A stretch of DNA of 64,000 nucleotides, taken from contig NC_013216.1 in the NCBI RefSeq assembly GCF_000024205.1, positions 2,294,001 through 2,358,000 on the forward strand. Direction: 5' to 3'. Below the pieces are notes generated by a model. The model made no database searches. It had not been told where the DNA came from and was given only the letters and a program-made list of their open reading frames with translations. The DNA is from Desulfofarcimen acetoxidans DSM 771 (lineage in GTDB: Bacteria; Bacillota; Desulfotomaculia; Desulfotomaculales; Desulfofarciminaceae). The position numbers and the translations under genes were made by a program. This document shows, piece by piece, positions 1 to 64,000 of this stretch (the first letter of the stretch is position 1; each line of letters begins with the position of its first letter).

Positions 1-588
1 GCCGGTAAAACCACAGAGCAAGTTGTGTCTATAATAAGTGTTTTGGCCGGCAATCACAAAAATATTCTGGCCACCCGGGCCAACCGATCAATATTTGAAT
101 CTGTTCGGACTGTGCTGCCCATGGCTTATTTTCATGAAATCCCTGGCCTAATAAGTATTCAAACCGAGAAGCCTGAACCGGTGGGCAGCATTCTGATTGT
201 CTGTGCGGGCACATCGGACCTGCCTGTAGCGGAAGAGGCAGCCGTAACTGCCGAAATTATGGGCAATAGGGTAGAACGCTTGTATGATGCAGGGGTTGCC
301 GGAATTCATAGATTATTGTTAAACGAGGACAAACTCAACTCTGCCAGGGTAATAATTGTAGTTGCCGGGATGGAGGGTGCTCTGGCCAGTGTAGTAGGAG
401 GCTTAGTGGATAAACCTGTTATTGCAGTCCCTACCAGTGTAGGTTACGGAGCCAGTTTTCATGGTCTGGCCGCACTTTTAAGTATGTTAAACAGTTGTGC
501 CAATGGTGTAACGGTAGTAAATATTGATAACGGTTTTGGAGCCGGTTATGCGGCTTCTTTAATAAATAAAATTAATGAGACTGCATAG
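1..588 (+). CDS. larB: LarB, nickel-pincer cofactor biosynthesis (5' end outside window)
   Basis: The reading frame is open from the first base, so the N-terminus lies upstream and about 195 codons are visible. The protein has the PurE/AIR-carboxylase-like fold region of LarB: motif LATRA near the start, then [26 protein letters not shown] and [11 protein letters not shown]. LarB carboxylates and hydrolyses nicotinic acid adenine dinucleotide, the first step to the nickel-pincer nucleotide of lactate racemase-type enzymes. No larC or larE follows; the next gene is on the other strand after a terminator. Family call is strong; the substrate is family knowledge. Confidence 0.9.
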
Positions 589-658
589 TTTTAAGAAGGC
601 TTCTTATAAAGTTTTTGGGGTAAACTAAAACATCTCGCGAATTAACCTTTCGACTTTT

Positions 659-690
659 GTCCACTCACTTTATCGGGTGGACATTTTTTT
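659..690 (+). terminator. Rho-independent terminator after larB
   Basis: GTCCAC (659-664) pairs with GTGGAC (677-682) and is followed by a T-run. It sits 70 bases after the larB stop codon. Confidence 0.8.
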
Positions 691-761
691 GCTGTACAAA
701 AATATATTTCCGAATTTTTATAACCTTTATTTTTCTATCTTGGTTGAATACTATGATTATA

Positions 762-803
762 GTATATGACTATCCAACAGCACCTTTGGGGACAGTCATA
801 TAC
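762..803. repeat. Inverted repeat, 10-bp arms
   Basis: GTATATGACT (762-771) and AGTCATATAC (794-803) are exact inverted copies with a 22-base spacer. No T-run follows, so a cruciform, operator or RNA hairpin is possible. It lies between larB and the convergent flavoprotein gene; nothing else is seen in this gap. Confidence 0.5.
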
Positions 804-849
804 CGCAGCTTGGTGATTAATTGTTAAGAATTCTATTATAGTTGTTATT

Positions 850-1476
850 TTATCCTTTACCCAGCATTTTCCCCGCTACAAAAACCTCCTGTAAAATCTC
901 CGGATAATTATTGACATCTCCCGGCAGATCTATTTTGGGATAACAGTGGGAGCCCAGGAGTTTAATTTCCAGCATACTGAAGAAATATTTGGCCACCTGC
1001 ACAGCCCCGTCAAAAACGTCGGGAAAGTTGGTTCCGGCAGCGGACAGGTAGATGCCCCGCCTGGCCTTTCTTTTTTCTTCATTTTCTATTACATTGCGTT
1101 GCAAAAGAAATTTGGTTGCCCAGAATTGTTGAGCCCGGTCAATAAAATTTTTAGCTTGAGCACATATGCCCATGGAGAATATTGGTGCGGCTAATATAAT
1201 ACTTTCTGCTGACAGTACTTTATCATAAATTTGCATAACTTCGTCTTTTACTACGCAGCGACCGTTTTTGTTACACCCGCCGCAAGCACGGCAAGGAGAA
1301 AACTTATAATCCACCAGATAAATTAACTCAGTTTCTGCTCCTGCTTCAGCTGCTCCCTTGAGAGCCTGTTTAGCTAAAATAGCCGTGTTGCCGTTTTTTC
1401 TCGGGCTGCAGGCAACAGCCAAACATTTACGTTTATTCTCACTTATTAATTGGCCAACACTTGTATCTTCTGACAA
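850..1476 (-). CDS. Iron-sulfur flavoprotein / NADPH-dependent FMN reductase family
   Basis: A 208-residue flavodoxin-fold protein. Its phosphate-binding loop CSPRKNGNTAIL (residues ~24-35) is followed by a compact cysteine cluster, CRACGGCNKNGRC (C-x2-C-x2-C-x5-C), typical of the 4Fe-4S site in Isf-type flavoproteins. It probably shuttles electrons between ferredoxin and small acceptors. The start is read as TTG at 1476 because an AAGGAG lies about 11 bases upstream and no ATG fits better. It stands alone, between larB and the IS element. Physiological substrate unknown. Confidence 0.85.
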   Translation of the reverse strand: MSEDTSVGQLISENKRKCLAVACSPRKNGNTAILAKQALKGAAEAGAETELIYLVDYKFSPCRACGGCNKNGRCVVKDEVMQIYDKVLSAESIILAAPIFSMGICAQAKNFIDRAQQFWATKFLLQRNVIENEEKRKARRGIYLSAAGTNFPDVFDGAVQVAKYFFSMLEIKLLGSHCYPKIDLPGDVNNYPEILQEVFVAGKMLGKG

Positions 1477-1558
1477 TATGATTACACACTCCTTTCTACT
1501 ATGACAGAATGCATGTCTTATTAAATAGCTGCTTCTAAGCAGTTATTTAATAATAACG

Positions 1559-1724
1559 TGAACCTCCTCCGGGACGAGCCCGGAGGCTTCTACCCGTAAG
1601 ATTTCTCATTTCATTGAGAACTGCCCTGGCAAAGCAAGGTCTTACACTCTCTCATGAGCTACAGCACTGTGTTACCACAGCCTTGGCCCGGTCCATGGGC
1701 ATCTACTACTCATCGTAGATACGT
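1559..1724 (-). ncRNA. Right end and predicted omega RNA (reRNA) of the TnpB system
   Basis: The 166 bases after the tnpB stop, read on the minus strand, contain several hairpins. The last has arms 1566-1573 and 1579-1586 (CCTCCGGG / CCCGGAGG, loop ACGAG). In IS605 elements this region encodes the omega RNA that guides TnpB, and the guide is the flank immediately beyond the right end, here starting at base 1558 and reading TTATTATTAAATAACTGC or close to it. RNA identity is inferred from position and family. Confidence 0.6.
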
Positions 1725-2957
1725 TTAAGCAGTTTTTTTCAGTGCCAGCACCTTCAGCCGTGCATATTCGACCTTCTCAGGTAACTTACGGCCTTTGGTG
1801 AATTTACCGTTAACCGATTTATCCAGAATCCCGGAAGCACCGACCATATCCCGGTGCGGGCCGGCGAAACCGCACTTGCCGCATTTATAGGTGCGGCCTG
1901 TTTGCTTGGTATACTCTGCACAAGCCGGACAAGTACCCGAAGTACCGCGTTCATCCACTGGTATCAGCTTAATGCCATGACGCTTTAACTTATACTCCAG
2001 CATCCTGCGTAATTCACCGAAAGTCCATTGACTCATCCGCTGGTTGTGCTTTTTACCGCAGTCCTTCTTGCGCACGCCTTCTGGATTGCCTATATAGACG
2101 GTATTGACGTTACGCTCAAAGCACCATTTTGAAACAATAGCTGAAATGGTATGCATGACGTGCTCAATTCGGCGCTCAATATTGTTCAAAAACCGGTACT
2201 TTGCAGCTAAAAGCTTATTGCGCTGTTTTGAGCCTTTTTTAGTTTTAGAAATAGCTTTTTGCAACCTGCGCAGCACCTTATTCCTGAGCCGGCGCAGAGA
2301 CCGCAGCAATCTGCCGCTCACTGCCAAAGATTTCTTACCGTCTGTGATAGCTACAGCATGTACCTCACCGGGGTCAATGGCTGCTGTAACGCCGCCCTGT
2401 ACTTTTTTCAAGGCCGGTTTTTCTACCGTTACATGCAGCCAGTAAAGGTTACGGTGCCATACAAGTTGAACCAGCTTAATGACGGCTCCGGAGAGCCTTT
2501 TGGGTAAGTTAAGTATGAGTGATTCCCTGCCGCGTCCGTTGGAGAGAGTCAGCATCTTTCCTTCGTAAGTTATACCAAGTGGCTTCCAGGTTACGGTGAA
2601 AAAACGTTTTCTGCGATGGGGATAGCGCCAATCTGTAACCCCTTGTTCGCGCAGCTTCCCGGTGCGCTCACAGCACTCAAAGTAAGTTTCCACTATAGCC
2701 TGCGCCGACTGGGAATGAACACCGTATTTGCCTTTAACGAATGCTTTCATGGCACCTTCGTCGAGCCAGCAGTGATGTTTTATATAGATTGTACGGTGAA
2801 CAGTGCAAGTTGTGTTCCATACTTTAGATGCCTCTCTTTGCAGGGTACAGGCCAGGGAAGTTTGCTCCGGGGTTAGATATACAGGAAATTTATTCACCAA
2901 AATGTTGATGCATTTTGACTTTGACTTCTTTGATTGGTTATTTTTACATTTGCTCAC
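1725..2957 (-). CDS. tnpB: TnpB, RNA-guided RuvC endonuclease of IS605 type
   Basis: The protein has 410 residues from the chosen GTG start, which sits 7 bases after a strong GGAAGGAGG. An earlier ATG exists but has no ribosome site. The RuvC triad appears intact: D195 (AAIDPGEV), E293 (IGNPEGVRK) and D370 (HRDMVGASGI). A four-cysteine zinc ribbon (C343, C346, C359, C362) lies between the last two. TnpB cuts DNA next to a short TAM under omega-RNA guidance and helps keep the element in the genome. It starts 4 bases after the tnpA remnant stop. Length is normal for the family. Confidence 0.9.
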   Translation of the reverse strand: MSKCKNNQSKKSKSKCINILVNKFPVYLTPEQTSLACTLQREASKVWNTTCTVHRTIYIKHHCWLDEGAMKAFVKGKYGVHSQSAQAIVETYFECCERTGKLREQGVTDWRYPHRRKRFFTVTWKPLGITYEGKMLTLSNGRGRESLILNLPKRLSGAVIKLVQLVWHRNLYWLHVTVEKPALKKVQGGVTAAIDPGEVHAVAITDGKKSLAVSGRLLRSLRRLRNKVLRRLQKAISKTKKGSKQRNKLLAAKYRFLNNIERRIEHVMHTISAIVSKWCFERNVNTVYIGNPEGVRKKDCGKKHNQRMSQWTFGELRRMLEYKLKRHGIKLIPVDERGTSGTCPACAEYTKQTGRTYKCGKCGFAGPHRDMVGASGILDKSVNGKFTKGRKLPEKVEYARLKVLALKKTA

Positions 2958-2961
2958 AATT

Positions 2962-3158
2962 TCACCTCCTTCCGGAATATTTCTGGGCTTCAATATATTT
3001 GCGAATGATCTCAGTGCTGACGTTTCCGGCAGTGCCTATATAGTAACCTCTGCTCCATTTAAGCCAGGGAAAAGCGACAAATATTCTGTTGGTGGTAATG
3101 CTCTTAAGTATCTATGATAGTTAATATTGTAGACGCAATGGTTTGTTTTTCTTTCCAT
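2962..3158 (-). pseudogene. tnpA: tnpA (Y1/HUH transposase) with internal deletion
   Basis: From the ATG at 3158 the frame gives MERKTNHCVYNINYH, the usual TnpA N-terminus. Another frame then gives LKSITTNRIFVAFPWLKW, SRGYYIGTAGNVSTEIIRK and a stop at 2962, the usual C-terminus with the tyrosine region. About 70 central residues, including the HUH metal motif, are missing and the frame is shifted at the join. It cannot encode an active transposase. Confidence 0.85.
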
Positions 3159-3199
3159 AATTCAATTATACAGTAGAGGAAGTGTTTGTGTATATACTT

Positions 3200-3262
3200 G
3201 TCGCCCTACTGGGCGACCGCTCCTGAAAACCCACGGGACAAGCCCGTGGGTTTTCAGGAGCG
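3200..3262. repeat. Left-end hairpins of the IS605 element
   Basis: Two perfect hairpins lie side by side: GTCGCCC/GGGCGAC (3200-3206/3211-3217) and a 20-bp stem (3218-3237/3243-3262) with loop ACAAG. Subterminal hairpins are what TnpA recognises in this family. The loop and top of the large stem (GGGACAAGCCC) nearly match the right-end hairpin (GGGACGAGCCC at 1571-1581). Confidence 0.85.
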
Positions 3263-3377
3263 ATTTTCTATAAAAAATTTTTTAAAAGAACAGTTAGTCT
3301 CCTTAAACAGCAGATTGCAGACACAATAAATTAAAGCAATGAACTATAAAATACAAGCAACAAAACCGGGTAAAAAG

Positions 3378-3406
3378 TTGTTTAAATTCTTAATGTGCTG
3401 TATAAT
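3378..3406 (+). promoter_or_regulatory. SigmaA-type promoter for miaB
   Basis: TTGTTT (3378-3383), a 17-base spacer and TATAAT (3401-3406), about 33 bases before the miaB start. Confidence 0.7.
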
Positions 3407-3439
3407 TAGAAAGTCCATATTCATTGAGGAGAATATTTC

Positions 3440-4795
3440 ATGGAATTTGAGCAAGAAGCAACCGGTCATAAAAAATATCTCATTATAACCTTCGGCTGCC
3501 AAATGAATGAGCATGATTCGGAAATTTTAGCCGGGATATTGCATAATAAAGGTTACATAAAAACTGATAAACAGGAAGACGCCGATATAATCTTGTTAAA
3601 TACTTGCTGTATCAGAGAAACTGCTGAGAGTAAGGTATATGGCATGCTCGGCAGGTTGCGCCGGCTAAAAAAATCAAACCCGGATTTGGTGCTGGGAGTT
3701 TGCGGTTGCATGACACAGCAGGCGGAAGCAGCTAAAAAGCTTCGCCAGCGTTTTCCTTATGTTGATTTAATATTCGGCACACATAACTCACACCTGTTAT
3801 CCGATCTGTTGGACAAAGTAATGGAAAAACGAGAGCCTGTTCTGGATGTTTGGTCTGACGTCGCTCCGGTAACCGGGGAACTGCCCGTGCAAAGAGTATC
3901 CGGCATAAAAGCGCTGGTTAACATTACGTACGGCTGCAATAATTTTTGCACTTATTGTATTGTTCCTTATGTGCGAGGCAGGGAGCGCAGCAGGTCTCCG
4001 GAGGATATTCTTCAGGAAGTGGGCGGGCTGGTTATAGCTGGTTATAAAGAAGTTACACTGTTGGGACAGAATGTAAATTCTTATGGCAAGGATTTAAAAA
4101 ATCCCTTAGACTTCGCGGATTTGTTGCTAATGCTTGAAGATACCGGAATTGAGAGAATAAGATATATGACCTCACATCCCAGGGATTTTTCTGATAAACT
4201 TATCCAGGTAATTGCCAAAAGCAAAAAAGTGTGCGAGCATTTTCACCTGCCTGTGCAAGCCGGCAGCAACAGGATATTAAGATTGATGAACAGGGGCTAT
4301 ACCAGAGAAAATTATCTGGAATTAGTAGACAAGATTCGTTGTGCTGTCCCGCAAGCCGGTATTACTACAGATATAATAGTGGGCTTTCCGGGGGAAACTG
4401 AGGCTGATTTTGCTGCGACCCTGGATTTGCTTGAGAAGGTTCGCTGTTACAGCGCCTATACTTTTGTGTATAATAAGAGATCCGGCACACCTGCTGCCAA
4501 TATGCAGGAGCAGATAGAAGCAACGGTAAAAAAAGCTCGTATTCAAGAGTTAATAAAAATGCAAAATAAGATTAGCTTGGCTGATAATGAGGCTGAAGTT
4601 GGCAGAATACTGGATGTTTTGGTCGAGGGACCGGGCAAGACCGGCAATAATTTAACAGGCAGAACTAGAACCAACAAGCTGGTTGTATTTGCTGCTCAGG
4701 CAAACTTCTTAACCGGGCAAACAGTACCGGTAAAGATTATCAAAGGCAGGCTGTCACACCTGGATGGGTGTCCGGTTAATATAAAAAATGATTAG
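3440..4795 (+). CDS. miaB: MiaB, tRNA 2-methylthio-N6-isopentenyladenosine-37 synthase
   Basis: A 451-residue methylthiotransferase with the full domain order. The UPF0004 domain carries three cysteines (FGCQMNEHD, LNTCCIRETAES, VCGCMTQQ), the radical-SAM core has CNNFCTYC near residue 164, and a C-terminal TRAM domain covers roughly 380-447. It adds a methylthio group to i6A37 made by MiaA, which is encoded 10 kb downstream on the same strand. GAGGAG stands upstream of the ATG. It heads the block and is followed after 11 bases by ylbF. Confidence 0.97.
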   Translation: MEFEQEATGHKKYLIITFGCQMNEHDSEILAGILHNKGYIKTDKQEDADIILLNTCCIRETAESKVYGMLGRLRRLKKSNPDLVLGVCGCMTQQAEAAKKLRQRFPYVDLIFGTHNSHLLSDLLDKVMEKREPVLDVWSDVAPVTGELPVQRVSGIKALVNITYGCNNFCTYCIVPYVRGRERSRSPEDILQEVGGLVIAGYKEVTLLGQNVNSYGKDLKNPLDFADLLLMLEDTGIERIRYMTSHPRDFSDKLIQVIAKSKKVCEHFHLPVQAGSNRILRLMNRGYTRENYLELVDKIRCAVPQAGITTDIIVGFPGETEADFAATLDLLEKVRCYSAYTFVYNKRSGTPAANMQEQIEATVKKARIQELIKMQNKISLADNEAEVGRILDVLVEGPGKTGNNLTGRTRTNKLVVFAAQANFLTGQTVPVKIIKGRLSHLDGCPVNIKND

Positions 4796-4806
4796 GGGGT
4801 AGAAGA

Positions 4807-5208
4807 ATGTCAGCTATTTTGAATAAAGCCCGTGAATTAGGCAGGGAAATTGCTGAATCCGTTGAACTTTCAGCTATGAGAAATGCTCAGGATAATATGA
4901 TGAGTGATCCTCTGGCGCAAAGTATCATCCAGGAGTTTGAAGAAAAACAGCAAGTATACCATATGCTTAGATCGCAGGGTCAGCAATTGACCGAAGAACA
5001 AAAGCAGGAAATAGAAGCTTTTGAAGAAAAAATGTTGAGTAATGATTTAATAGTGCAATATTTCAAGACACAGCAAGAATTTGAAAAAATTATTGAAGCG
5101 GTAAATAATATTATTTCTGAAGCTATTACCGGTGAAAGCCATGGTTGTGAGTGCGGTACCAGTTCTTGTTGTTCCAGCTGCGGTTCGGGTGGTCACGGTC
5201 ACTGCTAA
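4807..5208 (+). CDS. ylbF: YlbF/YmcA family protein with Cys-rich tail
   Basis: A 133-residue, mostly helical protein of the Com_YlbF family. In Bacillus, YlbF, YmcA and YaaT form the Y-complex that carries Fe-S clusters and adjusts RNase Y and Spo0A phosphorylation. The last ~20 residues are a cysteine/glycine tail (seven Cys between residues ~114 and 133, plus two His), suited to binding a metal or cluster. GGGGGT precedes the ATG. It is probably co-transcribed with miaB, as in many Firmicutes. Confidence 0.85.
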   Translation: MSAILNKARELGREIAESVELSAMRNAQDNMMSDPLAQSIIQEFEEKQQVYHMLRSQGQQLTEEQKQEIEAFEEKMLSNDLIVQYFKTQQEFEKIIEAVNNIISEAITGESHGCECGTSSCCSSCGSGGHGHC

Positions 5209-5380
5209 TCAATAGTACAAGAAAATCGCTTTAAGCGACTTTCGATGCAGCCATAGGCACTTGTGCTCACCGGAAATTATTGCAGTTGCTGACTTTGCTT
5301 ATGCAGCATAAATTTGTACTTCATTAAACAATGACTTATCCACAAATCATCATAAGCATAATCCCCTTGAGTACAAGGTA

Positions 5381-5406
5381 AAAACCCGGCGCTGCCGGGT
5401 TTTTTC
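5381..5406 (+). terminator. Terminator between ylbF and mutS
   Basis: CCCGGC-GCT-GCCGGG stem followed by six T. It separates miaB-ylbF from the mutS block, which has its own TATAAT at 5430-5435. The gap 5209-5380 holds nothing else recognised. Confidence 0.85.
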
Positions 5407-5455
5407 TTTAGGTTTAAAATTTCATATGTTATAATGGTAAACGGGAGGGAGCAAT

Positions 5456-8149
5456 GTGAATCATACACCGATGATCAAACAATACCTGCAGATTAAAGAG
5501 CGGCATACTGATGCTATTCTCTTTTTCCGGTTAGGCGATTTTTATGAGATGTTTTTTGAAGACGCCCACTGTGCCTCCCGTGAGCTGGATATAACCCTGA
5601 CCGGTCGCGAAGGTGGCCGGGAAGAACGCATTCCCATGTGCGGTGTTCCCTATCACGCTGCGGAGGGCTACATAGCCCGCCTGGTGGAAAAAGGTTATAA
5701 AGTTGCCATATGTGAGCAGGTAGAAGACCCTAAGGCTGTGAAAGGCATTGTGCGCAGGGAGGTAGTCCGTGTAATCACGCCGGGCACTATATTGTCAGGC
5801 AGTTTTATAGAAGACAAAAGAAATAATTTTATTATCTCTGTCAGCCGGGAAAAAGAGCATTATGGACTGGCAGTTGTTGATCTGGGAACCGGTCTTTTTA
5901 TGGTAACTGAATTTGCTATTGATGACACCGCTCTGGCGGAGGAAATATCTCGCCTGCAGCCCTCTGAAGCAGTTGTGGCGCGGGATAGCTTTAGTAAATC
6001 AGAATTAGGCATTATTTTCTCTGGAATCTTTAATATAACTATCAGCCAACAGCCACTTGATTTTTTCACCTTTACCCAGGCCTACAAGTCGCTGGTAGAT
6101 AACATTGGAGAGGAAAAATTAACTGAAAACAAGCTGCTTGAGATGACTGCTGCCGTGTGTGCGGCAGGAGGTCTTTTAACATATCTTAAAGAAACGCAAA
6201 AAACAGCTTTGCAGCATTTGAATGCAATTACAGTATACAAACCCTCAAGGTTTATGGTTTTAGACGCCACTACCAGGAAAAATCTGGAGCTTACAAAATC
6301 GCTGAGAGAAGGTACTAAATGGGGTAGTTTGCTCTGGGTGCTCGATCGAACAGTAACGGCTATGGGCGGTAGATTGCTCAAAAACTGGCTGGAACAGCCT
6401 CTCTTATCTGCTGCTAAAATCAATCTAAGACTGGATGCTGTAGCTGAGCTGATAAAGGACGGCTTTATCAGGTATGATTTAAAAGAAATACTGTCTAAGC
6501 TCTACGATTTGGAGCGCTTGACCGGCAGGATCGCCTATGGTACAGCGGGGGCCCGTGATTTAAATGCCATAAAAGTCTCACTGGCAGTTCTGCCGCAAAT
6601 CAAAGAGATACTTGCCAGAACCAGCTCCGTACTGTTAAGCAAGCTGAGTGAACAAATTGAGATACTGGACGAGCTTTATGATTTATTAGAAAGAGCTGTT
6701 ATTGATAATCCTCCTGTTTCTGTACGTGAGGGAGGTATGATTAAGACCGGGTTTAATGAAAAAGTTGATTACCTGAGAAGTGCCGGTAAAGACGCAAAAA
6801 ATTGGGTGGCGGAAATGGAAGCCCGAGAAAGAGAGCGTACAGGTATAAAGTCCCTTAAGGTAGGCTTTAACAAAGTCTTCGGCTACTATTTGGAAGTAAC
6901 TAAAAGCAATATTCATCTGGTGCCGGAAGAGTATATCAGAAAACAGACTTTAGCCAATGCTGAAAGATATATTACGCCACAACTGAAAGAATATGAAAAT
7001 ATGATATTAGGGGCACGGGATAAGTTAAATGAACTGGAATACAGTATTTTTATCGATCTAAGAAATATTGTTGCTGATAAAATACCCGCCCTCCAGAAGT
7101 CCGCCCGGGCAGCTGCCAGGGCGGATGCGTTGATGGCACTGGCTGAAACTGCGGTGGAAGAAAGATATTTACGCCCGTCAATTAACTCTAACGGTTTAAT
7201 CAAGATTAAAGAGGGACGCCACCCTGTGGTGGAACGTGTCCTAAAAACCGGAGAGTTTGTGCCAAATGATACGGATATTAATGAGCAGGACAGGCGCCTT
7301 GTTCTCTTGACCGGACCTAATATGGCAGGCAAAAGTACCTACATGAGACAGGTGGCCCTGATTGTTCTTTTAGCCCAGGTAGGCAGCTTTGTGCCGGCTG
7401 ATTACGCTGAAATAGGCATTGTGGATAGGATTTTCACCAGGGTCGGGGCTGCTGATGATCTGGCCGGTGGGCAGAGCACCTTCATGGTGGAAATGAACGA
7501 GTGCAAAGTTATCGTAGAAAATGCTACGGCCCAAAGCCTGATCATCATGGATGAAGTAGGTCGCGGCACCAGTACTTATGACGGCATTAGTATTGCCAGG
7601 GCCTTAATTGAATATATCAACAGGGATCTGAAGGCCAAGACACTTTTTTCCACCCACTATCATGAGTTGACTGACCTGGATCAGTTGCATGGTGTAGTAA
7701 ATCATACTGTCGCTGTGCAGGAAACCGGAGATGGAATCGTATTCCTGAGGAAGGTCATCCCAGGTAAAGCTGATCGCAGTTATGGCATACATGTGGCTAG
7801 GCTTGCCGGGATTCCCGAAAATATTTTGCTGAGGGCAGACGAGGTATTAAACAGCTTGGAAGCCTGTTCTCCAACCGGGCAGAGTCAGGCGGCAGCTTCT
7901 GTGGATTTAAGCGAGATATCAGCATTTGCGGAGCTGTCGGTTATAAAAGAAGAAAAAAAAGACGTCAGCTCTATAATGAGAGACAGTGAGGCTAACCGGC
8001 TTTCCTGCTCTCAAGAGCCAGTACCTTGGCTAAGGCCGAAAATGCTGGCGATTTTAGAGGAGCTGGAGGGTTTAGATATTTTAGCTATGAACCCCCTGCA
8101 AGCAATGAACAAACTCTTTGAATTGCAGGGGAAGCTAAAAGATTACTAA
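5456..8149 (+). CDS. mutS: MutS, DNA mismatch recognition ATPase
   Basis: An 897-residue MutS. The mismatch-wedge motif GDFYEMF (F29-x-E31) is present, the Walker A GPNMAGKST lies at 620-628, the Walker B region ends MDEVGRGTST near 700, and THYHELT is the later ATPase motif. The GTG start is chosen for the GGGAGGGAG directly upstream. It binds mispairs and recruits MutL, encoded 3 kb downstream. Two genes unrelated to repair separate the pair. Confidence 0.98.
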   Translation: MNHTPMIKQYLQIKERHTDAILFFRLGDFYEMFFEDAHCASRELDITLTGREGGREERIPMCGVPYHAAEGYIARLVEKGYKVAICEQVEDPKAVKGIVRREVVRVITPGTILSGSFIEDKRNNFIISVSREKEHYGLAVVDLGTGLFMVTEFAIDDTALAEEISRLQPSEAVVARDSFSKSELGIIFSGIFNITISQQPLDFFTFTQAYKSLVDNIGEEKLTENKLLEMTAAVCAAGGLLTYLKETQKTALQHLNAITVYKPSRFMVLDATTRKNLELTKSLREGTKWGSLLWVLDRTVTAMGGRLLKNWLEQPLLSAAKINLRLDAVAELIKDGFIRYDLKEILSKLYDLERLTGRIAYGTAGARDLNAIKVSLAVLPQIKEILARTSSVLLSKLSEQIEILDELYDLLERAVIDNPPVSVREGGMIKTGFNEKVDYLRSAGKDAKNWVAEMEARERERTGIKSLKVGFNKVFGYYLEVTKSNIHLVPEEYIRKQTLANAERYITPQLKEYENMILGARDKLNELEYSIFIDLRNIVADKIPALQKSARAAARADALMALAETAVEERYLRPSINSNGLIKIKEGRHPVVERVLKTGEFVPNDTDINEQDRRLVLLTGPNMAGKSTYMRQVALIVLLAQVGSFVPADYAEIGIVDRIFTRVGAADDLAGGQSTFMVEMNECKVIVENATAQSLIIMDEVGRGTSTYDGISIARALIEYINRDLKAKTLFSTHYHELTDLDQLHGVVNHTVAVQETGDGIVFLRKVIPGKADRSYGIHVARLAGIPENILLRADEVLNSLEACSPTGQSQAAASVDLSEISAFAELSVIKEEKKDVSSIMRDSEANRLSCSQEPVPWLRPKMLAILEELEGLDILAMNPLQAMNKLFELQGKLKDY

Positions 8150-8171
8150 TTGTTTCCGAGAGGTGCTTTAT

Positions 8172-9842
8172 ATGTTAATAGGTATAGATGTCGGTGGCAC
8201 TTGTACCGATGCGGTGCTCTTGCATGAGGGAAGAGTTTTGGCCAAAGCAAAGATTCCTACTGCTGAGGATTTACTTGATTCCTTAATGAAGGCACTGGAT
8301 CAGATAATGGCGGGAATTGAGCCAGATAAAATAGAGCGGGTTGTTTTCAGCACTACTAAAATAACTAATCTGATTGCCGAAAGAAAATATGACCCGGTAG
8401 CGGTGCTGCTATTGCCCGGGCCGGGGGTTAGTTGCTGGTTATACGATCTTCCTGCTGAAACGGTTATAGTAAATGGAGCAATAGACTACCGGGGAAGGGA
8501 AATTATAAAATTAGACCTGCAACAGGCAGTAAAAAAGCTGGATAAACTAGCGGAAAAAGGCTACCGCAAGCTGGCAATAGTGGGCAAGTTTTCTAATCGC
8601 AATAACAGTCATGAGAGTGAAATCGAAGTTGTTTTAAAGGATAAATATCCTGATTGGCAGGTTGTTTTAGGTCACCGGGCAGGAGGCAGGCTAAACTTTC
8701 CCCGTCGCGCGGTTAATACTTTCTATACTTGTGCTACCAGGGACAAGTACCGTGAGTTTATCAATTCAGTCAGCCAGGCTTTAAAAAACCGGGGAGTAAA
8801 GGCTAAAGCCTATATTTTAAAAGCCGACGGTGGTACCCTGTCACTGGAGGAATCGGAGAAAACACCTGTAGAAACTATTTTTTCCGGGCCTGCGGCCAGT
8901 ACCCTGGGAGTTCAGGCTCTAATTCCCACCGGCAAAACAGCCATAGTAATGGACATTGGTGGAACTACCACTGATTTGGCCTTAATTTTGTCGGGTGAAC
9001 CTTTGCTTTCGGCCAAAGGCGCAAAAGTAGAGCAATTGCTAACCCAGGTTCGCGGTTTAGCTGTCAAGTCTATTCCCGTGGGCGGAGATACAACTGTAGA
9101 AGCTGCCGGAGATAAGCTTACTCTTACCGGTAGAAGAGAGGGCGCACCCTACTGCCTGGGTGGACCGTCACCTACTCCTACTGATGCTTTGCTTGTATTG
9201 AATCTAATCAAGCTGGGTGACAGGGATTTAGCACTGGAAGCCATGAACAGGCTTGGCCTGAAGCTGACACCGGAACAAACAGCGGGCCTGGTAGTTGACG
9301 AAGTTGTAAAAACAATTACTGCAGAAATAAGAAAAATGTTCAGGGAATGGGAAGAAGAACCAGCCTACCGCATCTGGGAGATATTGCAGAAACAAGCAGT
9401 ACGCCTCGATTTGGTGGCAGGGGTAGGGGGCGGAGCCGCCGGTCTGGTGGAGAGAGTTGCCGCGGAATTGAATTGCTTCAGTCTTCTCCCGCATCATGCG
9501 GAGGTAGCCAACGCCATAGGTGCGGCAGTTGCATGTCCTACAGTGTCCGCCAGTTTGCGGGCAGACACTGAACGACAGATATTTACTATAGATGAGGCAG
9601 GTTACCAGGGCAAGTTAAATAAACGCAACTTTAGCGAACAGGATGCCCTACAACTGGCCAGGGAATGGTTGGCCAGGCTGTCTGAAACGTCTTTGGCCGG
9701 GGAAACCCGTGTTGTGGAAATAACCCGCCAGGAAGTTTTTAATGTGGTACGGGGATGGCACACTGTAGGAAAAATTTATGATATAGTGGTGCAAACTAAG
9801 AGAGGTATTTTATCTCGGGTAGAACAGGAGGAAACGATATGA
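8172..9842 (+). CDS. Hydantoinase/oxoprolinase family protein (HyuA-like)
   Basis: From ATG 8172, 8 bases after GAGAGGTG, it encodes 556 residues. The N-terminal actin-like phosphate motif GIDVGGTCTDAVL opens the Hydant_A domain; a second, MDIGGTTTDLAL, lies near residue 258. It is shorter than classic ~700-residue HyuA and no HyuB partner is near. The family opens lactam rings with ATP, but the substrate here cannot be read. Its stop overlaps the next start (ATGA), implying translational coupling with the HDAC gene. Confidence 0.8.
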   Translation: MLIGIDVGGTCTDAVLLHEGRVLAKAKIPTAEDLLDSLMKALDQIMAGIEPDKIERVVFSTTKITNLIAERKYDPVAVLLLPGPGVSCWLYDLPAETVIVNGAIDYRGREIIKLDLQQAVKKLDKLAEKGYRKLAIVGKFSNRNNSHESEIEVVLKDKYPDWQVVLGHRAGGRLNFPRRAVNTFYTCATRDKYREFINSVSQALKNRGVKAKAYILKADGGTLSLEESEKTPVETIFSGPAASTLGVQALIPTGKTAIVMDIGGTTTDLALILSGEPLLSAKGAKVEQLLTQVRGLAVKSIPVGGDTTVEAAGDKLTLTGRREGAPYCLGGPSPTPTDALLVLNLIKLGDRDLALEAMNRLGLKLTPEQTAGLVVDEVVKTITAEIRKMFREWEEEPAYRIWEILQKQAVRLDLVAGVGGGAAGLVERVAAELNCFSLLPHHAEVANAIGAAVACPTVSASLRADTERQIFTIDEAGYQGKLNKRNFSEQDALQLAREWLARLSETSLAGETRVVEITRQEVFNVVRGWHTVGKIYDIVVQTKRGILSRVEQEETI

Positions 9843-11182
9843 CATCCAAAACCGGATTAATTTTTTTCCCGGCTTTTGACTGGGCTATTTCTCCCACTCA
9901 CCCGGAAAGGGAAGAAAGACTCCTCTATACCAAGGATCAGCTGTTTGAAGAAGGTCTAATGGATTTACCGGAAATTGAGGAATTTGCTCCACGGCTGGCC
10001 TCTCATAAAGATATTGCCCGCACACATTTTTGCGTGCCAAAGGTGTCAGACCAGGTGCTGGAAGCTCACTTGATTGCCTCCGGTGCAGGTATACTGCTGG
10101 CTGAAAAGGTTTGGCAAAAGGAACTGAAAAACGCTTTTGCCCTGGTCAGGCCGCCAGGTCATCATTCCATGAGGGTTGTACACGGAAACCGCGGTTTTTG
10201 CAATATCAATAATGAAGCTATTGTGGTAGACTATTTGAGACATCATCACGGTCTTAAAAAAATAGCTATAGTTGATACAGACGTACACCATGGTGACGGC
10301 ACACAGGAAATTTTTTATCATGATCCTGATGTCTTATGCATTTCTTTTCACCAGGATGGGCGAACCATTTACCCGGGAACCGGTTTTATCAATGAGCTGG
10401 GTGGACCTACAGCCTTTGCCCGAACATTAAATGTTCCTTTGCCGGTGGGTACTACTGACGAGGAATTGCATTATGTGCTGGATGAGTTTATCTTACCTGT
10501 TCTCAGGGACTTTCAGCCTGAGTTTATCATAAATTCGGCTGGCCAGGATAATCATTACACTGACCCTCTGGGCAGCATATGTATGACTGCCCAGGGTTAC
10601 GCGCTGTTGAATGAAAAACTCAAACCTGATCTGGCGGTACTGGAAGGTGGCTATGCCATTGAGACGGCTTTGCCTTATGTAAATCTGGCCATAATTTTGG
10701 CCATGGCGGGACAGGATTATTCTTATGTTCGTGAGCCTCATGCATTAAATATAGAGCACAGCAAACAGCGTACAACTGAAATAAAAGCTACAGTAGCTAA
10801 GCTGCAGGAAATATGGCGGAACAGGGATCAAATCGATCTGGATAAAATTTTTGGCAAGAAACAATACTGGCAAAGAAAAAAATCGGTTTATTACGATACT
10901 GACGGCTTCAGCGAGAACCAAACAGAGGTAATCAAGCGCTGCGGTTATTGCTCCGGTTACTTAACCGTAGAATCAACGGCAGCCAGAGGTTCTCGAAAGA
11001 ACAGCAAGGTCTTTTGTATATCGATTCCGATAACTGCTTGCCGGAGTTGCCAGGAAGAAGCCTATAAAAGCTATAGTGAAGCGCAGGGTAATAGTTACTA
11101 TGACTATGTTTATATGCAGGATAAGGTAAGGGATGTATTTTTAATCTATAACAAGCAATCCAGGCAGGAATCCTCCTTGTAA
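9839..11182 (+). CDS. Histone deacetylase family (AcuC-like) with C-terminal zinc ribbon
   Basis: A 447-residue protein. Residues 1-~300 are a complete deacetylase domain: RPPGHHS with H108/H109, zinc ligands D148 and H150 in DTDVHHGDGT, third ligand D237 in SAGQDNH, and a GGY at 270-272. The last ~110 residues add a CGYC (368-371) and CRSC (401-404) pair, a probable zinc ribbon not usual in the family. It likely removes acyl groups from proteins or small amides. It overlaps the hydantoinase-like gene by 4 bases and precedes mutL by 22. Confidence 0.88.
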   Translation: MTSKTGLIFFPAFDWAISPTHPEREERLLYTKDQLFEEGLMDLPEIEEFAPRLASHKDIARTHFCVPKVSDQVLEAHLIASGAGILLAEKVWQKELKNAFALVRPPGHHSMRVVHGNRGFCNINNEAIVVDYLRHHHGLKKIAIVDTDVHHGDGTQEIFYHDPDVLCISFHQDGRTIYPGTGFINELGGPTAFARTLNVPLPVGTTDEELHYVLDEFILPVLRDFQPEFIINSAGQDNHYTDPLGSICMTAQGYALLNEKLKPDLAVLEGGYAIETALPYVNLAIILAMAGQDYSYVREPHALNIEHSKQRTTEIKATVAKLQEIWRNRDQIDLDKIFGKKQYWQRKKSVYYDTDGFSENQTEVIKRCGYCSGYLTVESTAARGSRKNSKVFCISIPITACRSCQEEAYKSYSEAQGNSYYDYVYMQDKVRDVFLIYNKQSRQESSL

Positions 11183-11204
11183 GATTAACCGTGTCGGGGG
11201 TGAA

Positions 11205-13127
11205 ATGTTGCCCAAAATCATTATATTAGATGAACTTACCGCCAATCAAATTGCCGCGGGTGAGGTTGTGGAAAGACCTGCCTCGGTGGTTAAAGAACTA
11301 GTGGAAAATTCCTTGGATGCAGGAGCCAGTGCTATTGAAATTAACATCTATGAGGGTGGTCTGAAAAGTATAACTGTAATTGACAACGGTTCCGGCATGT
11401 CTGAGGAAGATGCTGTTCTGGCTTTTTACCGTCATGCTACCAGTAAATTAGCCAGCGCAGAGGACCTGACCAATATAAATACAATGGGTTTCAGGGGAGA
11501 GGCTTTGCCCAGTATAGCTTCTATAGCCAGGGTTGAGTTAAAAACAAGAGCACAAGACAGTGTTTCCGGCATTAGACTTGAAATAAGCGGCGGTAAAACC
11601 CTGTCGGTCGGCAGTGCCGGTTGTCCGCCCGGTACGTCTGTAACTGTCAGTGACCTGTTTTATAATACCCCGGCCAGATTAAAACATATGCAAACAGCTT
11701 CAGCAGAAGCCGCCAGGATTAATGAACTGGTGAATCGCCTGGCTATGGCCAAACCGGAAGTCAGTTTTCGACTGCGTCATAACGGCAGGAATGTCTTTTA
11801 CGCACCTGGCAGCGGCAGTCTATTAGATGCAGTGGCTGCAGTATACGGGATAAAAATTGCCCGTGAATTGATTCCACTGGAAGAAGAAAATGCTTTGCTG
11901 AAAATATACGGCTATACAAGCAGGCCCTCCGTGAACAGAGGAAACCGGAAGCAGCAAACCCTGTTTATAAACCATCGTTTGGTCAAGAGCAGTATCATTT
12001 TAAGAGCAATTGAAGAAGCCTACCGGACTATTTTGCCGCCTGGCAGGTACCCACTGACAATTTTGGCTTTAGCAATTAATCCGGGAAAGGTAGATGTAAA
12101 TGTACATCCGGCCAAGCTTGAAGTAAGAGTTGAACAGGAAAATGAAATTGCCGAATTAATAAAGGAATCCATAAAAAGAGCTCTACAAGCTAATTCTCTT
12201 ATACCCGAGCTAAAAATAACACCGGCTGTTAAACAAAAAACCTTAGTTGGTGAACCCTATCAAGAAAAGTTAAATTTTACTCCTGATAAAATTGCCGAAG
12301 CCAAGTTGAGAGATAATCCAACACAAGAGAATAATTCGCATTATAAAAGACCTGTTTTAGAAGAAAAGAAACTTGCATCCGAAGCAAAAGAAAATTTAGA
12401 GACTGGCAACCGGCTCGTACAAGTCAATAACCAAACCGGAAGAGCGGAGAGTAATAATATTCGTAATCCGGCAGCCGGGCAAGACCAGGCTCAAATAATC
12501 GTGAGGCAAAACACAACTGTTTCAGAAAAAGCGCCGGTAAACAAAAAGAATTCTTCTTTTCCTTCTCTGTGGCCACTGGCTCAATTGATGCCTACATACA
12601 TTCTGGCCTCAGCTGATAAAGGCTTATTTATTATTGACCAGCATGCCGCTCACGAAAGGATTCTTTTCGAAAAGTATCAAAAACAATTCTCTGAAGGACA
12701 AGTTGTCAGCCAGATGCTGCTTATCCCGATAACTTTGGAACTGAACTTTCGGGAAGAAGAATTGATAATTAAACATATTATTTTATTAAAGGAAATAGGT
12801 TTTATCATAGAAGAATTCGGTAAGGGTACATTCTTACTGAGAGGTGTGCCAGGAAATGTTTCTCCCGGACAAGAGAAAGATCTTTTTTTCGATATACTTG
12901 ATTTTTCAGAAGATTCCTTGACCGGCAGAGAAGTTCTGGTACAAAATATGGCCGCTGCCATGGCCTGTAAAGCTGCAGTCAAAGCCGGTGAGAAATTAAC
13001 CCCATCGGCCATGCTGGCACTGCTGGAACAACTGGCGGAAACTGAAAGTCCTTATACCTGCCCGCATGGCAGGCCGACCTTGATACACTTGTCGTTGGAA
13101 GAACTGGCCGTAAAGTTTAAAAGATAA
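11205..13127 (+). CDS. mutL: MutL, mismatch-repair ATPase and nicking endonuclease
   Basis: A 640-residue protein. The N-terminal GHKL ATPase is clear (AAGEVVERPASVVKELVEN, DNGSGM, GFRGEALPSIAS). A variable linker covers about 330-450. The C-terminal dimerisation domain has the endonuclease motif DQHAAHERILFE (478-489), matching DQHA(x)2E(x)4E, and CPHGRP (619-624). It is therefore the nicking type found where MutH is absent. GGGGGTG precedes the ATG. Confidence 0.98.
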   Translation: MLPKIIILDELTANQIAAGEVVERPASVVKELVENSLDAGASAIEINIYEGGLKSITVIDNGSGMSEEDAVLAFYRHATSKLASAEDLTNINTMGFRGEALPSIASIARVELKTRAQDSVSGIRLEISGGKTLSVGSAGCPPGTSVTVSDLFYNTPARLKHMQTASAEAARINELVNRLAMAKPEVSFRLRHNGRNVFYAPGSGSLLDAVAAVYGIKIARELIPLEEENALLKIYGYTSRPSVNRGNRKQQTLFINHRLVKSSIILRAIEEAYRTILPPGRYPLTILALAINPGKVDVNVHPAKLEVRVEQENEIAELIKESIKRALQANSLIPELKITPAVKQKTLVGEPYQEKLNFTPDKIAEAKLRDNPTQENNSHYKRPVLEEKKLASEAKENLETGNRLVQVNNQTGRAESNNIRNPAAGQDQAQIIVRQNTTVSEKAPVNKKNSSFPSLWPLAQLMPTYILASADKGLFIIDQHAAHERILFEKYQKQFSEGQVVSQMLLIPITLELNFREEELIIKHIILLKEIGFIIEEFGKGTFLLRGVPGNVSPGQEKDLFFDILDFSEDSLTGREVLVQNMAAAMACKAAVKAGEKLTPSAMLALLEQLAETESPYTCPHGRPTLIHLSLEELAVKFKR

Positions 13128-13149
13128 TATACCGGAAGGTATTGATTTT

Positions 13150-13947
13150 GTGTTCTTAAATCATTGTGTGATCACAACCTCTCATAAAGGCGGCACCAAC
13201 CAATTGCTGTTAGCCGAAAGATTCTGTAAAGAACTGGGTTATCCGCTGGTGCCCAGGGAAAAATTATCCTTGCCCGCCTTGATTGATAAGTATCAGGTTG
13301 CAGGGGTTATAGTAGCTGCTCCCGATAAAGTATTTTATTATACAGGGGAAGAAGAATTTTTTTTTCATCCCAATATGGCCGCAGTGCGTATAAAGGATAT
13401 TAGATCTGGGAAAACTGACCAAATGGTCAAGGCTATGGATCTTAGGCCTGGAGATTCTGTGCTGGATTGTACACTGGGTTTCGGAGCTGATGCTATCGTA
13501 TCTGCTTTTGTAACTGGCACCTCAGGCACTGTGCTTGGTTTGGAAGTATCTCCGGTTATTGCCGCTCTGGTACGTTATGGTATAAAAAATTACAATTTTA
13601 AAAGTAAATTGCTTTCTTCTACTATGAGAAATATTACAGTAATAAATGCCAGCCATTACGAATACTTATTGCAAACAGCGGCCAATAGCTTTGATATAGT
13701 ATATTTTGATCCAATGTTCAGACAACCAAAGTATAAATCTTCAAATATGACACCTTTAAGAAAGTTAGCTGATTTATCTCCCTTGAATCGGGATGTTTTG
13801 GTAGAAGCTCTTAGAGTTGCCAGAAAAAGGGTTGTAGTCAAAGAAAGACGAGGCAGCTCTGAATTTGCCAGGCTTGGTATAGACAGAATAGAGGGAGGCA
13901 AATATGCTCCTGTAGTTTACGGAGTGAAGAATAAAGATAATGATTAA
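13150..13947 (+). CDS. Class I SAM-dependent methyltransferase, RsmJ-like
   Basis: A 265-residue protein from a GTG start after GGAAGG. The methyltransferase domain begins near residue 95 with VLDCTLGFGADA, continues GLEVSP, and has VYFDPMFRQP, a DPMF motif near the position of catalytic motif IV. The N-terminal ~90 residues are family specific. The layout resembles RsmJ-like rRNA guanine methyltransferases, but the substrate is inferred. It overlaps miaA by 8 bases. Confidence 0.7.
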   Translation: MFLNHCVITTSHKGGTNQLLLAERFCKELGYPLVPREKLSLPALIDKYQVAGVIVAAPDKVFYYTGEEEFFFHPNMAAVRIKDIRSGKTDQMVKAMDLRPGDSVLDCTLGFGADAIVSAFVTGTSGTVLGLEVSPVIAALVRYGIKNYNFKSKLLSSTMRNITVINASHYEYLLQTAANSFDIVYFDPMFRQPKYKSSNMTPLRKLADLSPLNRDVLVEALRVARKRVVVKERRGSSEFARLGIDRIEGGKYAPVVYGVKNKDND

Positions 13948-14920
13948 TATATCTACTGGTCAAGGACCTGGTGGCAATAAAAACCCGATACCGTTAATTG
14001 TTATTGTCGGGCCTACCGCTGTTGGGAAAACTGAGTGCGGGGTATTGCTGGCTAAAACTATAAACGGTGAAATAGTCTCAGCTGATTCCATGCAGATTTA
14101 TCGATATATGGATATAGGAACAGCTAAACCGACCATCGAAGAAATGTGTGGAATACCTCATTATATGCTGGATATTATTAATCCTGATGAAGAATATAGT
14201 GTGGCACTGTACCAGGAAGCAGCTGAAAATTATATAAGAGATATATTTAATAGAGGCAGCAGCCCGATTCTGGTAGGTGGAACAGGTTTGTATGTCCGTT
14301 CGATCACTGACCATTATAATTTCAGCCGTGCTGAAATAAATTGGGAATATAGGGCTAAGCTCAATCAGTCGGCAGATCTACGAGGAAATGAATATATACA
14401 TAATCTCTTAAAAACTGTTGATCCATTGGCAGCAGAAAAAATACACTGTAATGACCGTAAACGTATAATTAGGGCATTGGAAGTTTTCGATCAGACAGGA
14501 AGGCCTATTTCCAGTTACCATGATAGGGACACATTTACTAAACCCAAATATAAATTGCACATTTTCGGTTTAATCATGGAGAGGTCTCAACTTTACAGGC
14601 GTATTGAAATACGTATAGATAAAATGATGGAACAGGGATTTTTGAAAGAGGTTCGAGGTTTGCTGGACAGGGGCTATTCTTCACAATTAACCTCTATGAA
14701 AAGTCTTGGTTATAAGGAACTTGGAGCTTATTTAAATGGCAATATGAGTCTTGAGGAAGCCGTGGAAATGCTAAAACGCAATACCAGGCGTTTCGCTAAG
14801 AGGCAGTTAACATGGTTTAAACGAGATAATAAAATTACATGGCTTGATATTAGCAGACAGCCGGCTATGGATGATATTGTTCAAGAAATTATTAAGATAG
14901 TTGCAGGAGTAAGCTGCTAA
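13940..14920 (+). CDS. miaA: MiaA, tRNA dimethylallyltransferase
   Basis: A 326-residue protein with the P-loop GPTAVGKT at 24-31, SADSMQIYRYMDIGTAKP in the substrate region, and KRQLTWFKRD near the C-terminus. It transfers dimethylallyl to A37 of tRNAs reading UNN codons, making the substrate of MiaB. The start overlaps the methyltransferase gene and no strong ribosome site is visible, which suggests coupled translation. The first ~15 residues are poorly conserved. Confidence 0.97.
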   Translation: MINISTGQGPGGNKNPIPLIVIVGPTAVGKTECGVLLAKTINGEIVSADSMQIYRYMDIGTAKPTIEEMCGIPHYMLDIINPDEEYSVALYQEAAENYIRDIFNRGSSPILVGGTGLYVRSITDHYNFSRAEINWEYRAKLNQSADLRGNEYIHNLLKTVDPLAAEKIHCNDRKRIIRALEVFDQTGRPISSYHDRDTFTKPKYKLHIFGLIMERSQLYRRIEIRIDKMMEQGFLKEVRGLLDRGYSSQLTSMKSLGYKELGAYLNGNMSLEEAVEMLKRNTRRFAKRQLTWFKRDNKITWLDISRQPAMDDIVQEIIKIVAGVSC

Positions 14921-14971
14921 AGTGTCGAAAATAAAGTATAAAAGAAAATAATTCCAACGGAGGGACTCCTA

Positions 14972-15214
14972 ATGACTAAGGCCCAAATTAATTTGCAAGA
15001 CGCATTCCTCAATCAAGTAAGAAAAGAGAACATCCCGGTAATTATGTTTCTAATCAATGGTTTTCAATTAAAAGGGATGGTTAGGGGCTTTGATAACTTT
15101 ACTGTTATCCTGGAAAGCGAAGGCAAACAGCTTATGGTTTATAAGCATGCTATTTCAACAATAAGTCCGCTTAGACCTGTTAATACTGCTTTTGCTGAGG
15201 GTAAAACCAACTAA
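14972..15214 (+). CDS. hfq: Hfq, RNA chaperone
   Basis: An 80-residue Sm-like protein with [33 protein letters not shown] and the Sm2 signature YKHAIST. It forms a hexamer that binds U-rich and A-rich RNA. GGAGGGA precedes the ATG. The miaA-hfq order is widely conserved; a terminator follows. Confidence 0.97.
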
Positions 15215-15239
15215 TAAAGTTTGCCTGATATTCAACAAA

Positions 15240-15266
15240 GTCTCTCTCAAAAGGAGAGGCTTTTTT
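15240..15266 (+). terminator. Terminator after hfq
   Basis: GTCTCTC / GAGAGGC stem with a seven-base loop and a T6 run, 26 bases after the hfq stop. Confidence 0.8.
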
Positions 15267-15328
15267 GGTCAAATTATTGAACTCCGGGCGTATAATTTAA
15301 TAACGCAGCTCGGAGAGGTGAACTGATT

Positions 15329-16297
15329 TTGAAAATAAACATATGGCGCAATCAGAATAATGAAAACAGTAAAAAAGAATTACCGATGACTAATAAAATC
15401 CATGTAATTAACCGTACAAGTAAATATAAAAACCAGGATTCATCTCAGAAAAATACTACTGCAGATGTACTGCGTGAACTAAATAGCCTAGTAGGTTTAA
15501 AATGTGTGAAAAAGTTGATTAATGAAGTGTATGCCTTTGTTGAAATTCAGAAAAGGAGACAAAAAGAACAGTTAGCTACGGAACCTTTATCACTGCATAT
15601 GGTTTTTAAAGGTAATCCCGGTACAGGTAAGACAACGGTAGCACGCATTATAGGCAAACTTTTTAAAGAGCTGGGCGTATTGAGCAAAGGCCATTTAGTC
15701 GAGGTGGAAAGAGCAGATCTGGTTGGTGAATATATAGGGCATACCGCACAAAGAACAAAAGAGCAGATTAGGAAAGCTCTGGGGGGAATTTTATTTATAG
15801 ATGAAGCTTACTCACTGGCGCGAGGCGGAGAAAAAGATTTTGGTAAAGAAACTATTGACACTCTGGTCAAAAGTATTGAAGATCAAAAGGATAAGATGAT
15901 TTTAATTTTGGCCGGTTACAGGGAGGAGATGGAGTGGTTTACAGAAACCAATCCAGGCCTGCGATCTCGTATTCCTATCGTAATTAATTTTCCTGACTAT
16001 AGTATTTCCGAACTCATGTCTATTGGTAACTTAATGTTGGAACAGCGGCAGTACCTATTCTCACCTGGTGCTACTGAAGAGATGAGAATAATATTAGAAA
16101 AAGAAGCAAAAACACATCGGCACAGCGGCAATGCCAGGTTGGTTCGCAATCTTGTGGAGCGCGCTATTCGGTGCCAGGCGGTAAGATTAGTTAAAATGCC
16201 TGATAAAGAGGTCGGAAGAAAAGAATTAATGTATATTAAAAGAGAAGATATAAAAATCGCAGAAAGCATCACTAAGGGGGCTAATAATTGTACATAG
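15329..16297 (+). CDS. spoVK: SpoVK-like AAA ATPase (CbxX/CfqX family)
   Basis: A 322-residue AAA protein with Walker A GNPGTGKTT (near 95), Walker B ILFIDEAYSLARGG (near 153) and an arginine region GLRSRIP. Bacillus SpoVK is a mother-cell protein needed for spore maturation. The start is TTG, 8 bases after GGAGAGGTG. As in Bacillus, the next gene is ynbB-like, though the intervening hflX found there is absent. The ~50 N-terminal residues are low in conserved motifs. Confidence 0.85.
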   Translation: MKINIWRNQNNENSKKELPMTNKIHVINRTSKYKNQDSSQKNTTADVLRELNSLVGLKCVKKLINEVYAFVEIQKRRQKEQLATEPLSLHMVFKGNPGTGKTTVARIIGKLFKELGVLSKGHLVEVERADLVGEYIGHTAQRTKEQIRKALGGILFIDEAYSLARGGEKDFGKETIDTLVKSIEDQKDKMILILAGYREEMEWFTETNPGLRSRIPIVINFPDYSISELMSIGNLMLEQRQYLFSPGATEEMRIILEKEAKTHRHSGNARLVRNLVERAIRCQAVRLVKMPDKEVGRKELMYIKREDIKIAESITKGANNCT

Positions 16298-17535
16298 AGC
16301 TTGAGCAATTGGAAGAGCTGGCGCTGGAAGCAGAAAATGAGTTGTTGCCTGTGTACCGTGAATTGGATAAAACTTCGTGGATTAATCACAGCAAAGTTTT
16401 GGCTGCTTTTCAAGAAGAAAAGGTCAGCGATTTTCATTTAAAGAGTTCCTCAGGTTACGGTTATAACGATATGGGCCGGGAGATTTTAGAGAAGTTATAT
16501 GCACGCATCTTTGGTGCTGAAGCAGCTTTAGTACGCAGTCAAATCGTCTCAGGTACTCATGCAATGGCCATTTGCCTATTTGGTATCCTGCGTCCTGGAG
16601 ATGAGCTGGTTTCAGCAACCGGGACTCCTTATGATACACTTGAAGAAATTATAGGTATCAGGGGCAGCGGGGGCGGTTCTTTAAAAGAATTTGGCATCGC
16701 TTATCGCCAGGTTGAATTATTGCCGGATGGAAAACTGGATTATGAAAAATTGAAGGAAGCTGTTAGCTCACAAACTAAATGTATTATGCTGCAAAGGTCC
16801 AGAGGTTATTCGGAACGTCCTGCTTTAACGGTAGCACAAATAGGTGAATTATGCAGTTTTGTTAAGCAGAACTGGCCCTCCATAATTGTTTTTGTGGACA
16901 ACTGCTACGGAGAGTTTGTAGAGACATTAGAACCTTGTGATGTAGGAGCTGATTTGGTTGCCGGTTCATTGATTAAAAATCCTGGTGGGGGGTTGGCTCC
17001 TACAGGTGGTTATATTGTGGGTCGCAGTGAGCTTGTTGAATTGGCCGCCAACCGTTGGACAGCCCCGGGCATCGGAGCTGAGGTCGGTCCTTCACCTGAT
17101 TTTCAGCGACTATTATATCAAGGACTTTTTATTTCTCCCCATATTGTTAACGAATCACTTAAAGGAGCAGTGTTTACAGCCAAACTTTTTGAACGACTAC
17201 GGTTTAGAGTTTTTCCTGCCGCTGAGGATTATAGGACAGATATTATTCAAGCCGTGGAACTAGGTTCGCCGGAAAAGGTAATTGCTTTTTGTCGGGGAAT
17301 TCAAAAAGCTTCACCGGTAGATGCTCATGTTATTCCGGAACCGTGGGACATGCCTGGTTATGGTGATCAGGTAATTATGGCTGCCGGCACTTTTGTTCAG
17401 GGTGCTTCTTTAGAACTGACAGCTGACGCGCCGATTCGCCGGCCTTTCATAGTTTACCTGCAAGGAGGTTTATCCAGGCAATATGTAAAGTTGGGTGTGC
17501 TGTCCGCGGCCAAGTTTGTGCTTGGGTTAGGTTAA
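16288..17535 (+). CDS. ynbB: YnbB-like PLP enzyme (methionine gamma-lyase / aluminium-resistance family)
   Basis: A 415-residue fold-type I PLP protein. The Schiff-base lysine is expected at K230 in SLIKNPGGGLAPTGG, and VFVDNCYGEF carries the cofactor-binding aspartate. The TTG start lies 8 bases after GGGGG and 10 bases inside spoVK, suggesting coupling. The family is annotated as methionine gamma-lyase or aluminium resistance; its real substrate is not settled. It lies tail to tail with lexA. Confidence 0.85.
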   Translation: MYIELEQLEELALEAENELLPVYRELDKTSWINHSKVLAAFQEEKVSDFHLKSSSGYGYNDMGREILEKLYARIFGAEAALVRSQIVSGTHAMAICLFGILRPGDELVSATGTPYDTLEEIIGIRGSGGGSLKEFGIAYRQVELLPDGKLDYEKLKEAVSSQTKCIMLQRSRGYSERPALTVAQIGELCSFVKQNWPSIIVFVDNCYGEFVETLEPCDVGADLVAGSLIKNPGGGLAPTGGYIVGRSELVELAANRWTAPGIGAEVGPSPDFQRLLYQGLFISPHIVNESLKGAVFTAKLFERLRFRVFPAAEDYRTDIIQAVELGSPEKVIAFCRGIQKASPVDAHVIPEPWDMPGYGDQVIMAAGTFVQGASLELTADAPIRRPFIVYLQGGLSRQYVKLGVLSAAKFVLGLG

Positions 17536-17539
17536 TAAG

Positions 17540-18160
17540 TTAATAATATTTACGGATTACCCCAACAACCTTGCCCAGAATCTGAACCTCTTTCACGAGT
17601 ATTGGCGATAATAGCTTATTTTCCGGTTGGAGGCGTATATATTCTTTTTCTTTAAAGAATCTTTTGACTGTTGCATTCTCTTCCAGTAAGGCAACAATAA
17701 TGTCTCCGTTTTCAGCTGCAGGCTGTTGACGAACCAAAACCAAATCCCCTTCGAAAATACCGGCTTCGATCATGCTTTTGCCTTTAACTCTGAGCAGAAA
17801 AAAATTACCCGCACCTGTATAATCCAGAGGTAATTGCAAATTACCTTCCTGATTTTCAATGGCTAGGACAGGAGAACCGGCAGATACTTTTCCTATGATA
17901 GGTATATTTAGGATATTAAAATCTATACTCTCCTTTTCTGTCCTGTCCAGAACCTCAATAGCCCTGGGTTTTGTAGGATCCCGGCGAAGCAATCCTTTCA
18001 TTTCCAGTTTTCTTAAGTAGCCGTGAACTGTTGAACTGGAGCTCAGACCAACAGCCACTCCGATTTCACGAACAGAAGGGGGATAACCTTTATGGCGGAT
18101 TGTTTGCTTTATAACGTCTAAAATGGCTTCTTCTCTTTGGGTGGTAATAGGTTTGATCAC
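17540..18160 (-). CDS. lexA: LexA, SOS repressor
   Basis: A 206-residue protein from GTG 18160, chosen because GGCAGGTG lies just upstream and LexA starts at this point. An upstream ATG would add 27 odd residues. A winged helix precedes the cleavage site A94-G95 (VSAGSP); the catalytic pair is S129 (KGKSM) and K166 (ATVKRF). It represses SOS genes until RecA filaments trigger self-cleavage. A LexA box in its own promoter indicates autoregulation. Confidence 0.97.
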   Translation of the reverse strand: MIKPITTQREEAILDVIKQTIRHKGYPPSVREIGVAVGLSSSSTVHGYLRKLEMKGLLRRDPTKPRAIEVLDRTEKESIDFNILNIPIIGKVSAGSPVLAIENQEGNLQLPLDYTGAGNFFLLRVKGKSMIEAGIFEGDLVLVRQQPAAENGDIIVALLEENATVKRFFKEKEYIRLQPENKLLSPILVKEVQILGKVVGVIRKYY

Positions 18161-18234
18161 ACGACACCTGCCTTGGCATAGTATTATAATTTTTATTATA
18201 ACATCTGTATTATAACATATTAAAATTTTTTTAA

Positions 18235-18248
18235 AAAACATTTGTTCG
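18235..18248 (-). promoter_or_regulatory. LexA box in the lexA promoter
   Basis: On the minus strand CGAACAAATGTTTT matches the Gram-positive LexA box CGAACNNNNGTTYG at all but the final base. It overlaps the expected -35 (18232-18237) of a promoter whose TATAAT is at 18209-18214 with 17-base spacing. Confidence 0.75.
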
Positions 18249-18316
18249 CAATTTATTACAGGAATTATTGAACTTCTTGTTGAATATTTGATATAAAAAA
18301 TCAGAGGTGTCTTTCT

Positions 18317-19162
18317 ATGATCAGAAATATTTCCGTTCAGGATGTAACAGCAAATGTAGCTGAGTTATGTATGGAGGCAAATTATCATCTGGGTAATGAC
18401 GTGCGCTCAGCTTTGCAAAACGCCGTGGAAAAGGAAATTTCACCTGTGGGAAAAGGTATTCTGCAGCAACTTGTAACCAATGCTGACATTGCTTCCACAG
18501 AGGAAATGCCGATTTGCCAGGATACTGGTTTCACAGTGATCTTTCTTGAAATCGGGCAGGAGGTGCATTTATTCGGTGGCGACTTATATGAAGCTGTCGA
18601 CGAGGGTATCAGGCAGGGTTATATGAAAGGCTATTTGAGGAAATCCATAGTCAATCATCCACTGGAGAGGGTGAATACAGGGGATAATACACCAGGTGTT
18701 ATACATACTAAAATTGTTCCCGGCAACCAGTTAAAAATTACTGTCGTTCCAAAAGGTGGCGGCAGTGAAAATATGAGTGCTGTGAAAATGCTAAAGCCGT
18801 CAGAAGGAGTAAATGGGGTAAAGAAATTTATACTGGAGCAAGTAGCCACGGCTGGCCCTAATTCCTGTCCGCCTGTCATAGTAGGTGTGGGAATTGGGGG
18901 AACGCTTGAGAAGGTGGCTCTTTTAGCCAAGGAAGCGCTTTTAAGACCTGTTGGAGAAAAGAACAGTATAGGAGATATAGCAAAATTAGAGGAAGAACTT
19001 CTTATTGATATTAATAAACTGGGTATAGGGCCACAGGGCTTTGGCGGGGTTACAACCGCACTGGCAGTGCATATAGAAATATTTCCGGCACATATAGCCA
19101 GCTTGCCTGTAGCAGTTAACATAAACTGTCATGCCAGTAGACATAAAACAAGATTTCTTTAG
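18317..19162 (+). CDS. fumA: Fumarate hydratase class I, alpha subunit
   Basis: A 281-residue N-terminal-type subunit of the oxygen-sensitive 4Fe-4S fumarase. Motifs include MPICQDTGFTVIFLE, VNTGDNTPGVIHTKIVPG and the glycine-rich PKGGGSENMS. It interconverts fumarate and malate with the beta subunit encoded 45 bases downstream. GAGGTG precedes the ATG. It is divergent from lexA, sharing a 156-base intergenic region. Split fumarases are typical of anaerobic Firmicutes. Confidence 0.95.
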   Translation: MIRNISVQDVTANVAELCMEANYHLGNDVRSALQNAVEKEISPVGKGILQQLVTNADIASTEEMPICQDTGFTVIFLEIGQEVHLFGGDLYEAVDEGIRQGYMKGYLRKSIVNHPLERVNTGDNTPGVIHTKIVPGNQLKITVVPKGGGSENMSAVKMLKPSEGVNGVKKFILEQVATAGPNSCPPVIVGVGIGGTLEKVALLAKEALLRPVGEKNSIGDIAKLEEELLIDINKLGIGPQGFGGVTTALAVHIEIFPAHIASLPVAVNINCHASRHKTRFL

Positions 19163-19207
19163 CCGGTTTTTTCTTTAGAAAAAATTAATTAACATAAGGA
19201 GATTGTT

Positions 19208-19768
19208 ATGCAAAAAATATTTACCCCGTTAAATAATAAAGCAGTAGAGCAGCTGAAAAGCGGCCAGCAAATACTGTTGAACGGAAAGCTTTATACGGGA
19301 CGTGACGCAGCTCATAAAAAGTTGATGGAATTAATAGAGAAGGGTGAGATGTTGCCTTTTAACCTTTTGGGCCAAGTACTATATTATGTTGGTCCAGCCC
19401 CGGCTAAACCCGGGCAGGTTATAGGTTCTGCAGGTCCTACCACCAGTGGTCGCATGGACAGCTATACTCCTGAATTATTGTCCCGTGGTTTAAAGGGAAC
19501 AATTGGTAAGGGTTATAGATCGGCTGAAGTAATAAAGGCTGGTATAGAATATAAAGCAGTATATTTTGCGGCTGTAGGTGGTGCTGGGGCACTAATTGCC
19601 AAATGTATAAAAAAATCCAGTGTAATTGCCTATCCGGAACTGGGACCGGAAGCAATTTACGAACTGGAAGTTGAAGACTTCCCGCTAATTGTGGTTAATG
19701 ATATTTACGGGGGAGACTTATATACAGAGGGCAGGAATAGATATTCCTCTAATAAAATATGTAATTAG
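19208..19768 (+). CDS. fumB: Fumarate hydratase class I, beta subunit
   Basis: A 186-residue C-terminal-type subunit. Landmarks are LLNGKLYTGRDAAHKKL, VIGSAGPTTSGRMD, GKGYRS and FAAVGGAGALIAKCI. AAGGAG precedes the ATG. It completes the fumarase with the alpha subunit; the pair feeds C4-dicarboxylate metabolism, fitting the neighbouring CoA-transferase. Confidence 0.95.
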   Translation: MQKIFTPLNNKAVEQLKSGQQILLNGKLYTGRDAAHKKLMELIEKGEMLPFNLLGQVLYYVGPAPAKPGQVIGSAGPTTSGRMDSYTPELLSRGLKGTIGKGYRSAEVIKAGIEYKAVYFAAVGGAGALIAKCIKKSSVIAYPELGPEAIYELEVEDFPLIVVNDIYGGDLYTEGRNRYSSNKICN

Positions 19769-19804
19769 GGACTTGCTGCATACAGTATAAACCAAACAAA
19801 CAAC

Positions 19805-19838
19805 AAACCCGTATCACTAAAGAAAGTGGTACGGGTTT
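19805..19838. terminator. Bidirectional terminator between fumB and the CoA-transferase
   Basis: AAACCCGTATCAC pairs with GTGGTACGGGTTT, with one G-U pair and an eight-base loop. It serves the two convergent genes. Confidence 0.8.
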
Positions 19839-19853
19839 CCCATTAACCCAGAA

Positions 19854-21191
19854 CTATTTTTTATTGCTCTTTCTCCAAATACCCATTTTCTCTGCATCTT
19901 TAGCAAGTTGCTCATGGAAATCCGGGTGGGCCAGAGAAATCAGTGCTTCAGCTCTTTCCCAGGTGGATTTTCCTTTTAAGTTAACAATACCGTTTTCAGT
20001 AACCACATATTGAACTACAGTACGAGGAGTGGTAACGATTGCACCTGAGGTTAATAAAGGGTTAATACGTGATTTTAAATTGCCTTGTTTATCCTTGTAA
20101 CTGGCTGTGAAGCAGCAGAAAGCTTTACCGCCTTTAGAAAGGTAAGCACCTTCAAAGAAGTCAACCTGACCACCGGTACCACTGATTTGCCTGATACCGG
20201 CAGATTCTGAGCAAACCTGTCCGAAGAGATCAATTTCAATACAGTTGTTGATAGAGGTAACTTTATCATTTTGTGCGATAATATGAGGTACGTTGGTGTA
20301 ATCAACCGGATAAGAAGCGCAAACCGGGTTATTATCCATAAAATCATATAAATTTTTTGAGCCCATGGCAAAAGTAAAGACCATTTTACCCTTATCGATA
20401 TTTTTATTTAATCCGGTTACACGACCGGCCAGATACATGTCCATATAGGCATCAACAAACATTTCTGTGTGTACACCCAGATTTTTTAGATCTGATTGAG
20501 CAATTAACTTTCCTACTGCGTTAGGCATACCACCGATACCCAACTGAATGCAACAACCGTCTTCCAATTCATTAACAATCATTTTGGCGATTTTTTCATC
20601 GGTTTCACTGATTTTAGCTACCGGCAGAGCAGGGATAGCCCAATTGCTGCCTTCAACAACAAAATCAACTTCTGAAATATGAATACATTCTTCATTGCCA
20701 CCCAGTACTCTTGGCATATTTTCATTGACTTCCACAATTATCTTACTGGCTTTATCCAGGCTGGCCCTGGTTCCAGCATTATTTAAACCGTAGTTAAAGT
20801 AACCGTGCTTGTCCATTGGAGTGACAGTAATCATAGTTACATCAACCTGTTGATTTTCCCGGTAGTACCTGGGCACCTCGCGGAAAAGGATAGGTGAAAA
20901 ATAGCAGAGTCCTTGGTCATGGAGTTTTCTGTCTAAACCACTGAAATGCCAGTTTACATAAGTAAAATGTTCACCTGTAGGGTCCGCCTTGACAACTTCA
21001 ATAGCTGCGGCTCTGGTAACAGCACGAACCTTCACGTCCTTTAATTCATCTTTCCTTTTCGCTAAAGCTTTGTCAAGGTCCTGTACTTGACCGGCAAACT
21101 CGCCATATTCTACCCAGTCACCTGATTTGATTACCTTTACTGCTTCATCTGCTGATACTAATTTTTGACGGTATAAATCAGTCCAACTCAT
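19854..21191 (-). CDS. Acetyl-CoA hydrolase/transferase family CoA-transferase
   Basis: A 445-residue protein from ATG 21191, which follows GAGGGGG; a longer frame upstream is unsupported. It has the two-domain layout of the Cat1/butyryl-CoA:acetate transferase family: ITVTPMDKHGYFNYG, QLGIGGMPNAVG in the CoA-binding area, IEIDLFGQVCSES around the expected catalytic glutamate, and GTGGQVDFFEGAYLSKGGK. It moves CoA between acetate and another acid (butyrate, 4-hydroxybutyrate, propionate or succinate). The acyl substrate cannot be told from sequence. Confidence 0.88.
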   Translation of the reverse strand: MSWTDLYRQKLVSADEAVKVIKSGDWVEYGEFAGQVQDLDKALAKRKDELKDVKVRAVTRAAAIEVVKADPTGEHFTYVNWHFSGLDRKLHDQGLCYFSPILFREVPRYYRENQQVDVTMITVTPMDKHGYFNYGLNNAGTRASLDKASKIIVEVNENMPRVLGGNEECIHISEVDFVVEGSNWAIPALPVAKISETDEKIAKMIVNELEDGCCIQLGIGGMPNAVGKLIAQSDLKNLGVHTEMFVDAYMDMYLAGRVTGLNKNIDKGKMVFTFAMGSKNLYDFMDNNPVCASYPVDYTNVPHIIAQNDKVTSINNCIEIDLFGQVCSESAGIRQISGTGGQVDFFEGAYLSKGGKAFCCFTASYKDKQGNLKSRINPLLTSGAIVTTPRTVVQYVVTENGIVNLKGKSTWERAEALISLAHPDFHEQLAKDAEKMGIWRKSNKK

Positions 21192-21711
21192 TCTAAAAAC
21201 CCCCTCAAAAGTGGTAAAACAATTATAAAATATGAATAAATTAAAACCTGTTAACACGAGAGAGCAACAGGCACCATGCCGGATCATCCCGGATGTTTCT
21301 AAAGGAATATACATGCAAAAATCCTACCAAAGATTAAGAAAAATCAGATAAGATATGTTAAACAGCGAAATGCAAGAAAATTTCTAAAAAGTTTATTTAG
21401 CCGCAGAAAAATGCTTGTACCTGGCTGTTATTATAAGTAGACATAATAAAACCATATTATTAAATTATATTAATAATCACAATAAATCGGGTCAGCGTAG
21501 CCGGTAGATACGGTGTGAACATTCATATACAGTGTTTGCTGTTTGCGTCGATTTATTTAGATACCTGCTTTTTATCGTTAAATGAGGTTGTTGCTCGGGC
21601 TAGAATAATTCCTTTCGCCACAAAGATAATACCATTAGCGGAATACTTGCTGATTTTTCCGGTAATTATACAGTAAAATATATTCAAAGCTTAAAATGAA
21701 GGTGATCTACC
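21192..21711. other. 520-base intergenic region with one inverted repeat
   Basis: No gene is supported on either strand. AATAAATCG (21481-21489) and CGATTTATT (21549-21557) form a 9-bp inverted repeat around 59 bases that could fold as an RNA, but no T-run follows. Promoters for the flanking divergent genes must lie here. Confidence 0.4.
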
Positions 21712-21948
21712 TTGAGTAAGCGCAGCCCTGTGTACAAACAACTAACAGGCGAACTTAATAAAGAGAAAAAAAGATGTATACTGGAGGAAAATAAGATTTG
21801 TGATGACTGTTGTGAATGTTTTGTTTGTGAATTAGATCCTACAAAAATATGCGACAATTGTGCCAAGTGTTTAGGTATAAACGAATTATATGAGTTTGAC
21901 CAGGTTGATGATTTTATTTTTATTGAAGATGAGGATGAATGCATCTAA
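21712..21948 (+). CDS. Small cysteine-rich protein, function unknown
   Basis: 78 residues with nine cysteines. The cores CDDCCECFVC (C-x2-CC-x2... type spacing) and CDNCAKC (C-x2-C-x2-C) look like two metal or Fe-S binding knots, followed by a very acidic tail. The TTG start is chosen for GAAGGTGAT 6 bases upstream. I do not recognise the family. It stands alone with its own promoter region. Confidence 0.7.
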   Translation: MSKRSPVYKQLTGELNKEKKRCILEENKICDDCCECFVCELDPTKICDNCAKCLGINELYEFDQVDDFIFIEDEDECI

Positions 21949-22087
21949 TGAATCTCTAAGGATGATAAACCCTCCGGTTTGTTACCGGAAGGGAGTAATG
22001 AAATATGAGTTTTTAAAAGTTCCGATAATAAGTATTATGTAAACTAGCAATAGAAGAGGAGCAAAAACATACGGGATGTGATAGCTG

Positions 22088-22810
22088 GTGCCTAACATAA
22101 AAAGCAACCCAACCTTTGATGATATTGCAGCAAAATATGATTTATGGGCTAAGCTGCCTTTAGGCAAACTCTGTGCTAAACTTGAAAATGAGGCTTTTTT
22201 TAAGGCTTACGGTGATATTGCAGGATCGGATCCTGTTTTAGATATAGGTTGTGGAACAGGTAATTATATTATAAACCTGGCCGGTTGCGGTCTTGATGTT
22301 ACCGGATTGGACGCATCCGAGAATATGCTGGCTGTAGCCAGACAAAAACTGACCAAACAAGGCTTTCAAGCCTCTCTAGTACATTCGCTGGCAGAAAACA
22401 TACCGTTTAAGGAGCATAGCTTTAAGACTGTGATATGTTCTCTGGCCTTAGAGTTCATGGGAAGACCGGAAAAAGTTGTTCAGGAGATTTTTCGAGTCTT
22501 ACAGCCTTCAGGCCAATTCATTCTGGCATTTCTTAATTTCTGGAGTCCCTGGAATATGTACAGAATGTTAAAAGGTTATGTTCAGCCCACTATATATAAT
22601 AACGCCAATTTTATGAGCAGGTATTATGTAAACAAGGTGCTAAAAGAAGCTGGTTTTACAGACTTTTCTTATTATAAAGCTATTTATTTTCCCCCCATAG
22701 AAAAACATTTTATGCTTAATTCCATGTATAAGCATTTTGAAATTATCGGTGACAAGCTTTTCCCTTGCTTATCCACTTATATCGTCGTAAAATGCCATAA
22801 AATTAAATAA
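22088..22810 (+). CDS. Class I SAM-dependent methyltransferase (Methyltransf_11/25 type)
   Basis: A 240-residue protein. The SAM motif is VLDIGCGTGNYI (near residue 53), then TGLDASENML and a downstream ICSLALEFMG. The start is taken as GTG 22088; its ribosome site (GGATGTG) is weak, so the N-terminus is uncertain. The C-terminal part resembles ubiquinone/menaquinone-type and generic small-molecule methyltransferases. Substrate unknown. A terminator follows. Confidence 0.8.
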   Translation: MPNIKSNPTFDDIAAKYDLWAKLPLGKLCAKLENEAFFKAYGDIAGSDPVLDIGCGTGNYIINLAGCGLDVTGLDASENMLAVARQKLTKQGFQASLVHSLAENIPFKEHSFKTVICSLALEFMGRPEKVVQEIFRVLQPSGQFILAFLNFWSPWNMYRMLKGYVQPTIYNNANFMSRYYVNKVLKEAGFTDFSYYKAIYFPPIEKHFMLNSMYKHFEIIGDKLFPCLSTYIVVKCHKIK

Positions 22811-22846
22811 TTACAATCAATCATAAATATATTTTGTCATAAAATT

Positions 22847-22866
22847 ACCCCCTGCCGGGGGTTTTT
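22847..22866 (+). terminator. Terminator after the methyltransferase
   Basis: ACCCCC (22847-22852) pairs with GGGGGT (22857-22862), followed by T5. Confidence 0.8.
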
Positions 22867-22882
22867 GTATTATATAATATAT

Positions 22883-23344
22883 CTAGTAAAGTTCTTCCAA
22901 ATGATGGCGCAGTTCAATTAGATGCATTTTCTCCTCCTGTAAAAGTTGGCTGAGTATGTTTTTGGTTTTCTCGGAAGTAGCGTTATTGAACAGTTCCTGG
23001 TATAGCAGTATAGAATCCTTTTCTGCCTGTATTCCTATTGATAATGCTTCTTGAGGACTTTTTATGTTAACTTGGTCCTCTACATCATCTGGGAAAACAT
23101 TAAACTGCAGCAAGGTTTTTAAATAAGCTGCTGATTTTTGTTCAATTCTTTCGCTTTTATCTGACTGCCTGACTAAGGATGCAAATAATTTACAGTGCTC
23201 TGTCTCTTCCAGAGCAAGCTTATGGAATATATCCTTAGCTTTTTGAGAATCCGCTTTTTCAGTCATGCTTCTGTAAAAACGGGCTCCTTTTTCTTCATTT
23301 AACATAGCCAAACGAGCAATGTCAGATACATTGAGTTGTTCCAC
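22883..23344 (-). CDS. Ferritin-like / rubrerythrin-family diiron protein
   Basis: About 153 residues of four-helix ferritin-like fold. Metal ligands are expected in NEEKGARFYR, LALEETEHCKLF (E-x2-H), QAEKDSILLYQEL and LLQEEKMHLIEL (E-x2-H). The rubredoxin domain of classical rubrerythrin is missing. The start is placed at GTG 23344, 7 bases after AGGTGGTGAT; a GTG 12 bases upstream also fits. Probably peroxide reduction or metal handling. It lies directly downstream of the glycosyltransferase gene. Confidence 0.8.
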   Translation of the reverse strand: MEQLNVSDIARLAMLNEEKGARFYRSMTEKADSQKAKDIFHKLALEETEHCKLFASLVRQSDKSERIEQKSAAYLKTLLQFNVFPDDVEDQVNIKSPQEALSIGIQAEKDSILLYQELFNNATSEKTKNILSQLLQEEKMHLIELRHHLEELY

Positions 23345-23356
23345 GCATATCACCAC

Positions 23357-24541
23357 CTAATAATTTTTCAATAAATTCTCATCCAATCGGTTATTAATTA
23401 AACTGCTGTAGATTTCCACAAGTTCTAGCGCACAATTGCGTGAGGAAATTTGTATCACATTTAAGCGGGCTTGTTTACTCATGTCATCACGTAATTTATC
23501 TTCTCTCAACAGTAACAGTACCTTTTCAATAAAAGCAGCTTCTGTAAAATCTGTTAAAAAACCGTCTTCCCCGTTAAATACCATTTCTGAAGAACCGAAA
23601 GCGTTAACCGCGATCACTGGAAGCCCTCCCGCTTTTGCTTCCGCAATTACCAAGCCTTGAGTTTCCGTAACAGACGGAAAAACAAATAAATCAGATCCGG
23701 CGTAACACTTAATAACTTCCGATTTTGGTAATATGCCGGTAAATACAACATTGTCTTTGATATTTAATTCTGTTACTGTTTTCTTCAATTCCTGCTCTTC
23801 CGGTCCTCCCCCTACCATCACTAAATGTGTTTCAGGCAACAAACTATATATTTGTTTGAAGCAACTTATAAGAAAGCTCACATTTTTTTCTTTACCTAAA
23901 CGACCAACAAAAAGAAGTATTTTTTGTCGTTCAGGAATATTATAGTTATTACGCAACCACTCTGTATCAATTTTAGCATAATCATCTAAGTTAATTCCAG
24001 TAGGTAATTTTGTTACCGGGGTATTTACTCCGAAATTTTTGATATAGTCACCTATAATAGATGTAGGCACAATAATTTGATCACAATTGTTGCAAAAATC
24101 ACTGCATAACTTCTGTGTTATCTCCCTTGTCACGTTTTGATTAAAAGGTATGTAATGCAGATAATGATCATATAGTGTGTGAAAGGTAAATACCAGGGGT
24201 ATTCCCCTTTTCTTAGCGTAACGGGCTCCCAGGCGTCCTAAGAGAAATGGTGAATGCACGTGTATTACATCCAGATGTAATTTATCTATGGCTGGCTTAA
24301 AACGCCAGGAAAAAGGTACTGCCAGTGTGAAATCACGGTTAGTCGGCGCCGGTATTGAGGCAAAACGAAATACTCCCTCCTCATCCCCGTCACAATTTTT
24401 GTTCATGCTATGAGGATACCTGGGAGCAAAAATAAAAACACCGTGTCCTAATTTCCTTAACTCTTGTGTAAAGCTTTCGATAGAGCTAACTACCCCACTG
24501 GTATAAGGCAGATAACTGTCAGTGAAAACTCCGATTTGCAT
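23357..24541 (-). CDS. GT4-family glycosyltransferase
   Basis: 394 residues with two Rossmann domains (GT-B). The N-terminus FTDSYLPYTSGVVSSIES is typical of diacylglycerol glucosyltransferases and alpha-mannosyltransferases. The C-terminal domain carries LLFVGRLGKEKN and the donor motif PSVTETQGLVIAEAKAGG with the E-x7-E pair. It probably glycosylates a membrane lipid from a nucleotide sugar, acting at the cytoplasmic face. The ATG is spaced poorly from GGATGG, so the start is moderately sure. Confidence 0.87.
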   Translation of the reverse strand: MQIGVFTDSYLPYTSGVVSSIESFTQELRKLGHGVFIFAPRYPHSMNKNCDGDEEGVFRFASIPAPTNRDFTLAVPFSWRFKPAIDKLHLDVIHVHSPFLLGRLGARYAKKRGIPLVFTFHTLYDHYLHYIPFNQNVTREITQKLCSDFCNNCDQIIVPTSIIGDYIKNFGVNTPVTKLPTGINLDDYAKIDTEWLRNNYNIPERQKILLFVGRLGKEKNVSFLISCFKQIYSLLPETHLVMVGGGPEEQELKKTVTELNIKDNVVFTGILPKSEVIKCYAGSDLFVFPSVTETQGLVIAEAKAGGLPVIAVNAFGSSEMVFNGEDGFLTDFTEAAFIEKVLLLLREDKLRDDMSKQARLNVIQISSRNCALELVEIYSSLINNRLDENLLKNY

Positions 24542-24569
24542 TTTACAGTAGCGCCATCCTTTTAAAAAA

Positions 24570-25460
24570 TTAAAGACCTCTTAAAAACTCTGGCTTTAAT
24601 TTAGCTTTTTGCGGATTCTTTAATACTGAATCCAGCATTGCTACTAATTTATCCTTATCTTGATTTAATATACCTTTGACGGGCAGATAATTAGATGCGT
24701 GATTGCAGCGGAAGACACAACTATCCAAATACAAATTTTCAATAATCATTTTTAGTTCAGCCAGTGACTGTTCCGCTGTCAGTATATTAAATTGACCGGC
24801 TTTTATTCTTCTGTAGATAGGCGCATTCTCCATTATCATCAAAGTTAATAAAGCCAGGTAGCTTGGATTAATGGCACTTGCAACTCTGGCACTCTCAACT
24901 GCGTGCTCCCGTGACCTTTCAGTGCTGCCAAGCCCGAGTATTAGTGTTGCGGAAAGAACAAAGCCGGCAGCCAGCGCCTTCCTCCCCGCTTCAATCATTT
25001 GCTCTGATGTAACACCCTTATTAATCTGTTTAAGTATAATGTCACTACCACTTTCGATTCCCATATATAAAATTTGCAAACCGTGTCTATGTATCTCTTT
25101 TAGTTCCTCGGGTGATTTGGCCAATAAATCTTTCGGCCCGGCATACATGCTTATTCTCTCCAGTCCGGGAAAAACTTCATAGAGATAATCAAGTATCTTG
25201 ATTATCTCTGCTGATTCCATGGCCAGAGCATCACCGTCAGCCAGAAATACTCTTCTCACATGCAGGTAATTTATTTTACAGTAATCAATGTCTGCTTTTA
25301 TTTCTTCCCAGGATTTGATACGAAATCTCTTTTCTCTGTACATTCCACAAAAGGAACAGGCATTATGTTTGCAGCCAATAGTAACCTGGATTATCAGACT
25401 ATAGGCTTCACTGGGAGGTCGATAAACAGGTTCTTCATAAATCAATTTCATCACCTTCAA
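24570..25460 (-). CDS. Radical SAM protein, Elp3/MiaB-like fold
   Basis: 296 residues. The cluster motif is GCKHNACSFCGMY, i.e. C-x4-C-x2-C, the spacing seen in a family of stand-alone radical SAM proteins rather than the common C-x3-C-x2-C. Further landmarks are VFLADGDAL and GIESGSD. It probably makes a 5'-deoxyadenosyl radical; the substrate is unknown. Start choices are TTG 25460, ATG 25451 or TTG 25445; AAGGTGAT fits only the last. It follows pfkA by 18 bases. Confidence 0.8.
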   Translation of the reverse strand: MKVMKLIYEEPVYRPPSEAYSLIIQVTIGCKHNACSFCGMYREKRFRIKSWEEIKADIDYCKINYLHVRRVFLADGDALAMESAEIIKILDYLYEVFPGLERISMYAGPKDLLAKSPEELKEIHRHGLQILYMGIESGSDIILKQINKGVTSEQMIEAGRKALAAGFVLSATLILGLGSTERSREHAVESARVASAINPSYLALLTLMIMENAPIYRRIKAGQFNILTAEQSLAELKMIIENLYLDSCVFRCNHASNYLPVKGILNQDKDKLVAMLDSVLKNPQKAKLKPEFLRGL

Positions 25461-25478
25461 TAATAAATATTACTATAA

Positions 25479-26573
25479 CTATCTGCCCAAACAAATGCCA
25501 ATTTGTTCGGCGGTTTTTACCATTTGACCTTCAGGGGATACTTGTCTTAATTCTCCTACAGCCTCGCTCAGAGGCACTGATTTTATATCTGGAGTGCGCA
25601 GACAGACCATTTCACCAAATTTTTTGCTGTTTAATAAATGAATTGCGCCGTTTCCATAACGTGTGGCTAAAATGCGATCAAAGGCCGTAGGCGAACCACC
25701 TCTCTGTAAGTGTCCCAGTACTGTTACTCTGGTCTCCATACCTGTACCTTCCTCAACTTGTACCCCCACTAAATTGCCTATGCCACCCAGACGAACCGGA
25801 TCCGGGCTGTCTTCAATATGCTTTTGTACAACCATATGTCCACCGAGAGGCATTGCACCTTCAGCAACAACAATAATGCTGAATTTCTTTCCATGATCCC
25901 TGCGTTCTTTAATTTTACCTATTACTTTTGACATTTGGAAAGGTATCTCCGGTAATAAAATCACATCTGCTCCACCGGCCAGCCCTGATTGTAAAGCAAT
26001 CCAACCGGCATAACGCCCCATGACTTCCAATACCATTACCCTGTGATGCGACTCTGCCGTTGTATGTAATTTGTCAATGGCCTCTGTAGCAGTAGTTAAT
26101 GCCGTGTCAAAGCCAAAGGTTTGATCCGTGGCCGAAAGATCATTATCAATAGTTTTGGGTACACCAATTACCGGTACCCCTATCTGGTGAAAACCCAGAG
26201 CTATTTTCAGAGTACCGTCTCCGCCTATAACAATCAGCGCATCAAGTTCATTTTGGTGAAGATTATTTTTAACTTGACTGGACACATCAGCCAAAACCTT
26301 TTTCCCGTCTTGAATAACCGGATAATTAAAAGGATCATCTCTATTGGTAGTGCCCAGTATCGTTCCGCCTCTCGGCAAAATCCCCATAACATCCTTTTCT
26401 GTTAATTTCCAGGTTTGATTATGAATTAGGCCCCCAAAACCGTCCAGTATACCTACAACCGATATACTATAACTGGCAGCAGTTTTTACAATGGCCCTAA
26501 TTACAGCATTGAGACCGGGACAGTCTCCGCCACCTGTGAGAACGCCTATTTTTTTAATTTTTCCAGACAACAT
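25479..26573 (-). CDS. pfkA: 6-phosphofructokinase
   Basis: 364 residues. Phosphate-binding GGGDCPGLN at 14-22, nucleotide loop GGDGT at 117-121, fructose-6-phosphate region PKTIDND at 139-145. A glycine after GGD is the ATP-type state, while lysine in PKTIDND is the state of pyrophosphate-type and mixed group III enzymes, so the phosphoryl donor is ambiguous. ATG lies 8 bases after AGGGGG. The start overlaps the end of a broken hydrolase gene. Confidence 0.93.
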   Translation of the reverse strand: MLSGKIKKIGVLTGGGDCPGLNAVIRAIVKTAASYSISVVGILDGFGGLIHNQTWKLTEKDVMGILPRGGTILGTTNRDDPFNYPVIQDGKKVLADVSSQVKNNLHQNELDALIVIGGDGTLKIALGFHQIGVPVIGVPKTIDNDLSATDQTFGFDTALTTATEAIDKLHTTAESHHRVMVLEVMGRYAGWIALQSGLAGGADVILLPEIPFQMSKVIGKIKERRDHGKKFSIIVVAEGAMPLGGHMVVQKHIEDSPDPVRLGGIGNLVGVQVEEGTGMETRVTVLGHLQRGGSPTAFDRILATRYGNGAIHLLNSKKFGEMVCLRTPDIKSVPLSEAVGELRQVSPEGQMVKTAEQIGICLGR

Positions 26574-26773
26574 TATCCATACCCCCTTTTATAAAATATC
26601 TTATTGCTTCATTAATAAGGTTTGGTTTTTCCAGAACCATCATGTGACCTGCTTCATCTATTACACTGAGAACCGCCTGGGGTAAGTTGTCTACCAGAAA
26701 CTTGCTGAATTTTATTACCATGATAATTCAACTCATAAAAATAATTATAACCGTTAATTGTAATATAGGACAT
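26554..26773 (-). pseudogene. Alpha/beta hydrolase with large internal deletion
   Basis: Read on the minus strand from ATG 26773, the first ~20 codons give MSYITINGYNYFYELNYHG, a normal alpha/beta hydrolase N-terminus. After an out-of-frame join, the next frame gives VLSVIDEAGHMMVLEKPNL and INEAIRYFIKGG, the catalytic-histidine end (AGHMMVLEKP). About 200 central residues including the nucleophile are lost. The remnant stop lies inside pfkA, so the two genes were once coupled. Confidence 0.75.
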
Positions 26774-26852
26774 ATTAACCCCTTAAACAATAGAATTCGA
26801 CACCTAAAAACAAATACCGGCGCCAGGACCGGTATTGTCTTAACACTATTTT

Positions 26853-26999
26853 TTAGTGGTGGCCATGATCCTCAACTACCACACGTTTTCTCTCTTCATA
26901 CGGTTGCCACATAACAGTTAACTTATACATACAGGCCAATGTTGCTACTGTAGTAAATATGCCAAAAACAAGACTGAGTCCAAAATTTTCAAATAACAT
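26853..26999 (-). CDS. Small single-pass membrane protein, unknown
   Basis: 48 residues from ATG 26999, which follows GGAGGAGAG at good spacing. One hydrophobic segment (FGLSLVFGIFTTVATLACMY) is followed by a charged tail ending DHGHH. A longer frame upstream runs through a hairpin and has no ribosome site. It follows the UPF0182 gene by under 100 bases on the same strand. No family recognised. Confidence 0.65.
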   Translation of the reverse strand: MLFENFGLSLVFGIFTTVATLACMYKLTVMWQPYEERKRVVVEDHGHH

Positions 27000-27016
27000 T
27001 ATACCACTCTCCTCCT

Positions 27017-27056
27017 CGAAAAGAGAGTTATCACCTGGCCTTAGTCTCTCTTTTCG
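27017..27056 (-). promoter_or_regulatory. Hairpin abutting the ribosome site of the 48-residue gene
   Basis: CGAAAAGAGAG (27017-27027) and CTCTCTTTTCG (27046-27056) pair perfectly over 11 bp with an 18-base loop. On the minus strand the stem ends at the AGGAGGAG ribosome site, and no T-run follows, so translational control or RNA processing is more likely than termination. Confidence 0.5.
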
Positions 27057-27093
27057 TAATCGGTTTTTTAAATTTGTATCTACCACACTAAGA

Positions 27094-29832
27094 TCACTTG
27101 GTGGCTTGCACAGTTAAATTATTTAATACTTCTTTAAGTTGTTTTATAGATTCGCCGTATCCTGCCCAATCACCTGCTTTTAGCTTAGCCTGGGCCGCAT
27201 CATAGAGACTGTTAGCCTGTTTAATCAGTTCTGAGACGGAGAGTACCTGGTTTTCAGATGCAGGGTTTTCTTCACTGGCTGAAGTTATGCCTGCTGCACC
27301 GAAAATGCGCTTTAGTGCCATATCAAGTGTTGGCTCCATGACTACTTGATCGCCTAAAGCCACGATAACCCTTCTTAATTCGGGCATTTTACTCTGTTTG
27401 GCCTGCAGGTAAAGTGGTTCCACATATAGCAGCGAATCCTTAATAGGTATAACCAATAAATTTCCTCTAATGATTGAAGATCCTCTTTGATCCCAAAGAG
27501 CTAATTGTTGTGAAATAGTCGTATCCTGGTTGATACGGGCTTCTATTAACATCGGACCGTATACCAGTTCCTGCTTGGGAAATTCGTAAACTAAGGTTTT
27601 GCCATAATTTTCACCATCAGATCTGGCCACCATCCAAGCCACCATGTTTTTCTTATTCTGTGGTGTGAAAGGCATAATCAGTGTATACTCAGGCTTTTTC
27701 TCCCCGGGCAGCCTTGTAATAGTATAATAAGGCTCCATAGCCTGCTCATCACTGCCAAATATTTCAGTCGGCAAATCCCATTTATCTTCCTTATTATAAA
27801 ATACCAGTGGGTTATTCATGTGATAAAGAGCATATTTCTCAGCCTGGATAATAAACAAATCTTCCGGGTACCTTATATGGCTATACAAATCAGCAGGCAT
27901 ATTCTCCAGCGGTAAAAATACACCGGGGAATATTTTTGAGTAAGTATTGATTATGGGATCTTTGGAATCACTGACATAGTAAGTGACTTCTCCCGTGTAG
28001 GCATCCACTACGACCTTTACAGAATTTCTGATATAATTGTTGCCCTCACCAAAAGGTTCCGAATAAGGATACATATTGCTTAGTGTATAAGCATCCCACA
28101 TCCAATAAAGCTTGCCACTGCTGAGAACTATATAAGGATCTTTATCATATTTCAAAAAAGGTGCAATGCGGGACACTCGATCCTGTATGTTTCTATGAAA
28201 AAGTATCTGGCTGTCACTGGTAATATTACTGGCCAAAAGCAGCTTGTAATCGCTAAATGAAAAAGCAAATATCAACCTGTTTAAAAAATTACCAATCTTA
28301 ACCCCGTTCTTAGCCTCATAAGTTGAATAAACATTATCTTCACCCTTAGGATGGTCAAACTCCTGTGTTTTGGTATTGACAATTACATAGTTGTCTTCAG
28401 ATTCTCCAAAATATATTTCCGGCCGTTTAATTTGCAATTCAGGAAATTTTGTTACCGGAGGGATATCTTTAATTAAAAACTCAGGCAACCCTTCAGAGGT
28501 TACTTTATTTACCGCACTCATAGCTACACCGTAACCGTGGGTGTACTGTAATCTCTGGTTAACCCAGGTTTTAGCCGTAACCATTAATTGAGACTGGTTT
28601 AATTCTCTAGGAGCCAACATGACCTGCCTGTATTGTCCATTAACTGTATAACGATCAATATCAATATTCTTGAATTCGTAATAAAGCCTCATGGTCTGCA
28701 TCTGCCCGTAGGTCTGCTGCAAAGGGCGATAATCCCATAGGCGGATATTATCAATAACATCACGATTGTTCTGAATATCCTCAGCTTTTAATATCCCTCC
28801 CGCAGGAAAATCCTTGCGCTCAATATCCTCCAGTCGGTATGCTTTTTTAGTCAGGGCAATATTATGTTCTATATACTGTTTTTCTTTTTCAAATTCATTG
28901 GGCTTGACAATAAAATTCTGAATAGCAGCCGGATATATCCCCCCCAGTACTATTGAGGAAACTATTAAAAAACCAATAGAGTATAATACAAGACGGAACT
29001 TCTTTAAGAAGATGTTTACAAGTATTGCCAGTGCAGTAATTAACGATATAACTACCAGTATTTTTAATCCAAACAAGTTAGCGTGAATATCGGTATAACC
29101 TGGCCCAAACACTGTTCTCTGATTTGAAAACAATAATAAATACTCATTTAGCTGGTAACCCCAAGCCTTGATGATAAAATAAATTGCTGCCAGAAACGAT
29201 AAGTGGTACCTGGCAGTTTCTGTACGAAAAAGTTTTGTAAAACCACCTGGTGTCCGGTCAGTTAAGAAATAAACCACTGCTGCAAAAAAACCGGTTATTA
29301 ATACTGAGCTGACGAACAAGCCATAGAGAAAACGGTAAAAAGGCAAACTAAAAACATAAAAGCTAATATCATTGTTAAATATCGGATCTGTTTCATTAAA
29401 GGGAGTTGCCTGCAGGAACTTTTGCAATGTAAGCCAATCTCCGGTTACGGAGTAACTCATAAAAAAAGAAACCAGTAAACTAAAGGCTAAAATAACAAGG
29501 GTCAGCCTTTTGGGAGTTACATGATCAGCCAGGGGAGATCTGTAAAAAGTAATAACGTCTCCATCCTGAACACTCTGGCGGTTATTGATAGCCTCCAAAA
29601 CAGGTTTTCGAACTATTAGTAAATTAGCGAAAAAGAAAACGAAAAAAGTTATACCTACAGCTATTCTTAGTCCAACCTCTGTTAAAAGTATAGTTAAAAA
29701 CACTCTCTGGTAGTGTAAGCTCTTAAACCAGAGCCAATCAGTGTAAAGCCCGATACCCCATTTTAATGCAGCAATAATAAAGACTATTACACCTAAAATA
29801 ACGCCCAGAACAATGCGGGATCTGAATCGCAA
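27094..29832 (-). CDS. UPF0182 family membrane protein
   Basis: 912 residues from a TTG at 29832, 7 bases after GGGAGG; an upstream ATG would overlap the preceding gene. The N-terminal third has about seven membrane segments (for example IVLGVILGVIVFIIAALKW). A long soluble, probably extracytoplasmic region follows with family motifs (RLWDYRPLQQTYGQMQ, TMRLYYEFKNIDIDRY). Function of UPF0182 is unknown. It is flanked by a small zinc-ribbon gene and a small membrane-protein gene. Confidence 0.9.
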   Translation of the reverse strand: MRFRSRIVLGVILGVIVFIIAALKWGIGLYTDWLWFKSLHYQRVFLTILLTEVGLRIAVGITFFVFFFANLLIVRKPVLEAINNRQSVQDGDVITFYRSPLADHVTPKRLTLVILAFSLLVSFFMSYSVTGDWLTLQKFLQATPFNETDPIFNNDISFYVFSLPFYRFLYGLFVSSVLITGFFAAVVYFLTDRTPGGFTKLFRTETARYHLSFLAAIYFIIKAWGYQLNEYLLLFSNQRTVFGPGYTDIHANLFGLKILVVISLITALAILVNIFLKKFRLVLYSIGFLIVSSIVLGGIYPAAIQNFIVKPNEFEKEKQYIEHNIALTKKAYRLEDIERKDFPAGGILKAEDIQNNRDVIDNIRLWDYRPLQQTYGQMQTMRLYYEFKNIDIDRYTVNGQYRQVMLAPRELNQSQLMVTAKTWVNQRLQYTHGYGVAMSAVNKVTSEGLPEFLIKDIPPVTKFPELQIKRPEIYFGESEDNYVIVNTKTQEFDHPKGEDNVYSTYEAKNGVKIGNFLNRLIFAFSFSDYKLLLASNITSDSQILFHRNIQDRVSRIAPFLKYDKDPYIVLSSGKLYWMWDAYTLSNMYPYSEPFGEGNNYIRNSVKVVVDAYTGEVTYYVSDSKDPIINTYSKIFPGVFLPLENMPADLYSHIRYPEDLFIIQAEKYALYHMNNPLVFYNKEDKWDLPTEIFGSDEQAMEPYYTITRLPGEKKPEYTLIMPFTPQNKKNMVAWMVARSDGENYGKTLVYEFPKQELVYGPMLIEARINQDTTISQQLALWDQRGSSIIRGNLLVIPIKDSLLYVEPLYLQAKQSKMPELRRVIVALGDQVVMEPTLDMALKRIFGAAGITSASEENPASENQVLSVSELIKQANSLYDAAQAKLKAGDWAGYGESIKQLKEVLNNLTVQATK

Positions 29833-29848
29833 ATAATAACCTCCCATT

Positions 29849-30019
29849 TTATATAGGTTTGGGGACTTTCTGTGACTGGTCAGATTCATATTTTAATTTT
29901 GCTTCACACATTTGACAAAATGCAGGTGTCTTTTTAGGTTGATCATCGTACTCATCTTCATAGGGATCTTTTTTTTCTTCAACGTCAAACTGTTTTCCAC
30001 ACATAATACATCTAGGCAA
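29849..30019 (-). CDS. Small zinc-ribbon protein (DUF2197-like)
   Basis: 56 residues from TTG 30019, 7 bases after GGAGGT. Two CxxC knuckles (CIMC near the start, CQMC near residue 36) bracket an acidic stretch. It resembles the DUF2197 group by layout only. It lies 16 bases upstream of the UPF0182 gene, so the two are probably co-transcribed. Confidence 0.7.
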   Translation of the reverse strand: MPRCIMCGKQFDVEEKKDPYEDEYDDQPKKTPAFCQMCEAKLKYESDQSQKVPKPI

Positions 30020-30178
30020 ATTACACACCTCCACTATAGAAATAGATTACTAGTGGATACTTCGCTAAAAATCAAGGAAATCCTGCTTAAATACTTTTTT
30101 TCGTGTGTGCAAGATGACTATTTGTTTTGACAAATATGTATATGAGTTTCTGCATATGATAAAATTCTCGGTTTTATT

Positions 30179-31123
30179 TCAATCATCTTTTTCCAGGGCA
30201 AATTTGATCATTCTGTCAGTTAAATCTGTAAAACTTATCCCCGCTGCTCTGGCCGCGTCAGGAGCAAGACTGGTTTCAGTCATGCCGGGAATTGTATTTA
30301 TTTCTAAAATATAAGGATTAGAGTTTGCATCTACGATAAAATCTACTCTGGCTAAACCACTGCAGCCCATTGTTTTGAAAACCTTTACTGCCAGCTCCTG
30401 AACATTTTTTTGCACCTCCTCCTTTAGTCTGGGTGGCATAATGTGATCACTTAATCCAACCGTATATTTGGCCTTATAATCATATACTCCGGTATTAGAA
30501 ACAATCTCTATTAAAGGTAGTGCTTCAGGCTGGTTGTTTCCTAAAACAGTTGCGGTAACTTCAGTACCGGAGATAAATTGCTCTATCAAAGCAATTGGGT
30601 CATATCTGAAAGCTTCCTCTAACGCATCCGGTAGTTGTTCCTCATTATTAACAAAAGAAATACCTATGGTAGATCCTTGTGTCGGGGCTTTTACCACCAA
30701 AGGTAAAGGCATGTACTTGAATAGGGTCTGACAGATTTCTTCTTTAGTTTCATTATTATAACTGCTGCGCCTGATTAGAGAGAATTCTGCTGTTGGCAGC
30801 TTTGCCTGAAGCAGCATTCTTTTGGTAGCTATTTTATCCATGGCAAGAGCACTGGCTAAAACACCTGAACCAGTATAAGGTATATTTAGTATTTCCAGCA
30901 AACCTTGTATGCAACCGTCTTCTCCATATTTACCGTGAAGAGCCAGAAAAGCCATGTCTATGCTTTCTTCTTTTATTCGCTCAGCAATATTCTCTTGAAC
31001 ATCAATCTTCACAACCTGGTAACCTAAGCCTAACAGAGCTTTATAAATAGCTTCTCCGGTCCTAAGCGATACTTCTCGTTCTGCTGATTTTCCGCCTAAA
31101 AGTACGCCAATTTTTTTTATCAT
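30179..31123 (-). CDS. ddl: D-alanine--D-alanine ligase
   Basis: 314-residue ATP-grasp ligase. GGKSAEREVSLRTG at residues ~11-24, the YDYKAKYTVG loop whose tyrosine fits D-Ala rather than D-lactate specificity, and LEINTIPGMTETS near the end are all present. It makes the dipeptide for peptidoglycan precursors in the cytoplasm. GGAGGTG precedes the ATG. It is the last housekeeping gene before tRNA-Trp and the accessory region. Confidence 0.96.
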   Translation of the reverse strand: MIKKIGVLLGGKSAEREVSLRTGEAIYKALLGLGYQVVKIDVQENIAERIKEESIDMAFLALHGKYGEDGCIQGLLEILNIPYTGSGVLASALAMDKIATKRMLLQAKLPTAEFSLIRRSSYNNETKEEICQTLFKYMPLPLVVKAPTQGSTIGISFVNNEEQLPDALEEAFRYDPIALIEQFISGTEVTATVLGNNQPEALPLIEIVSNTGVYDYKAKYTVGLSDHIMPPRLKEEVQKNVQELAVKVFKTMGCSGLARVDFIVDANSNPYILEINTIPGMTETSLAPDAARAAGISFTDLTDRMIKFALEKDD

Positions 31124-31206
31124 GATATATACACCTCCAACTCTTTATCCTTAATTTTATATTATATTCTTGTTTAATTCTTAAAATCCTCGAAAATAAT
31201 TTATCC

Positions 31207-31235
31207 TTGACATAATTATTTTTTTAAGCTAAAAT
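31207..31235 (+). promoter_or_regulatory. Promoter of tRNA-Trp
   Basis: TTGACA (31207-31212), 17-base spacer, TAAAAT (31230-31235), 20 bases before the tRNA: a near-consensus sigmaA promoter. Confidence 0.8.
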
Positions 31236-31255
31236 ACTTTATGCAGGTTGAAGAT

Positions 31256-31331
<76 letters not shown>

Positions 31332-31334
31332 AAG

Positions 31335-31368
31335 AAACCCGCGAGATATAAGGTCTCGCGGGTTTTAT
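31335..31368 (+). terminator. Terminator after tRNA-Trp
   Basis: AAACCCGCGAGA (31335-31346) pairs with TCTCGCGGGTTT (31354-31365), 12 bp, ending in a short T-rich run. Confidence 0.85.
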
Positions 31369-31369
31369 A

Positions 31370-31598
31370 TTTCATTAGATTATCGCTTCAATGAATGTTT
31401 TGGCTACTATTTGGCTAATAAGCGGGCCACAAGATACTATAGAAACACTCCAAAAACAAATCAAATGTCCCACCCTGGTACGCATTGTAAAGAGGCGCGG
31501 TGGGATCTGTTATTGTAATTATACATTTTGTATATAAATACGTCAACAAAGATACAAAAAATTATAAAATAATCTGACAATTTAGGGTTTTTATAAAC
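31370..31598. other. Gap after tRNA-Trp, entry to phage debris
   Basis: No gene is supported. A hairpin with TCCCACC and GGTGGGA arms lies around 31468-31505, followed by AT-rich sequence. No second copy of the tRNA 3' end was found in the window, so an attachment site could not be defined. Confidence 0.4.
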
Positions 31599-32092
31599 TT
31601 AAGCTATTACTCCACACATCTCAGCCAGCTTAACATAATCAATTTTCCAAACAATGCGGGCCTGTCCATAAGCATCCCCCGGCTGCGGCTCCATTAGTTC
31701 CCGTATAACGGGAATGTGTCTGCCTATCATTTGCGTTTCTTTTAGTATATCTATTTTGCATTTCACTTCTGGAATTACTAATATCCTGCTGCGTAAAATG
31801 GTATCTTCTCTTGGTGTATCGCATATGCCAGGGTTATCAATGTAACCAACATACTTTAACGAGTACCCAATATCGCTGATGGAAATGGAGGAATCGTTGG
31901 CAGCAGAGGCCAACACGTCTGCGATGTGGCTCATATCCCCTGCCTGTAAACCAAAGCCGGACATAGAGGATACCATGATGTCCGATACGTTAGCGAAGTC
32001 CTTACCGGAGGCAGCAGCGGCATCAAGTAAGCCCGGCAGCCATAGCAGCCCCTGCAACTCCAGCAGCTTTACCTACCAGAGCAAAACTGCTT
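31599..32092 (-). pseudogene. Phage tail tape-measure protein fragment (TP901-like)
   Basis: The first segment reads LVGKAAGVAGAAMAAGL; after an extra T in CTTACTTGATGCC the frame moves and reads DAAAASGKDFANVSDIMVSS, MSGFGLQAGDMSHIADVLAS and ISDIGYSLKYVG, the core repeat of tape-measure proteins. The remaining ~80 residues to the stop are not recognised and seem joined from another gene. The rest of the tape measure is missing. Confidence 0.7.
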
Positions 32093-32257
32093 CTTCTCGG
32101 CCTCGTCCTTGATTAATTCAGCAATGTAACCATAATTAACCACTAATAGATTCTTGATAAATTCATCTTCGACAATGGCACGCCCGTTTTGAAAAAGCAC
32201 GCCTTCGGTTACTCCGTTATAAATCCAGCTCCTAGTTATAATTAAATATTTTGGCAT
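32069..32257 (-). pseudogene. Small phage protein, copy A (C-terminus fused away)
   Basis: Starts well (GAGGTGAT, 7 bases, ATG 32257) and encodes about 58 recognisable residues including FQNGRAIVEDEFIKNLLVV and NYGYIAELIKDEAEKK, then runs into the tape-measure remnant. A homologous copy lies at 34.5-34.7 kb. Probably a small structural gene between capsid and tail genes. Confidence 0.55.
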
Positions 32258-32355
32258 AATAACATCACCTCAAAAAATGAGAAAATCACTCCATATAGTT
32301 TTCTTTTAATGTAAATGAATGTAATATATAAGAAATACAAAAGAAGGTGGATTAA

Positions 32356-32811
32356 ATGCAAATAAGAATAGCTGTCATGGAAGATATTAATAGTGTAATA
32401 AGTTTACTAAAACAATTTATGATTTTTGAAAATGCAGATTTATTAACGGACATTCAATACAAATCTATGTTTGAGATAGTAATTGAAAATCCACAAAAAG
32501 CCATATTTGTAGTTGCTCAAAAAAACAACCAACTGGTAGGTATGCTAACCATGGTTTTTGGTTTTAGCACTTGGAAGGGAAAAGACTATGTCATAATTGA
32601 TGATGTGTTTGTTTTACCAAGTTATCGCTTAATGGGAGTCGCTACCAACTTAATTAATAATGCTTTCAGGATAGCAGAAGAACGAAATTGTGTAAGGGTT
32701 GATTTGGTAACAGAAATAGATAATTATATGGCACAGAAATTATATGATAAATTAGGCTTCAAACAATTACGAAGAATTCTATTTACCAAAGTTTTCCAAG
32801 TAGGAACGTGA
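32356..32811 (+). CDS. GNAT N-acetyltransferase (cargo A)
   Basis: 151 residues, GNAT fold: motif A region IIDDVFVLPSYRLMGVATNL with the acetyl-CoA loop R-x-x-G-x-A, and the end of motif B at AQKLYDKLGFKQL. AGAAGGTGG precedes the ATG. Substrate unknown. It is transcribed against the flanking phage remnants, between the small phage protein and a capsid fragment, in the same arrangement as an unrelated GNAT at 34.77 kb. Confidence 0.85.
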   Translation: MQIRIAVMEDINSVISLLKQFMIFENADLLTDIQYKSMFEIVIENPQKAIFVVAQKNNQLVGMLTMVFGFSTWKGKDYVIIDDVFVLPSYRLMGVATNLINNAFRIAEERNCVRVDLVTEIDNYMAQKLYDKLGFKQLRRILFTKVFQVGT

Positions 32812-32862
32812 TGGGAAGTAAATCCCGTACACGCTCCAGAGGGTTATTTCTATGCTGATTTC

Positions 32863-33267
32863 TTAACTCGTCAAGCATAGGCAGGGTGGCAGGGTTAAAA
32901 CGCCATCATTGCCATTGATAATCTGGGCACCGCTTAGACGCTTTTGCAGGCCATCAAATTCATTCGGGTTGGCAGAGTCACCCTTGAAGAAGTCTCTTGT
33001 CCATTCTAAGGACAAAGCTTTAGACTTCATGCTGGTGTGGATGGCCCGGATGTCCTGCACATTGCCGCGAGTCTGGACAAGAAATTTATCAACATCAATG
33101 TCGCCACCGAGAATGTATAAACCTTCGGATTTTTGGTTGATTACACCAGCGAATTCGGTGTAACCTTCGTTTATGCCACGGAAAGCTATACCCGGTAAGG
33201 TTTGCTCTCGGTTGTACTTATAGCTGTTCCCTGCGATTTCCATAAAGGGGAGCAGTTCGAGTACAGC
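32863..33267 (-). pseudogene. Phage major capsid protein fragment, copy A
   Basis: The frame reads AVLELLPFMEIAGNSYKYNR, TLPGIAFRGINEGYTEFAG, ILGGDIDVDKFLVQTRGN, IHTSMKSKALSLEWTRDFF and NEFDGLQKRLSGAQIING, as in the central part of a clostridial phage capsid protein. Both ends are lost; the 5' side is joined to an integrase remnant. A short LRNQH tail after the stop matches the end of copy B, showing an internal deletion. Confidence 0.7.
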
Positions 33268-33269
33268 GG

Positions 33270-33666
33270 AATTTCTTCATCACTAGCATTCTTTGCCGGG
33301 TTAGAACCGTGTAGCACTTCTCATTTAATATCCTTCTCAAAAATTGCGCATAGTGTTCTGTGGTAATGTTTAATGGTTTGCTCTGAAAGCGGCCCGGATT
33401 TTTTCTCACCTTTTGAGCCATCTTTTAAAGTACCCATGAATGAATGTATGTTTTTTCTAAGGCTATTATAGAAATCCATTAGATCAAGCGACCTTATTTT
33501 GTCTAATTTCTTATCTCCAAAAACCATATATATCCTACCTTCCAGCAGTTCCTTGTACCTGAAAACTGTCTTAGGTGCCAGTTCAACTTCTGCATAACCT
33601 TTCAGCCGCTTTTGAGCAAATTCTTTAAAAGTAACTTTTGAAGGCTTTGTGAAGTCGCCGCTGACT
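33270..33666 (-). pseudogene. int: Tyrosine recombinase (phage integrase), N-terminal part
   Basis: The minus strand reads TFKEFAQKRLKGYAEVELAP, GDKKLDKIRSLDLMDFY and SEQTIKHYHRTLCAIFEKDI, the SAM-like core-binding domain of integrases. A stop (TGA at 33321, probably an original TGG) interrupts it and the frame continues VLHGSNPAKNA before the capsid join. The catalytic domain and the original start are missing. Confidence 0.7.
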
Positions 33667-33735
33667 ACTTATTAAACGTTTACTTTACTTTTATAAAGAT
33701 TTTTATTACAATGGTAAGCAAGGAGGGGGTATTAA

Positions 33736-33963
33736 GTGCCAATAACTTATTCACCACTTTTTGCAATACTCCATGAGAAAAAGTTAAAAAGGCAGGATAT
33801 ACAAGAGGCTCTAAAACTATCATCAACCACTGTTGCGAAACTTGGCAAAGATGAATATTTATCCCTAAAGGTAATAGATGATATTTGTACTTACTTAAAT
33901 TGTGAGATTTATGATGTGGTTAAGCATTTAAAAGAAGAGGCCACCGCTAATGCCAAGCAGTGA
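33736..33963 (+). CDS. Cro/C1-type HTH regulator (YozG-like)
   Basis: 75 residues from GTG 33736 with an excellent AGGAGGGGG. The helix-turn-helix lies in KRQDIQEALKLSSTTVAKLG, followed by IDDICTYLNCEIYDVV, a hallmark of short YozG/Cro regulators. It overlaps the next gene by 14 bases and the pair ends at a terminator, so this two-gene unit looks intact amid debris. Confidence 0.8.
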   Translation: MPITYSPLFAILHEKKLKRQDIQEALKLSSTTVAKLGKDEYLSLKVIDDICTYLNCEIYDVVKHLKEEATANAKQ

Positions 33964-34276
33964 ATTAGCTAATGTGCTTCGCTCTATTATCCAGGAGAAA
34001 CTAAAACCTATCAACGAACGACTTACTACCCTTGAGGAAAATAATCGAGAAGCCCGTCAAGAGTTTCAGGAGTTCCGGCAGGAGGTTAACACCCGGCTTA
34101 CTGCCCTGGATGAAGGTCAAGTTAACCTAAAACAAGGCCAAATTAATTTAGATAAGGGACAGAAAAAGCTACAGAAGGACGTTATCCTTATCAGAAAAGA
34201 ATTAAAGAAATCATGGAAGGATATTGGTAATTTTAATAATATAATTACTAATTTAGAAAAAATGGTTATACGATAA
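33950..34276 (+). CDS. Coiled-coil protein, unknown
   Basis: 108 residues, almost entirely helical with heptads. A near repeat GQVNLKQGQINLDKGQKKLQ (about residues 61-80) sits in the middle. No membrane segment. It overlaps the HTH gene and probably forms a small operon with it, so a regulator-partner role is possible but inferred. Confidence 0.65.
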   Translation: MPSSELANVLRSIIQEKLKPINERLTTLEENNREARQEFQEFRQEVNTRLTALDEGQVNLKQGQINLDKGQKKLQKDVILIRKELKKSWKDIGNFNNIITNLEKMVIR

Positions 34277-34281
34277 AAAAT

Positions 34282-34309
34282 AACCCGGCATAACCGGGAT
34301 TTTTTATTT
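34282..34309 (+). terminator. Terminator after the HTH/coiled-coil pair
   Basis: CCCGG-CATAA-CCGGG stem followed by A and T6, 7 bases after the stop codon. Confidence 0.8.
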
Positions 34310-34413
34310 TCAAAATGCCAGGTCTAAAACCTTCGCCTTTAGGCAAATAGCTTTAGCGTGATTATTTTGAGAAGGAGAAGGACAAGGATATCATTCACAT
34401 AGAGGTGAATAGT

Positions 34414-34525
34414 ATGACAGAATATAGAAAAAGTAGTCACTCGGTATATGATATAAAATATCATTTTGTATGGGTTATAAAATATAGATACAAGATATTA
34501 CGCGATAAAGTAGCATTGAGATTGG
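34414..34525 (+). pseudogene. tnpA: IS200/IS605 tnpA, N-terminal fragment
   Basis: From ATG 34414, after AGAGGTG, it reads MTEYRKSSHSVYDIKYHFVW and IKYRYKILRDKVALRL, a canonical TnpA start, then breaks into the phage copy B sequence. Upstream bases 34318-34360 resemble the left end of such elements (CCTTCGCCTTTAGGC…GCTTTAGCG). It belongs to a different lineage from the element at 1.6 kb. Confidence 0.75.
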
Positions 34526-34682
34526 CCTCATCCTCAATTAATTCAGCAGTGTAACCGTAATTAACCACCGATAAACTTTTAATAGTTTCGTCTTCTATAA
34601 TGGCCTAACCATCTGTAAAAACAATTCCTTCGGTTATACCACTATAAATTTTACTCTTGGTTTTAATTGAGAACTTTGCCAT
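34523..34682 (-). pseudogene. Small phage protein, copy B
   Basis: Minus-strand frame from ATG 34682 reads IYSGITEGIVFTDG, an in-frame TAG, then AIIEDETIKSLSVVNYGYT and AELIEDEA. This is clearly homologous to copy A (TEGVLFQNGRAIVEDE). It is cut at its 3' side by the tnpA fragment. Confidence 0.65.
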
Positions 34683-34769
34683 AATAACGCCCACCCCATA
34701 AAAAAAGATTGACAAATATATACTACAAATAGAAAATAGTTTTAAGAACTTGAAAGGGAGTGCTAAGTC

Positions 34770-35261
34770 TTGGAATATTACTTTGAGAATCTATCCAATG
34801 AAGATAGGAAACCGGTAATTGATATTTTTAACCACTATATAGAAAACAGTTTTGCAGCTTATTTTGAAAACAAAGTTAGTTACGATTTCTTTAATGGGTT
34901 TATGCGTATTTCAGAAGGTTATCCGAGAATTGCTGTAAAATCAAATAATGGAGAATTGATTGGCTTTGCTCTCTTGAGACCATATAACCCTATTCCTACA
35001 TTTAGGCGAACTGCTGTTATTAGCTATTTTATAAAACCAACACATATCAGAAAAGGAATCGGTAAATCAATTCTTGAAAACCTGATTGGAAAAGCCAAGG
35101 AGATGGGTATTGATTCAATCCTTGCAAGTATTTCATCACTAAATGAAATAAGTATAAATTTTCATTTAAAAAATGGATTTATGAAATGCGGTGTTCTTAG
35201 CAAGGTAGGTCATAAATTTGGAAAAGATTTTGATGAAATTTTAATGCAAAAGATACTGTAA
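34770..35261 (+). CDS. GNAT N-acetyltransferase, phosphinothricin-acetyltransferase-like (cargo B)
   Basis: 163 residues from TTG 34770 after AAAGGGAG. The acetyl-CoA motif is YFIKPTHIRKGIGKSILENL, with SLNEISINFHLKNGF near the C-terminus, as in PAT/MnaT-type amino-acid or xenobiotic acetyltransferases. A hairpin at 35272 ends the gene. It sits between small phage protein copy B and the capsid C-terminal fragment, transcribed against them. Confidence 0.85.
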   Translation: MEYYFENLSNEDRKPVIDIFNHYIENSFAAYFENKVSYDFFNGFMRISEGYPRIAVKSNNGELIGFALLRPYNPIPTFRRTAVISYFIKPTHIRKGIGKSILENLIGKAKEMGIDSILASISSLNEISINFHLKNGFMKCGVLSKVGHKFGKDFDEILMQKIL

Positions 35262-35271
35262 ATGTAATTAC

Positions 35272-35307
35272 AATAGGGCGTGGCGGAATAATCCAGCACG
35301 CCCTATT
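35272..35307 (+). terminator. Hairpin after GNAT B
   Basis: AATAGGGCGTG (35272-35282) and CACGCCCTATT (35297-35307) pair perfectly over 11 bp; the stem ends in TT but no long T-run follows. Confidence 0.6.
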
Positions 35308-35514
35308 TAACCTCATCATGCTGATTTCTTAATATAACGAAGTCTTGCAGCGGCTCTCGGATGGAATACTGCATGCCGTTGTAGAACTCAATTCTGGTTC
35401 TGAAAACTGGCTTGCTGTCCAATTTGACCAGGTCACGAACACTCACGCCACTATTACGCAGCCCGGAAACATACTGCTCGGCCCTAAACTTGATGGCATA
35501 AATGGAAGCGGAAT
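35303..35514 (-). pseudogene. Phage major capsid protein, C-terminal fragment (copy B)
   Basis: The minus strand reads SIYAIKFRAEQYVSGLRNSG, VRDLVKLDSKPVFRTRIEFY, NGMQYSIREPLQDFVILRNQ and a stop at 35303. This is the usual C-terminal end of the same capsid family as copy A. The upstream part of the gene is missing. Confidence 0.65.
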
Positions 35515-35763
35515 ACCTAAATTACCCTTGGTGGGCAATCTTTGTTTGCCACGAGCCACGTAGTGGGTTTACAATTGGTAATTTGTATTAGTAATCGGCT
35601 GTCAGCTTTCTTAGGTATTGGTCTGTCAACAATAGAATCCTCAAAAAAGATTTTCATATTTTATTGTTGATAACAGGAAATTAGTGGTTAATTAGAGAAT
35701 TACCAAATAATCGAGCTAATTAAATAATAAATTACATAATAAATATTGAGGAGGGGCAATAAA

Positions 35764-36369
35764 ATGACAATCGAAGGGCGTTATATAGAAAGATACAAAT
35801 CAGGGGATACTCCTTGGGATGTTGGCCAACCAGACTTCAATCTTATCGAAGTTACGACCCAAAAACCAATTTCAAGCTGCAAAGTCTTAGATGTTGGCTG
35901 TGGAACAGGAGACAATTCCATATGGCTTGCCCAAAACGGCTTTCAGGTTATAGGTACGGATACCTCGAAAATTGCTCTAGAAAAGGCAAGAGAAAAGGCT
36001 TCTAAAGCCAACGTTCAATGCCATTTCCTGCTAGTCGATTTTCTAAAGAACAAAATTGAAGGTGCCCCTTTTGGTTTTATATTTGACAGAGGTTGTTTTC
36101 ATTCATTCAATTCTGAAAATGATCGAAAAAAATTTGCCCAAAATATCGCTAATCACCTAGAAGAAACTGGATTATGGCTAACAATCGCTGGCAACGCTGA
36201 TGAATATCGCCAAAATCCTGGGCCACCTCAACGAACTGCAGGAGAGATAGTTTTAGCAGTAGAACCCTATTTTGAAATTATTTCACTTATATCCAGCCAT
36301 TTCGGATCTAATCGTCCAAATCCACCCAGAGCCTGGAGGTGCCTAATGAAGAAGCGCCATGTTACATAA
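35764..36369 (+). CDS. SAM-dependent methyltransferase, TehB/thiopurine-methyltransferase-like
   Basis: 201 residues from ATG 35764 after GAGGAGGGG. TPWDVGQPD near the start, VLDVGCGTGDNSIWLAQNG as SAM motif I, and FDRGCFHSF are typical of the TehB/TPMT group that methylates sulfur, selenium or tellurium compounds. It lies at the edge of the phage debris and may be cargo. Confidence 0.8.
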   Translation: MTIEGRYIERYKSGDTPWDVGQPDFNLIEVTTQKPISSCKVLDVGCGTGDNSIWLAQNGFQVIGTDTSKIALEKAREKASKANVQCHFLLVDFLKNKIEGAPFGFIFDRGCFHSFNSENDRKKFAQNIANHLEETGLWLTIAGNADEYRQNPGPPQRTAGEIVLAVEPYFEIISLISSHFGSNRPNPPRAWRCLMKKRHVT

Positions 36370-36403
36370 CTGCTCTCTCTTAACAATAGTTTTAATACAT
36401 CTT

Positions 36404-36473
36404 ATATTCAACAGTGTGTTATGAAAGTAATTGATTTACACCTCAATTCCTTTCATAACACACTGTTGAATAT
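36404..36473. repeat. Long perfect palindrome (24-bp arms, extendable to ~30)
   Basis: Arms 36404-36427 and 36450-36473 are exact inverted copies, and after one mismatch five more pairs form inside, leaving a 10-base loop. No T-run follows on either strand. It may be a bidirectional terminator for the convergent methyltransferase and selO genes, or a mobile-element remnant. Confidence 0.65.
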
Positions 36474-36553
36474 GAGTTAATACAAGGCTTTTTTCTTTCT
36501 ACCCTTATCAGGTGCTCCATATGCACCGTCTGTGGAACAAACTTATTACTTTG

Positions 36554-38029
36554 TCAAGTACCGCAAAAAGTTCGGTAAGGACAGGATGATAGCTCAGGCA
36601 ATGTGGAGTAATCAGCCTGTTCTGGAGAGTGCGCGTAGGGTCTTGAAAGAACATCAAGAAGTCGTTCCATCACGCTGAAATCTCCTTGTTTAGCCACTGC
36701 TTCAAGTGCTTCTTCTACCCTGTGGTTGCGAGGGATTATTGCAGGATTACTGTTCCGCATTAACTGATGTGAGGAGTCTTTAGTTTCCTGTTGCCTGCCT
36801 AGTCTTGCCTGCCAAAGCTCATACCATTGAGCAAAATCTGTGTTGCCAAACAAGTCTGTATCCTCCGGCTTATCAAACGTTAATGCACGAAAGGTATTCG
36901 TATAGTCCGCACGATACTTCTGCATCATAATAAGAAGGTTATCAACAAGGGATTCATCCTCAATCTCTTCGTTAAATATTCCCAGTTTTGCTCTCATTCC
37001 CGCTAGCCAATTATGATGATACAACTCTGCAAAATCCGAAATCGCTTCCTGCGCTTTTTTGACAGCCTTTTCCTGTTTATCATGCAGCAGCGGCAATAGA
37101 GTTTCTGCTAATCTCGCTAGATTCCACGCGGCTATATTCGGCTGATTACCATAGGCATAGCGACCGTGAGTGTCAATGGAACTGAAAACTGTTGCCGGAT
37201 CGTAGACATCCATGAATGCGCAAGGACCATAATCAATGGTTTCTCCACTAAGTGCCATATTGTCTGTGTTCATAACCCCATGAATAAAACCGACCAGTTG
37301 CCATTTGGCAATCAGCACAGCCTGGCGTTTAATTGCTTCCCTAAGTAGGAAAAGATAGCGGTTCTCATCAACTTCAATATTTGGGAAGTGTCTTTGTAAT
37401 GTATAATCAGCCAAAGACCTGAGATCCTCAACAGTGCCCCATTTTGAGGCGTATTGAAAAGTACCGACTCGCAGATGACTGGCAGCCACACGGGTCAAAA
37501 TTGCACCGGGTAGGGCAGTTTCGCGAATTACTGACTCACCGGTTGTCACTACCGCTAGACTTCTGGTGGTGGCAACGCCAAGCGCATGCATTGCCTCACT
37601 TATGATGTATTCACGCAACATCGGTCCAAGTACCGCTCGACCATCTCCCTGACGGGAATATGGCGTTTTACCTGAACCCTTGAGCTGAATATCAAACCGT
37701 TCACCTAAAGGAGAGATTTGTTCACCAATCAGCAGAGTCCTGCCATCCCCTAGCATCGTAAAATGGCCGAATTGGTGTCCCGCATATGCTTGAGCAAGCA
37801 TAAAAGAACCTTCAGGGGTCCGGTTGCCAGCAAGCACCGCTACGCCGTCATTGCTTTGCAACGCCTTAACGTTCAACCCTAAAGATGTTGCCAGCGGATA
37901 ATTGAGAACAATCAATTTCGGTGAGCGAACAGGGGTTGGATTAAGTTTGGTAAAAAATAACTTTGGCAAACGAGCATAACTATTGTCTAAATTCCATCCT
38001 ATTTTTATTTTTGTTTTTCCTTCTGTCAT
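36554..38029 (-). CDS. selO: SelO/YdiU family protein adenylyltransferase (AMPylator)
   Basis: 491 residues from the second of two ATGs (38029), better spaced from GAGGAG. Pseudokinase motifs are [44 protein letters not shown] and DYGPCAFMD. The C-terminus YRTFCGT places a cysteine where SelO proteins keep a redox-active Cys or Sec. The enzyme transfers AMP to Ser/Thr/Tyr of redox proteins. Usual length; appears intact. Confidence 0.95.
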
Positions 38030-38082
38030 CATATCTCCTCTTCTTCTGTCTTTTGTTCTCAGCTTTCTTTTACAGAAATAAT

Positions 38083-38232
38083 AAAACCAGCCCTTTTAGT
38101 ATCCGCTTCTGTCAATTTATTATAACCTTTTCAAACAAAAATGGGGACCGTTTTAAACATTTTCTTATGTATACACTGAAATCAAAGACACATGTACCAG
38201 AAAGATTCCCTTACTTTGAACCGGATGCGTGA
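38083..38232 (+). pseudogene. Possible 3' end of an unidentified gene
   Basis: An open frame ending at 38232 reads NGDRFKHFLMYTLKSK then HVPERFPYFEPDA and is followed 11 bases later by a good terminator, so it looks like a gene tail. No start or family is recognised. Confidence 0.25.
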
Positions 38233-38243
38233 GCGTAAAATAA

Positions 38244-38273
38244 ATCTCCACCTTGAAACAAGGTGGAGATTTT
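38244..38273 (+). terminator. Terminator hairpin
   Basis: ATCTCCACCTT (38244-38254) and AAGGTGGAGAT (38260-38270), loop GAAAC, followed by TTT. Confidence 0.7.
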
Positions 38274-38292
38274 AAGTATTCTTAGTAGCTAC

Positions 38293-38386
38293 TCAACGGA
38301 TAGCGGGTAAGGCATCTGACCAAGGAAGTAACTTTTCTAAAGCATCGTGATCTTTAATATCTCAATTGGGGAGGTTTTCAAAAAGA
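38293..38386 (-). pseudogene. IS66-family transposase, C-terminal remnant
   Basis: The minus strand reads LFENLPN, a TGA in the place of a Trp codon, DIKDHDALEKLLPW and SDALPAIR before a stop. This is the standard end of IS66 transposases; the rest is absent. Confidence 0.65.
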
Positions 38387-38558
38387 TTATGCATTACCAG
38401 TCAGGCAGAAATCGAATCAACTCAGCAAATTTTGAAAGAACATGAATACCAATAAAGTACAATTCTTGGCCCGGTGCTACTCGGGCCTGTTCCGTTAAAC
38501 CCAGGTACTAATTAATCCTTCTCATTTGATTAATTTTACATGTGCGGTTCGCAACTGG

Positions 38559-38753
38559 TTAAACCCTCCTGGCCCCAGTACCTTTGCCCTGACCCTGACC
38601 TTGTCCGCAACAACCCCTGCTCCTACCTGCTCCTGTGCCGCATTTCTGTCCTCCGCATCTTTGTCCTTGGCCATGATTGCCGCCCTGCCCGCGTCCGACT
38701 CCGCATGCTCCGTTAACCTGACCCTGTGATCCGCTACTGTTTCTTCCAGGCAT
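38559..38753 (-). CDS. Small Gly/Gln/Cys-rich protein
   Basis: 64 residues with AGGAGGG six bases before ATG 38753. Composition is dominated by Gly, Gln and Arg, with five Cys. Such small glycine-rich proteins often follow NifX/NifB-type iron-molybdenum cofactor domain genes, and the decayed gene directly upstream is of that kind. It may be an orphan left after its partner decayed. Confidence 0.55.
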   Translation of the reverse strand: MPGRNSSGSQGQVNGACGVGRGQGGNHGQGQRCGGQKCGTGAGRSRGCCGQGQGQGKGTGARRV

Positions 38754-38776
38754 TTTTTGACCCTCCTAAATAAAAT

Positions 38777-39143
38777 TTAAATCCAGTGGCCTTCAACATC
38801 GACTCCCTCTGCTTCTTTACGATCCCTTTTGTTAAATTTTACAGTGTTTGTGCTATCGCACCTTCACTTCCTAAAACACTTTGATACCGGCCACGTTTAA
38901 CGTCCGGTATGCTTTAGGGCTACAGTGTCAGATGATAACTACAGTAATTCTCCTGTGACTGGCATTGTTCACCGTTTGAATACCTGCATCTTAAGTAGCA
39001 TGCAAATTTTGTTCATTAGTTGCGATTTGGTGTCCACCGGTCTCTGTATTAATAACAATAAACCAAATACATAGGCCAAATCCGGGATTAACCATACTTT
39101 CTACCTTTGCGGTAATTGCCGCTTTCAGCTGTATCACCACTTT
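38777..39143 (-). pseudogene. Dinitrogenase iron-molybdenum cofactor (NifX-like) domain protein
   Basis: The minus strand reads LKAAITAKVESMVNPGFG, IVINTETGGHQIATNEQNL, then a stop, DAGIQTVNNASH, another stop, CSPKAYRTLNVAGIKVF and, in a shifted frame, RKEAEGVDVEGHWI to the stop at 38777. That is the full length of a ~120-residue FeMo-co-binding domain with several nonsense codons and frameshifts. Confidence 0.7.
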
Positions 39144-39287
39144 TTTCTTGCTAAGTTGTTCATAGCTTTGTTATGAAATATATTTCATAAACATTATATG
39201 ACGCATAACATACATATGTCAACAATATTTAAATAGAATTATTAAAATATTTTTAGAACAGGAGCGGGACTTTAGGTGCCAATGCAG

Positions 39288-39320
39288 ATTGAACCCATTA
39301 TCAAAGATAATGGGTTCAAT
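39288..39320. repeat. Perfect 15-bp hairpin
   Basis: ATTGAACCCATTATC and GATAATGGGTTCAAT with loop AAA. It lies in the gap 39165-39547, which otherwise holds only AT-rich sequence. It may be the terminator of the M24 gene or part of an element. Confidence 0.6.
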
Positions 39321-39547
39321 CCTTTCAGGAATAACGAAATGATTAGATAAAAACACAAATATTATTACCGTGTTTGGAGAAAAATGGCGTGGAATCGTTG
39401 ATTAAACAATTCTACATTCTCTGCTTTATAGGCTTTTAGTTCGCAATTTATTTAGTTTTTGCTCTATTAATCATGTTTCTTGTGGTTGTAATCATGCTAG
39501 TTATACAAAACTGTTTTACAGCTTTTAATTTAACTAACTCTTCTTAA

Positions 39548-40741
39548 TCAATACACAGGAATTAATCCCGGATTATCTCCGGTAATACAAAGTCCACCGT
39601 TAGGAGTAACTATAAAAGTGTTTTCAGTTCCAACCATACCAATATTTTTAATACCCTTTTTAGGTTCAATTGCAAAAACCATTCCTTCTTCTATCGGCTC
39701 AGTAAACCCTTCTGCTATCACAGGCAATTCATCAATTAATAAACCTATCCCATGTCCCAAAAATTTGGACCTGCGATTCCCGTAACCCATAAAATTTTCG
39801 AGAAACTCAGGACTAAGATTGTTTATTGTATTTTTATATATTTGTGCCGGAACAGCACCCGGTTTTAGCATCTCAGCAATTCTATTTTGTATATCGACAC
39901 ACTGCTTATGTGCAGAAATCGCTTCTTGTGACAGCGATTTGCCAAACATATAAGTCATGGTTTTATCAGTATGATAACCGCTTACTCCACAACCTATATC
40001 AATAAAAACTAGATCACCTTTCTTAAGCTTGCGATAACGATTGCCTAGTAATGGTACCGCAGGGCACGAACCGTAATTACCTCCCGGCACATCAAAATAT
40101 GTTGGATAGATAGAACTATCACCAAAACATACAAGCCCTAATACTATCTCTGCGCCAAATGCACCAAAGCGTGCAACTCCGTGATGTCCTTCAGTTACCA
40201 TAATAGAATATAATTCGGTTGCTAAATCTACTTCACTGATACCTTCTTTCAACAGTTGTGGTACATATTGTTCCAGTGTCCTCTGGTGAATTGAACCAGC
40301 CTGTACCATCAATGAAAGTTCAAAACTGCTCTTAATTGCTCTTACCCCGGCTATATATTTATCAACTGATTTCACATGAGTAAAAGGGAAGTACTTCTGA
40401 AAGCGCTGGTATAACGCCAGCGGTACTATCTCAGTTTCCATGTAAACTGTTTCAGGAAATTTTTTCATAGATGCTGCTGCCTCACGGTAACTAGTCATTG
40501 GTTTAATCCTTGTAAATAACGATTCATCCAAAGCTCGTTCATAACTGCGTCTTACCCAGAATACTGCATCATCGTTTCGGGGTATAAGCAACATACCATC
40601 TTGTACGGTTCCGGTGAAATAATATAAGTTGATGTTACTAAAAATAGCAATCATTTCCCAGTCAGGACATAATTTCTCCATTTTGGTTCTTAAAGAGTTA
40701 ATACGTCTCTCAAGTTCGCTTAACGGTATTTGTTTTTTCAT
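39548..40741 (-). CDS. M24-family metallopeptidase (Xaa-Pro dipeptidase/aminopeptidase type)
   Basis: 397 residues. The creatinase-like N-domain covers about 1-150. The catalytic pita-bread domain carries the metal ligands: two Asp in [17 protein letters not shown], His in FLGHGIGL, Glu in FAIEPKKG and Glu in GTENTF. It should hydrolyse X-Pro bonds in the cytoplasm with Mn or Co. All five ligands are present. The EamA-type transporter gene lies 46 bases upstream on the same strand, so an operon is possible. Confidence 0.9.
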
Positions 40742-40787
40742 ATTAATATACTCCCGTTATCATTAAATTTATTTTTTAAATAGGCCG

Positions 40788-41213
40788 CTATTTATTAATT
40801 AGAATTAAACCAATGATGCAAAAAGCCGACCCAAATACTTTGTACAAACCAAATCCCTCTTTGTAAAACAATATTCCAATGGGTATCAACATAAGTGCAA
40901 GAGCAATATTAGCTACCAAGGAGCCAACACTAATTTTCCAACCAGACCGGTAGGCCATTAAATAACCTAATTCCAGACCAACAATAGAAAATCCAAGAAA
41001 TATACTTGTCCAATTCAAATCTTTAAGCGATTGAAAAAAACCTTGATCATCTTTTAAAAGTTGAAAAAAAATTATATTTAAAATTATTGCAATTAAATAA
41101 GTAATAATTAATGCTGAAAAAGGATTAACTTCTTTCGGTGTTGATTTTTGGCATATGTTGTAAAGGACATTTGATGCAACTATTAGTGCGATTGAAAATA
41201 TGTACATAAACAT
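40788..41213 (-). CDS. EamA/DMT-superfamily small transporter
   Basis: 141 residues with four hydrophobic helices, starting IFSIALIVASNVLYN and ending VFGSAFCIIGLILIN. It is half the size of ten-helix EamA proteins and probably works as a dimer, like SMR transporters. Substrate unknown. It lies upstream of the M24 gene on the same strand. Confidence 0.75.
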   Translation of the reverse strand: MFMYIFSIALIVASNVLYNICQKSTPKEVNPFSALIITYLIAIILNIIFFQLLKDDQGFFQSLKDLNWTSIFLGFSIVGLELGYLMAYRSGWKISVGSLVANIALALMLIPIGILFYKEGFGLYKVFGSAFCIIGLILINK

Positions 41214-41362
41214 TTTTATTCTCCGTATGCAATAAATGTTATAAGATTATAAAAGAGCATGCTATTCAAGCATACTCCTAAAATTATACACAATTTAATC
41301 AATATTTTCTACTTTAACTATAATATTTTTGTTAATTCCTTAATATGTCAAAAATATATATA

Positions 41363-41842
41363 TTAATATCCCATTTCTTTTAGAATCCTTGATAAAGTAC
41401 TCAAGCGTTCTCCAAGGAGTTCATCATCATTACTAAGAGACTGGCTGAATAACTTAATATCCTCATTAATCTTTTCATTGTCGGTACATACGGCAACTGT
41501 CATGGCGTCACCCTGTAAGCCTACTCTATCTATCACGGGCTTTTCCGTATCATATAATTTCTCATACCGATAAGCTTCTTGAAAATGCAGTTTTGCTCTA
41601 CACACCAGAATTGCCAGGTCGAGTACACGGTGCAATGGCAATTCCTCAGACTGTCTTGACCATTTTTCACCTGTATATCTCCATACTTTTGCGGATATAT
41701 CTATCTTGCCCCGATCATTCCATTGTGCCAACCCTAATGAAAGACCCTTGGCATCGGAATTATAAGCATATCTGCCATCAACATTTTCATAGTTTTCAGA
41801 AACTATAACTGGTTTATGCTTTAAGATAGTTGGTATTTTCAT
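41363..41842 (-). CDS. Conserved hypothetical protein (DUF6530-like)
   Basis: 159 soluble residues. Distinctive stretches are GRYAYNSDAKGLSLGLAQW and AKVWRYTGEKWSRQSEELPL, then a helical C-terminal half ending in a two-helix SNDDELLGERLSTLSRILKEM. I recall such proteins as a conserved family of unknown role in clostridia. No operon partner is evident. Confidence 0.7.
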   Translation of the reverse strand: MKIPTILKHKPVIVSENYENVDGRYAYNSDAKGLSLGLAQWNDRGKIDISAKVWRYTGEKWSRQSEELPLHRVLDLAILVCRAKLHFQEAYRYEKLYDTEKPVIDRVGLQGDAMTVAVCTDNEKINEDIKLFSQSLSNDDELLGERLSTLSRILKEMGY

Positions 41843-42140
41843 TACTTTACTCCTCTCATCATACTTACTGGTCTAGTAAATTACTAAATTACTAGTGAAA
41901 TTATATTCTTTTTTAAACGTTATGTCAATATCCAATAATTTGGCGTTTATTTTTTAACCAAATTTTTATCTTAGCAATATTTAAGAAACCATCTAGTTTA
42001 ACGTCAATAGCTCTCTGACAATAATTTATTTTTGGAAAATACACATAGATATTTATTTGCGCAGTGGATTCCATGAACTTATCTACTAATATGAAGCAAA
42101 CCGGATAGCTGAATACCTCAAAAGTTCAGCTATTGTATTT

Positions 42141-42303
42141 TCATAAGACATCGCTTTTCTGCAAAGGAAGAATTTCCAGGGCCAGTGCAACTGCAATCAT
42201 CCTATTATATGCAATCTTTATGAACTTAACGGAAATTTCCTCTTTAGAATTAAAATAACGATATAAGAGTCCCTGAGAAATACATTCAGCAATTAATGCA
42301 CAA
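42141..42303 (-). pseudogene. TetR-type HTH remnant
   Basis: The minus strand reads IAECISQGLLYRYFNSKEEI then SVKFIKIAYNRMIAVALALE and a stop at 42141. SQGLLYRYFNSKEE is the recognition-helix end of TetR N-termini. The start and the ligand domain are missing. It lies directly after the AlkD remnant. Confidence 0.65.
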
Positions 42304-42310
42304 GAAATAA

Positions 42311-42887
42311 TTATAGATATTTACTTCCTTCTCTTACGCTTAGCGAGTGAAGTGCATTATTTTCGATAAATTTCTTTACCCATTCTCTATTTGTTTTAGA
42401 ATACTCTCTTAACGACCATCCAATAGCTTTATTAATAAAAAATTCCTTTGTGTTACTGTTTTTAGTGATAATTAGTCTGAGCAATTCTGTATCGGTTTTT
42501 TCTTTATATTTTAACTGAAACAAAATAGCAGTTCTAACAAGCCAAGTACTATCGCTCTCAGCCCACTTTAATATATGACTTTCAATAAGTTCCAAATAAT
42601 TAAGGCATAATACTCCTGTAATACTCACAGCAAAGGTATCTACTGTATCCCACCATGACTTAGTTATTATTAAAGTTCTAATATTATCCATATCCTTTTT
42701 ATGTAAACAATGCCTTAATGCAGTCATGTAATCAATGATTAGATATTGAAACTCACGCTCCGGCATTTCCCAAAGCATGAAGATAAAATTCCAATCAATT
42801 AATTTTTCTTTTTTAACTTTCTTAATAAATTCTTTTTGAAGGATAGCTCTTTGCGGCTTACATATTCCTAAAAAAGGAAATTTATTT
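42311..42887 (-). pseudogene. DNA alkylation repair protein (AlkD-like), 5' truncated
   Basis: The open frame begins FPFLGICKPQRAILQKEFIK at 42887 without any start codon and runs through MLWEMPEREFQYLIIDYM, SWWDTVDTFAVSITG and FFINKAIGWSLREYSKTN to the stop. That is the HEAT-repeat body of AlkD-type DNA glycosylases lacking about 25 N-terminal residues. An internal ATG (42778) could give 155 residues, but the fold would be incomplete. A second broken copy lies at 47.2-47.4 kb. Confidence 0.75.
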
Positions 42888-43029
42888 CTCCTCTAACGAT
42901 TCTGACATAGATTTCTCTTTTTGAACAACAACTCTGTGTAAAATTTTTTTCAAAAATTAGACTTCATTGTATTCGAATTTTCATAATGGACTTGCAACCA
43001 TTAAGTCAACCTTCCTATCGCAGATATCT

Positions 43030-43767
43030 TTATTTATTGCCGGTTAACTCTGCAATCCTAGTGTTTGTTTTATCTTTAAACAAACCCCCGTGATAGCATA
43101 TGACTTTTTCAATATCATATTGAATAAGTTTTTTTAATGAGTTCTTAGCTAAATCATTATCAAAATCAACAAATGATGGAGTTTTGATAAGTCGCCCTTC
43201 TTCTATACTCAACAAATCACCAGATATTAGTGTTTTACTTTGTTTATGGTACAGACAAATATGTCCAGGTGTATGCCCTGGCGTATAAATAACAGTAATG
43301 CCACCACAGTATGGTAATTCCTCCTGACCCATCAAGGTCTTATCAATCTTAGCTTTGCAATTTTGGAATCCAGCTTTAAGTTTTTCATATATCGCTTTCC
43401 CCTCCGGTGATAGAGAGTTCAGTCTGGCTTCTAGTTGTGCCACCTTAATCGGAGATTTATCACCCTGTATATATGCCTTTTCTTCTTCGTGGGCAAGTAC
43501 CTTAACATTAGGCAGCTCTGTTTGAATACTCAAAAGACTTCCAATATGGTCAATGTCTTGATGCGTAAGAATTATTATCTTTAATTTGTTAAATGGTACT
43601 CCAGCTTTTTTAAATGCATCTCGAAACAAAGCGATTTGGTCCGGAAATCCGGCATCAATAAGAACTACTTCATCATTACTCCAAATCAGTGTTGGGTAAA
43701 TGATGCCTGGTTTTCCCATTACATTGGCTGATATTTCAAGCATCTCAATTCCTTTATCTACTTTCAT
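43030..43767 (-). CDS. MBL-fold metallo-hydrolase
   Basis: 245 residues from ATG 43767 after GGAGTG. The metal motif THQDIDHIG is present, with GHTPGHICLYH, SGDLLS and a C-terminal YHGG histidine: a complete two-metal site. Sequence type is that of glyoxalase II-like or quorum-lactonase-like hydrolases; the substrate is unknown. It stands alone. Confidence 0.88.
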   Translation of the reverse strand: MKVDKGIEMLEISANVMGKPGIIYPTLIWSNDEVVLIDAGFPDQIALFRDAFKKAGVPFNKLKIIILTHQDIDHIGSLLSIQTELPNVKVLAHEEEKAYIQGDKSPIKVAQLEARLNSLSPEGKAIYEKLKAGFQNCKAKIDKTLMGQEELPYCGGITVIYTPGHTPGHICLYHKQSKTLISGDLLSIEEGRLIKTPSFVDFDNDLAKNSLKKLIQYDIEKVICYHGGLFKDKTNTRIAELTGNK

Positions 43768-43906
43768 CTCTAACACTCCATATTTACATATTCTTTTCTG
43801 TCCTTAAGAATAACATTACCATGTTTCCCTTGACAACTGTATAGCTTTTACTGCCTACAGGAGCATATTTTAATCTTATCGCAAACCCAATAAGTACAAC
43901 AATTGT

Positions 43907-44137
43907 TTATCTTCTTTCTTTCCTCACACACTCCACATGCTTTGAGATTTTTTTGTCATGTAGAACTCCCCCGATTATTGTAATGGGAATCAATTCTACA
44001 CCTATGAGAATCATCACCATCGTTATAAAGAACAGCTATATAGGGGGATATTTTGCATGCGTTGTATTGAGAACCAAATATAAACAAAAAGGCCACTTGG
44101 CTCCTACCGAAAGTAAATCTACGCTAATATTAACCAT
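43907..44137 (-). pseudogene. Small phage-like membrane ORF with one internal stop
   Basis: ATG 44137 overlaps the end of the BhlA gene. The frame gives 33 codons, a TAG at 44036-44038, then continues LFFITMVMILIGVELIPI and KKISKHVECVRKERR to a stop at 43907, 77 codons in all. A hydrophobic segment and basic tail suggest a holin-like partner, but no family is recognised. Confidence 0.35.
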
Positions 44138-44363
44138 TAGAAGCCCTCCTACCCTTAAGTTGTTTTTTAATGTCCTCAATATCGCTGTAAATCTTGGTAG
44201 TCCTACTGTCCAGTATTTTAAACTGCTGTGCGATGTCATCAATAAAAGCCATTAACCGTTCTTCCCGATGCTTACTTTCTTTTAGCTGGTAATAGAAAAG
44301 GGAAACGAATAGTGCCACCCATATACCTTGCTCTAATGCTCCTTTGATAATTGCGTCATCCAC
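44130..44363 (-). CDS. BhlA/UviB-type holin-like protein
   Basis: 77 residues: one N-terminal membrane segment (GIWVALFVSLFYYQLKES) and a charged helical tail with IYSDIEDIKKQLKG. This is the pattern of BhlA/UviB bacteriocin-associated holin-like proteins. Start GTG 44363 lies about 8 bases after GGGGG. It sits next to a tail-fibre-like pseudogene, fitting a phage lysis module. Confidence 0.75.
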   Translation of the reverse strand: MDDAIIKGALEQGIWVALFVSLFYYQLKESKHREERLMAFIDDIAQQFKILDSRTTKIYSDIEDIKKQLKGRRASNG

Positions 44364-44400
44364 TTAACCCGTCCCCCTTTAAAGAAAATAAAAAAAGACG

Positions 44401-45227
44401 TTATTCACGCCCTTCTATAACTTCCTCAGTTTGTTCTGCCTGCTCCCCCGGCTCAATCTCGACTTCCTCAGTTTTATCAGCCAGTTTACCTACCTCAATA
44501 TTAACCTTTTTGCTCTTTACCGCCCTTCTCTTTACCAGGGAGGTAGTTACCGCTTCATTTCCGTTAATCTGTTCCTCTGGGAATATCTCTACTTCTTCCA
44601 GTATTTCGTCCAGGGTAACTTCTTTATCACCTTCGAAAAATTTAATGCCATGCGGTGTATTCTTCGATTCAACTCCCTCCCTGGCTATCTTGGTCTTAAA
44701 CGCTTCCTTCATAAAATAACCGTTTTTCTCGTCTAGGAAATAGCCAGGTTCTAACTCGGTAACATCCTCATCCACTTCTTCGTAAGCCAGGACTATTCGC
44801 TTTCTAACCTCGCCGTCAGAGTCAAGGGAATACTCATCCTCAGTCTCTGGAATGTCAATAGTAAGCACCTTCGGGATGCCTTTGCATTGATCATGATTGG
44901 TATGGTCATGGTGCCATGTTCTTCGTGTATCGTGTGAACCAGCAAATGCAGTATGTCGCCGGATTTAAGGGGTTTACCGCATATTGCACAGTTCTTTTCC
45001 TCAAAGCGCATGTCCCCGGAGGTAACATAATAAGCCCGAAGCTGATACCATTTATGAGTTGAACTGCCTATTGACGGGTTGCTTGTGTAGGTGCTGTTAT
45101 AAGGGTGCATGTCAGACGATATGCGGCTCATTCTTATTCCCCTGTAGGTGTCCATACCGCTAACTGGCCCCAGGGTAAGTGACTCGCCGGTATTGCCCAC
45201 AGACAAATTTATACCGCTAGTGTACAA
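44401..45227 (-). pseudogene. Phage tail-fibre-associated protein, frameshifted and 5' truncated
   Basis: The first part (to ~44895) reads MDTYRGIRMSRISSDMHP, STHKWYQLRAYYVTSGDM and a Cys/His cluster CAICGKPLKSGD…HLLVHTIHEEHG. After TMTIPI a single missing base moves the true reading frame to HDQCKGIPKVLTIDIPETED, which continues as an acidic 155-codon frame to 44401. The N-terminal region is absent. The repaired protein would have a zinc knuckle between fibre tip and acidic tail. Confidence 0.6.
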
Positions 45228-45423
45228 GTTCTTTTGAAATAATATTTTCGATATTCTGGAGTATGTTATAACTCTGCGTTAAACCCACTTTCACCCTTAT
45301 ATAATAAGAATTCCGTACTCATACAAGCTGTTATTGGCGATTTTTTTATTGGTAATTGATGGCTAAAGAGTATTCTGCGATCACACATATGTCTATGGAT
45401 TAGCTGAGATAACCAACTACGTG

Positions 45424-46050
45424 CTAATATACCCTTTTTTTAAAAAAGGGTATAAACATCGGCACTTGCTTCTTATAATCAAGATAATCTTGACCATACC
45501 TTAATGCCAGTTTTCTTTCCTCAAAAACAGAGCCAACAATAATATACATAGTAAGAATAGCACTTGATATAATATCGGCCACGGTTTTACTTTTACACCA
45601 TAGAAAAATTATCGCAGCTAAATATATCGGATGACGTACTATCCTAAACAGTCCAGTATTTATAAAGTGCTGCTGTGAATTTACGAGTAGGAAATTCTTA
45701 GAGAAGAAAATCATAATTTGACGGATACCCAAAAATTCAAGAGAATCATATTTTAAAAAAGCAATTGCCATGACTATCACAGAACCAGCTAACAATAATT
45801 TTTGTATCATATCCCAGGGATAACTATAATTTATTATAGTGTTTGAATTCATTGTTTGCATAAATAGAAAAATAGACAATGCCATTACTGTAGAGATTAA
45901 ATTATACGCTAAACCATAAAACGCAAAATATTTCCCTAACTTATTTAGAAACCAACCCTTAACACGGGTAGAAGCGAGCAAACTATGAATTGTGCCAAAA
46001 CTAATCCAAAGCGTTATAAGCCAAAGATATTTCAATTTACCACCACCCAC
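45424..46050 (-). CDS. NnrU/isoprenylcysteine methyltransferase-like membrane protein
   Basis: 208 residues with about five membrane segments. The C-terminal part GLFRIVRHPIYLAAIIF and EERKLALRYGQDYLDYKKQ matches the ICMT/PEMT superfamily (R-H-P-x-Y and E-E-x-x-L-x-x-x-Y-G-x-x-Y). It may be a SAM-dependent membrane methyltransferase. Start GTG 46050 or TTG 46035, neither with a strong ribosome site. Confidence 0.75.
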   Translation of the reverse strand: MGGGKLKYLWLITLWISFGTIHSLLASTRVKGWFLNKLGKYFAFYGLAYNLISTVMALSIFLFMQTMNSNTIINYSYPWDMIQKLLLAGSVIVMAIAFLKYDSLEFLGIRQIMIFFSKNFLLVNSQQHFINTGLFRIVRHPIYLAAIIFLWCKSKTVADIISSAILTMYIIVGSVFEERKLALRYGQDYLDYKKQVPMFIPFFKKRVY

Positions 46051-46163
46051 TAAAAGCTCTGTTAAAAAAACGCATCTACTGATGCGCTTTTAATTTTATC
46101 TCTTTGAAGCTCTATACTAATAAGAGAATTTTGGTTTTCATTTATACCACCAAGGGTATTATA

Positions 46164-46658
46164 TCACAATATGTTAGGGAATTGGTAAGCAGTAAGAGGT
46201 ATTGTTGAATAGGGGGTGAAGTTGTCACGATACTCTCTCGATATAATCGCAGGTAACATACTATTTGTGCGAGTAATTTTGAACTTGTTTTGGTAATGGT
46301 TTGTCCAAGGGACACTATTTTTAGGATTATTGGTTGCAATGCTCGTGAAAGTGATGCGCTCTCTTCTTCTACTTCTTTCCTGAGTGTTAATGGCGGAATT
46401 TTCTAGTGCGGTATGTAGATTACCGATATTGACACGAAAATTCTCAGACTCTGAAGAAGTACCACTTATTAAACTTAGGATGTAATGTTTAAAATCATTA
46501 TCTTCATTTTTAAGTTTATCAATAATGACTCTGTCAGTTCTCTCAGCGTATACAGATCTGTACCAGCTATTAAATGCAATCCATGATTTTATAAATGCGG
46601 AGAAAAAGTCTATATTAATGTCTATTAGCCCCACCCAATCCCGGTAATTATTAGCCAT
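46164..46658 (-). CDS. Hypothetical protein, HEPN-like N-terminus
   Basis: 164 residues. FFSAFIKSWIAFNSWYRSVY followed by DRVIIDKLK recalls HEPN-like proteins found beside restriction genes, but this is only resemblance. The start overlaps the end of the HsdS-like gene by 8 bases, so the two were co-translated. The C-terminal 40 residues look irregular. Confidence 0.5.
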   Translation of the reverse strand: MANNYRDWVGLIDINIDFFSAFIKSWIAFNSWYRSVYAERTDRVIIDKLKNEDNDFKHYILSLISGTSSESENFRVNIGNLHTALENSAINTQERSRRRERITFTSIATNNPKNSVPWTNHYQNKFKITRTNSMLPAIISREYRDNFTPYSTIPLTAYQFPNIL

Positions 46659-47184
46659 TCAAATTCACTCCCAGCTTGTCCACCTCGGCATTTAGCCAAG
46701 AAATAGCGTTATTCTCGTTTGTTTCAATTGCATTTTCAATACTTCTCCTTGCTAAATCCAAAATAACTAGGGCCTTTTTGCGTGGTTCAAAGGCCTTTTT
46801 TACTTTTTCTTTTATTTGCCGTTGAATATATTCTTCCACAATTGGAATCAGAACATTTTTTATTTGCTCAAATCGCCAATGGAGTATAATAGATCCTCCC
46901 ACATCTCTTTTCATTTGTTGCCGGATAACAAATGAGTTTAGAACTAATGTTAAGTATTCTGGCAATATACAATCAGTTTTTACCGTAAGCCTTAAAATAC
47001 CACCAGACGGTATCATTTTTATCGGCTTCTCATCAATGTAATATGCGATTCCAGGACTTCCATCTTTACTAAACAGTATCTCACCAGTATTTGGCTGATT
47101 ATTTATAAGTTTCATCATAACTACCGGCACCCATCGCACGTTTTCGAAATTCTTCAGCCCGGTCTTTCTCTCCAGCTCAGGCAT
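46651..47184 (-). CDS. Type I restriction specificity (HsdS)-like half protein
   Basis: 177 residues. GEILFSKDGSPGIAYYID, GGILRLTVKTDCILPEYLTL and GSIILHWRFEQIKNVLIP are typical of one target-recognition domain, followed by a helical arm. A full HsdS has two such halves, and no hsdM or hsdR is near. It is probably a truncated leftover: an AlkD fragment lies directly upstream. Confidence 0.65.
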   Translation of the reverse strand: MPELERKTGLKNFENVRWVPVVMMKLINNQPNTGEILFSKDGSPGIAYYIDEKPIKMIPSGGILRLTVKTDCILPEYLTLVLNSFVIRQQMKRDVGGSIILHWRFEQIKNVLIPIVEEYIQRQIKEKVKKAFEPRKKALVILDLARRSIENAIETNENNAISWLNAEVDKLGVNLNG

Positions 47185-47189
47185 TTCTA

Positions 47190-47405
47190 TTCTACCTTTA
47201 GGTATTTACTTCCTTCTCTAACACTGAGCAGATGAAGTGCATTACTTTCAATAAATTCCTTTAACCACTCCTTTTAATCCTTGCTGTTTAGTGTTCTTGA
47301 TAAAATCGAGGCTTTAATATTCCAGAAAAGGAATGATATTTTTCATGTATGCAGCCATTTTGACCTGCTTTCTCTTGATCCACATGTTCAAGAAACCGAT
47401 GTCCC
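47190..47405 (-). pseudogene. DNA alkylation repair (AlkD-like), copy 2: both ends, no middle
   Basis: Minus strand, upstream to downstream: FLEHVDQEKAGQ, then in another frame KMAAYMKNIIPFL, then GILKPR in a third, which is the N-terminus absent from copy 1. Next comes EWLKEFIESNALHLLSVREG and SKYLKVE to a stop, matching the C-terminus of copy 1 (WVKKFIENNALHSLSVREGS). About 170 central residues are deleted. Confidence 0.65.
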
Positions 47406-47436
47406 TCAACAATGCGGAGCATCTAAATCCTATATT

Positions 47437-48729
47437 TTAGCTATTATTAATTACAGTTTTTGAAACATACCTTCGTCTGTAAATACTAGAAATTATGCCC
47501 AAGATTGCAGCATTGAAAATTAACGGCGTACCACCAAAACTCATAAAAGGTAGCCCAACCCCACTTATAGGAGCCAACCCTAAATTCATGAATATGTTCC
47601 ATAAAAACTGGAGGGCAAAGATGGTAACAAATCCACTAATAAGAAGTCTGGCATAATTGTTTTTTACTACTGATATTATACTTGATATACGTATTATATA
47701 TATAACAACCAAAGCAGCCAGAACACTCCCTACAATCCAACCAAAAGTAACAGTTATGTAGGAAAACATAAAATCAGTATGCAGGTAGGGTATATTTTTT
47801 AGTTTTTGAGTGAATCCATGTCCATAAAGCCCAGAATTGCTAATTAACTTGCTTAACTGTATAGTCCAGCCACTACCTAAAAATTCTTTTTCGGGGTTAA
47901 TAAATAATCTGTATGGGGTACTTATAATTGATAACATAATCATCATACCTGAGACTATACCAATATACACTAAGGAATTTCTGTATCTTGCCCCTGAAAC
48001 TATCATAAGTATAATACAAGTTATAGAGTAAATAATGCTATTAGACATTGAACCAATTACCAAAATAAGTATTAGCGGCACCACGCATAATAACAAGCCC
48101 TGAAATAACTTCTTAGGTTTATTCCAATCCCAATTATTAAAAATGCCGGATAAAGCTATGCTTAATAATAATGGGCTAATATCTACAATATTAAGATAAA
48201 GCGGCCCTATTCTTAAATAGAGATTATCATTAAAACGTTGACCCAAAATAATTACAATCACTAAAGTTAATACGCTAACCAGATAGATATGTTTAGAATA
48301 GGGTTCTAATTTTCTATAATCAAAAAAATATAATCCAGTTCCAATGACTGCTCCAATAATTATGAAAATTAAACTTCTAGTAAATATAGGGATAGGGGTA
48401 GCTGTGAACAATCCTTGTTTTTCAATAAAATGCATTGCTAATAAACCTAAGCTAACGAAAATAAGGCTTATAGATAAGATACTCCATTCTGGTTTCGGTT
48501 TATGAACTTTGTTAAGTTGTTTTCCTACTATTTCTGCACTACCCATCTGATTAATTGCTTTGCTAACAACTTCATTCTCAGAAAAACCATCCAACAAATA
48601 TCCTTCAACAATCTCTTGAAAATGGCTTATAAGTTCAATTTTAATTTCATTATGAACTTCACGGAATTTTATTTGTGAGCATACGTCATTGATATATGCC
48701 ATTATTTTATCATTCTCAGTTATGACCAT
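47437..48729 (-). CDS. SEDS (FtsW/RodA/SpoVE) protein with N-terminal HAAS-like domain
   Basis: 430 residues. Residues 1-~75 are a soluble helical domain (NDVCSQIKFREVHNEIKIEL … AINQMGSAEIVGKQLN) of the HAAS/permease-prefix type usually linked to PadR-controlled transporters. Residues ~85-425 hold about ten membrane helices with SEDS landmarks: YLHTDFMFSYITVTFG containing the conserved Asp, and VGLPFMSFGGTPL. SEDS proteins polymerise lipid II glycan strands. It overlaps the padR gene by 10 bases, so both are made together. No penicillin-binding partner is nearby. Confidence 0.85.
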   Translation of the reverse strand: MVITENDKIMAYINDVCSQIKFREVHNEIKIELISHFQEIVEGYLLDGFSENEVVSKAINQMGSAEIVGKQLNKVHKPKPEWSILSISLIFVSLGLLAMHFIEKQGLFTATPIPIFTRSLIFIIIGAVIGTGLYFFDYRKLEPYSKHIYLVSVLTLVIVIILGQRFNDNLYLRIGPLYLNIVDISPLLLSIALSGIFNNWDWNKPKKLFQGLLLCVVPLILILVIGSMSNSIIYSITCIILMIVSGARYRNSLVYIGIVSGMMIMLSIISTPYRLFINPEKEFLGSGWTIQLSKLISNSGLYGHGFTQKLKNIPYLHTDFMFSYITVTFGWIVGSVLAALVVIYIIRISSIISVVKNNYARLLISGFVTIFALQFLWNIFMNLGLAPISGVGLPFMSFGGTPLIFNAAILGIISSIYRRRYVSKTVINNS

Positions 48730-49064
48730 ACATAAGCCTCCCTCGTTAGAAATTTATCAACTGCTGAACGAAATGTTACCCACTCTTGTTGTTTATCCTT
48801 TAAATAAAGGTTCCCTTTTTTGGTAATTTGATAATACTTTCTTTGACGACTGCCTTCATTTCCCCACCAATTGGCGTTAATCATGCCATCAGCCTCTAAT
48901 GAGTGTAAAATAGGATAGAGTGTTCCTTCTTTAAATTTAAAAACCCCACTCGATTTGTTTTCAATTTCCTTTATCATTTGGTAGCCGTACATTGGTTCTC
49001 GGTCTAGTAAACTTAAAACCAGAATAACCGTACTTCCTTTTAGCAACTCTTTATTTACACTCAA
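48720..49064 (-). CDS. PadR-family transcriptional regulator
   Basis: 114 residues with the PadR winged helix: VILVLSLLDREPMYGYQMIK, then EGTLYPILHSLEADGMI and RKYYQITKKG. PadR repressors often control the membrane protein encoded just downstream. The 10-base overlap with the HAAS-SEDS gene supports that. The upstream bases 49085-49115 (TATCTATACATAGCATATCTAGG) are a likely operator region. Confidence 0.9.
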   Translation of the reverse strand: MSVNKELLKGSTVILVLSLLDREPMYGYQMIKEIENKSSGVFKFKEGTLYPILHSLEADGMINANWWGNEGSRQRKYYQITKKGNLYLKDKQQEWVTFRSAVDKFLTREAYVWS

Positions 49065-49225
49065 GAAAATCCCCCTTTCGCAACAATCATATATCTATAC
49101 ATAGCATATCTAGGTATTATTTTATTACATAATAGCTTTAAAATCAATTCCTTTTCGATACTTTTAGTTTAATTAAGAGTGCTGCCTTTTTAAGCCAGCT
49201 TATCTTCTCTACACTAATGAGTGAG

Positions 49226-49327
49226 CGTTAAGATGTTCTATACCCGTTGCTATCTGTGATTTGTTTAACCCATACGCTTTAACTCTTGTATTCTGTAATA
49301 CATTTCCCACATTTTTTCTTGCATCAT
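49226..49327 (-). pseudogene. istA: IS21-family IstA, N-terminal remnant
   Basis: With a good GGAGAGG before the ATG at 49327, the minus strand reads MQEKMWEMYYRIQELKRMG and, after a one-base deletion, LNKSQIATGIEHLN, the start of an IS21 transposase HTH. Nothing further remains. Confidence 0.55.
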
Positions 49328-49440
49328 TTTGTCCTCTCCGTGATGTATATTCTTAAAGATTACATCATACACGGAAAGGTACTATCTGTAAATTGCTGTA
49401 CATCTTTAATTAATGATTTTTGTACATTCTATTTTAGCAG

Positions 49441-49585
49441 TTACAATTCGTCAATAGTCGGCTTATAGGGGTCCAGTTTGGGGCAGAAACGCTGTTCTGA
49501 AGCTGGCTTGTTAACCGGTTCGTTGAAGTCCGTCATATCGACACACTTTCGCACTGTCTTCCAGTCTAAATGCAATGCATAACTA
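49441..49585 (-). pseudogene. istA: IS21-family IstA, internal remnant
   Basis: The minus strand reads ISYALHLDWKTVRKCVDM and RFCPKLDPYKPTIDEL before a stop, i.e. the recognition helix (WKTVRK) and the KLDPYKP-x-I-D motif of IstA. It cannot be the direct upstream part of the adjacent fragment, so two IS21 insertions are represented. Confidence 0.65.
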
Positions 49586-49704
49586 ATTTAAGCATCCTGA
49601 CTCTATACCCTATGAACCATATGTATAAGATAAACATATATATATACATATATAATTTTAGGCGGCCTAATATTATTATACTAAGGAAGTGAACACTCCA
49701 AATT

Positions 49705-49947
49705 ATGAATGAAAACCAAAAATCATTTGAAGAAATAAATATTAGTTCTAAAGCTAGAACTAATAATATTGGCAATTCTTCATGGCTGTTATCATTACCG
49801 CCCCAACAGTTTACATTATTATCTGCATTGATTGGCATATTATTAATAAATTATTTGAATATTAATGAACAAAATTCTCTTGGAAATTTTCTTGTGGGTA
49901 TAGGTCAAACACTTTTAACAGCAGCTGCTCAAGGTGAGTTAGTATAG
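49705..49947 (+). CDS. Small conserved hydrophobic-tail protein
   Basis: 80 residues. An acidic, Ser/Asn-rich N-terminus is followed by FTLLSALIGILLINYLNIN and EQNSLGNFLVGIGQTLLTAA, a pattern I recall from many short clostridial proteins of unknown function. GGAAGTG lies 14 bases before the ATG, a little far. No neighbour on the same strand. Confidence 0.65.
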   Translation: MNENQKSFEEINISSKARTNNIGNSSWLLSLPPQQFTLLSALIGILLINYLNINEQNSLGNFLVGIGQTLLTAAAQGELV

Positions 49948-50110
49948 AAAACGTGATGTAAAATAAATACTAAAAAAATCTGTGGGATCATAATCATTAA
50001 TTAGGATTTTTAAGAGTATAAATCCACATAATAAACTTATATCGGCAAATCTGCACTACAACTCACTTTAATACTCTCAACTACCTTTTACCGTGATAAT
50101 CACTATCCAA

Positions 50111-50145
50111 TGAATATTCCGGTGAAGATTGCACCGGAATATTCA
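50111..50145. repeat. Perfect 14-bp hairpin
   Basis: TGAATATTCCGGTG (50111-50124) and CACCGGAATATTCA (50132-50145), loop AAGATTG. It lies in the gap 49948-50278, where nothing else is recognised. Confidence 0.55.
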
Positions 50146-50269
50146 TCTGGTACGGGCCTTCTCAAGTTCTGTGTCTCCAGGCTTCAAGTTAACCGCCAGA
50201 TTATATTTGGCATGTTTAAGAGTATCTATATTAATTTTTTAAAATTGCATAGAATTATATATGTAATTA

Positions 50270-50302
50270 AAATAAAAAAGTAGAGCTAAATTTAGCCCTA
50301 CT
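50270..50302 (-). terminator. Terminator of the chemoreceptor gene
   Basis: AGTAG-x-GCTAAA pairs with TTTAGC-x-CTACT (50279-50302); on the minus strand a T6 run follows (50278 downwards). Confidence 0.7.
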
Positions 50303-50371
50303 ATTGTATTACCACATACTTACTTGTTTATGTCTGTGCCGATTATTTAGTGTTTCAATAATAACAGTAAA

Positions 50372-52231
50372 TTAAACTTGAAATCTGTTAGTAATTCTAC
50401 TTAATTTTTCGGATAATTGTACCATAAATTCAACTGACAATGCTATCTCCTCCATTGAAGAAGTAGACTCTTTGGTAGATTGAGCAACATCAGAGATTGT
50501 CTCATAGATTTCTTTAGCACCTTCAGTTATTTGTTCTATTTGGGAAGTAAGTGCAATTACTTTACTGATAATATTATCAAAGGATTGTCCAGCATTATTT
50601 ACAACAAAAACACCTTTCTCAACTTTAGAAATATTAATTACCATTTCTTTAACCGCTTGATCGGACTGACTCTGAATAAAACCGACTAAAGATTTTATTT
50701 GCTTAGAAGTATTAGCTGATTCTTCGGCTAATTTTTTAACCTCTTCAGCTACAACTGAAAATCCCTTGCCATTCTCTCCTGCTCTGGCAGCTTCTATCGC
50801 TGCGTTTAAAGCTAATAAATTAGTTTGTTCGGCAATTGATGAGATACTTTCAACAAAAGAGCTAATCTTTGTCAAATTGTCATTTAATTCTTTAATAACA
50901 TTTGTAATGTTGTTAGTTGCCGTAGTAATATCATTCATAGTTCCAGTTACTATTTCGATAGTGCTTTGACCTTTCTCAGCCTCTTTAGAAGCATCTAAGA
51001 TTGCCTCTTTAATTGCTAAGGTATTATTAACAGTTTTCTGCATTATAGCAGTAGTACTAGTAGTCTTTACACTTGTTTCAGTAGCAATTGCTGTTGTCTC
51101 TTCCGTATTAGCACTTAGTTCCTGACTATAGGAAGCCAAATTTGTAGAGCTATCACTAATTTCCGTAATAATCTCTTTAAGGTTTGATATCATTTTATTA
51201 ATTGGGGCTGCTAAAGCACCAAGCTCTTCACTTTGCATGCTAATATCCATAGTTAAATCACCATTGGCTACTACAGAAAGTTTCTTTTCAAGAGCATTTA
51301 AAGGATTCAATACTTTAGAAAGAATGAAGTAAGCGGCACCAAGAATAACAATCAGCGTTAATAAGCAGATACTCATCATTATGTAAGAAATTCTATTATA
51401 TTGTGATATAGTGTTGGAACGATTTAAATTACATTTAACATAAGCTATCGGATTCCCTTGATAATCTTTTACAGGAACAACAATAGCAGCATTTTGTCCA
51501 TTGTTTATAACACCAAAGGCATCACTCTTCATTATTGTATTAATTTTATCAGAGTTAACTGCTAAAATATCTTTTTCAGCAGTACCAATTAGAAAGGATT
51601 TGTCATTTTCTTTGTTCCACGATACCGAATCTTTAATATCAAGATAGAAAAACACATCTCCACCAGTAGACTCTTTCCATTTATTTAGTAAGTCTTTAGT
51701 TAGTGACATGCCATATTCCACTGAGCCGCCTGCATATTCACCGTTATAATACATTGGAGCAACAACCCTAAAACCAACACCACCTTTACCTTCTTCTAAG
51801 CCTGCAATAATCTTTTTATTTTTATTTGATTCAACAACTGTTGCTCTGAAAGAGGAAAGGTCATCACCATATTTTTGGGGTGAGTGTAATCGTAAAAAAG
51901 CAGTAGCGGGAGCTGTATGAAATTGAAATTGCTCAACTCCTTCACTTTTAACTTGATTCCAAGTACCCATTGTTAATTCTTGCAATTTTATTCTATCTCT
52001 TTCGGCAAAAGCTTTTTGAATCTCAGGATTAGATGTAATATGTACTAATGCCATTTTAGCTTTTTGTGATATAACGTCAATATCACTTAATATTCTATCA
52101 TTAATCATTTCATACTTACTTTCCTCCTGTTCGGAAATCAAATTACCAATCTCCGATCTTGTTACTAAATATATACCAGACATAGCAATTATAAAAATAA
52201 CTGTAATAACTGTAATTATTGGTCTAATCAT
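50372..52231 (-). CDS. Methyl-accepting chemotaxis protein with Cache sensor
   Basis: 619 residues from ATG. A membrane segment at ~4-24, a periplasmic-side Cache domain (~35-280; [27 protein letters not shown]), a second segment ~284-305, HAMP ~306-358, and a signalling domain whose hairpin tip reads [19 protein letters not shown]. It binds small ligands outside and controls CheA. The frame continues 13 codons upstream ([12 protein letters not shown]) to an ATT 7 bases after AGGAGG, so the true start may be at 52270. Confidence 0.93.
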
Positions 52232-52270
52232 TTTACCTTTTAAAGTTGTGGAACCTAATAAATAACGAAT

Positions 52271-53039
52271 ACCTATCCCTCCTTAAAATTTTTATAAACC
52301 TAGGAGGTTGCTGAAAAACCCGCAATTCTTATTTTTATCTGCTATATATTGAGAATCGTCATTAATTCAAAAAATATATTGTTATGAGCTAAAGCCTAAT
52401 AAAACTTTTTATTTTAAGCACGCTCCCAGGTTATACCAGAATCATAACCCTACTTATCAACATTATAACCTACATGTATCCGCTTGTTAATTGAAAATTT
52501 AAACTGTGAATCCACAAATTAATTTATCAAAAGAACCCTTAATTTTCTCACATTAAATAAGTTTGGTAGTCATTTGATCCATACTCAACCGTATACGCCT
52601 ACATCTAAAGAAAAATTGAACGCTTTTTTCTTACTTTGTCGGTGCTTTCAAAATTTCGTAATTATCATCTTGCTCTAATTTTTTCTGTAATTCTTTATCA
52701 CTAACATGCATATCAAACTTGCGTTTTTGTTTTTAAACCATATTTAAATTCCCCCTATCTCGTAAAATATAAAAAAAGATATACCGCTAGGCACACCTCT
52801 TAACTTAATTACGTTATTGGGGTTTCATAGTATAAATTACCCTACCCCCAACTTTCAGTAAAAATGATCATCAAAATATTTAATTTATCATTCTTTTTAA
52901 TAGTCTTTTTTTATAATAAGTGCAGAAAATGGATTAATATTTTCATTAAAAAAAGCTCAAAATAAGATTAATGTGAACCTAAACTAAGCATAATAAATAT
53001 TTTGTTAGGTTTACTAAAATAGCTGAAAGGTGGGATTAT
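52271..53039. other. 770-base gap with one small interrupted ORF
   Basis: On the minus strand, ATG 52741 has GGGGG 8 bases upstream but codon 3 is TAA. The frame then stays open for 34 codons (KQKRKFDMHVSDKELQKKLE and DDNYEILKAPTK) to a stop at 52631. It is either a dead small gene or one started elsewhere. The rest of the gap is AT-rich with no supported gene. Confidence 0.35.
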
Positions 53040-53441
53040 GTGAATAGAACACCGAAGATCAAAAGATTTATTGGAGCAATCATAATTGGTAGCTCTGTAC
53101 TATCTTTCGGAAGCAGTGCCATTGCTAATACGGATATCTCACCGGTTTCAAATCAGATTTGCTCTCAAGTATGTCACGGAAAGTATAATTTCAATGAAAA
53201 GATGACCGAACTTGTTTCCAAAAAGATTATATCTCAGGAGCAAGCCAACAAGTGGGTTGATTATCGCCAATCGAAAATGGCTGAAAGAAAAGCAGAATGG
53301 GAAAAAATAAAGAATTTGCCTAAAGAGGAACGTCGTGAATATTGGAAAAAAGCAAAAGTTAAAAGATTAGACGAAGTAGTTCAAGCAGGAATTATCACTC
53401 AAGAACAAGCAGATCAAATAAAAGATATTTGGTTAAAATAA
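53040..53441 (+). CDS. Small exported protein (DUF2680-like)
   Basis: 133 residues from GTG 53040 after AAAGGTGGG. A signal peptide is clear: KIKR, hydrophobic FIGAIIIGSSVLSFG, then SSAIANT with a cleavage site after ANA/AIA-type residues. The mature part is helical and charged, with the repeated motif IISQEQANKW and IITQEQADQIKD, a pattern seen in DUF2680 proteins. It probably resides outside the membrane. Function unknown. Confidence 0.8.
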   Translation: MNRTPKIKRFIGAIIIGSSVLSFGSSAIANTDISPVSNQICSQVCHGKYNFNEKMTELVSKKIISQEQANKWVDYRQSKMAERKAEWEKIKNLPKEERREYWKKAKVKRLDEVVQAGIITQEQADQIKDIWLK

Positions 53442-53446
53442 TGTAA

Positions 53447-53486
53447 AAAAGGAAGGAGCTGAAATTAACGGCTCCTTCCTTTTTCC
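53447..53486 (+). terminator. Terminator after the exported protein
   Basis: AAAAGGAAGGAGC (53447-53459) and GCTCCTTCCTTTT (53471-53483) pair over 13 bp and end in T-rich sequence. Confidence 0.85.
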
Positions 53487-53507
53487 CCAAAGTAACCATT
53501 ACAGTAT

Positions 53508-53615
53508 TCATATTCTAAGTGAACATAAATACTTACTATAATTAAGGAGCTGAATTTCAAGCTTTCCTAATTGTTCATTATATTTTGCTTGACTGGCTGC
53601 TTCATTAATACCCAT
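53508..53615 (-). CDS. 35-codon ORF downstream of the hybrid kinase
   Basis: ATG 53615 is preceded by a good AGGTGGTGA and starts 12 bases after the kinase stop. The peptide begins MGINEAASQAKYNEQLGKLE and is helical. It could be a real short gene or the start of a deleted downstream gene; no family recognised. Confidence 0.4.
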   Translation of the reverse strand: MGINEAASQAKYNEQLGKLEIQLLNYSKYLCSLRI

Positions 53616-53626
53616 TTCGTCACCAC

Positions 53627-56395
53627 CTATTTATATAACCATACCTGTATTAATGAAAGCAGCTGCTCTACATTGACCGGCTTACTTATATAATCAGAGG
53701 CTCCCGCGTCAATACACTTTTCTCGGTCATTTTTCATGGCCTTGGCAGTCAGAGCTATTACCGGTAATGTTTCATATTCATGTATTTGTCGGATTGTTTG
53801 CATGGCTTCATATCCGTCCATTTCCGGCATCATAATATCCATTAGTACAAGGTCAATATCAGGGTTTTCCCTTAAAGCATTAATACCTTCTTTACCGTTT
53901 TCTGCAAATAATACCTTCACCCCATGTTTTTCAAGAACTACTGTTAGAGAAAATACATTTCGCAAATCATCATCTACTATTAATATTTTTCGGCCCGCCA
54001 ACCAGTCTCGATGATGATCTATTGCCATTGCTGCACCGGCATTATCTTCACCGGCATTATCTTCACCAGGTTCATCAATAACCGGCTCATCCGGCTCTGC
54101 CGCTGCTTCAACGCCCAATGCAGCTTCAGCCGTAATACTGTCTAAACTATAGGGTAAATAAAGTGTGAAAGTACTGCCTTTACCTTCTTCACTTTCTAAT
54201 TCAATAAAACCACCCAGCAACATGGCAATTTTATTGGAGATGGACAAACCTAAGCCTGAGCCGCCGTATTTACGACTGGTTGTCCCGTCTGCCTGCCGGA
54301 ATTCTTCAAAAATCATAATATGCTTGTCCCGGGGAATTCCAACACCAGTATCAGAAACAGAAAAACTTAACATTGTCGAAGCATTATCGAAGAGTATCTG
54401 TTTATCTGTGAACCTTTTTTCTGCCTTTCGTATACTAAGAAGTACACTTCCCTGCTCCGTAAATTTAAAAGCGTTAGATAATAAATTCTTAAGTATTTGC
54501 AGCAATCTTTGTTCATCGGTAATAAAAGTCTCCGGCAGACCATTTTTAAGCTGTATAGTAAAAGTAATACCTTTTTGGATAGCAACAGGTAGATATTGTC
54601 GTTTTAAAAACTCTTGTATAGCCTTTAACTTCACTACCCTGGGGCAAACATCCATTTTACCCGCTTCTGCTTTGGATAAGTCTAAAATATCATTAATTAG
54701 ACTTAATAAATCCCTGCCGGAAGATAAAATTGTCTCCGCATACTCAACTTGTTTATGGGTTAAGTTACTATTATCATTTTCAGCCAGCATTTGAGCAAGA
54801 ATTAAAAGACTGTTCAAGGGTGTTCGTAACTCGTGAGACATATTAGAGAGAAACTCTGACTTATACCGGGAATTAAGCTCCAATTGACTTGCTTTTTCCT
54901 CTAGAACAACTTTGATATTTTCTAATTCAACCGCCCGTTGGTGAGAAAACTTATACTGTTCATCCAGTTTTTCATTAAAGGTTTTTAATTCCTCCTGCTG
55001 GATTTGCAATTCCTCGGCTTGGGTTTGCAACTCTTCAGTTAATACCTGGGATTCCTTGAGTAGTTTTTCCACCTGCATGTAGTTAACTATTCTATCAATA
55101 GTAATACCGACATTACTTAACACCTGCTCAAGCAGTTCCTGCTGTATAGGGTTAAATTCCTCCAAAGTTGCCAGCTCCAATACAGCCAAAACTTGCCCTT
55201 CAAATTCCACCGGATAGATTATAATATTTTTAGGCGGTGCTGAGCCTAGCCCGGAGTTAATCCTAATATAATTATCGGGAATTTGGGTTAAAGTTATGAT
55301 TCTGTTTTCTAATGCACATTGTCCTACCAGCCCCTCTCCTAGTTGGAAATTAGGGCAGGTTATATCCCGTTTGTCAAAGGCATAGACAGCTATTTGGGAG
55401 AGATAGTATCGCTCTTCTTGGCTTTCTAACATATAAAAAGCACCGTAATTTCCACCAACTACCGGAGTTAATTTATTTATCAATAAGCTAGCAAAAGTTT
55501 GTAAATCCTTGACTCCTGAATACATTGTGGAAATTTTGGCAATTTTTGATTTCAACCAGTTTTGTTCCTGCAACGTTTTATTATACATTTTTTGCTTTTT
55601 AACCTGCTCCTCCAGGGCGCTGGCCATTTCATTGAATGCTTTTGCAATTTCTCCTATGGCATCTTGGGTGAATATTTCCACACGGGGAAGCTCATCTCGT
55701 GGACCTAAGGAGGCAACTTTGTTTATGGCAACAGTTACTTTATTAATATTACTGGTTATACTGCGAATTGATAAGATTATAATACCCATACCGAACAGCA
55801 AACCCAGGATTATAAAGATAGAATATATTCGTATGGCTTGCTGGTAACTATGCCTCGCCTGATCTACCAAATCACTCATGGTCTGCTCTTCAAGTTCTTT
55901 AAGCTTCTTAATACTCCCATTGCTCCCATACAATTGATCTCTGAACTTTTGATCACTGGCTAATAAAAGATGCCTGGCATCATTTCTTCGTCCGTCCTTA
56001 ACATCTGCTTCTATCTCTTTCTGAAAATCAATATAAGAAATACTCATCAACTTGATTTGAGATGTTAATTTTTTAGCCTGCGGCCTAATAACAATTTTAT
56101 CCAAGGTATTCAGAGCAGTTAAACTGTTTTCCCGGGAGTTTTCTATTTGCTCAATTCTTTTTTGCACGCTGTCTTTATCATTATCTAACAATATGAGATC
56201 TCTGAGATAACGGCTAATCTTGTAAGTCTCATCATTAACCAAATCCGCTAAGCGAACCTTTTCATACCGGACTATCATAACTTCATCCATGGAGTTTTTT
56301 AATTGGCTAATAATACTAAAACCAATACCCAAAGGGATCATCATCAACAACAAAAGGCTGCCAAAACCCATGTATAGCTTAGTTTTAAAATCCAT
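53627..56395 (-). CDS. Hybrid sensor histidine kinase (TM-HAMP-GAF-HisKA-HATPase-REC)
   Basis: 922 residues. TM1 at ~8-30, an extracytoplasmic four-helix-type domain, TM2 at ~190-212, HAMP, GAF (~290-440), a coiled coil (QTQAEELQIQQEELKTF), HisKA with phospho-acceptor H521 in MSHELRTPLN, HATPase with DTGVGIP and GGSGLGLSI, an acidic linker containing the direct repeat GEDNAGEDNAG, and a receiver with phospho-acceptor D853 in LMDIMMPEMDG. No separate regulator gene is next to it, so output may go through a phosphorelay, for example to sporulation. Target unknown. Confidence 0.93.
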   Translation of the reverse strand: MDFKTKLYMGFGSLLLLMMIPLGIGFSIISQLKNSMDEVMIVRYEKVRLADLVNDETYKISRYLRDLILLDNDKDSVQKRIEQIENSRENSLTALNTLDKIVIRPQAKKLTSQIKLMSISYIDFQKEIEADVKDGRRNDARHLLLASDQKFRDQLYGSNGSIKKLKELEEQTMSDLVDQARHSYQQAIRIYSIFIILGLLFGMGIIILSIRSITSNINKVTVAINKVASLGPRDELPRVEIFTQDAIGEIAKAFNEMASALEEQVKKQKMYNKTLQEQNWLKSKIAKISTMYSGVKDLQTFASLLINKLTPVVGGNYGAFYMLESQEERYYLSQIAVYAFDKRDITCPNFQLGEGLVGQCALENRIITLTQIPDNYIRINSGLGSAPPKNIIIYPVEFEGQVLAVLELATLEEFNPIQQELLEQVLSNVGITIDRIVNYMQVEKLLKESQVLTEELQTQAEELQIQQEELKTFNEKLDEQYKFSHQRAVELENIKVVLEEKASQLELNSRYKSEFLSNMSHELRTPLNSLLILAQMLAENDNSNLTHKQVEYAETILSSGRDLLSLINDILDLSKAEAGKMDVCPRVVKLKAIQEFLKRQYLPVAIQKGITFTIQLKNGLPETFITDEQRLLQILKNLLSNAFKFTEQGSVLLSIRKAEKRFTDKQILFDNASTMLSFSVSDTGVGIPRDKHIMIFEEFRQADGTTSRKYGGSGLGLSISNKIAMLLGGFIELESEEGKGSTFTLYLPYSLDSITAEAALGVEAAAEPDEPVIDEPGEDNAGEDNAGAAMAIDHHRDWLAGRKILIVDDDLRNVFSLTVVLEKHGVKVLFAENGKEGINALRENPDIDLVLMDIMMPEMDGYEAMQTIRQIHEYETLPVIALTAKAMKNDREKCIDAGASDYISKPVNVEQLLSLIQVWLYK

Positions 56396-56634
56396 TTGTA
56401 TCTAACACTCCTATTTAAAAATTGTCAAGATGTTTTGAGCATTTTCTAGAACCTTTTTACACTAATTTACTGCAAGTGCATAATTCATGACCATAATAAC
56501 CTTATTTTATGAGTTATTCAACGCAAAACACTAATATTCTGCTAAAAATTAAAAATGTTTTCAATATTCTAGTTTTTCTTGTTTCTTGATATGTAAACAG
56601 TCATATTATCCTATAACTAGGTATGAGTAAATAA

Positions 56635-56762
56635 AAAGCCGAGAGTTAATACCCCTCGGCTTTCCGTATCTTACCTCAATTCCCCAAAACGTTGTATCCC
56701 AAGGCTTTCACCTCTCTACCCTTACCACGTACTCAATATGTGTCGAGACGGTGAAAGGGATA
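56635..56762 (-). promoter_or_regulatory. Structured leader with intrinsic terminator upstream of the kinase gene
   Basis: On the minus strand, a hairpin formed by GGTGAAAG (56750-56757) and CTTTCACC (56705-56712), extended by TATCC/GGATA flanks, is followed by AAAGCCGAG/CTCGGCTTT (56655-56663/56635-56643) and TTTTTATTT, an intrinsic terminator. The kinase start is 240 bases further. The layout is that of a riboswitch or attenuator, but it matches no class I know. Confidence 0.45.
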
Positions 56763-57122
56763 TATTAACTTCATTAAATCCGCTAACATCTAAACTTATA
56801 ATTATAAATATTTAGTAAATTGATACCCCTATGAAATAAAAAAGTATATCGCTCCACTCTTTTTAGCAAAGTATTGCTACCTACCGAACACTATCGCCTG
56901 CCATCGCTTCCAACCTCACTACAGCCCCTTCGTGCCAACCAACTTTGATATACCCACATCAACCCTCACTAAGAAATCCCTAATAGCGTATATAAATGCA
57001 GATACCGCCATATTAAATATGTTGATTTGTTTCTTATCTAGGTTGTCTTGGAATATCAGTTAGTAAGCGTACATATAAATTAAGTTTTTTTTTATAATAA
57101 TGATATCAATAATTAGAGGGAT
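56763..57122. other. Gap before the CBO0543-like pair
   Basis: No gene is supported. A GC-richer patch at 56850-56980 stands out from AT-rich flanks but gives no readable frame. A promoter for the following gene is likely near TATAAT at 57093-57100. Confidence 0.3.
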
Positions 57123-57128
57123 GTGGCA

Positions 57129-57728
57129 ATGATATTTATGGTTTCAGTAATACCTTATGATGTAGAAATACAAAGGGAATTGACTTCCTTACGTATTGAA
57201 GAATGGCTACGAAGTGGATTATTTCACTTCAGATGGTGGTTTCTCCTTGCTTTATTTTTCGTGTCTATAATTGCTTGGTGGAAATTGGTTGATAAAAAAA
57301 GATTGCATGAAATTAGTTTATGTACCGCATTAATTATTATTATTACTTTAGTCCTCGACGAATTAGGTGAGGAATTAACACTATGGGATTATCCTATTGA
57401 TATAATTCCAGTATTCCCACCTCTTACAGCTATTGATTTAGCCAGTTTACCTATAATATACTCCCTAATTTATCAATATTTTGGTACATGGAAAAGTTTT
57501 CTATGGGCTACTTTTATCATGGCAACTGTATTTTGTTTTATCTTTGAGCCAATCCTAGTCTGGGGTGGGTTTTACCAATTATTATCATGGAAATATTATT
57601 ATGGATTTCCCATTTATTCTGGTATGGCTATATTTATTAGGTTTGTAGTAATTAAAACGTTGGCCTATACGGAAAAGTTTAAAAAAGCACAAGCACAACA
57701 AAATATCCAAGCAAGAAAAAACATATAA
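57129..57728 (+). CDS. CBO0543-like membrane protein, copy 1
   Basis: 199 residues from ATG 57129 (8 bases after AGAGGG). The cytoplasmic start EIQRELTSLRIEEWL is followed by about five membrane helices. Family-type stretches are RWWFLLALFFVS, KLVDKKRLHEISL, LWDYPIDIIPVFPPLTAIDL and LIYQYFGTWKSF. Function unknown; the family is common in spore formers. It is duplicated in the next gene at about 60-65% identity by eye. Confidence 0.8.
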   Translation: MIFMVSVIPYDVEIQRELTSLRIEEWLRSGLFHFRWWFLLALFFVSIIAWWKLVDKKRLHEISLCTALIIIITLVLDELGEELTLWDYPIDIIPVFPPLTAIDLASLPIIYSLIYQYFGTWKSFLWATFIMATVFCFIFEPILVWGGFYQLLSWKYYYGFPIYSGMAIFIRFVVIKTLAYTEKFKKAQAQQNIQARKNI

Positions 57729-57768
57729 TGTGGCTTATATAAAATCATTAATCCAGAGAAGGTGGAAT

Positions 57769-58326
57769 ATGTTTTTAGCAATCTCGAAGATACCTCCCGA
57801 TGTAAAAATACAAAGGCATTTGACTTCCATTCACATTGATGATTGGTTACGTGAAGATTTGTTTCACTTGAGATGGTGGCTTCTGCTTTGCTTATTAATC
57901 TTTTCGGTGTATGTCTGGTGGAAAATAGTTGACAAAACAAGATTAGCTGAAATTAGCTTGTATGCAGCATTGACCACCATAGTGACTTTAGGTCTCGTAG
58001 AAATAGGTGAGGAATTAATTTTATGGGATTATCCTACCGATATAATTCCAATATTTCCTCCTCTAACGTCATTGAATTTAGCAAGCTTACCCATAATATT
58101 CTCCCTTATTTATCAGTATTTTGGCACATGGAGTAGTTTCTTATTGGCTAGCTTAGGGGTGGCAGCTATCTTGTGCTTTATCCTGGAACCAATTATGGTA
58201 TGGGGTGGATTATACCAATTGCTTAAATGGAAACATTTTTATGGTTTGCCTGTATATACCATTATAGCTATATGCATTAGGCTGGTGTTAATAAGAATTT
58301 TTACTACAGAAAAATCTAGCTCTTAG
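57769..58326 (+). CDS. CBO0543-like membrane protein, copy 2
   Basis: 185 residues from ATG 57769, after AGAAGGTGG. It repeats copy 1 along its length: KIQRHLTSIHIDDWLREDLF, KIVDKTRLAEISLYAALTT, LWDYPTDIIPIFPPLTSLNL and LIYQYFGTWSSF. The 40-base spacing and same strand suggest an operon and a tandem duplication. Confidence 0.8.
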   Translation: MFLAISKIPPDVKIQRHLTSIHIDDWLREDLFHLRWWLLLCLLIFSVYVWWKIVDKTRLAEISLYAALTTIVTLGLVEIGEELILWDYPTDIIPIFPPLTSLNLASLPIIFSLIYQYFGTWSSFLLASLGVAAILCFILEPIMVWGGLYQLLKWKHFYGLPVYTIIAICIRLVLIRIFTTEKSSS

Positions 58327-58533
58327 GTTTGATCTCATTTTCTGATTATTTTTTAGAATTAATTTGAGATTTTACAGTCAAGCAATCATAAGTTACCATT
58401 GGGTCAAATAAGTTATTCGCCTTACCGACCATAATCTTGTATTCTTTGGTCAAAGTGATCATTTCCTGTGCATATGGGTTATTGTATATTAACCTTGGGT
58501 AATTTCTTGTACTGGAAATTGAAATTTATTAAA
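58327..58533. other. Gap with a 55-codon unidentified frame
   Basis: The minus strand from about 58510 to 58343 is open and reads NNPYAQEMITLTKEYKIMVG and NNLFDPMVTYDCLTVK, coding-like but with no start or ribosome site. It may be the end of a deleted gene. Nothing else is seen. Confidence 0.25.
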
Positions 58534-59544
58534 TCAGCGTACATTCCCCTGTCCCTTTTGTTTTCTTTTCACTTCATACATAGATTTATCTGCTTTTTCA
58601 ATCAAAACATCCAGGTCAATGCCATCTTCACTAAAAAGGGCATATCCGATGCTGGCTCTGAGATTTATTTTCTGATCTTCAAATTCAAACGGTTTAATAA
58701 TTTCGCAATCTATTCGCTCAATCAATGATCTTAGATCATTTCGATCTACCGCTGTTGTGGCAATAATTCCAAATTCATCTCCTCCAAGCCTGGAAACTGT
58801 GTCCGATTCGCGCAACGTGCTGTTAATTCGCAACGCGACTTCTTTGATTGCCGCATCTCCAGCTCGATGTCCCCAATTATCATTGATCTCTTTCAACCCA
58901 TCCATGTCAAGCGAAATGATTCCGAAATTCTCATGTTTTCTTAAAGCCTGTGACAATCTTTGCCGTAAACGGTCATAGAATACGGAGCGATTCGATATTC
59001 CTGTCAGGCTGTCATGTGTGGCTTTATAAAACAACTCACTTTCCTCATTTCTCATTGCACTGAACATCGCCGCGGCAATGAGTCCTGACATAAGTTCTAG
59101 TATTTTAATATTGTCATCATTGAAATGACCAGCCTTCGCAGAAAGAACCTTTATTACGCCAACAATATCATTTCTGAAGATTAGAGGAACTACGATCATG
59201 GAGTTAAGGCCGATCTGCCTACATGCATTTTTATTGACTCGGTCGTCACTTTCAATATCGTTGCTAATCAAAGGCACTCCCACTCTTATACATTCACCCG
59301 AGAGGCTATTTTCCATGTCCAATCTTAAACCCAGGAATTTCTCGGCAATTCCAGATGTAGCGCTATACACGAGTTCCCTTTTCTCGACTAATTCGACAGA
59401 AGCACCATCCGCATTAGTAATATGCTGAGTTCGCTGTGTCACTAAATCCATAATATTGCTCAGATTCATTCCTTGCTGAACCACTTCAGTCTGTACGTTA
59501 ATAATTTTCAGTAGCTTGTCATTGCTTACACTGTTTTGATTCAA
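58534..59544 (-). CDS. GAF-GGDEF diguanylate cyclase
   Basis: 336 residues. GAF covers about 25-165 (DGASVELVEKRELVYSAT, RQIGLNSMIVVPL), GGDEF about 170-330 with DSLTGISNRSVFYDRL and the intact active site RLGGDEFGI. It should make cyclic di-GMP in response to a GAF ligand. No transmembrane segment and no EAL. The TTG start follows GAGGCGG. No obvious inhibitory R-x-x-D motif just before GGDEF. Confidence 0.92.
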   Translation of the reverse strand: MNQNSVSNDKLLKIINVQTEVVQQGMNLSNIMDLVTQRTQHITNADGASVELVEKRELVYSATSGIAEKFLGLRLDMENSLSGECIRVGVPLISNDIESDDRVNKNACRQIGLNSMIVVPLIFRNDIVGVIKVLSAKAGHFNDDNIKILELMSGLIAAAMFSAMRNEESELFYKATHDSLTGISNRSVFYDRLRQRLSQALRKHENFGIISLDMDGLKEINDNWGHRAGDAAIKEVALRINSTLRESDTVSRLGGDEFGIIATTAVDRNDLRSLIERIDCEIIKPFEFEDQKINLRASIGYALFSEDGIDLDVLIEKADKSMYEVKRKQKGQGNVR

Positions 59545-59668
59545 AACTACTCAACCGCCTCTGCTTAATAATATTTAACTGTAATATATATTTTTATCAA
59601 TCCCGTATCTTTATAATATCGAAGATTGTGAGCAGTCACATCATACATGCTTGATACTTCTTTGATTC

Positions 59669-59720
59669 TGAACCTCCTCCGGGACGAGTCCATGGTTTTT
59701 CAGGAGCGATTTTCTATAAA
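59669..59720. mobile_element. Solo end-to-end scar of the IS605 element
   Basis: Bases 59669-59688 equal 1559-1578, the right-end tip, and bases 59687-59720 match 3241-3274, the left-end tip, with three mismatches. The join lies in the shared loop sequence GGGACRAGYCC. The orientation is as in the full element. All internal DNA (about 1.66 kb) is absent. Confidence 0.75.
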
Positions 59721-59757
59721 TCGGCCATAGTTTGTTTTCTCCTTTTCATTTCATAAA

Positions 59758-60021
59758 CTATATGATATCCTTTACTTTCCTTTCGCCATTTTCCTTTTTA
59801 GCATACTTCTTATTTATGACAACATCAAAGACATTATTGTTTTGCTTAAGCGATATTTTTTCCATAACAATCGCATAAATCTCTTCTAAATCTTTATATT
59901 CAAGCTTATTATTTGTTGATATTAGGGAATCATTTATTTCATTGTTTAATTTATCATTTACAAGAGGAACATGGAAATGTTTCCGCATACAACCATAAGC
60001 TTTTTGTGTTTGCAGGAACAT
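59758..60021 (-). CDS. Unidentified ORF, possibly a fragment
   Basis: 87 codons, low complexity in Lys/Asn. The second half (EYKDLEEIYAIVMEKISLKQ … VINKKYAKKENGERKVK) looks like real protein. No ribosome site precedes the ATG at 60021. It may be the tail of a lost gene. Codon use fits the AT-rich accessory flanks. Confidence 0.3.
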   Translation of the reverse strand: MFLQTQKAYGCMRKHFHVPLVNDKLNNEINDSLISTNNKLEYKDLEEIYAIVMEKISLKQNNNVFDVVINKKYAKKENGERKVKDII

Positions 60022-60065
60022 AATTTGCTTCTAAAAACCAGCAATTTCAAGGCTTTAACGTTTTT

Positions 60066-60150
60066 CTATCCTTTTACTACAAACTCAACGTGCCTTAAGG
60101 CTACAAAAAAGGTGCCGCTTGAACCTGGTAGGGCCTTGGCGGCAGGGTGT
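60066..60150 (-). pseudogene. Short C-terminal fragment, pair member 1
   Basis: The minus strand reads HPAAKALPGSSGTFFVALRH then VEFVVKG and a stop. A related fragment (AAKAVPGLTGIIIDHSRHVE) lies at 63.2-63.3 kb. The parent protein is not recognised. Confidence 0.35.
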
Positions 60151-60209
60151 ACTTTGTAACTATAATTGTAACCATTTTGTATCCGACAGTAAAATATTAG
60201 AACTCAACA

Positions 60210-60360
60210 TCAAAAGAATTTTTTACCCATTTTTCTTTTTCTATATTCATCAAGCTCTTTTTTCTCTTCAACTTTAATTTTATCAAATTCTTTTTCAAGC
60301 AAATTGTTTTGTATTCTTTGTTCATCTAAAAAAGTCACTCAAATAATCATTATTGCCCAT
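60210..60360 (-). pseudogene. Small charged ORF with a T-run frameshift
   Basis: AAAGGGG lies 7 bases before ATG 60360. The frame MGNNDYLSDF meets a stop unless one T is removed from GACTTTTTTAGATG; then it continues LDEQRIQNNLLEKEFDKIK and ELDEYRKRKMGKKFF to a stop at 60210, 49 residues. Either a recent frameshift or a slippery run. Confidence 0.4.
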
Positions 60361-60489
60361 AATTTAACCCCTTTGATTCATATTTATAAAACTTACAACC
60401 TATGTTTTATTTTGGATACTTTATCACTCCCAATAACTCTTAAGTTTAATTTTATAGCTCTCTATTAATTCGTTATTAAAAATTGACTT

Positions 60490-60642
60490 TCAATACGAGG
60501 AAATATCATGAGCAATGATTCTTTCGCGTAATTCTTCTACTGATAGATTTTGGGGATTTCCATAGAGCTTCGCAAGTTCGCCGGCCATGTAATGGATTGT
60601 CCAGGAAAATGTCTCGTCAAGGTCTATTACTAATCCTTTCAT
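60490..60642 (-). pseudogene. HAD-like phosphatase, N-terminal fragment
   Basis: Fifty codons from ATG 60642: MKGLVIDLDETFSWTIHY, then LAKLYGNPQNLSVEELRER. DLDET is HAD motif I (D-x-D-x-T/S). The remainder of the enzyme is missing. Confidence 0.6.
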
Positions 60643-60755
60643 TCCTTTATCTTGCAGTTGTTTTTGAAAGCAACAACGTCAGCGTTTATTTGTTCCATCA
60701 TTTGTCCTATCCTTTCTTCCGAGATTCTCAGACCTTAAAATATCATTTCAGCACC

Positions 60756-61885
<1,130 letters not shown>

Positions 61886-61923
61886 ACATATCTCCTTTCT
61901 ATTAATAAAGCGTCTTGATTAAA

Positions 61924-62172
61924 TCAAATATACGTTATAGGTGTTTTCCCTTGTAAAAAATTGCTTTTAAATAGATTTATATATTCATCAAATTCTTCAC
62001 ATAGATTGTCAAGATCAATTTACATTTTAGGCATTTTACTTAAATACCTATCGGTAAGCAAGGTTAGTATTTTCATAACCAGCTTTGGAGCAATGTTATC
62101 TTTAAATTTTGAAGTGTCAGTGCCTTCAAAAGCAATTCTATTTCTCAAATTTTCACTTTCTTTTCCAATCGA
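61924..62172 (-). pseudogene. TetR/AcrR regulator: ligand domain only
   Basis: The minus strand reads GKESENLRNRIAFEG, DTSKFKDNIAPKLVMKILTL, RYLSKMPKM, a stop, then LDNLCEEFDEYINLFKSNFL, the C-terminal domain of a TetR regulator with one nonsense codon. The DNA-binding N-terminus is missing although its promoter, operators and ribosome site (GAGGTGAG) remain just upstream. Confidence 0.65.
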
Positions 62173-62188
62173 CTCACCTCGTAAATAT

Positions 62189-62240
62189 CATTAACCGATT
62201 CGGTTAATGATATAATAAGACGATTAACCGCATCGGTCAA
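62189..62240 (-). promoter_or_regulatory. Promoter with two TetR-type operators
   Basis: Minus-strand TTGACC (62240-62235), 17-base spacer, TATTAT (62217-62212). A perfect 21-bp palindrome (62189-62209, core TTAACCGATTCGGTTAA) lies just downstream of the -10, and a second imperfect copy (62224-62240, TTAACCGCATCGGTCAA) covers the -35. Centres are 33 bp apart, about three turns. Confidence 0.7.
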
Positions 62241-62393
62241 CATTATTTCGCTTTAATTATTATCACAATTATTCTAAAAACTTTTCTCTAATTTTATAGA
62301 GATATTGTTCTTTTTTATTTTAGTCCCTAAAAAAGTGTATAAAAAAGCGGGTATCTTTATTAGAAAATACACCCGCTGATTTTCGTATTTAGT

Positions 62394-62729
62394 TTATAGC
62401 CCGTAATGAATCATAAACTTGTTTCTTTGTATTGCTTCTTCAATTTTATCCGATAGGACTTGCAGTCCAGTTAAGCCGGTTGAATTAATTATTTTCTCAA
62501 ATTGTAGCAGCACCGAAGGTGACAACAATGTTATTCCAGTATATTCAAGTCCTTTAATTGGAAGAGAAATCCTGTAGGAATATGTTTCCAGAAGCCTCAA
62601 TTTCTCAAGCAAAGGCTCAATGTAATCATCGTCTACCGCAATGCAGTTATATTTTTCAGGTTCAAAAGTATCATATGAGGCCTCCGGTGCGGGATCTGTT
62701 TCAAAAATTCCGAATTCGTGCTTTGCCAT
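62394..62729 (-). CDS. Conserved hypothetical protein
   Basis: 111 residues, ribosome site AGAGGTGA before ATG 62729. Stretches FEPEKYNCIAVDDDYIEPLL and GLEYTGITLLSPSVLLQFEK with the end NKFMIHYGL are familiar from clostridial proteins found near accessory elements; function unknown. No membrane segment. Confidence 0.7.
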   Translation of the reverse strand: MAKHEFGIFETDPAPEASYDTFEPEKYNCIAVDDDYIEPLLEKLRLLETYSYRISLPIKGLEYTGITLLSPSVLLQFEKIINSTGLTGLQVLSDKIEEAIQRNKFMIHYGL

Positions 62730-62825
62730 CAGGTCACCTCTATACTCATAAATTTATTGATAAATTGGAATTTGAGAACCTGCCTTGCAGATTTCCAAAT
62801 CTGTAAATGCCCTGCTTACTGAAAT

Positions 62826-63014
62826 TTACTCCGTGATGATAAGCGCTTCCTCAATCAGCGCTTTTGAAATATACATCGCTTTTAGCCTATTTTTGAGGAG
62901 TGTATGATGGGAAGTTCCCTCTGGAAATTTCTCCTGTGCTTTTTCACATTTGTGGATGATTGAAGAAACAGCTCGAAGCGCCTCTGCTAATTCCTCTTTG
63001 GTGTATTTATCCAT
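62826..63014 (-). CDS. Small helical conserved protein
   Basis: 62 residues, TGAGGTGA before ATG 63014. All-helical: YTKEELAEALRAVSSIIHKC and TSHHTLLKNRLKAMYISKAL. I recall it as a short conserved clostridial family without known role. Same strand as the 111-residue gene, 96 bases apart, so a small operon is likely. Confidence 0.65.
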   Translation of the reverse strand: MDKYTKEELAEALRAVSSIIHKCEKAQEKFPEGTSHHTLLKNRLKAMYISKALIEEALIITE

Positions 63015-63227
63015 ATCATTTCACCTCAAATTCCTGTTTATGGGTTATATGAAAAAACCATACTCTATCATCTTATTGTTCAGTTATGAGAAATTCAAAC
63101 ATAGACTCTGAAAGCCCTCATGTCATCTAGAAATGCCACAAGAAACCGGGGCAAAAAATGCATTTTCTCAGTCCTATTTTAGCTCATTCTTTGCTCTAAA
63201 ACCACTACATATAGTGGTTGACTTGCC

Positions 63228-63335
63228 TTATTTGCCATCAAAACCGCAATTCGTCATTATTATTATCGTTTCAACATGCCTTGAGTGGTCAATAATGATG
63301 CCCGTTAAACCTGGTACGGCCTTGGCGGCACTTAA
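63228..63335 (-). pseudogene. Short C-terminal fragment, pair member 2
   Basis: The minus strand reads AAKAVPGLTGIIIDHSRHVE then MTNCGFDGK and a stop. Similar to 60066-60150 in protein and DNA (both contain GCCGCCAAGGCC and ACCAGGTT). A small palindrome (63200-63219) follows the stop. Confidence 0.35.
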
Positions 63336-63532
63336 TCCATTTTATCTAGAACTCGAACTTTTTATAGAGCGAATAGGATATAATGCCAGAAATCACGAGC
63401 AAAATCAGGTCGATACCGATTCCAGACAACAAAAGCATAGCCTGATGTGCGGAAAAATGCAGGAGGATGTCCTTCAAATTAGTATCTAAAAAAATCACTA
63501 GACGAGAGAATAGCGGAGACTAAAAGTAAAAT

Positions 63533-63730
63533 CGAACATCAGGAAATACTGGAACGACAAGTCGTGGCCGAGCGCGACGTGATGAACGGGCGCACCAATA
63601 TATCTCCACCAAAGCATGGAAAGTGGAGGCTACCCGGCTTGCCGCTGAACGTGAAGTCCTGTATCAGGATTACACCCGGATGAAAGAAGAGGCGCGGGAG
63701 GTCGTCCCGTTGTCCTTCCGCACTTTTTAA
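63533..63730 (+). pseudogene. Coiled-coil C-terminal fragment, perhaps of a relaxase
   Basis: The plus strand reads RQVVAERDVMNGR and, after a frame change, STKAWKVEATRLAAEREVLY and DYTRMKEEAREVV to a stop at 63728. Base composition is GC-richer than the flanks. The heptads resemble tails of mobilisation proteins of clostridial transposons; identity is a guess. Confidence 0.3.
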
Positions 63731-63854
63731 ATTTACATAAGCGCAATATCATTGTATACTGTAATATATAATAATACGTTATATGCACGCAAGCCATACC
63801 CGGCAAAATAGGGGTTGACAAAATAACTTCAACCGGTAAACGCATGGCAGAGCA

Positions 63855-64000
63855 GACAGATAAATCTGTCTTTTACCGTACCATAGATACAACACAGCCT
63901 GAAAAAACGCCGGTTTTTCCTTTGTGGGAAGGGCGGCGTTTTCAGATTTGTATCAGCAGTTTTGAATTATAGATACAATGGTGTGAGGGGATATGTTGTG
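63855..64000 (+). promoter_or_regulatory. Upstream region of a gene starting at the window edge
   Basis: Two hairpins (AGACAGAT/ATCTGTCT near 63855-63872; CTGAAAAAACGCCG/CGGCGTTTTCAG about 63899-63945), two copies of ATAGATACAA (63883 and 63969 areas) and GAGGGG at 63985-63990. A GTG at 63998 or TTG at 63996 would start a plus-strand gene beyond the window. Confidence 0.4.

Follow-up and report, generated by a model that had tools for sequence, protein, structure and literature searches.

The closest described relative of the locus analysed here is the LstR/Lmo0421 pair of Listeria, studied by Hauf et al. in 2019 (PMC6624303). In Listeria monocytogenes, the two genes belong to the sigC-lstR-lmo0421 operon, and LstR represses its own operon. 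Lmo0421 was found unable to replace FtsW1 or the RodAs, and its over-production conferred no cell-wall-drug phenotype; the idea that it could be an inhibitor-resistant back-up was raised by the same authors (PMC6624303). Two other SEDS genes of Listeria, ftsW2 and rodA3, are induced by cell-wall drugs (PMC6686043), and a study of Listeria L-forms handles lmo0421 as RodA and uses it in complementation (PMC4858229). As lmo0421 is a HAAS-SEDS homologue, the complementation part of the latter study may need rereading. The HAAS domain was named by Ravi et al. in 2024 and consists of three helices, the third being kinked at a GxP motif; in the part of their article considered here, HAAS is stated to be always accompanied by a PadR-like gene (PMC11237479). 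The same part lists HAAS-FtsW/RodA/SpoVE fusions, citing CAC98500.1 and the Hauf study, and proposes that HAAS and PadR form a signalling pair, as an alternative to two-component systems. It names the architecture, and treats neither the active site nor the operator of the sub-group described below. The PadR-coupled HAAS-SEDS architecture is already published (PMC6624303, PMC11237479), a point that the first-pass annotation of our locus had missed.

The window, that is the whole stretch of 64,000 nucleotides analysed here, comes from Desulfofarcimen acetoxidans DSM 771. Open reading frames and profile scans confirmed a padR-SEDS gene pair on its minus strand, and the features of the pair are reported in Table 1. 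Two traits noted in the first-pass annotation were recovered: the padR gene overlaps the SEDS gene, by 10 nt, and no PBP gene lies nearby. Indeed, a search of 43 neighbourhoods (at most 19 kb each, window locus included) yielded no PBP gene. A common third operon gene was also sought and not found: beyond padR, neighbours vary by locus, save for an ECF sigma gene in part of the group. Among solved structures, the best relative of the window PadR is 5dym (E 1e-18). The genome, a single contig of 4.55 Mb, contains 3 further SEDS genes, all located elsewhere. Spo0A is present in it and Omp85 was not found, so that the host is probably a single-membrane spore-former; for the same reason, an outer membrane is unsupported as a context for the pair.

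Table 1. Features of the padR/HAAS-SEDS locus (positions in the window)
Feature	Positions	Strand	Basis and remarks
HAAS-SEDS gene	47437..48729	-	ORF, ATG start, 430 aa; 10-nt overlap with padR
SEDS multi-TM domain, aa 82-420	47470..48486	-	PF01098; RodA structures
D319, conserved SEDS catalytic Asp (E. coli RodA Asp262), of YLHTDFMF	47773..47775	-	alignment
S227, place of PDLGT Asp (E. coli RodA Asp159)	48049..48051	-	alignment
aa 180-189, place of canonical QPSExxK; reads N180-I-V-D183-I-S-P186	48163..48192	-	ungapped alignment
HAAS / permease-prefix domain, aa 1-78	48496..48729	-	NF038403 profile and AF2 model
padR, PadR-family winged-helix repressor	48720..49064	-	TTG start, 114 aa; PF03551 E 2.6e-25
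RBS of padR, AAAGGGGG	49071..49078	-	sequence; 6 nt ahead of TTG start; strong
Dyad operator ATACCTAG-ATATG-CTATGTAT, 21 bp	49097..49117	-	starts 1 nt behind -10 hexamer; probable PadR site
Putative -10 hexamer TAAAAT	49119..49124	-	consensus scan
Putative -35 hexamer TTGATT of padR promoter	49142..49147	-	consensus scan; 17-nt spacer to TAAAAT

The architecture and the gene pairing are those of the HAAS-PadR systems described in the part of PMC11237479 considered here. As in the window, padR overlaps the HAAS-FtsW/RodA gene in the LstR-Lmo0421 pair, and both pairs fall into the same group of the tree, despite an identity of only about 27%. They differ in what precedes the repressor gene: the Listeria record has the published order sigma-PadR-FtsW/RodA, with an ECF sigma gene ahead of padR and no dyad operator, whereas the window locus has the operator and no sigma gene before padR.

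A soluble HAAS-type prefix fused to the SEDS domain had been proposed for the window protein, and our analysis bears this out. The NCBIfam profile NF038403 (perm_prefix_1) matched residues 19-73 with an E-value of 6.8e-7 and 29.0 bits in the protein scan, for a cut-off of 30, and reached 33.4 bits, above the cut-off, in the genome scan; it also matched 20 of 20 relatives scanned (E ≤ 0.01). The Pfam HAAS profile PF22564 gave weak matches in 10 of 20 relatives scanned and none in the window protein. An AF2 model of residues 1-80 was confident (pLDDT 90.6) and all-helical, as expected of a HAAS-type fold, with helices at 7-18, 23-46, 51-62 and 65-75, the last two corresponding to a third helix kinked at G63-S-A65. 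The model has the three-helix layout with kinked third helix described for HAAS. The third position of the GxP motif is P in 50 of 78 distinct relatives and A in the window protein and 17 other relatives, and E32, H36, G63 and G69 are invariant in all 78. No convincing solved relative of the model was found with Foldseek (best E 1.7) or VIA-align (best Z 6.2, as helical bundles are expected to give), a PDB profile search with the prefix returned nothing credible, and the solved DUF1048 structure 2O3L was absent from the Foldseek, VIA-align and HMM matches. As no solved structure matched, the prefix is assigned to HAAS from its sequence profiles, its layout and its linkage to PadR.

The pair is widespread outside this genome. 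We sampled 82 full-length HAAS-SEDS genes across Firmicutes, and 80 of them follow padR immediately, at distances of -76 to +24 nt, most of which are overlaps. This pairing is far beyond chance; an ECF-type sigma gene stands ahead of padR in 32 of the 82. In two genomes (loci L081 and L082), a gene for a membrane protein of ~200 aa, VanZ-like by eye, precedes padR. Relatives were detected in 23 of 113 genomes of the host's order, and, when the Listeria protein served as query, in 57 of the 199 genomes from the order to which G440 belongs, under E-value limits that admit some partial copies in both counts. Viral contigs gave two weak partial SEDS-like matches only. A tree built on the SEDS part alone separates the HAAS-SEDS proteins, by one branch, from 12 canonical SEDS proteins (SH-aLRT 98). 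A single origin of the group is likely on the basis of this tree, rather than proved, since the canonical sample was small (n=12), tree searches were quick, and one long-branched member, L050, adjoins the canonical set.

Degenerate copies were also encountered: one is split by a stop or frameshift (L016/L094 in genome G052, with a TAG inside), another lacks its N-terminal third (L011/L093 in G020), and no intact padR was found beside either. Such copies might suggest a decaying or neutral gene pair devoid of function. The intact frames, the invariant HAAS residues and an operator conserved across very divergent genomes make this highly improbable.

This operator lies directly behind the putative padR promoter TTGATT-17-TAAAAT. 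Such consensus matches alone are weak; here, the hexamers are supported by the adjoining conserved operator, and TATAAT-like hexamers occur at a similar distance from it in many related upstream regions. The generalised pattern, ATACMTAG-N5-CTATGYAT, has one perfect site in the 4.55-Mb genome, ahead of padR. The only other copies in the genome were 2-mismatch matches, at a rate similar to that of a reversed-pattern control, and weaker PadR sites may exist elsewhere in the genome. Allowing for 3 mismatches, the operator was recovered ahead of padR in 37 of the 45 relatives that lack a sigma gene, compared with ~1% of shuffled regions, a count that is partly circular since the pattern was derived from 22 near relatives; outside these 22, it matched 16 of 23 relatives. 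In sigma-linked loci it was present in 1 of 31, and this near-absence agrees with what is known from Listeria, where control is different. The dyad is the probable binding site of PadR, and autorepression through it is well supported by these comparisons. The regulation by PadR suggested in the first-pass annotation thus very probably takes the form of autoregulation of the pair. A dyad operator behind the padR promoter is new relative to published work.

The membrane part of the protein shares PF01098, the ECL4 Asp, the Pro and the SYGG loop with RodA, FtsW and SpoVE, and differs from them by its extra HAAS domain, by the absence of a PBP gene nearby and by the lack of the QPSExxK and PDLGT motifs. 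PF01098 covers residues 87-420 (E 3.8e-40, 138.4 bits for a cut-off of 26.4), and the RodA structures 6pl5 and 6bar align to residues 78-421 (E about 3e-25). Scores with the RodA and FtsW equivalogs TIGR02210 and TIGR02614 are far under their cut-offs (141.5 versus 336.7 and 126.4 versus 337.5 bits, respectively). A full-length AF2 model, based on a 3-sequence alignment, was unreliable in the TM part (pLDDT 47), and the structure of this part is therefore not used for any claim.

The conserved SEDS Asp of YLHTDFMF, reported as kept in the first-pass annotation, is indeed there: D319 aligns with the catalytic Asp of Thermus RodA, which is altered in the 6pl6 and 6bas chains (reading HTAF). P314 is kept in 70 of 78 distinct relatives, and the SYGG loop is mostly kept. 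From the IGP motif through QPSExxK, the window protein aligns with canonical SEDS without gaps, and the Q, E and K of this motif, present in 12 of 12 canonical sequences, are N180, D183 and P186 in the window protein. The Lys occurs in 0 of 78 distinct relatives, versus 12 of 12 canonical proteins, its position being occupied by Pro in the sub-group of the window and mostly by Leu in the sigma-linked sub-group. The Gln and Glu of QPSExxK and the PDLGT Asp are mostly replaced across the group, the latter being retained in 10 of 78 distinct relatives. The two Glu following HTDF, again present in 12 of 12 canonical sequences, are V327 and T328 in the window protein and mostly Tyr, Thr or Ser in the group. 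Lmo0421 resembles the window protein in keeping the catalytic Asp and missing the Lys, the Glu and the PDLGT Asp. Judged from these residues, the polymerase site is part preserved and part rebuilt in the HAAS-SEDS group. What is new here is the existence of one group apart from canonical SEDS, in which the cavity Gln, Glu, Lys and Asp are lost and the catalytic Asp is mostly kept. We also observed that several residues between PYRL and FINP, present in relatives and canonical SEDS, are missing around residues 273-279 of the window protein; they include an Arg conserved in canonical SEDS.

Mutational data exist for several of these positions. Changes of Asp262 or Pro257 abolish the activity of E. 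coli RodA and changes of Gln111 or Asp159 lower it, and changes of the Glu and the Lys severely affect the in vivo function of SpoVE (PMC10449877). In FtsW, W138, Q147, D297 and Y379 are critical, and E150A still complements (PMC8765783). Having noted that the Asp is kept, the first-pass annotation had suggested that the protein could be an inducible glycan polymerase. If of the ordinary kind, this would be a back-up that acts when the housekeeping SEDS proteins are inhibited. The SEDS fold and the Asp loop speak for this reading, and drug-induced SEDS genes do exist in Listeria (ftsW2 and rodA3, PMC6686043). However, the equivalents of Lys117, Glu114, Gln111 and Asp159 are replaced across the group, changes at these positions lower in vitro activity or function in a sporulation assay (PMC10449877), no PBP is encoded nearby, and the Listeria homologue neither substitutes for FtsW1 or the RodAs nor gives a phenotype with the cell-wall drugs tested (PMC6624303). 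The claim is left unsupported. A partly rebuilt site makes a plain back-up polymerase quite unlikely, in agreement with the complementation failure in Listeria.

The catalytic Asp itself is not universal. Among 78 distinct relatives, 64 have Asp at the D319 position, 7 have Glu (L007, L009, L038, L040, L130, L133 and L140), 5 have Asn (L054, L078, L089, L151 and L152) and 2 have Gly (L014 and L115), which corresponds to at least 11 changes scattered on the tree. L007, which has Glu, is 63% identical to the window protein. Since 14 of 78 relatives have another residue in its place, this position may not be catalytic throughout the group. These substitutions, the loss of several cavity residues, the lack of phenotype of over-produced Lmo0421 (PMC6624303) and the view of HAAS-PadR as an alternative to two-component systems, put forward in the part of PMC11237479 considered here, would all suit a non-catalytic pseudo-enzyme, whose SEDS part would bind a lipid-linked precursor or an antibiotic-lipid complex and signal through HAAS to PadR. 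We regard this sensor as rather doubtful: HTD is still among the best-kept SEDS loops, and since the sole perfect operator lies ahead of the pair itself, a protein that does nothing but sense would control hardly more than its own production.

The gene pair, its operator, the residue losses and their conservation, all read from sequence, rather suggest, with a probability of roughly 0.6, an autoregulated cassette for envelope stress in which a repurposed SEDS protein is the effector. We infer that PadR, bound to the dyad behind its own promoter, would keep the two-gene operon repressed until a ligand or a membrane condition relieves repression. The HAAS domain, at the cytoplasmic N-terminus, would probably contact PadR and report the state of the membrane protein to the switch. 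With a single perfect operator in the genome, the HAAS-SEDS protein would be the main output of this switch, and its membrane part would then have to be the effector. The SEDS part retains two loops, that of the catalytic Asp and SYGG, without the conserved residues of the lipid II cavities (Gln, Glu, Lys and Asp); given this loss, it most likely acts on an altered lipid-linked substrate or acceptor, instead of being a spare RodA or FtsW. The repurposed-effector cassette is favoured by the combination of one predicted strong repressor target, a putative HAAS-PadR feedback and the absence of a PBP nearby; the order that we favour places it ahead of a pure sensor, and an ordinary inducible polymerase far behind both. 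More tentatively, the group could be a SEDS branch with new chemistry, in which the Asp loop is kept and the Lys/Glu/Gln lipid II cavity is rebuilt: under its own HAAS-PadR switch, it might transfer a lipid-carrier glycan to a different acceptor, or act on damaged or modified lipid II under antibiotic attack. This is possible, though we would not presently bet on it.

Antibiotics target SEDS proteins, and members of the HAAS-SEDS group are labelled 'FtsW/RodA/SpoVE family' in public records. Our results call for caution before they are annotated as wall polymerases: partial loss of the polymerase active site in a large PadR-coupled SEDS group would explain the negative complementation in Listeria. 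The group is also a natural experiment from which one could learn the SEDS residues that serve each step, the 14 of 78 relatives varying at the D319 position being useful natural variants for the role of the Asp in the group, and the operator offers a direct handle for an inducer search.

Just downstream of the pair, also on the minus strand, a 164-aa ORF without family match (46164-46658) overlaps a 177-aa fragment of a type I restriction specificity subunit (46651-47184; PF01420, E 5.4e-7), which also matches the C-terminal part of the MADS5 defence subunit profile. Together, these ORFs (46164-47184) look like what is left of a locus for restriction or defence.
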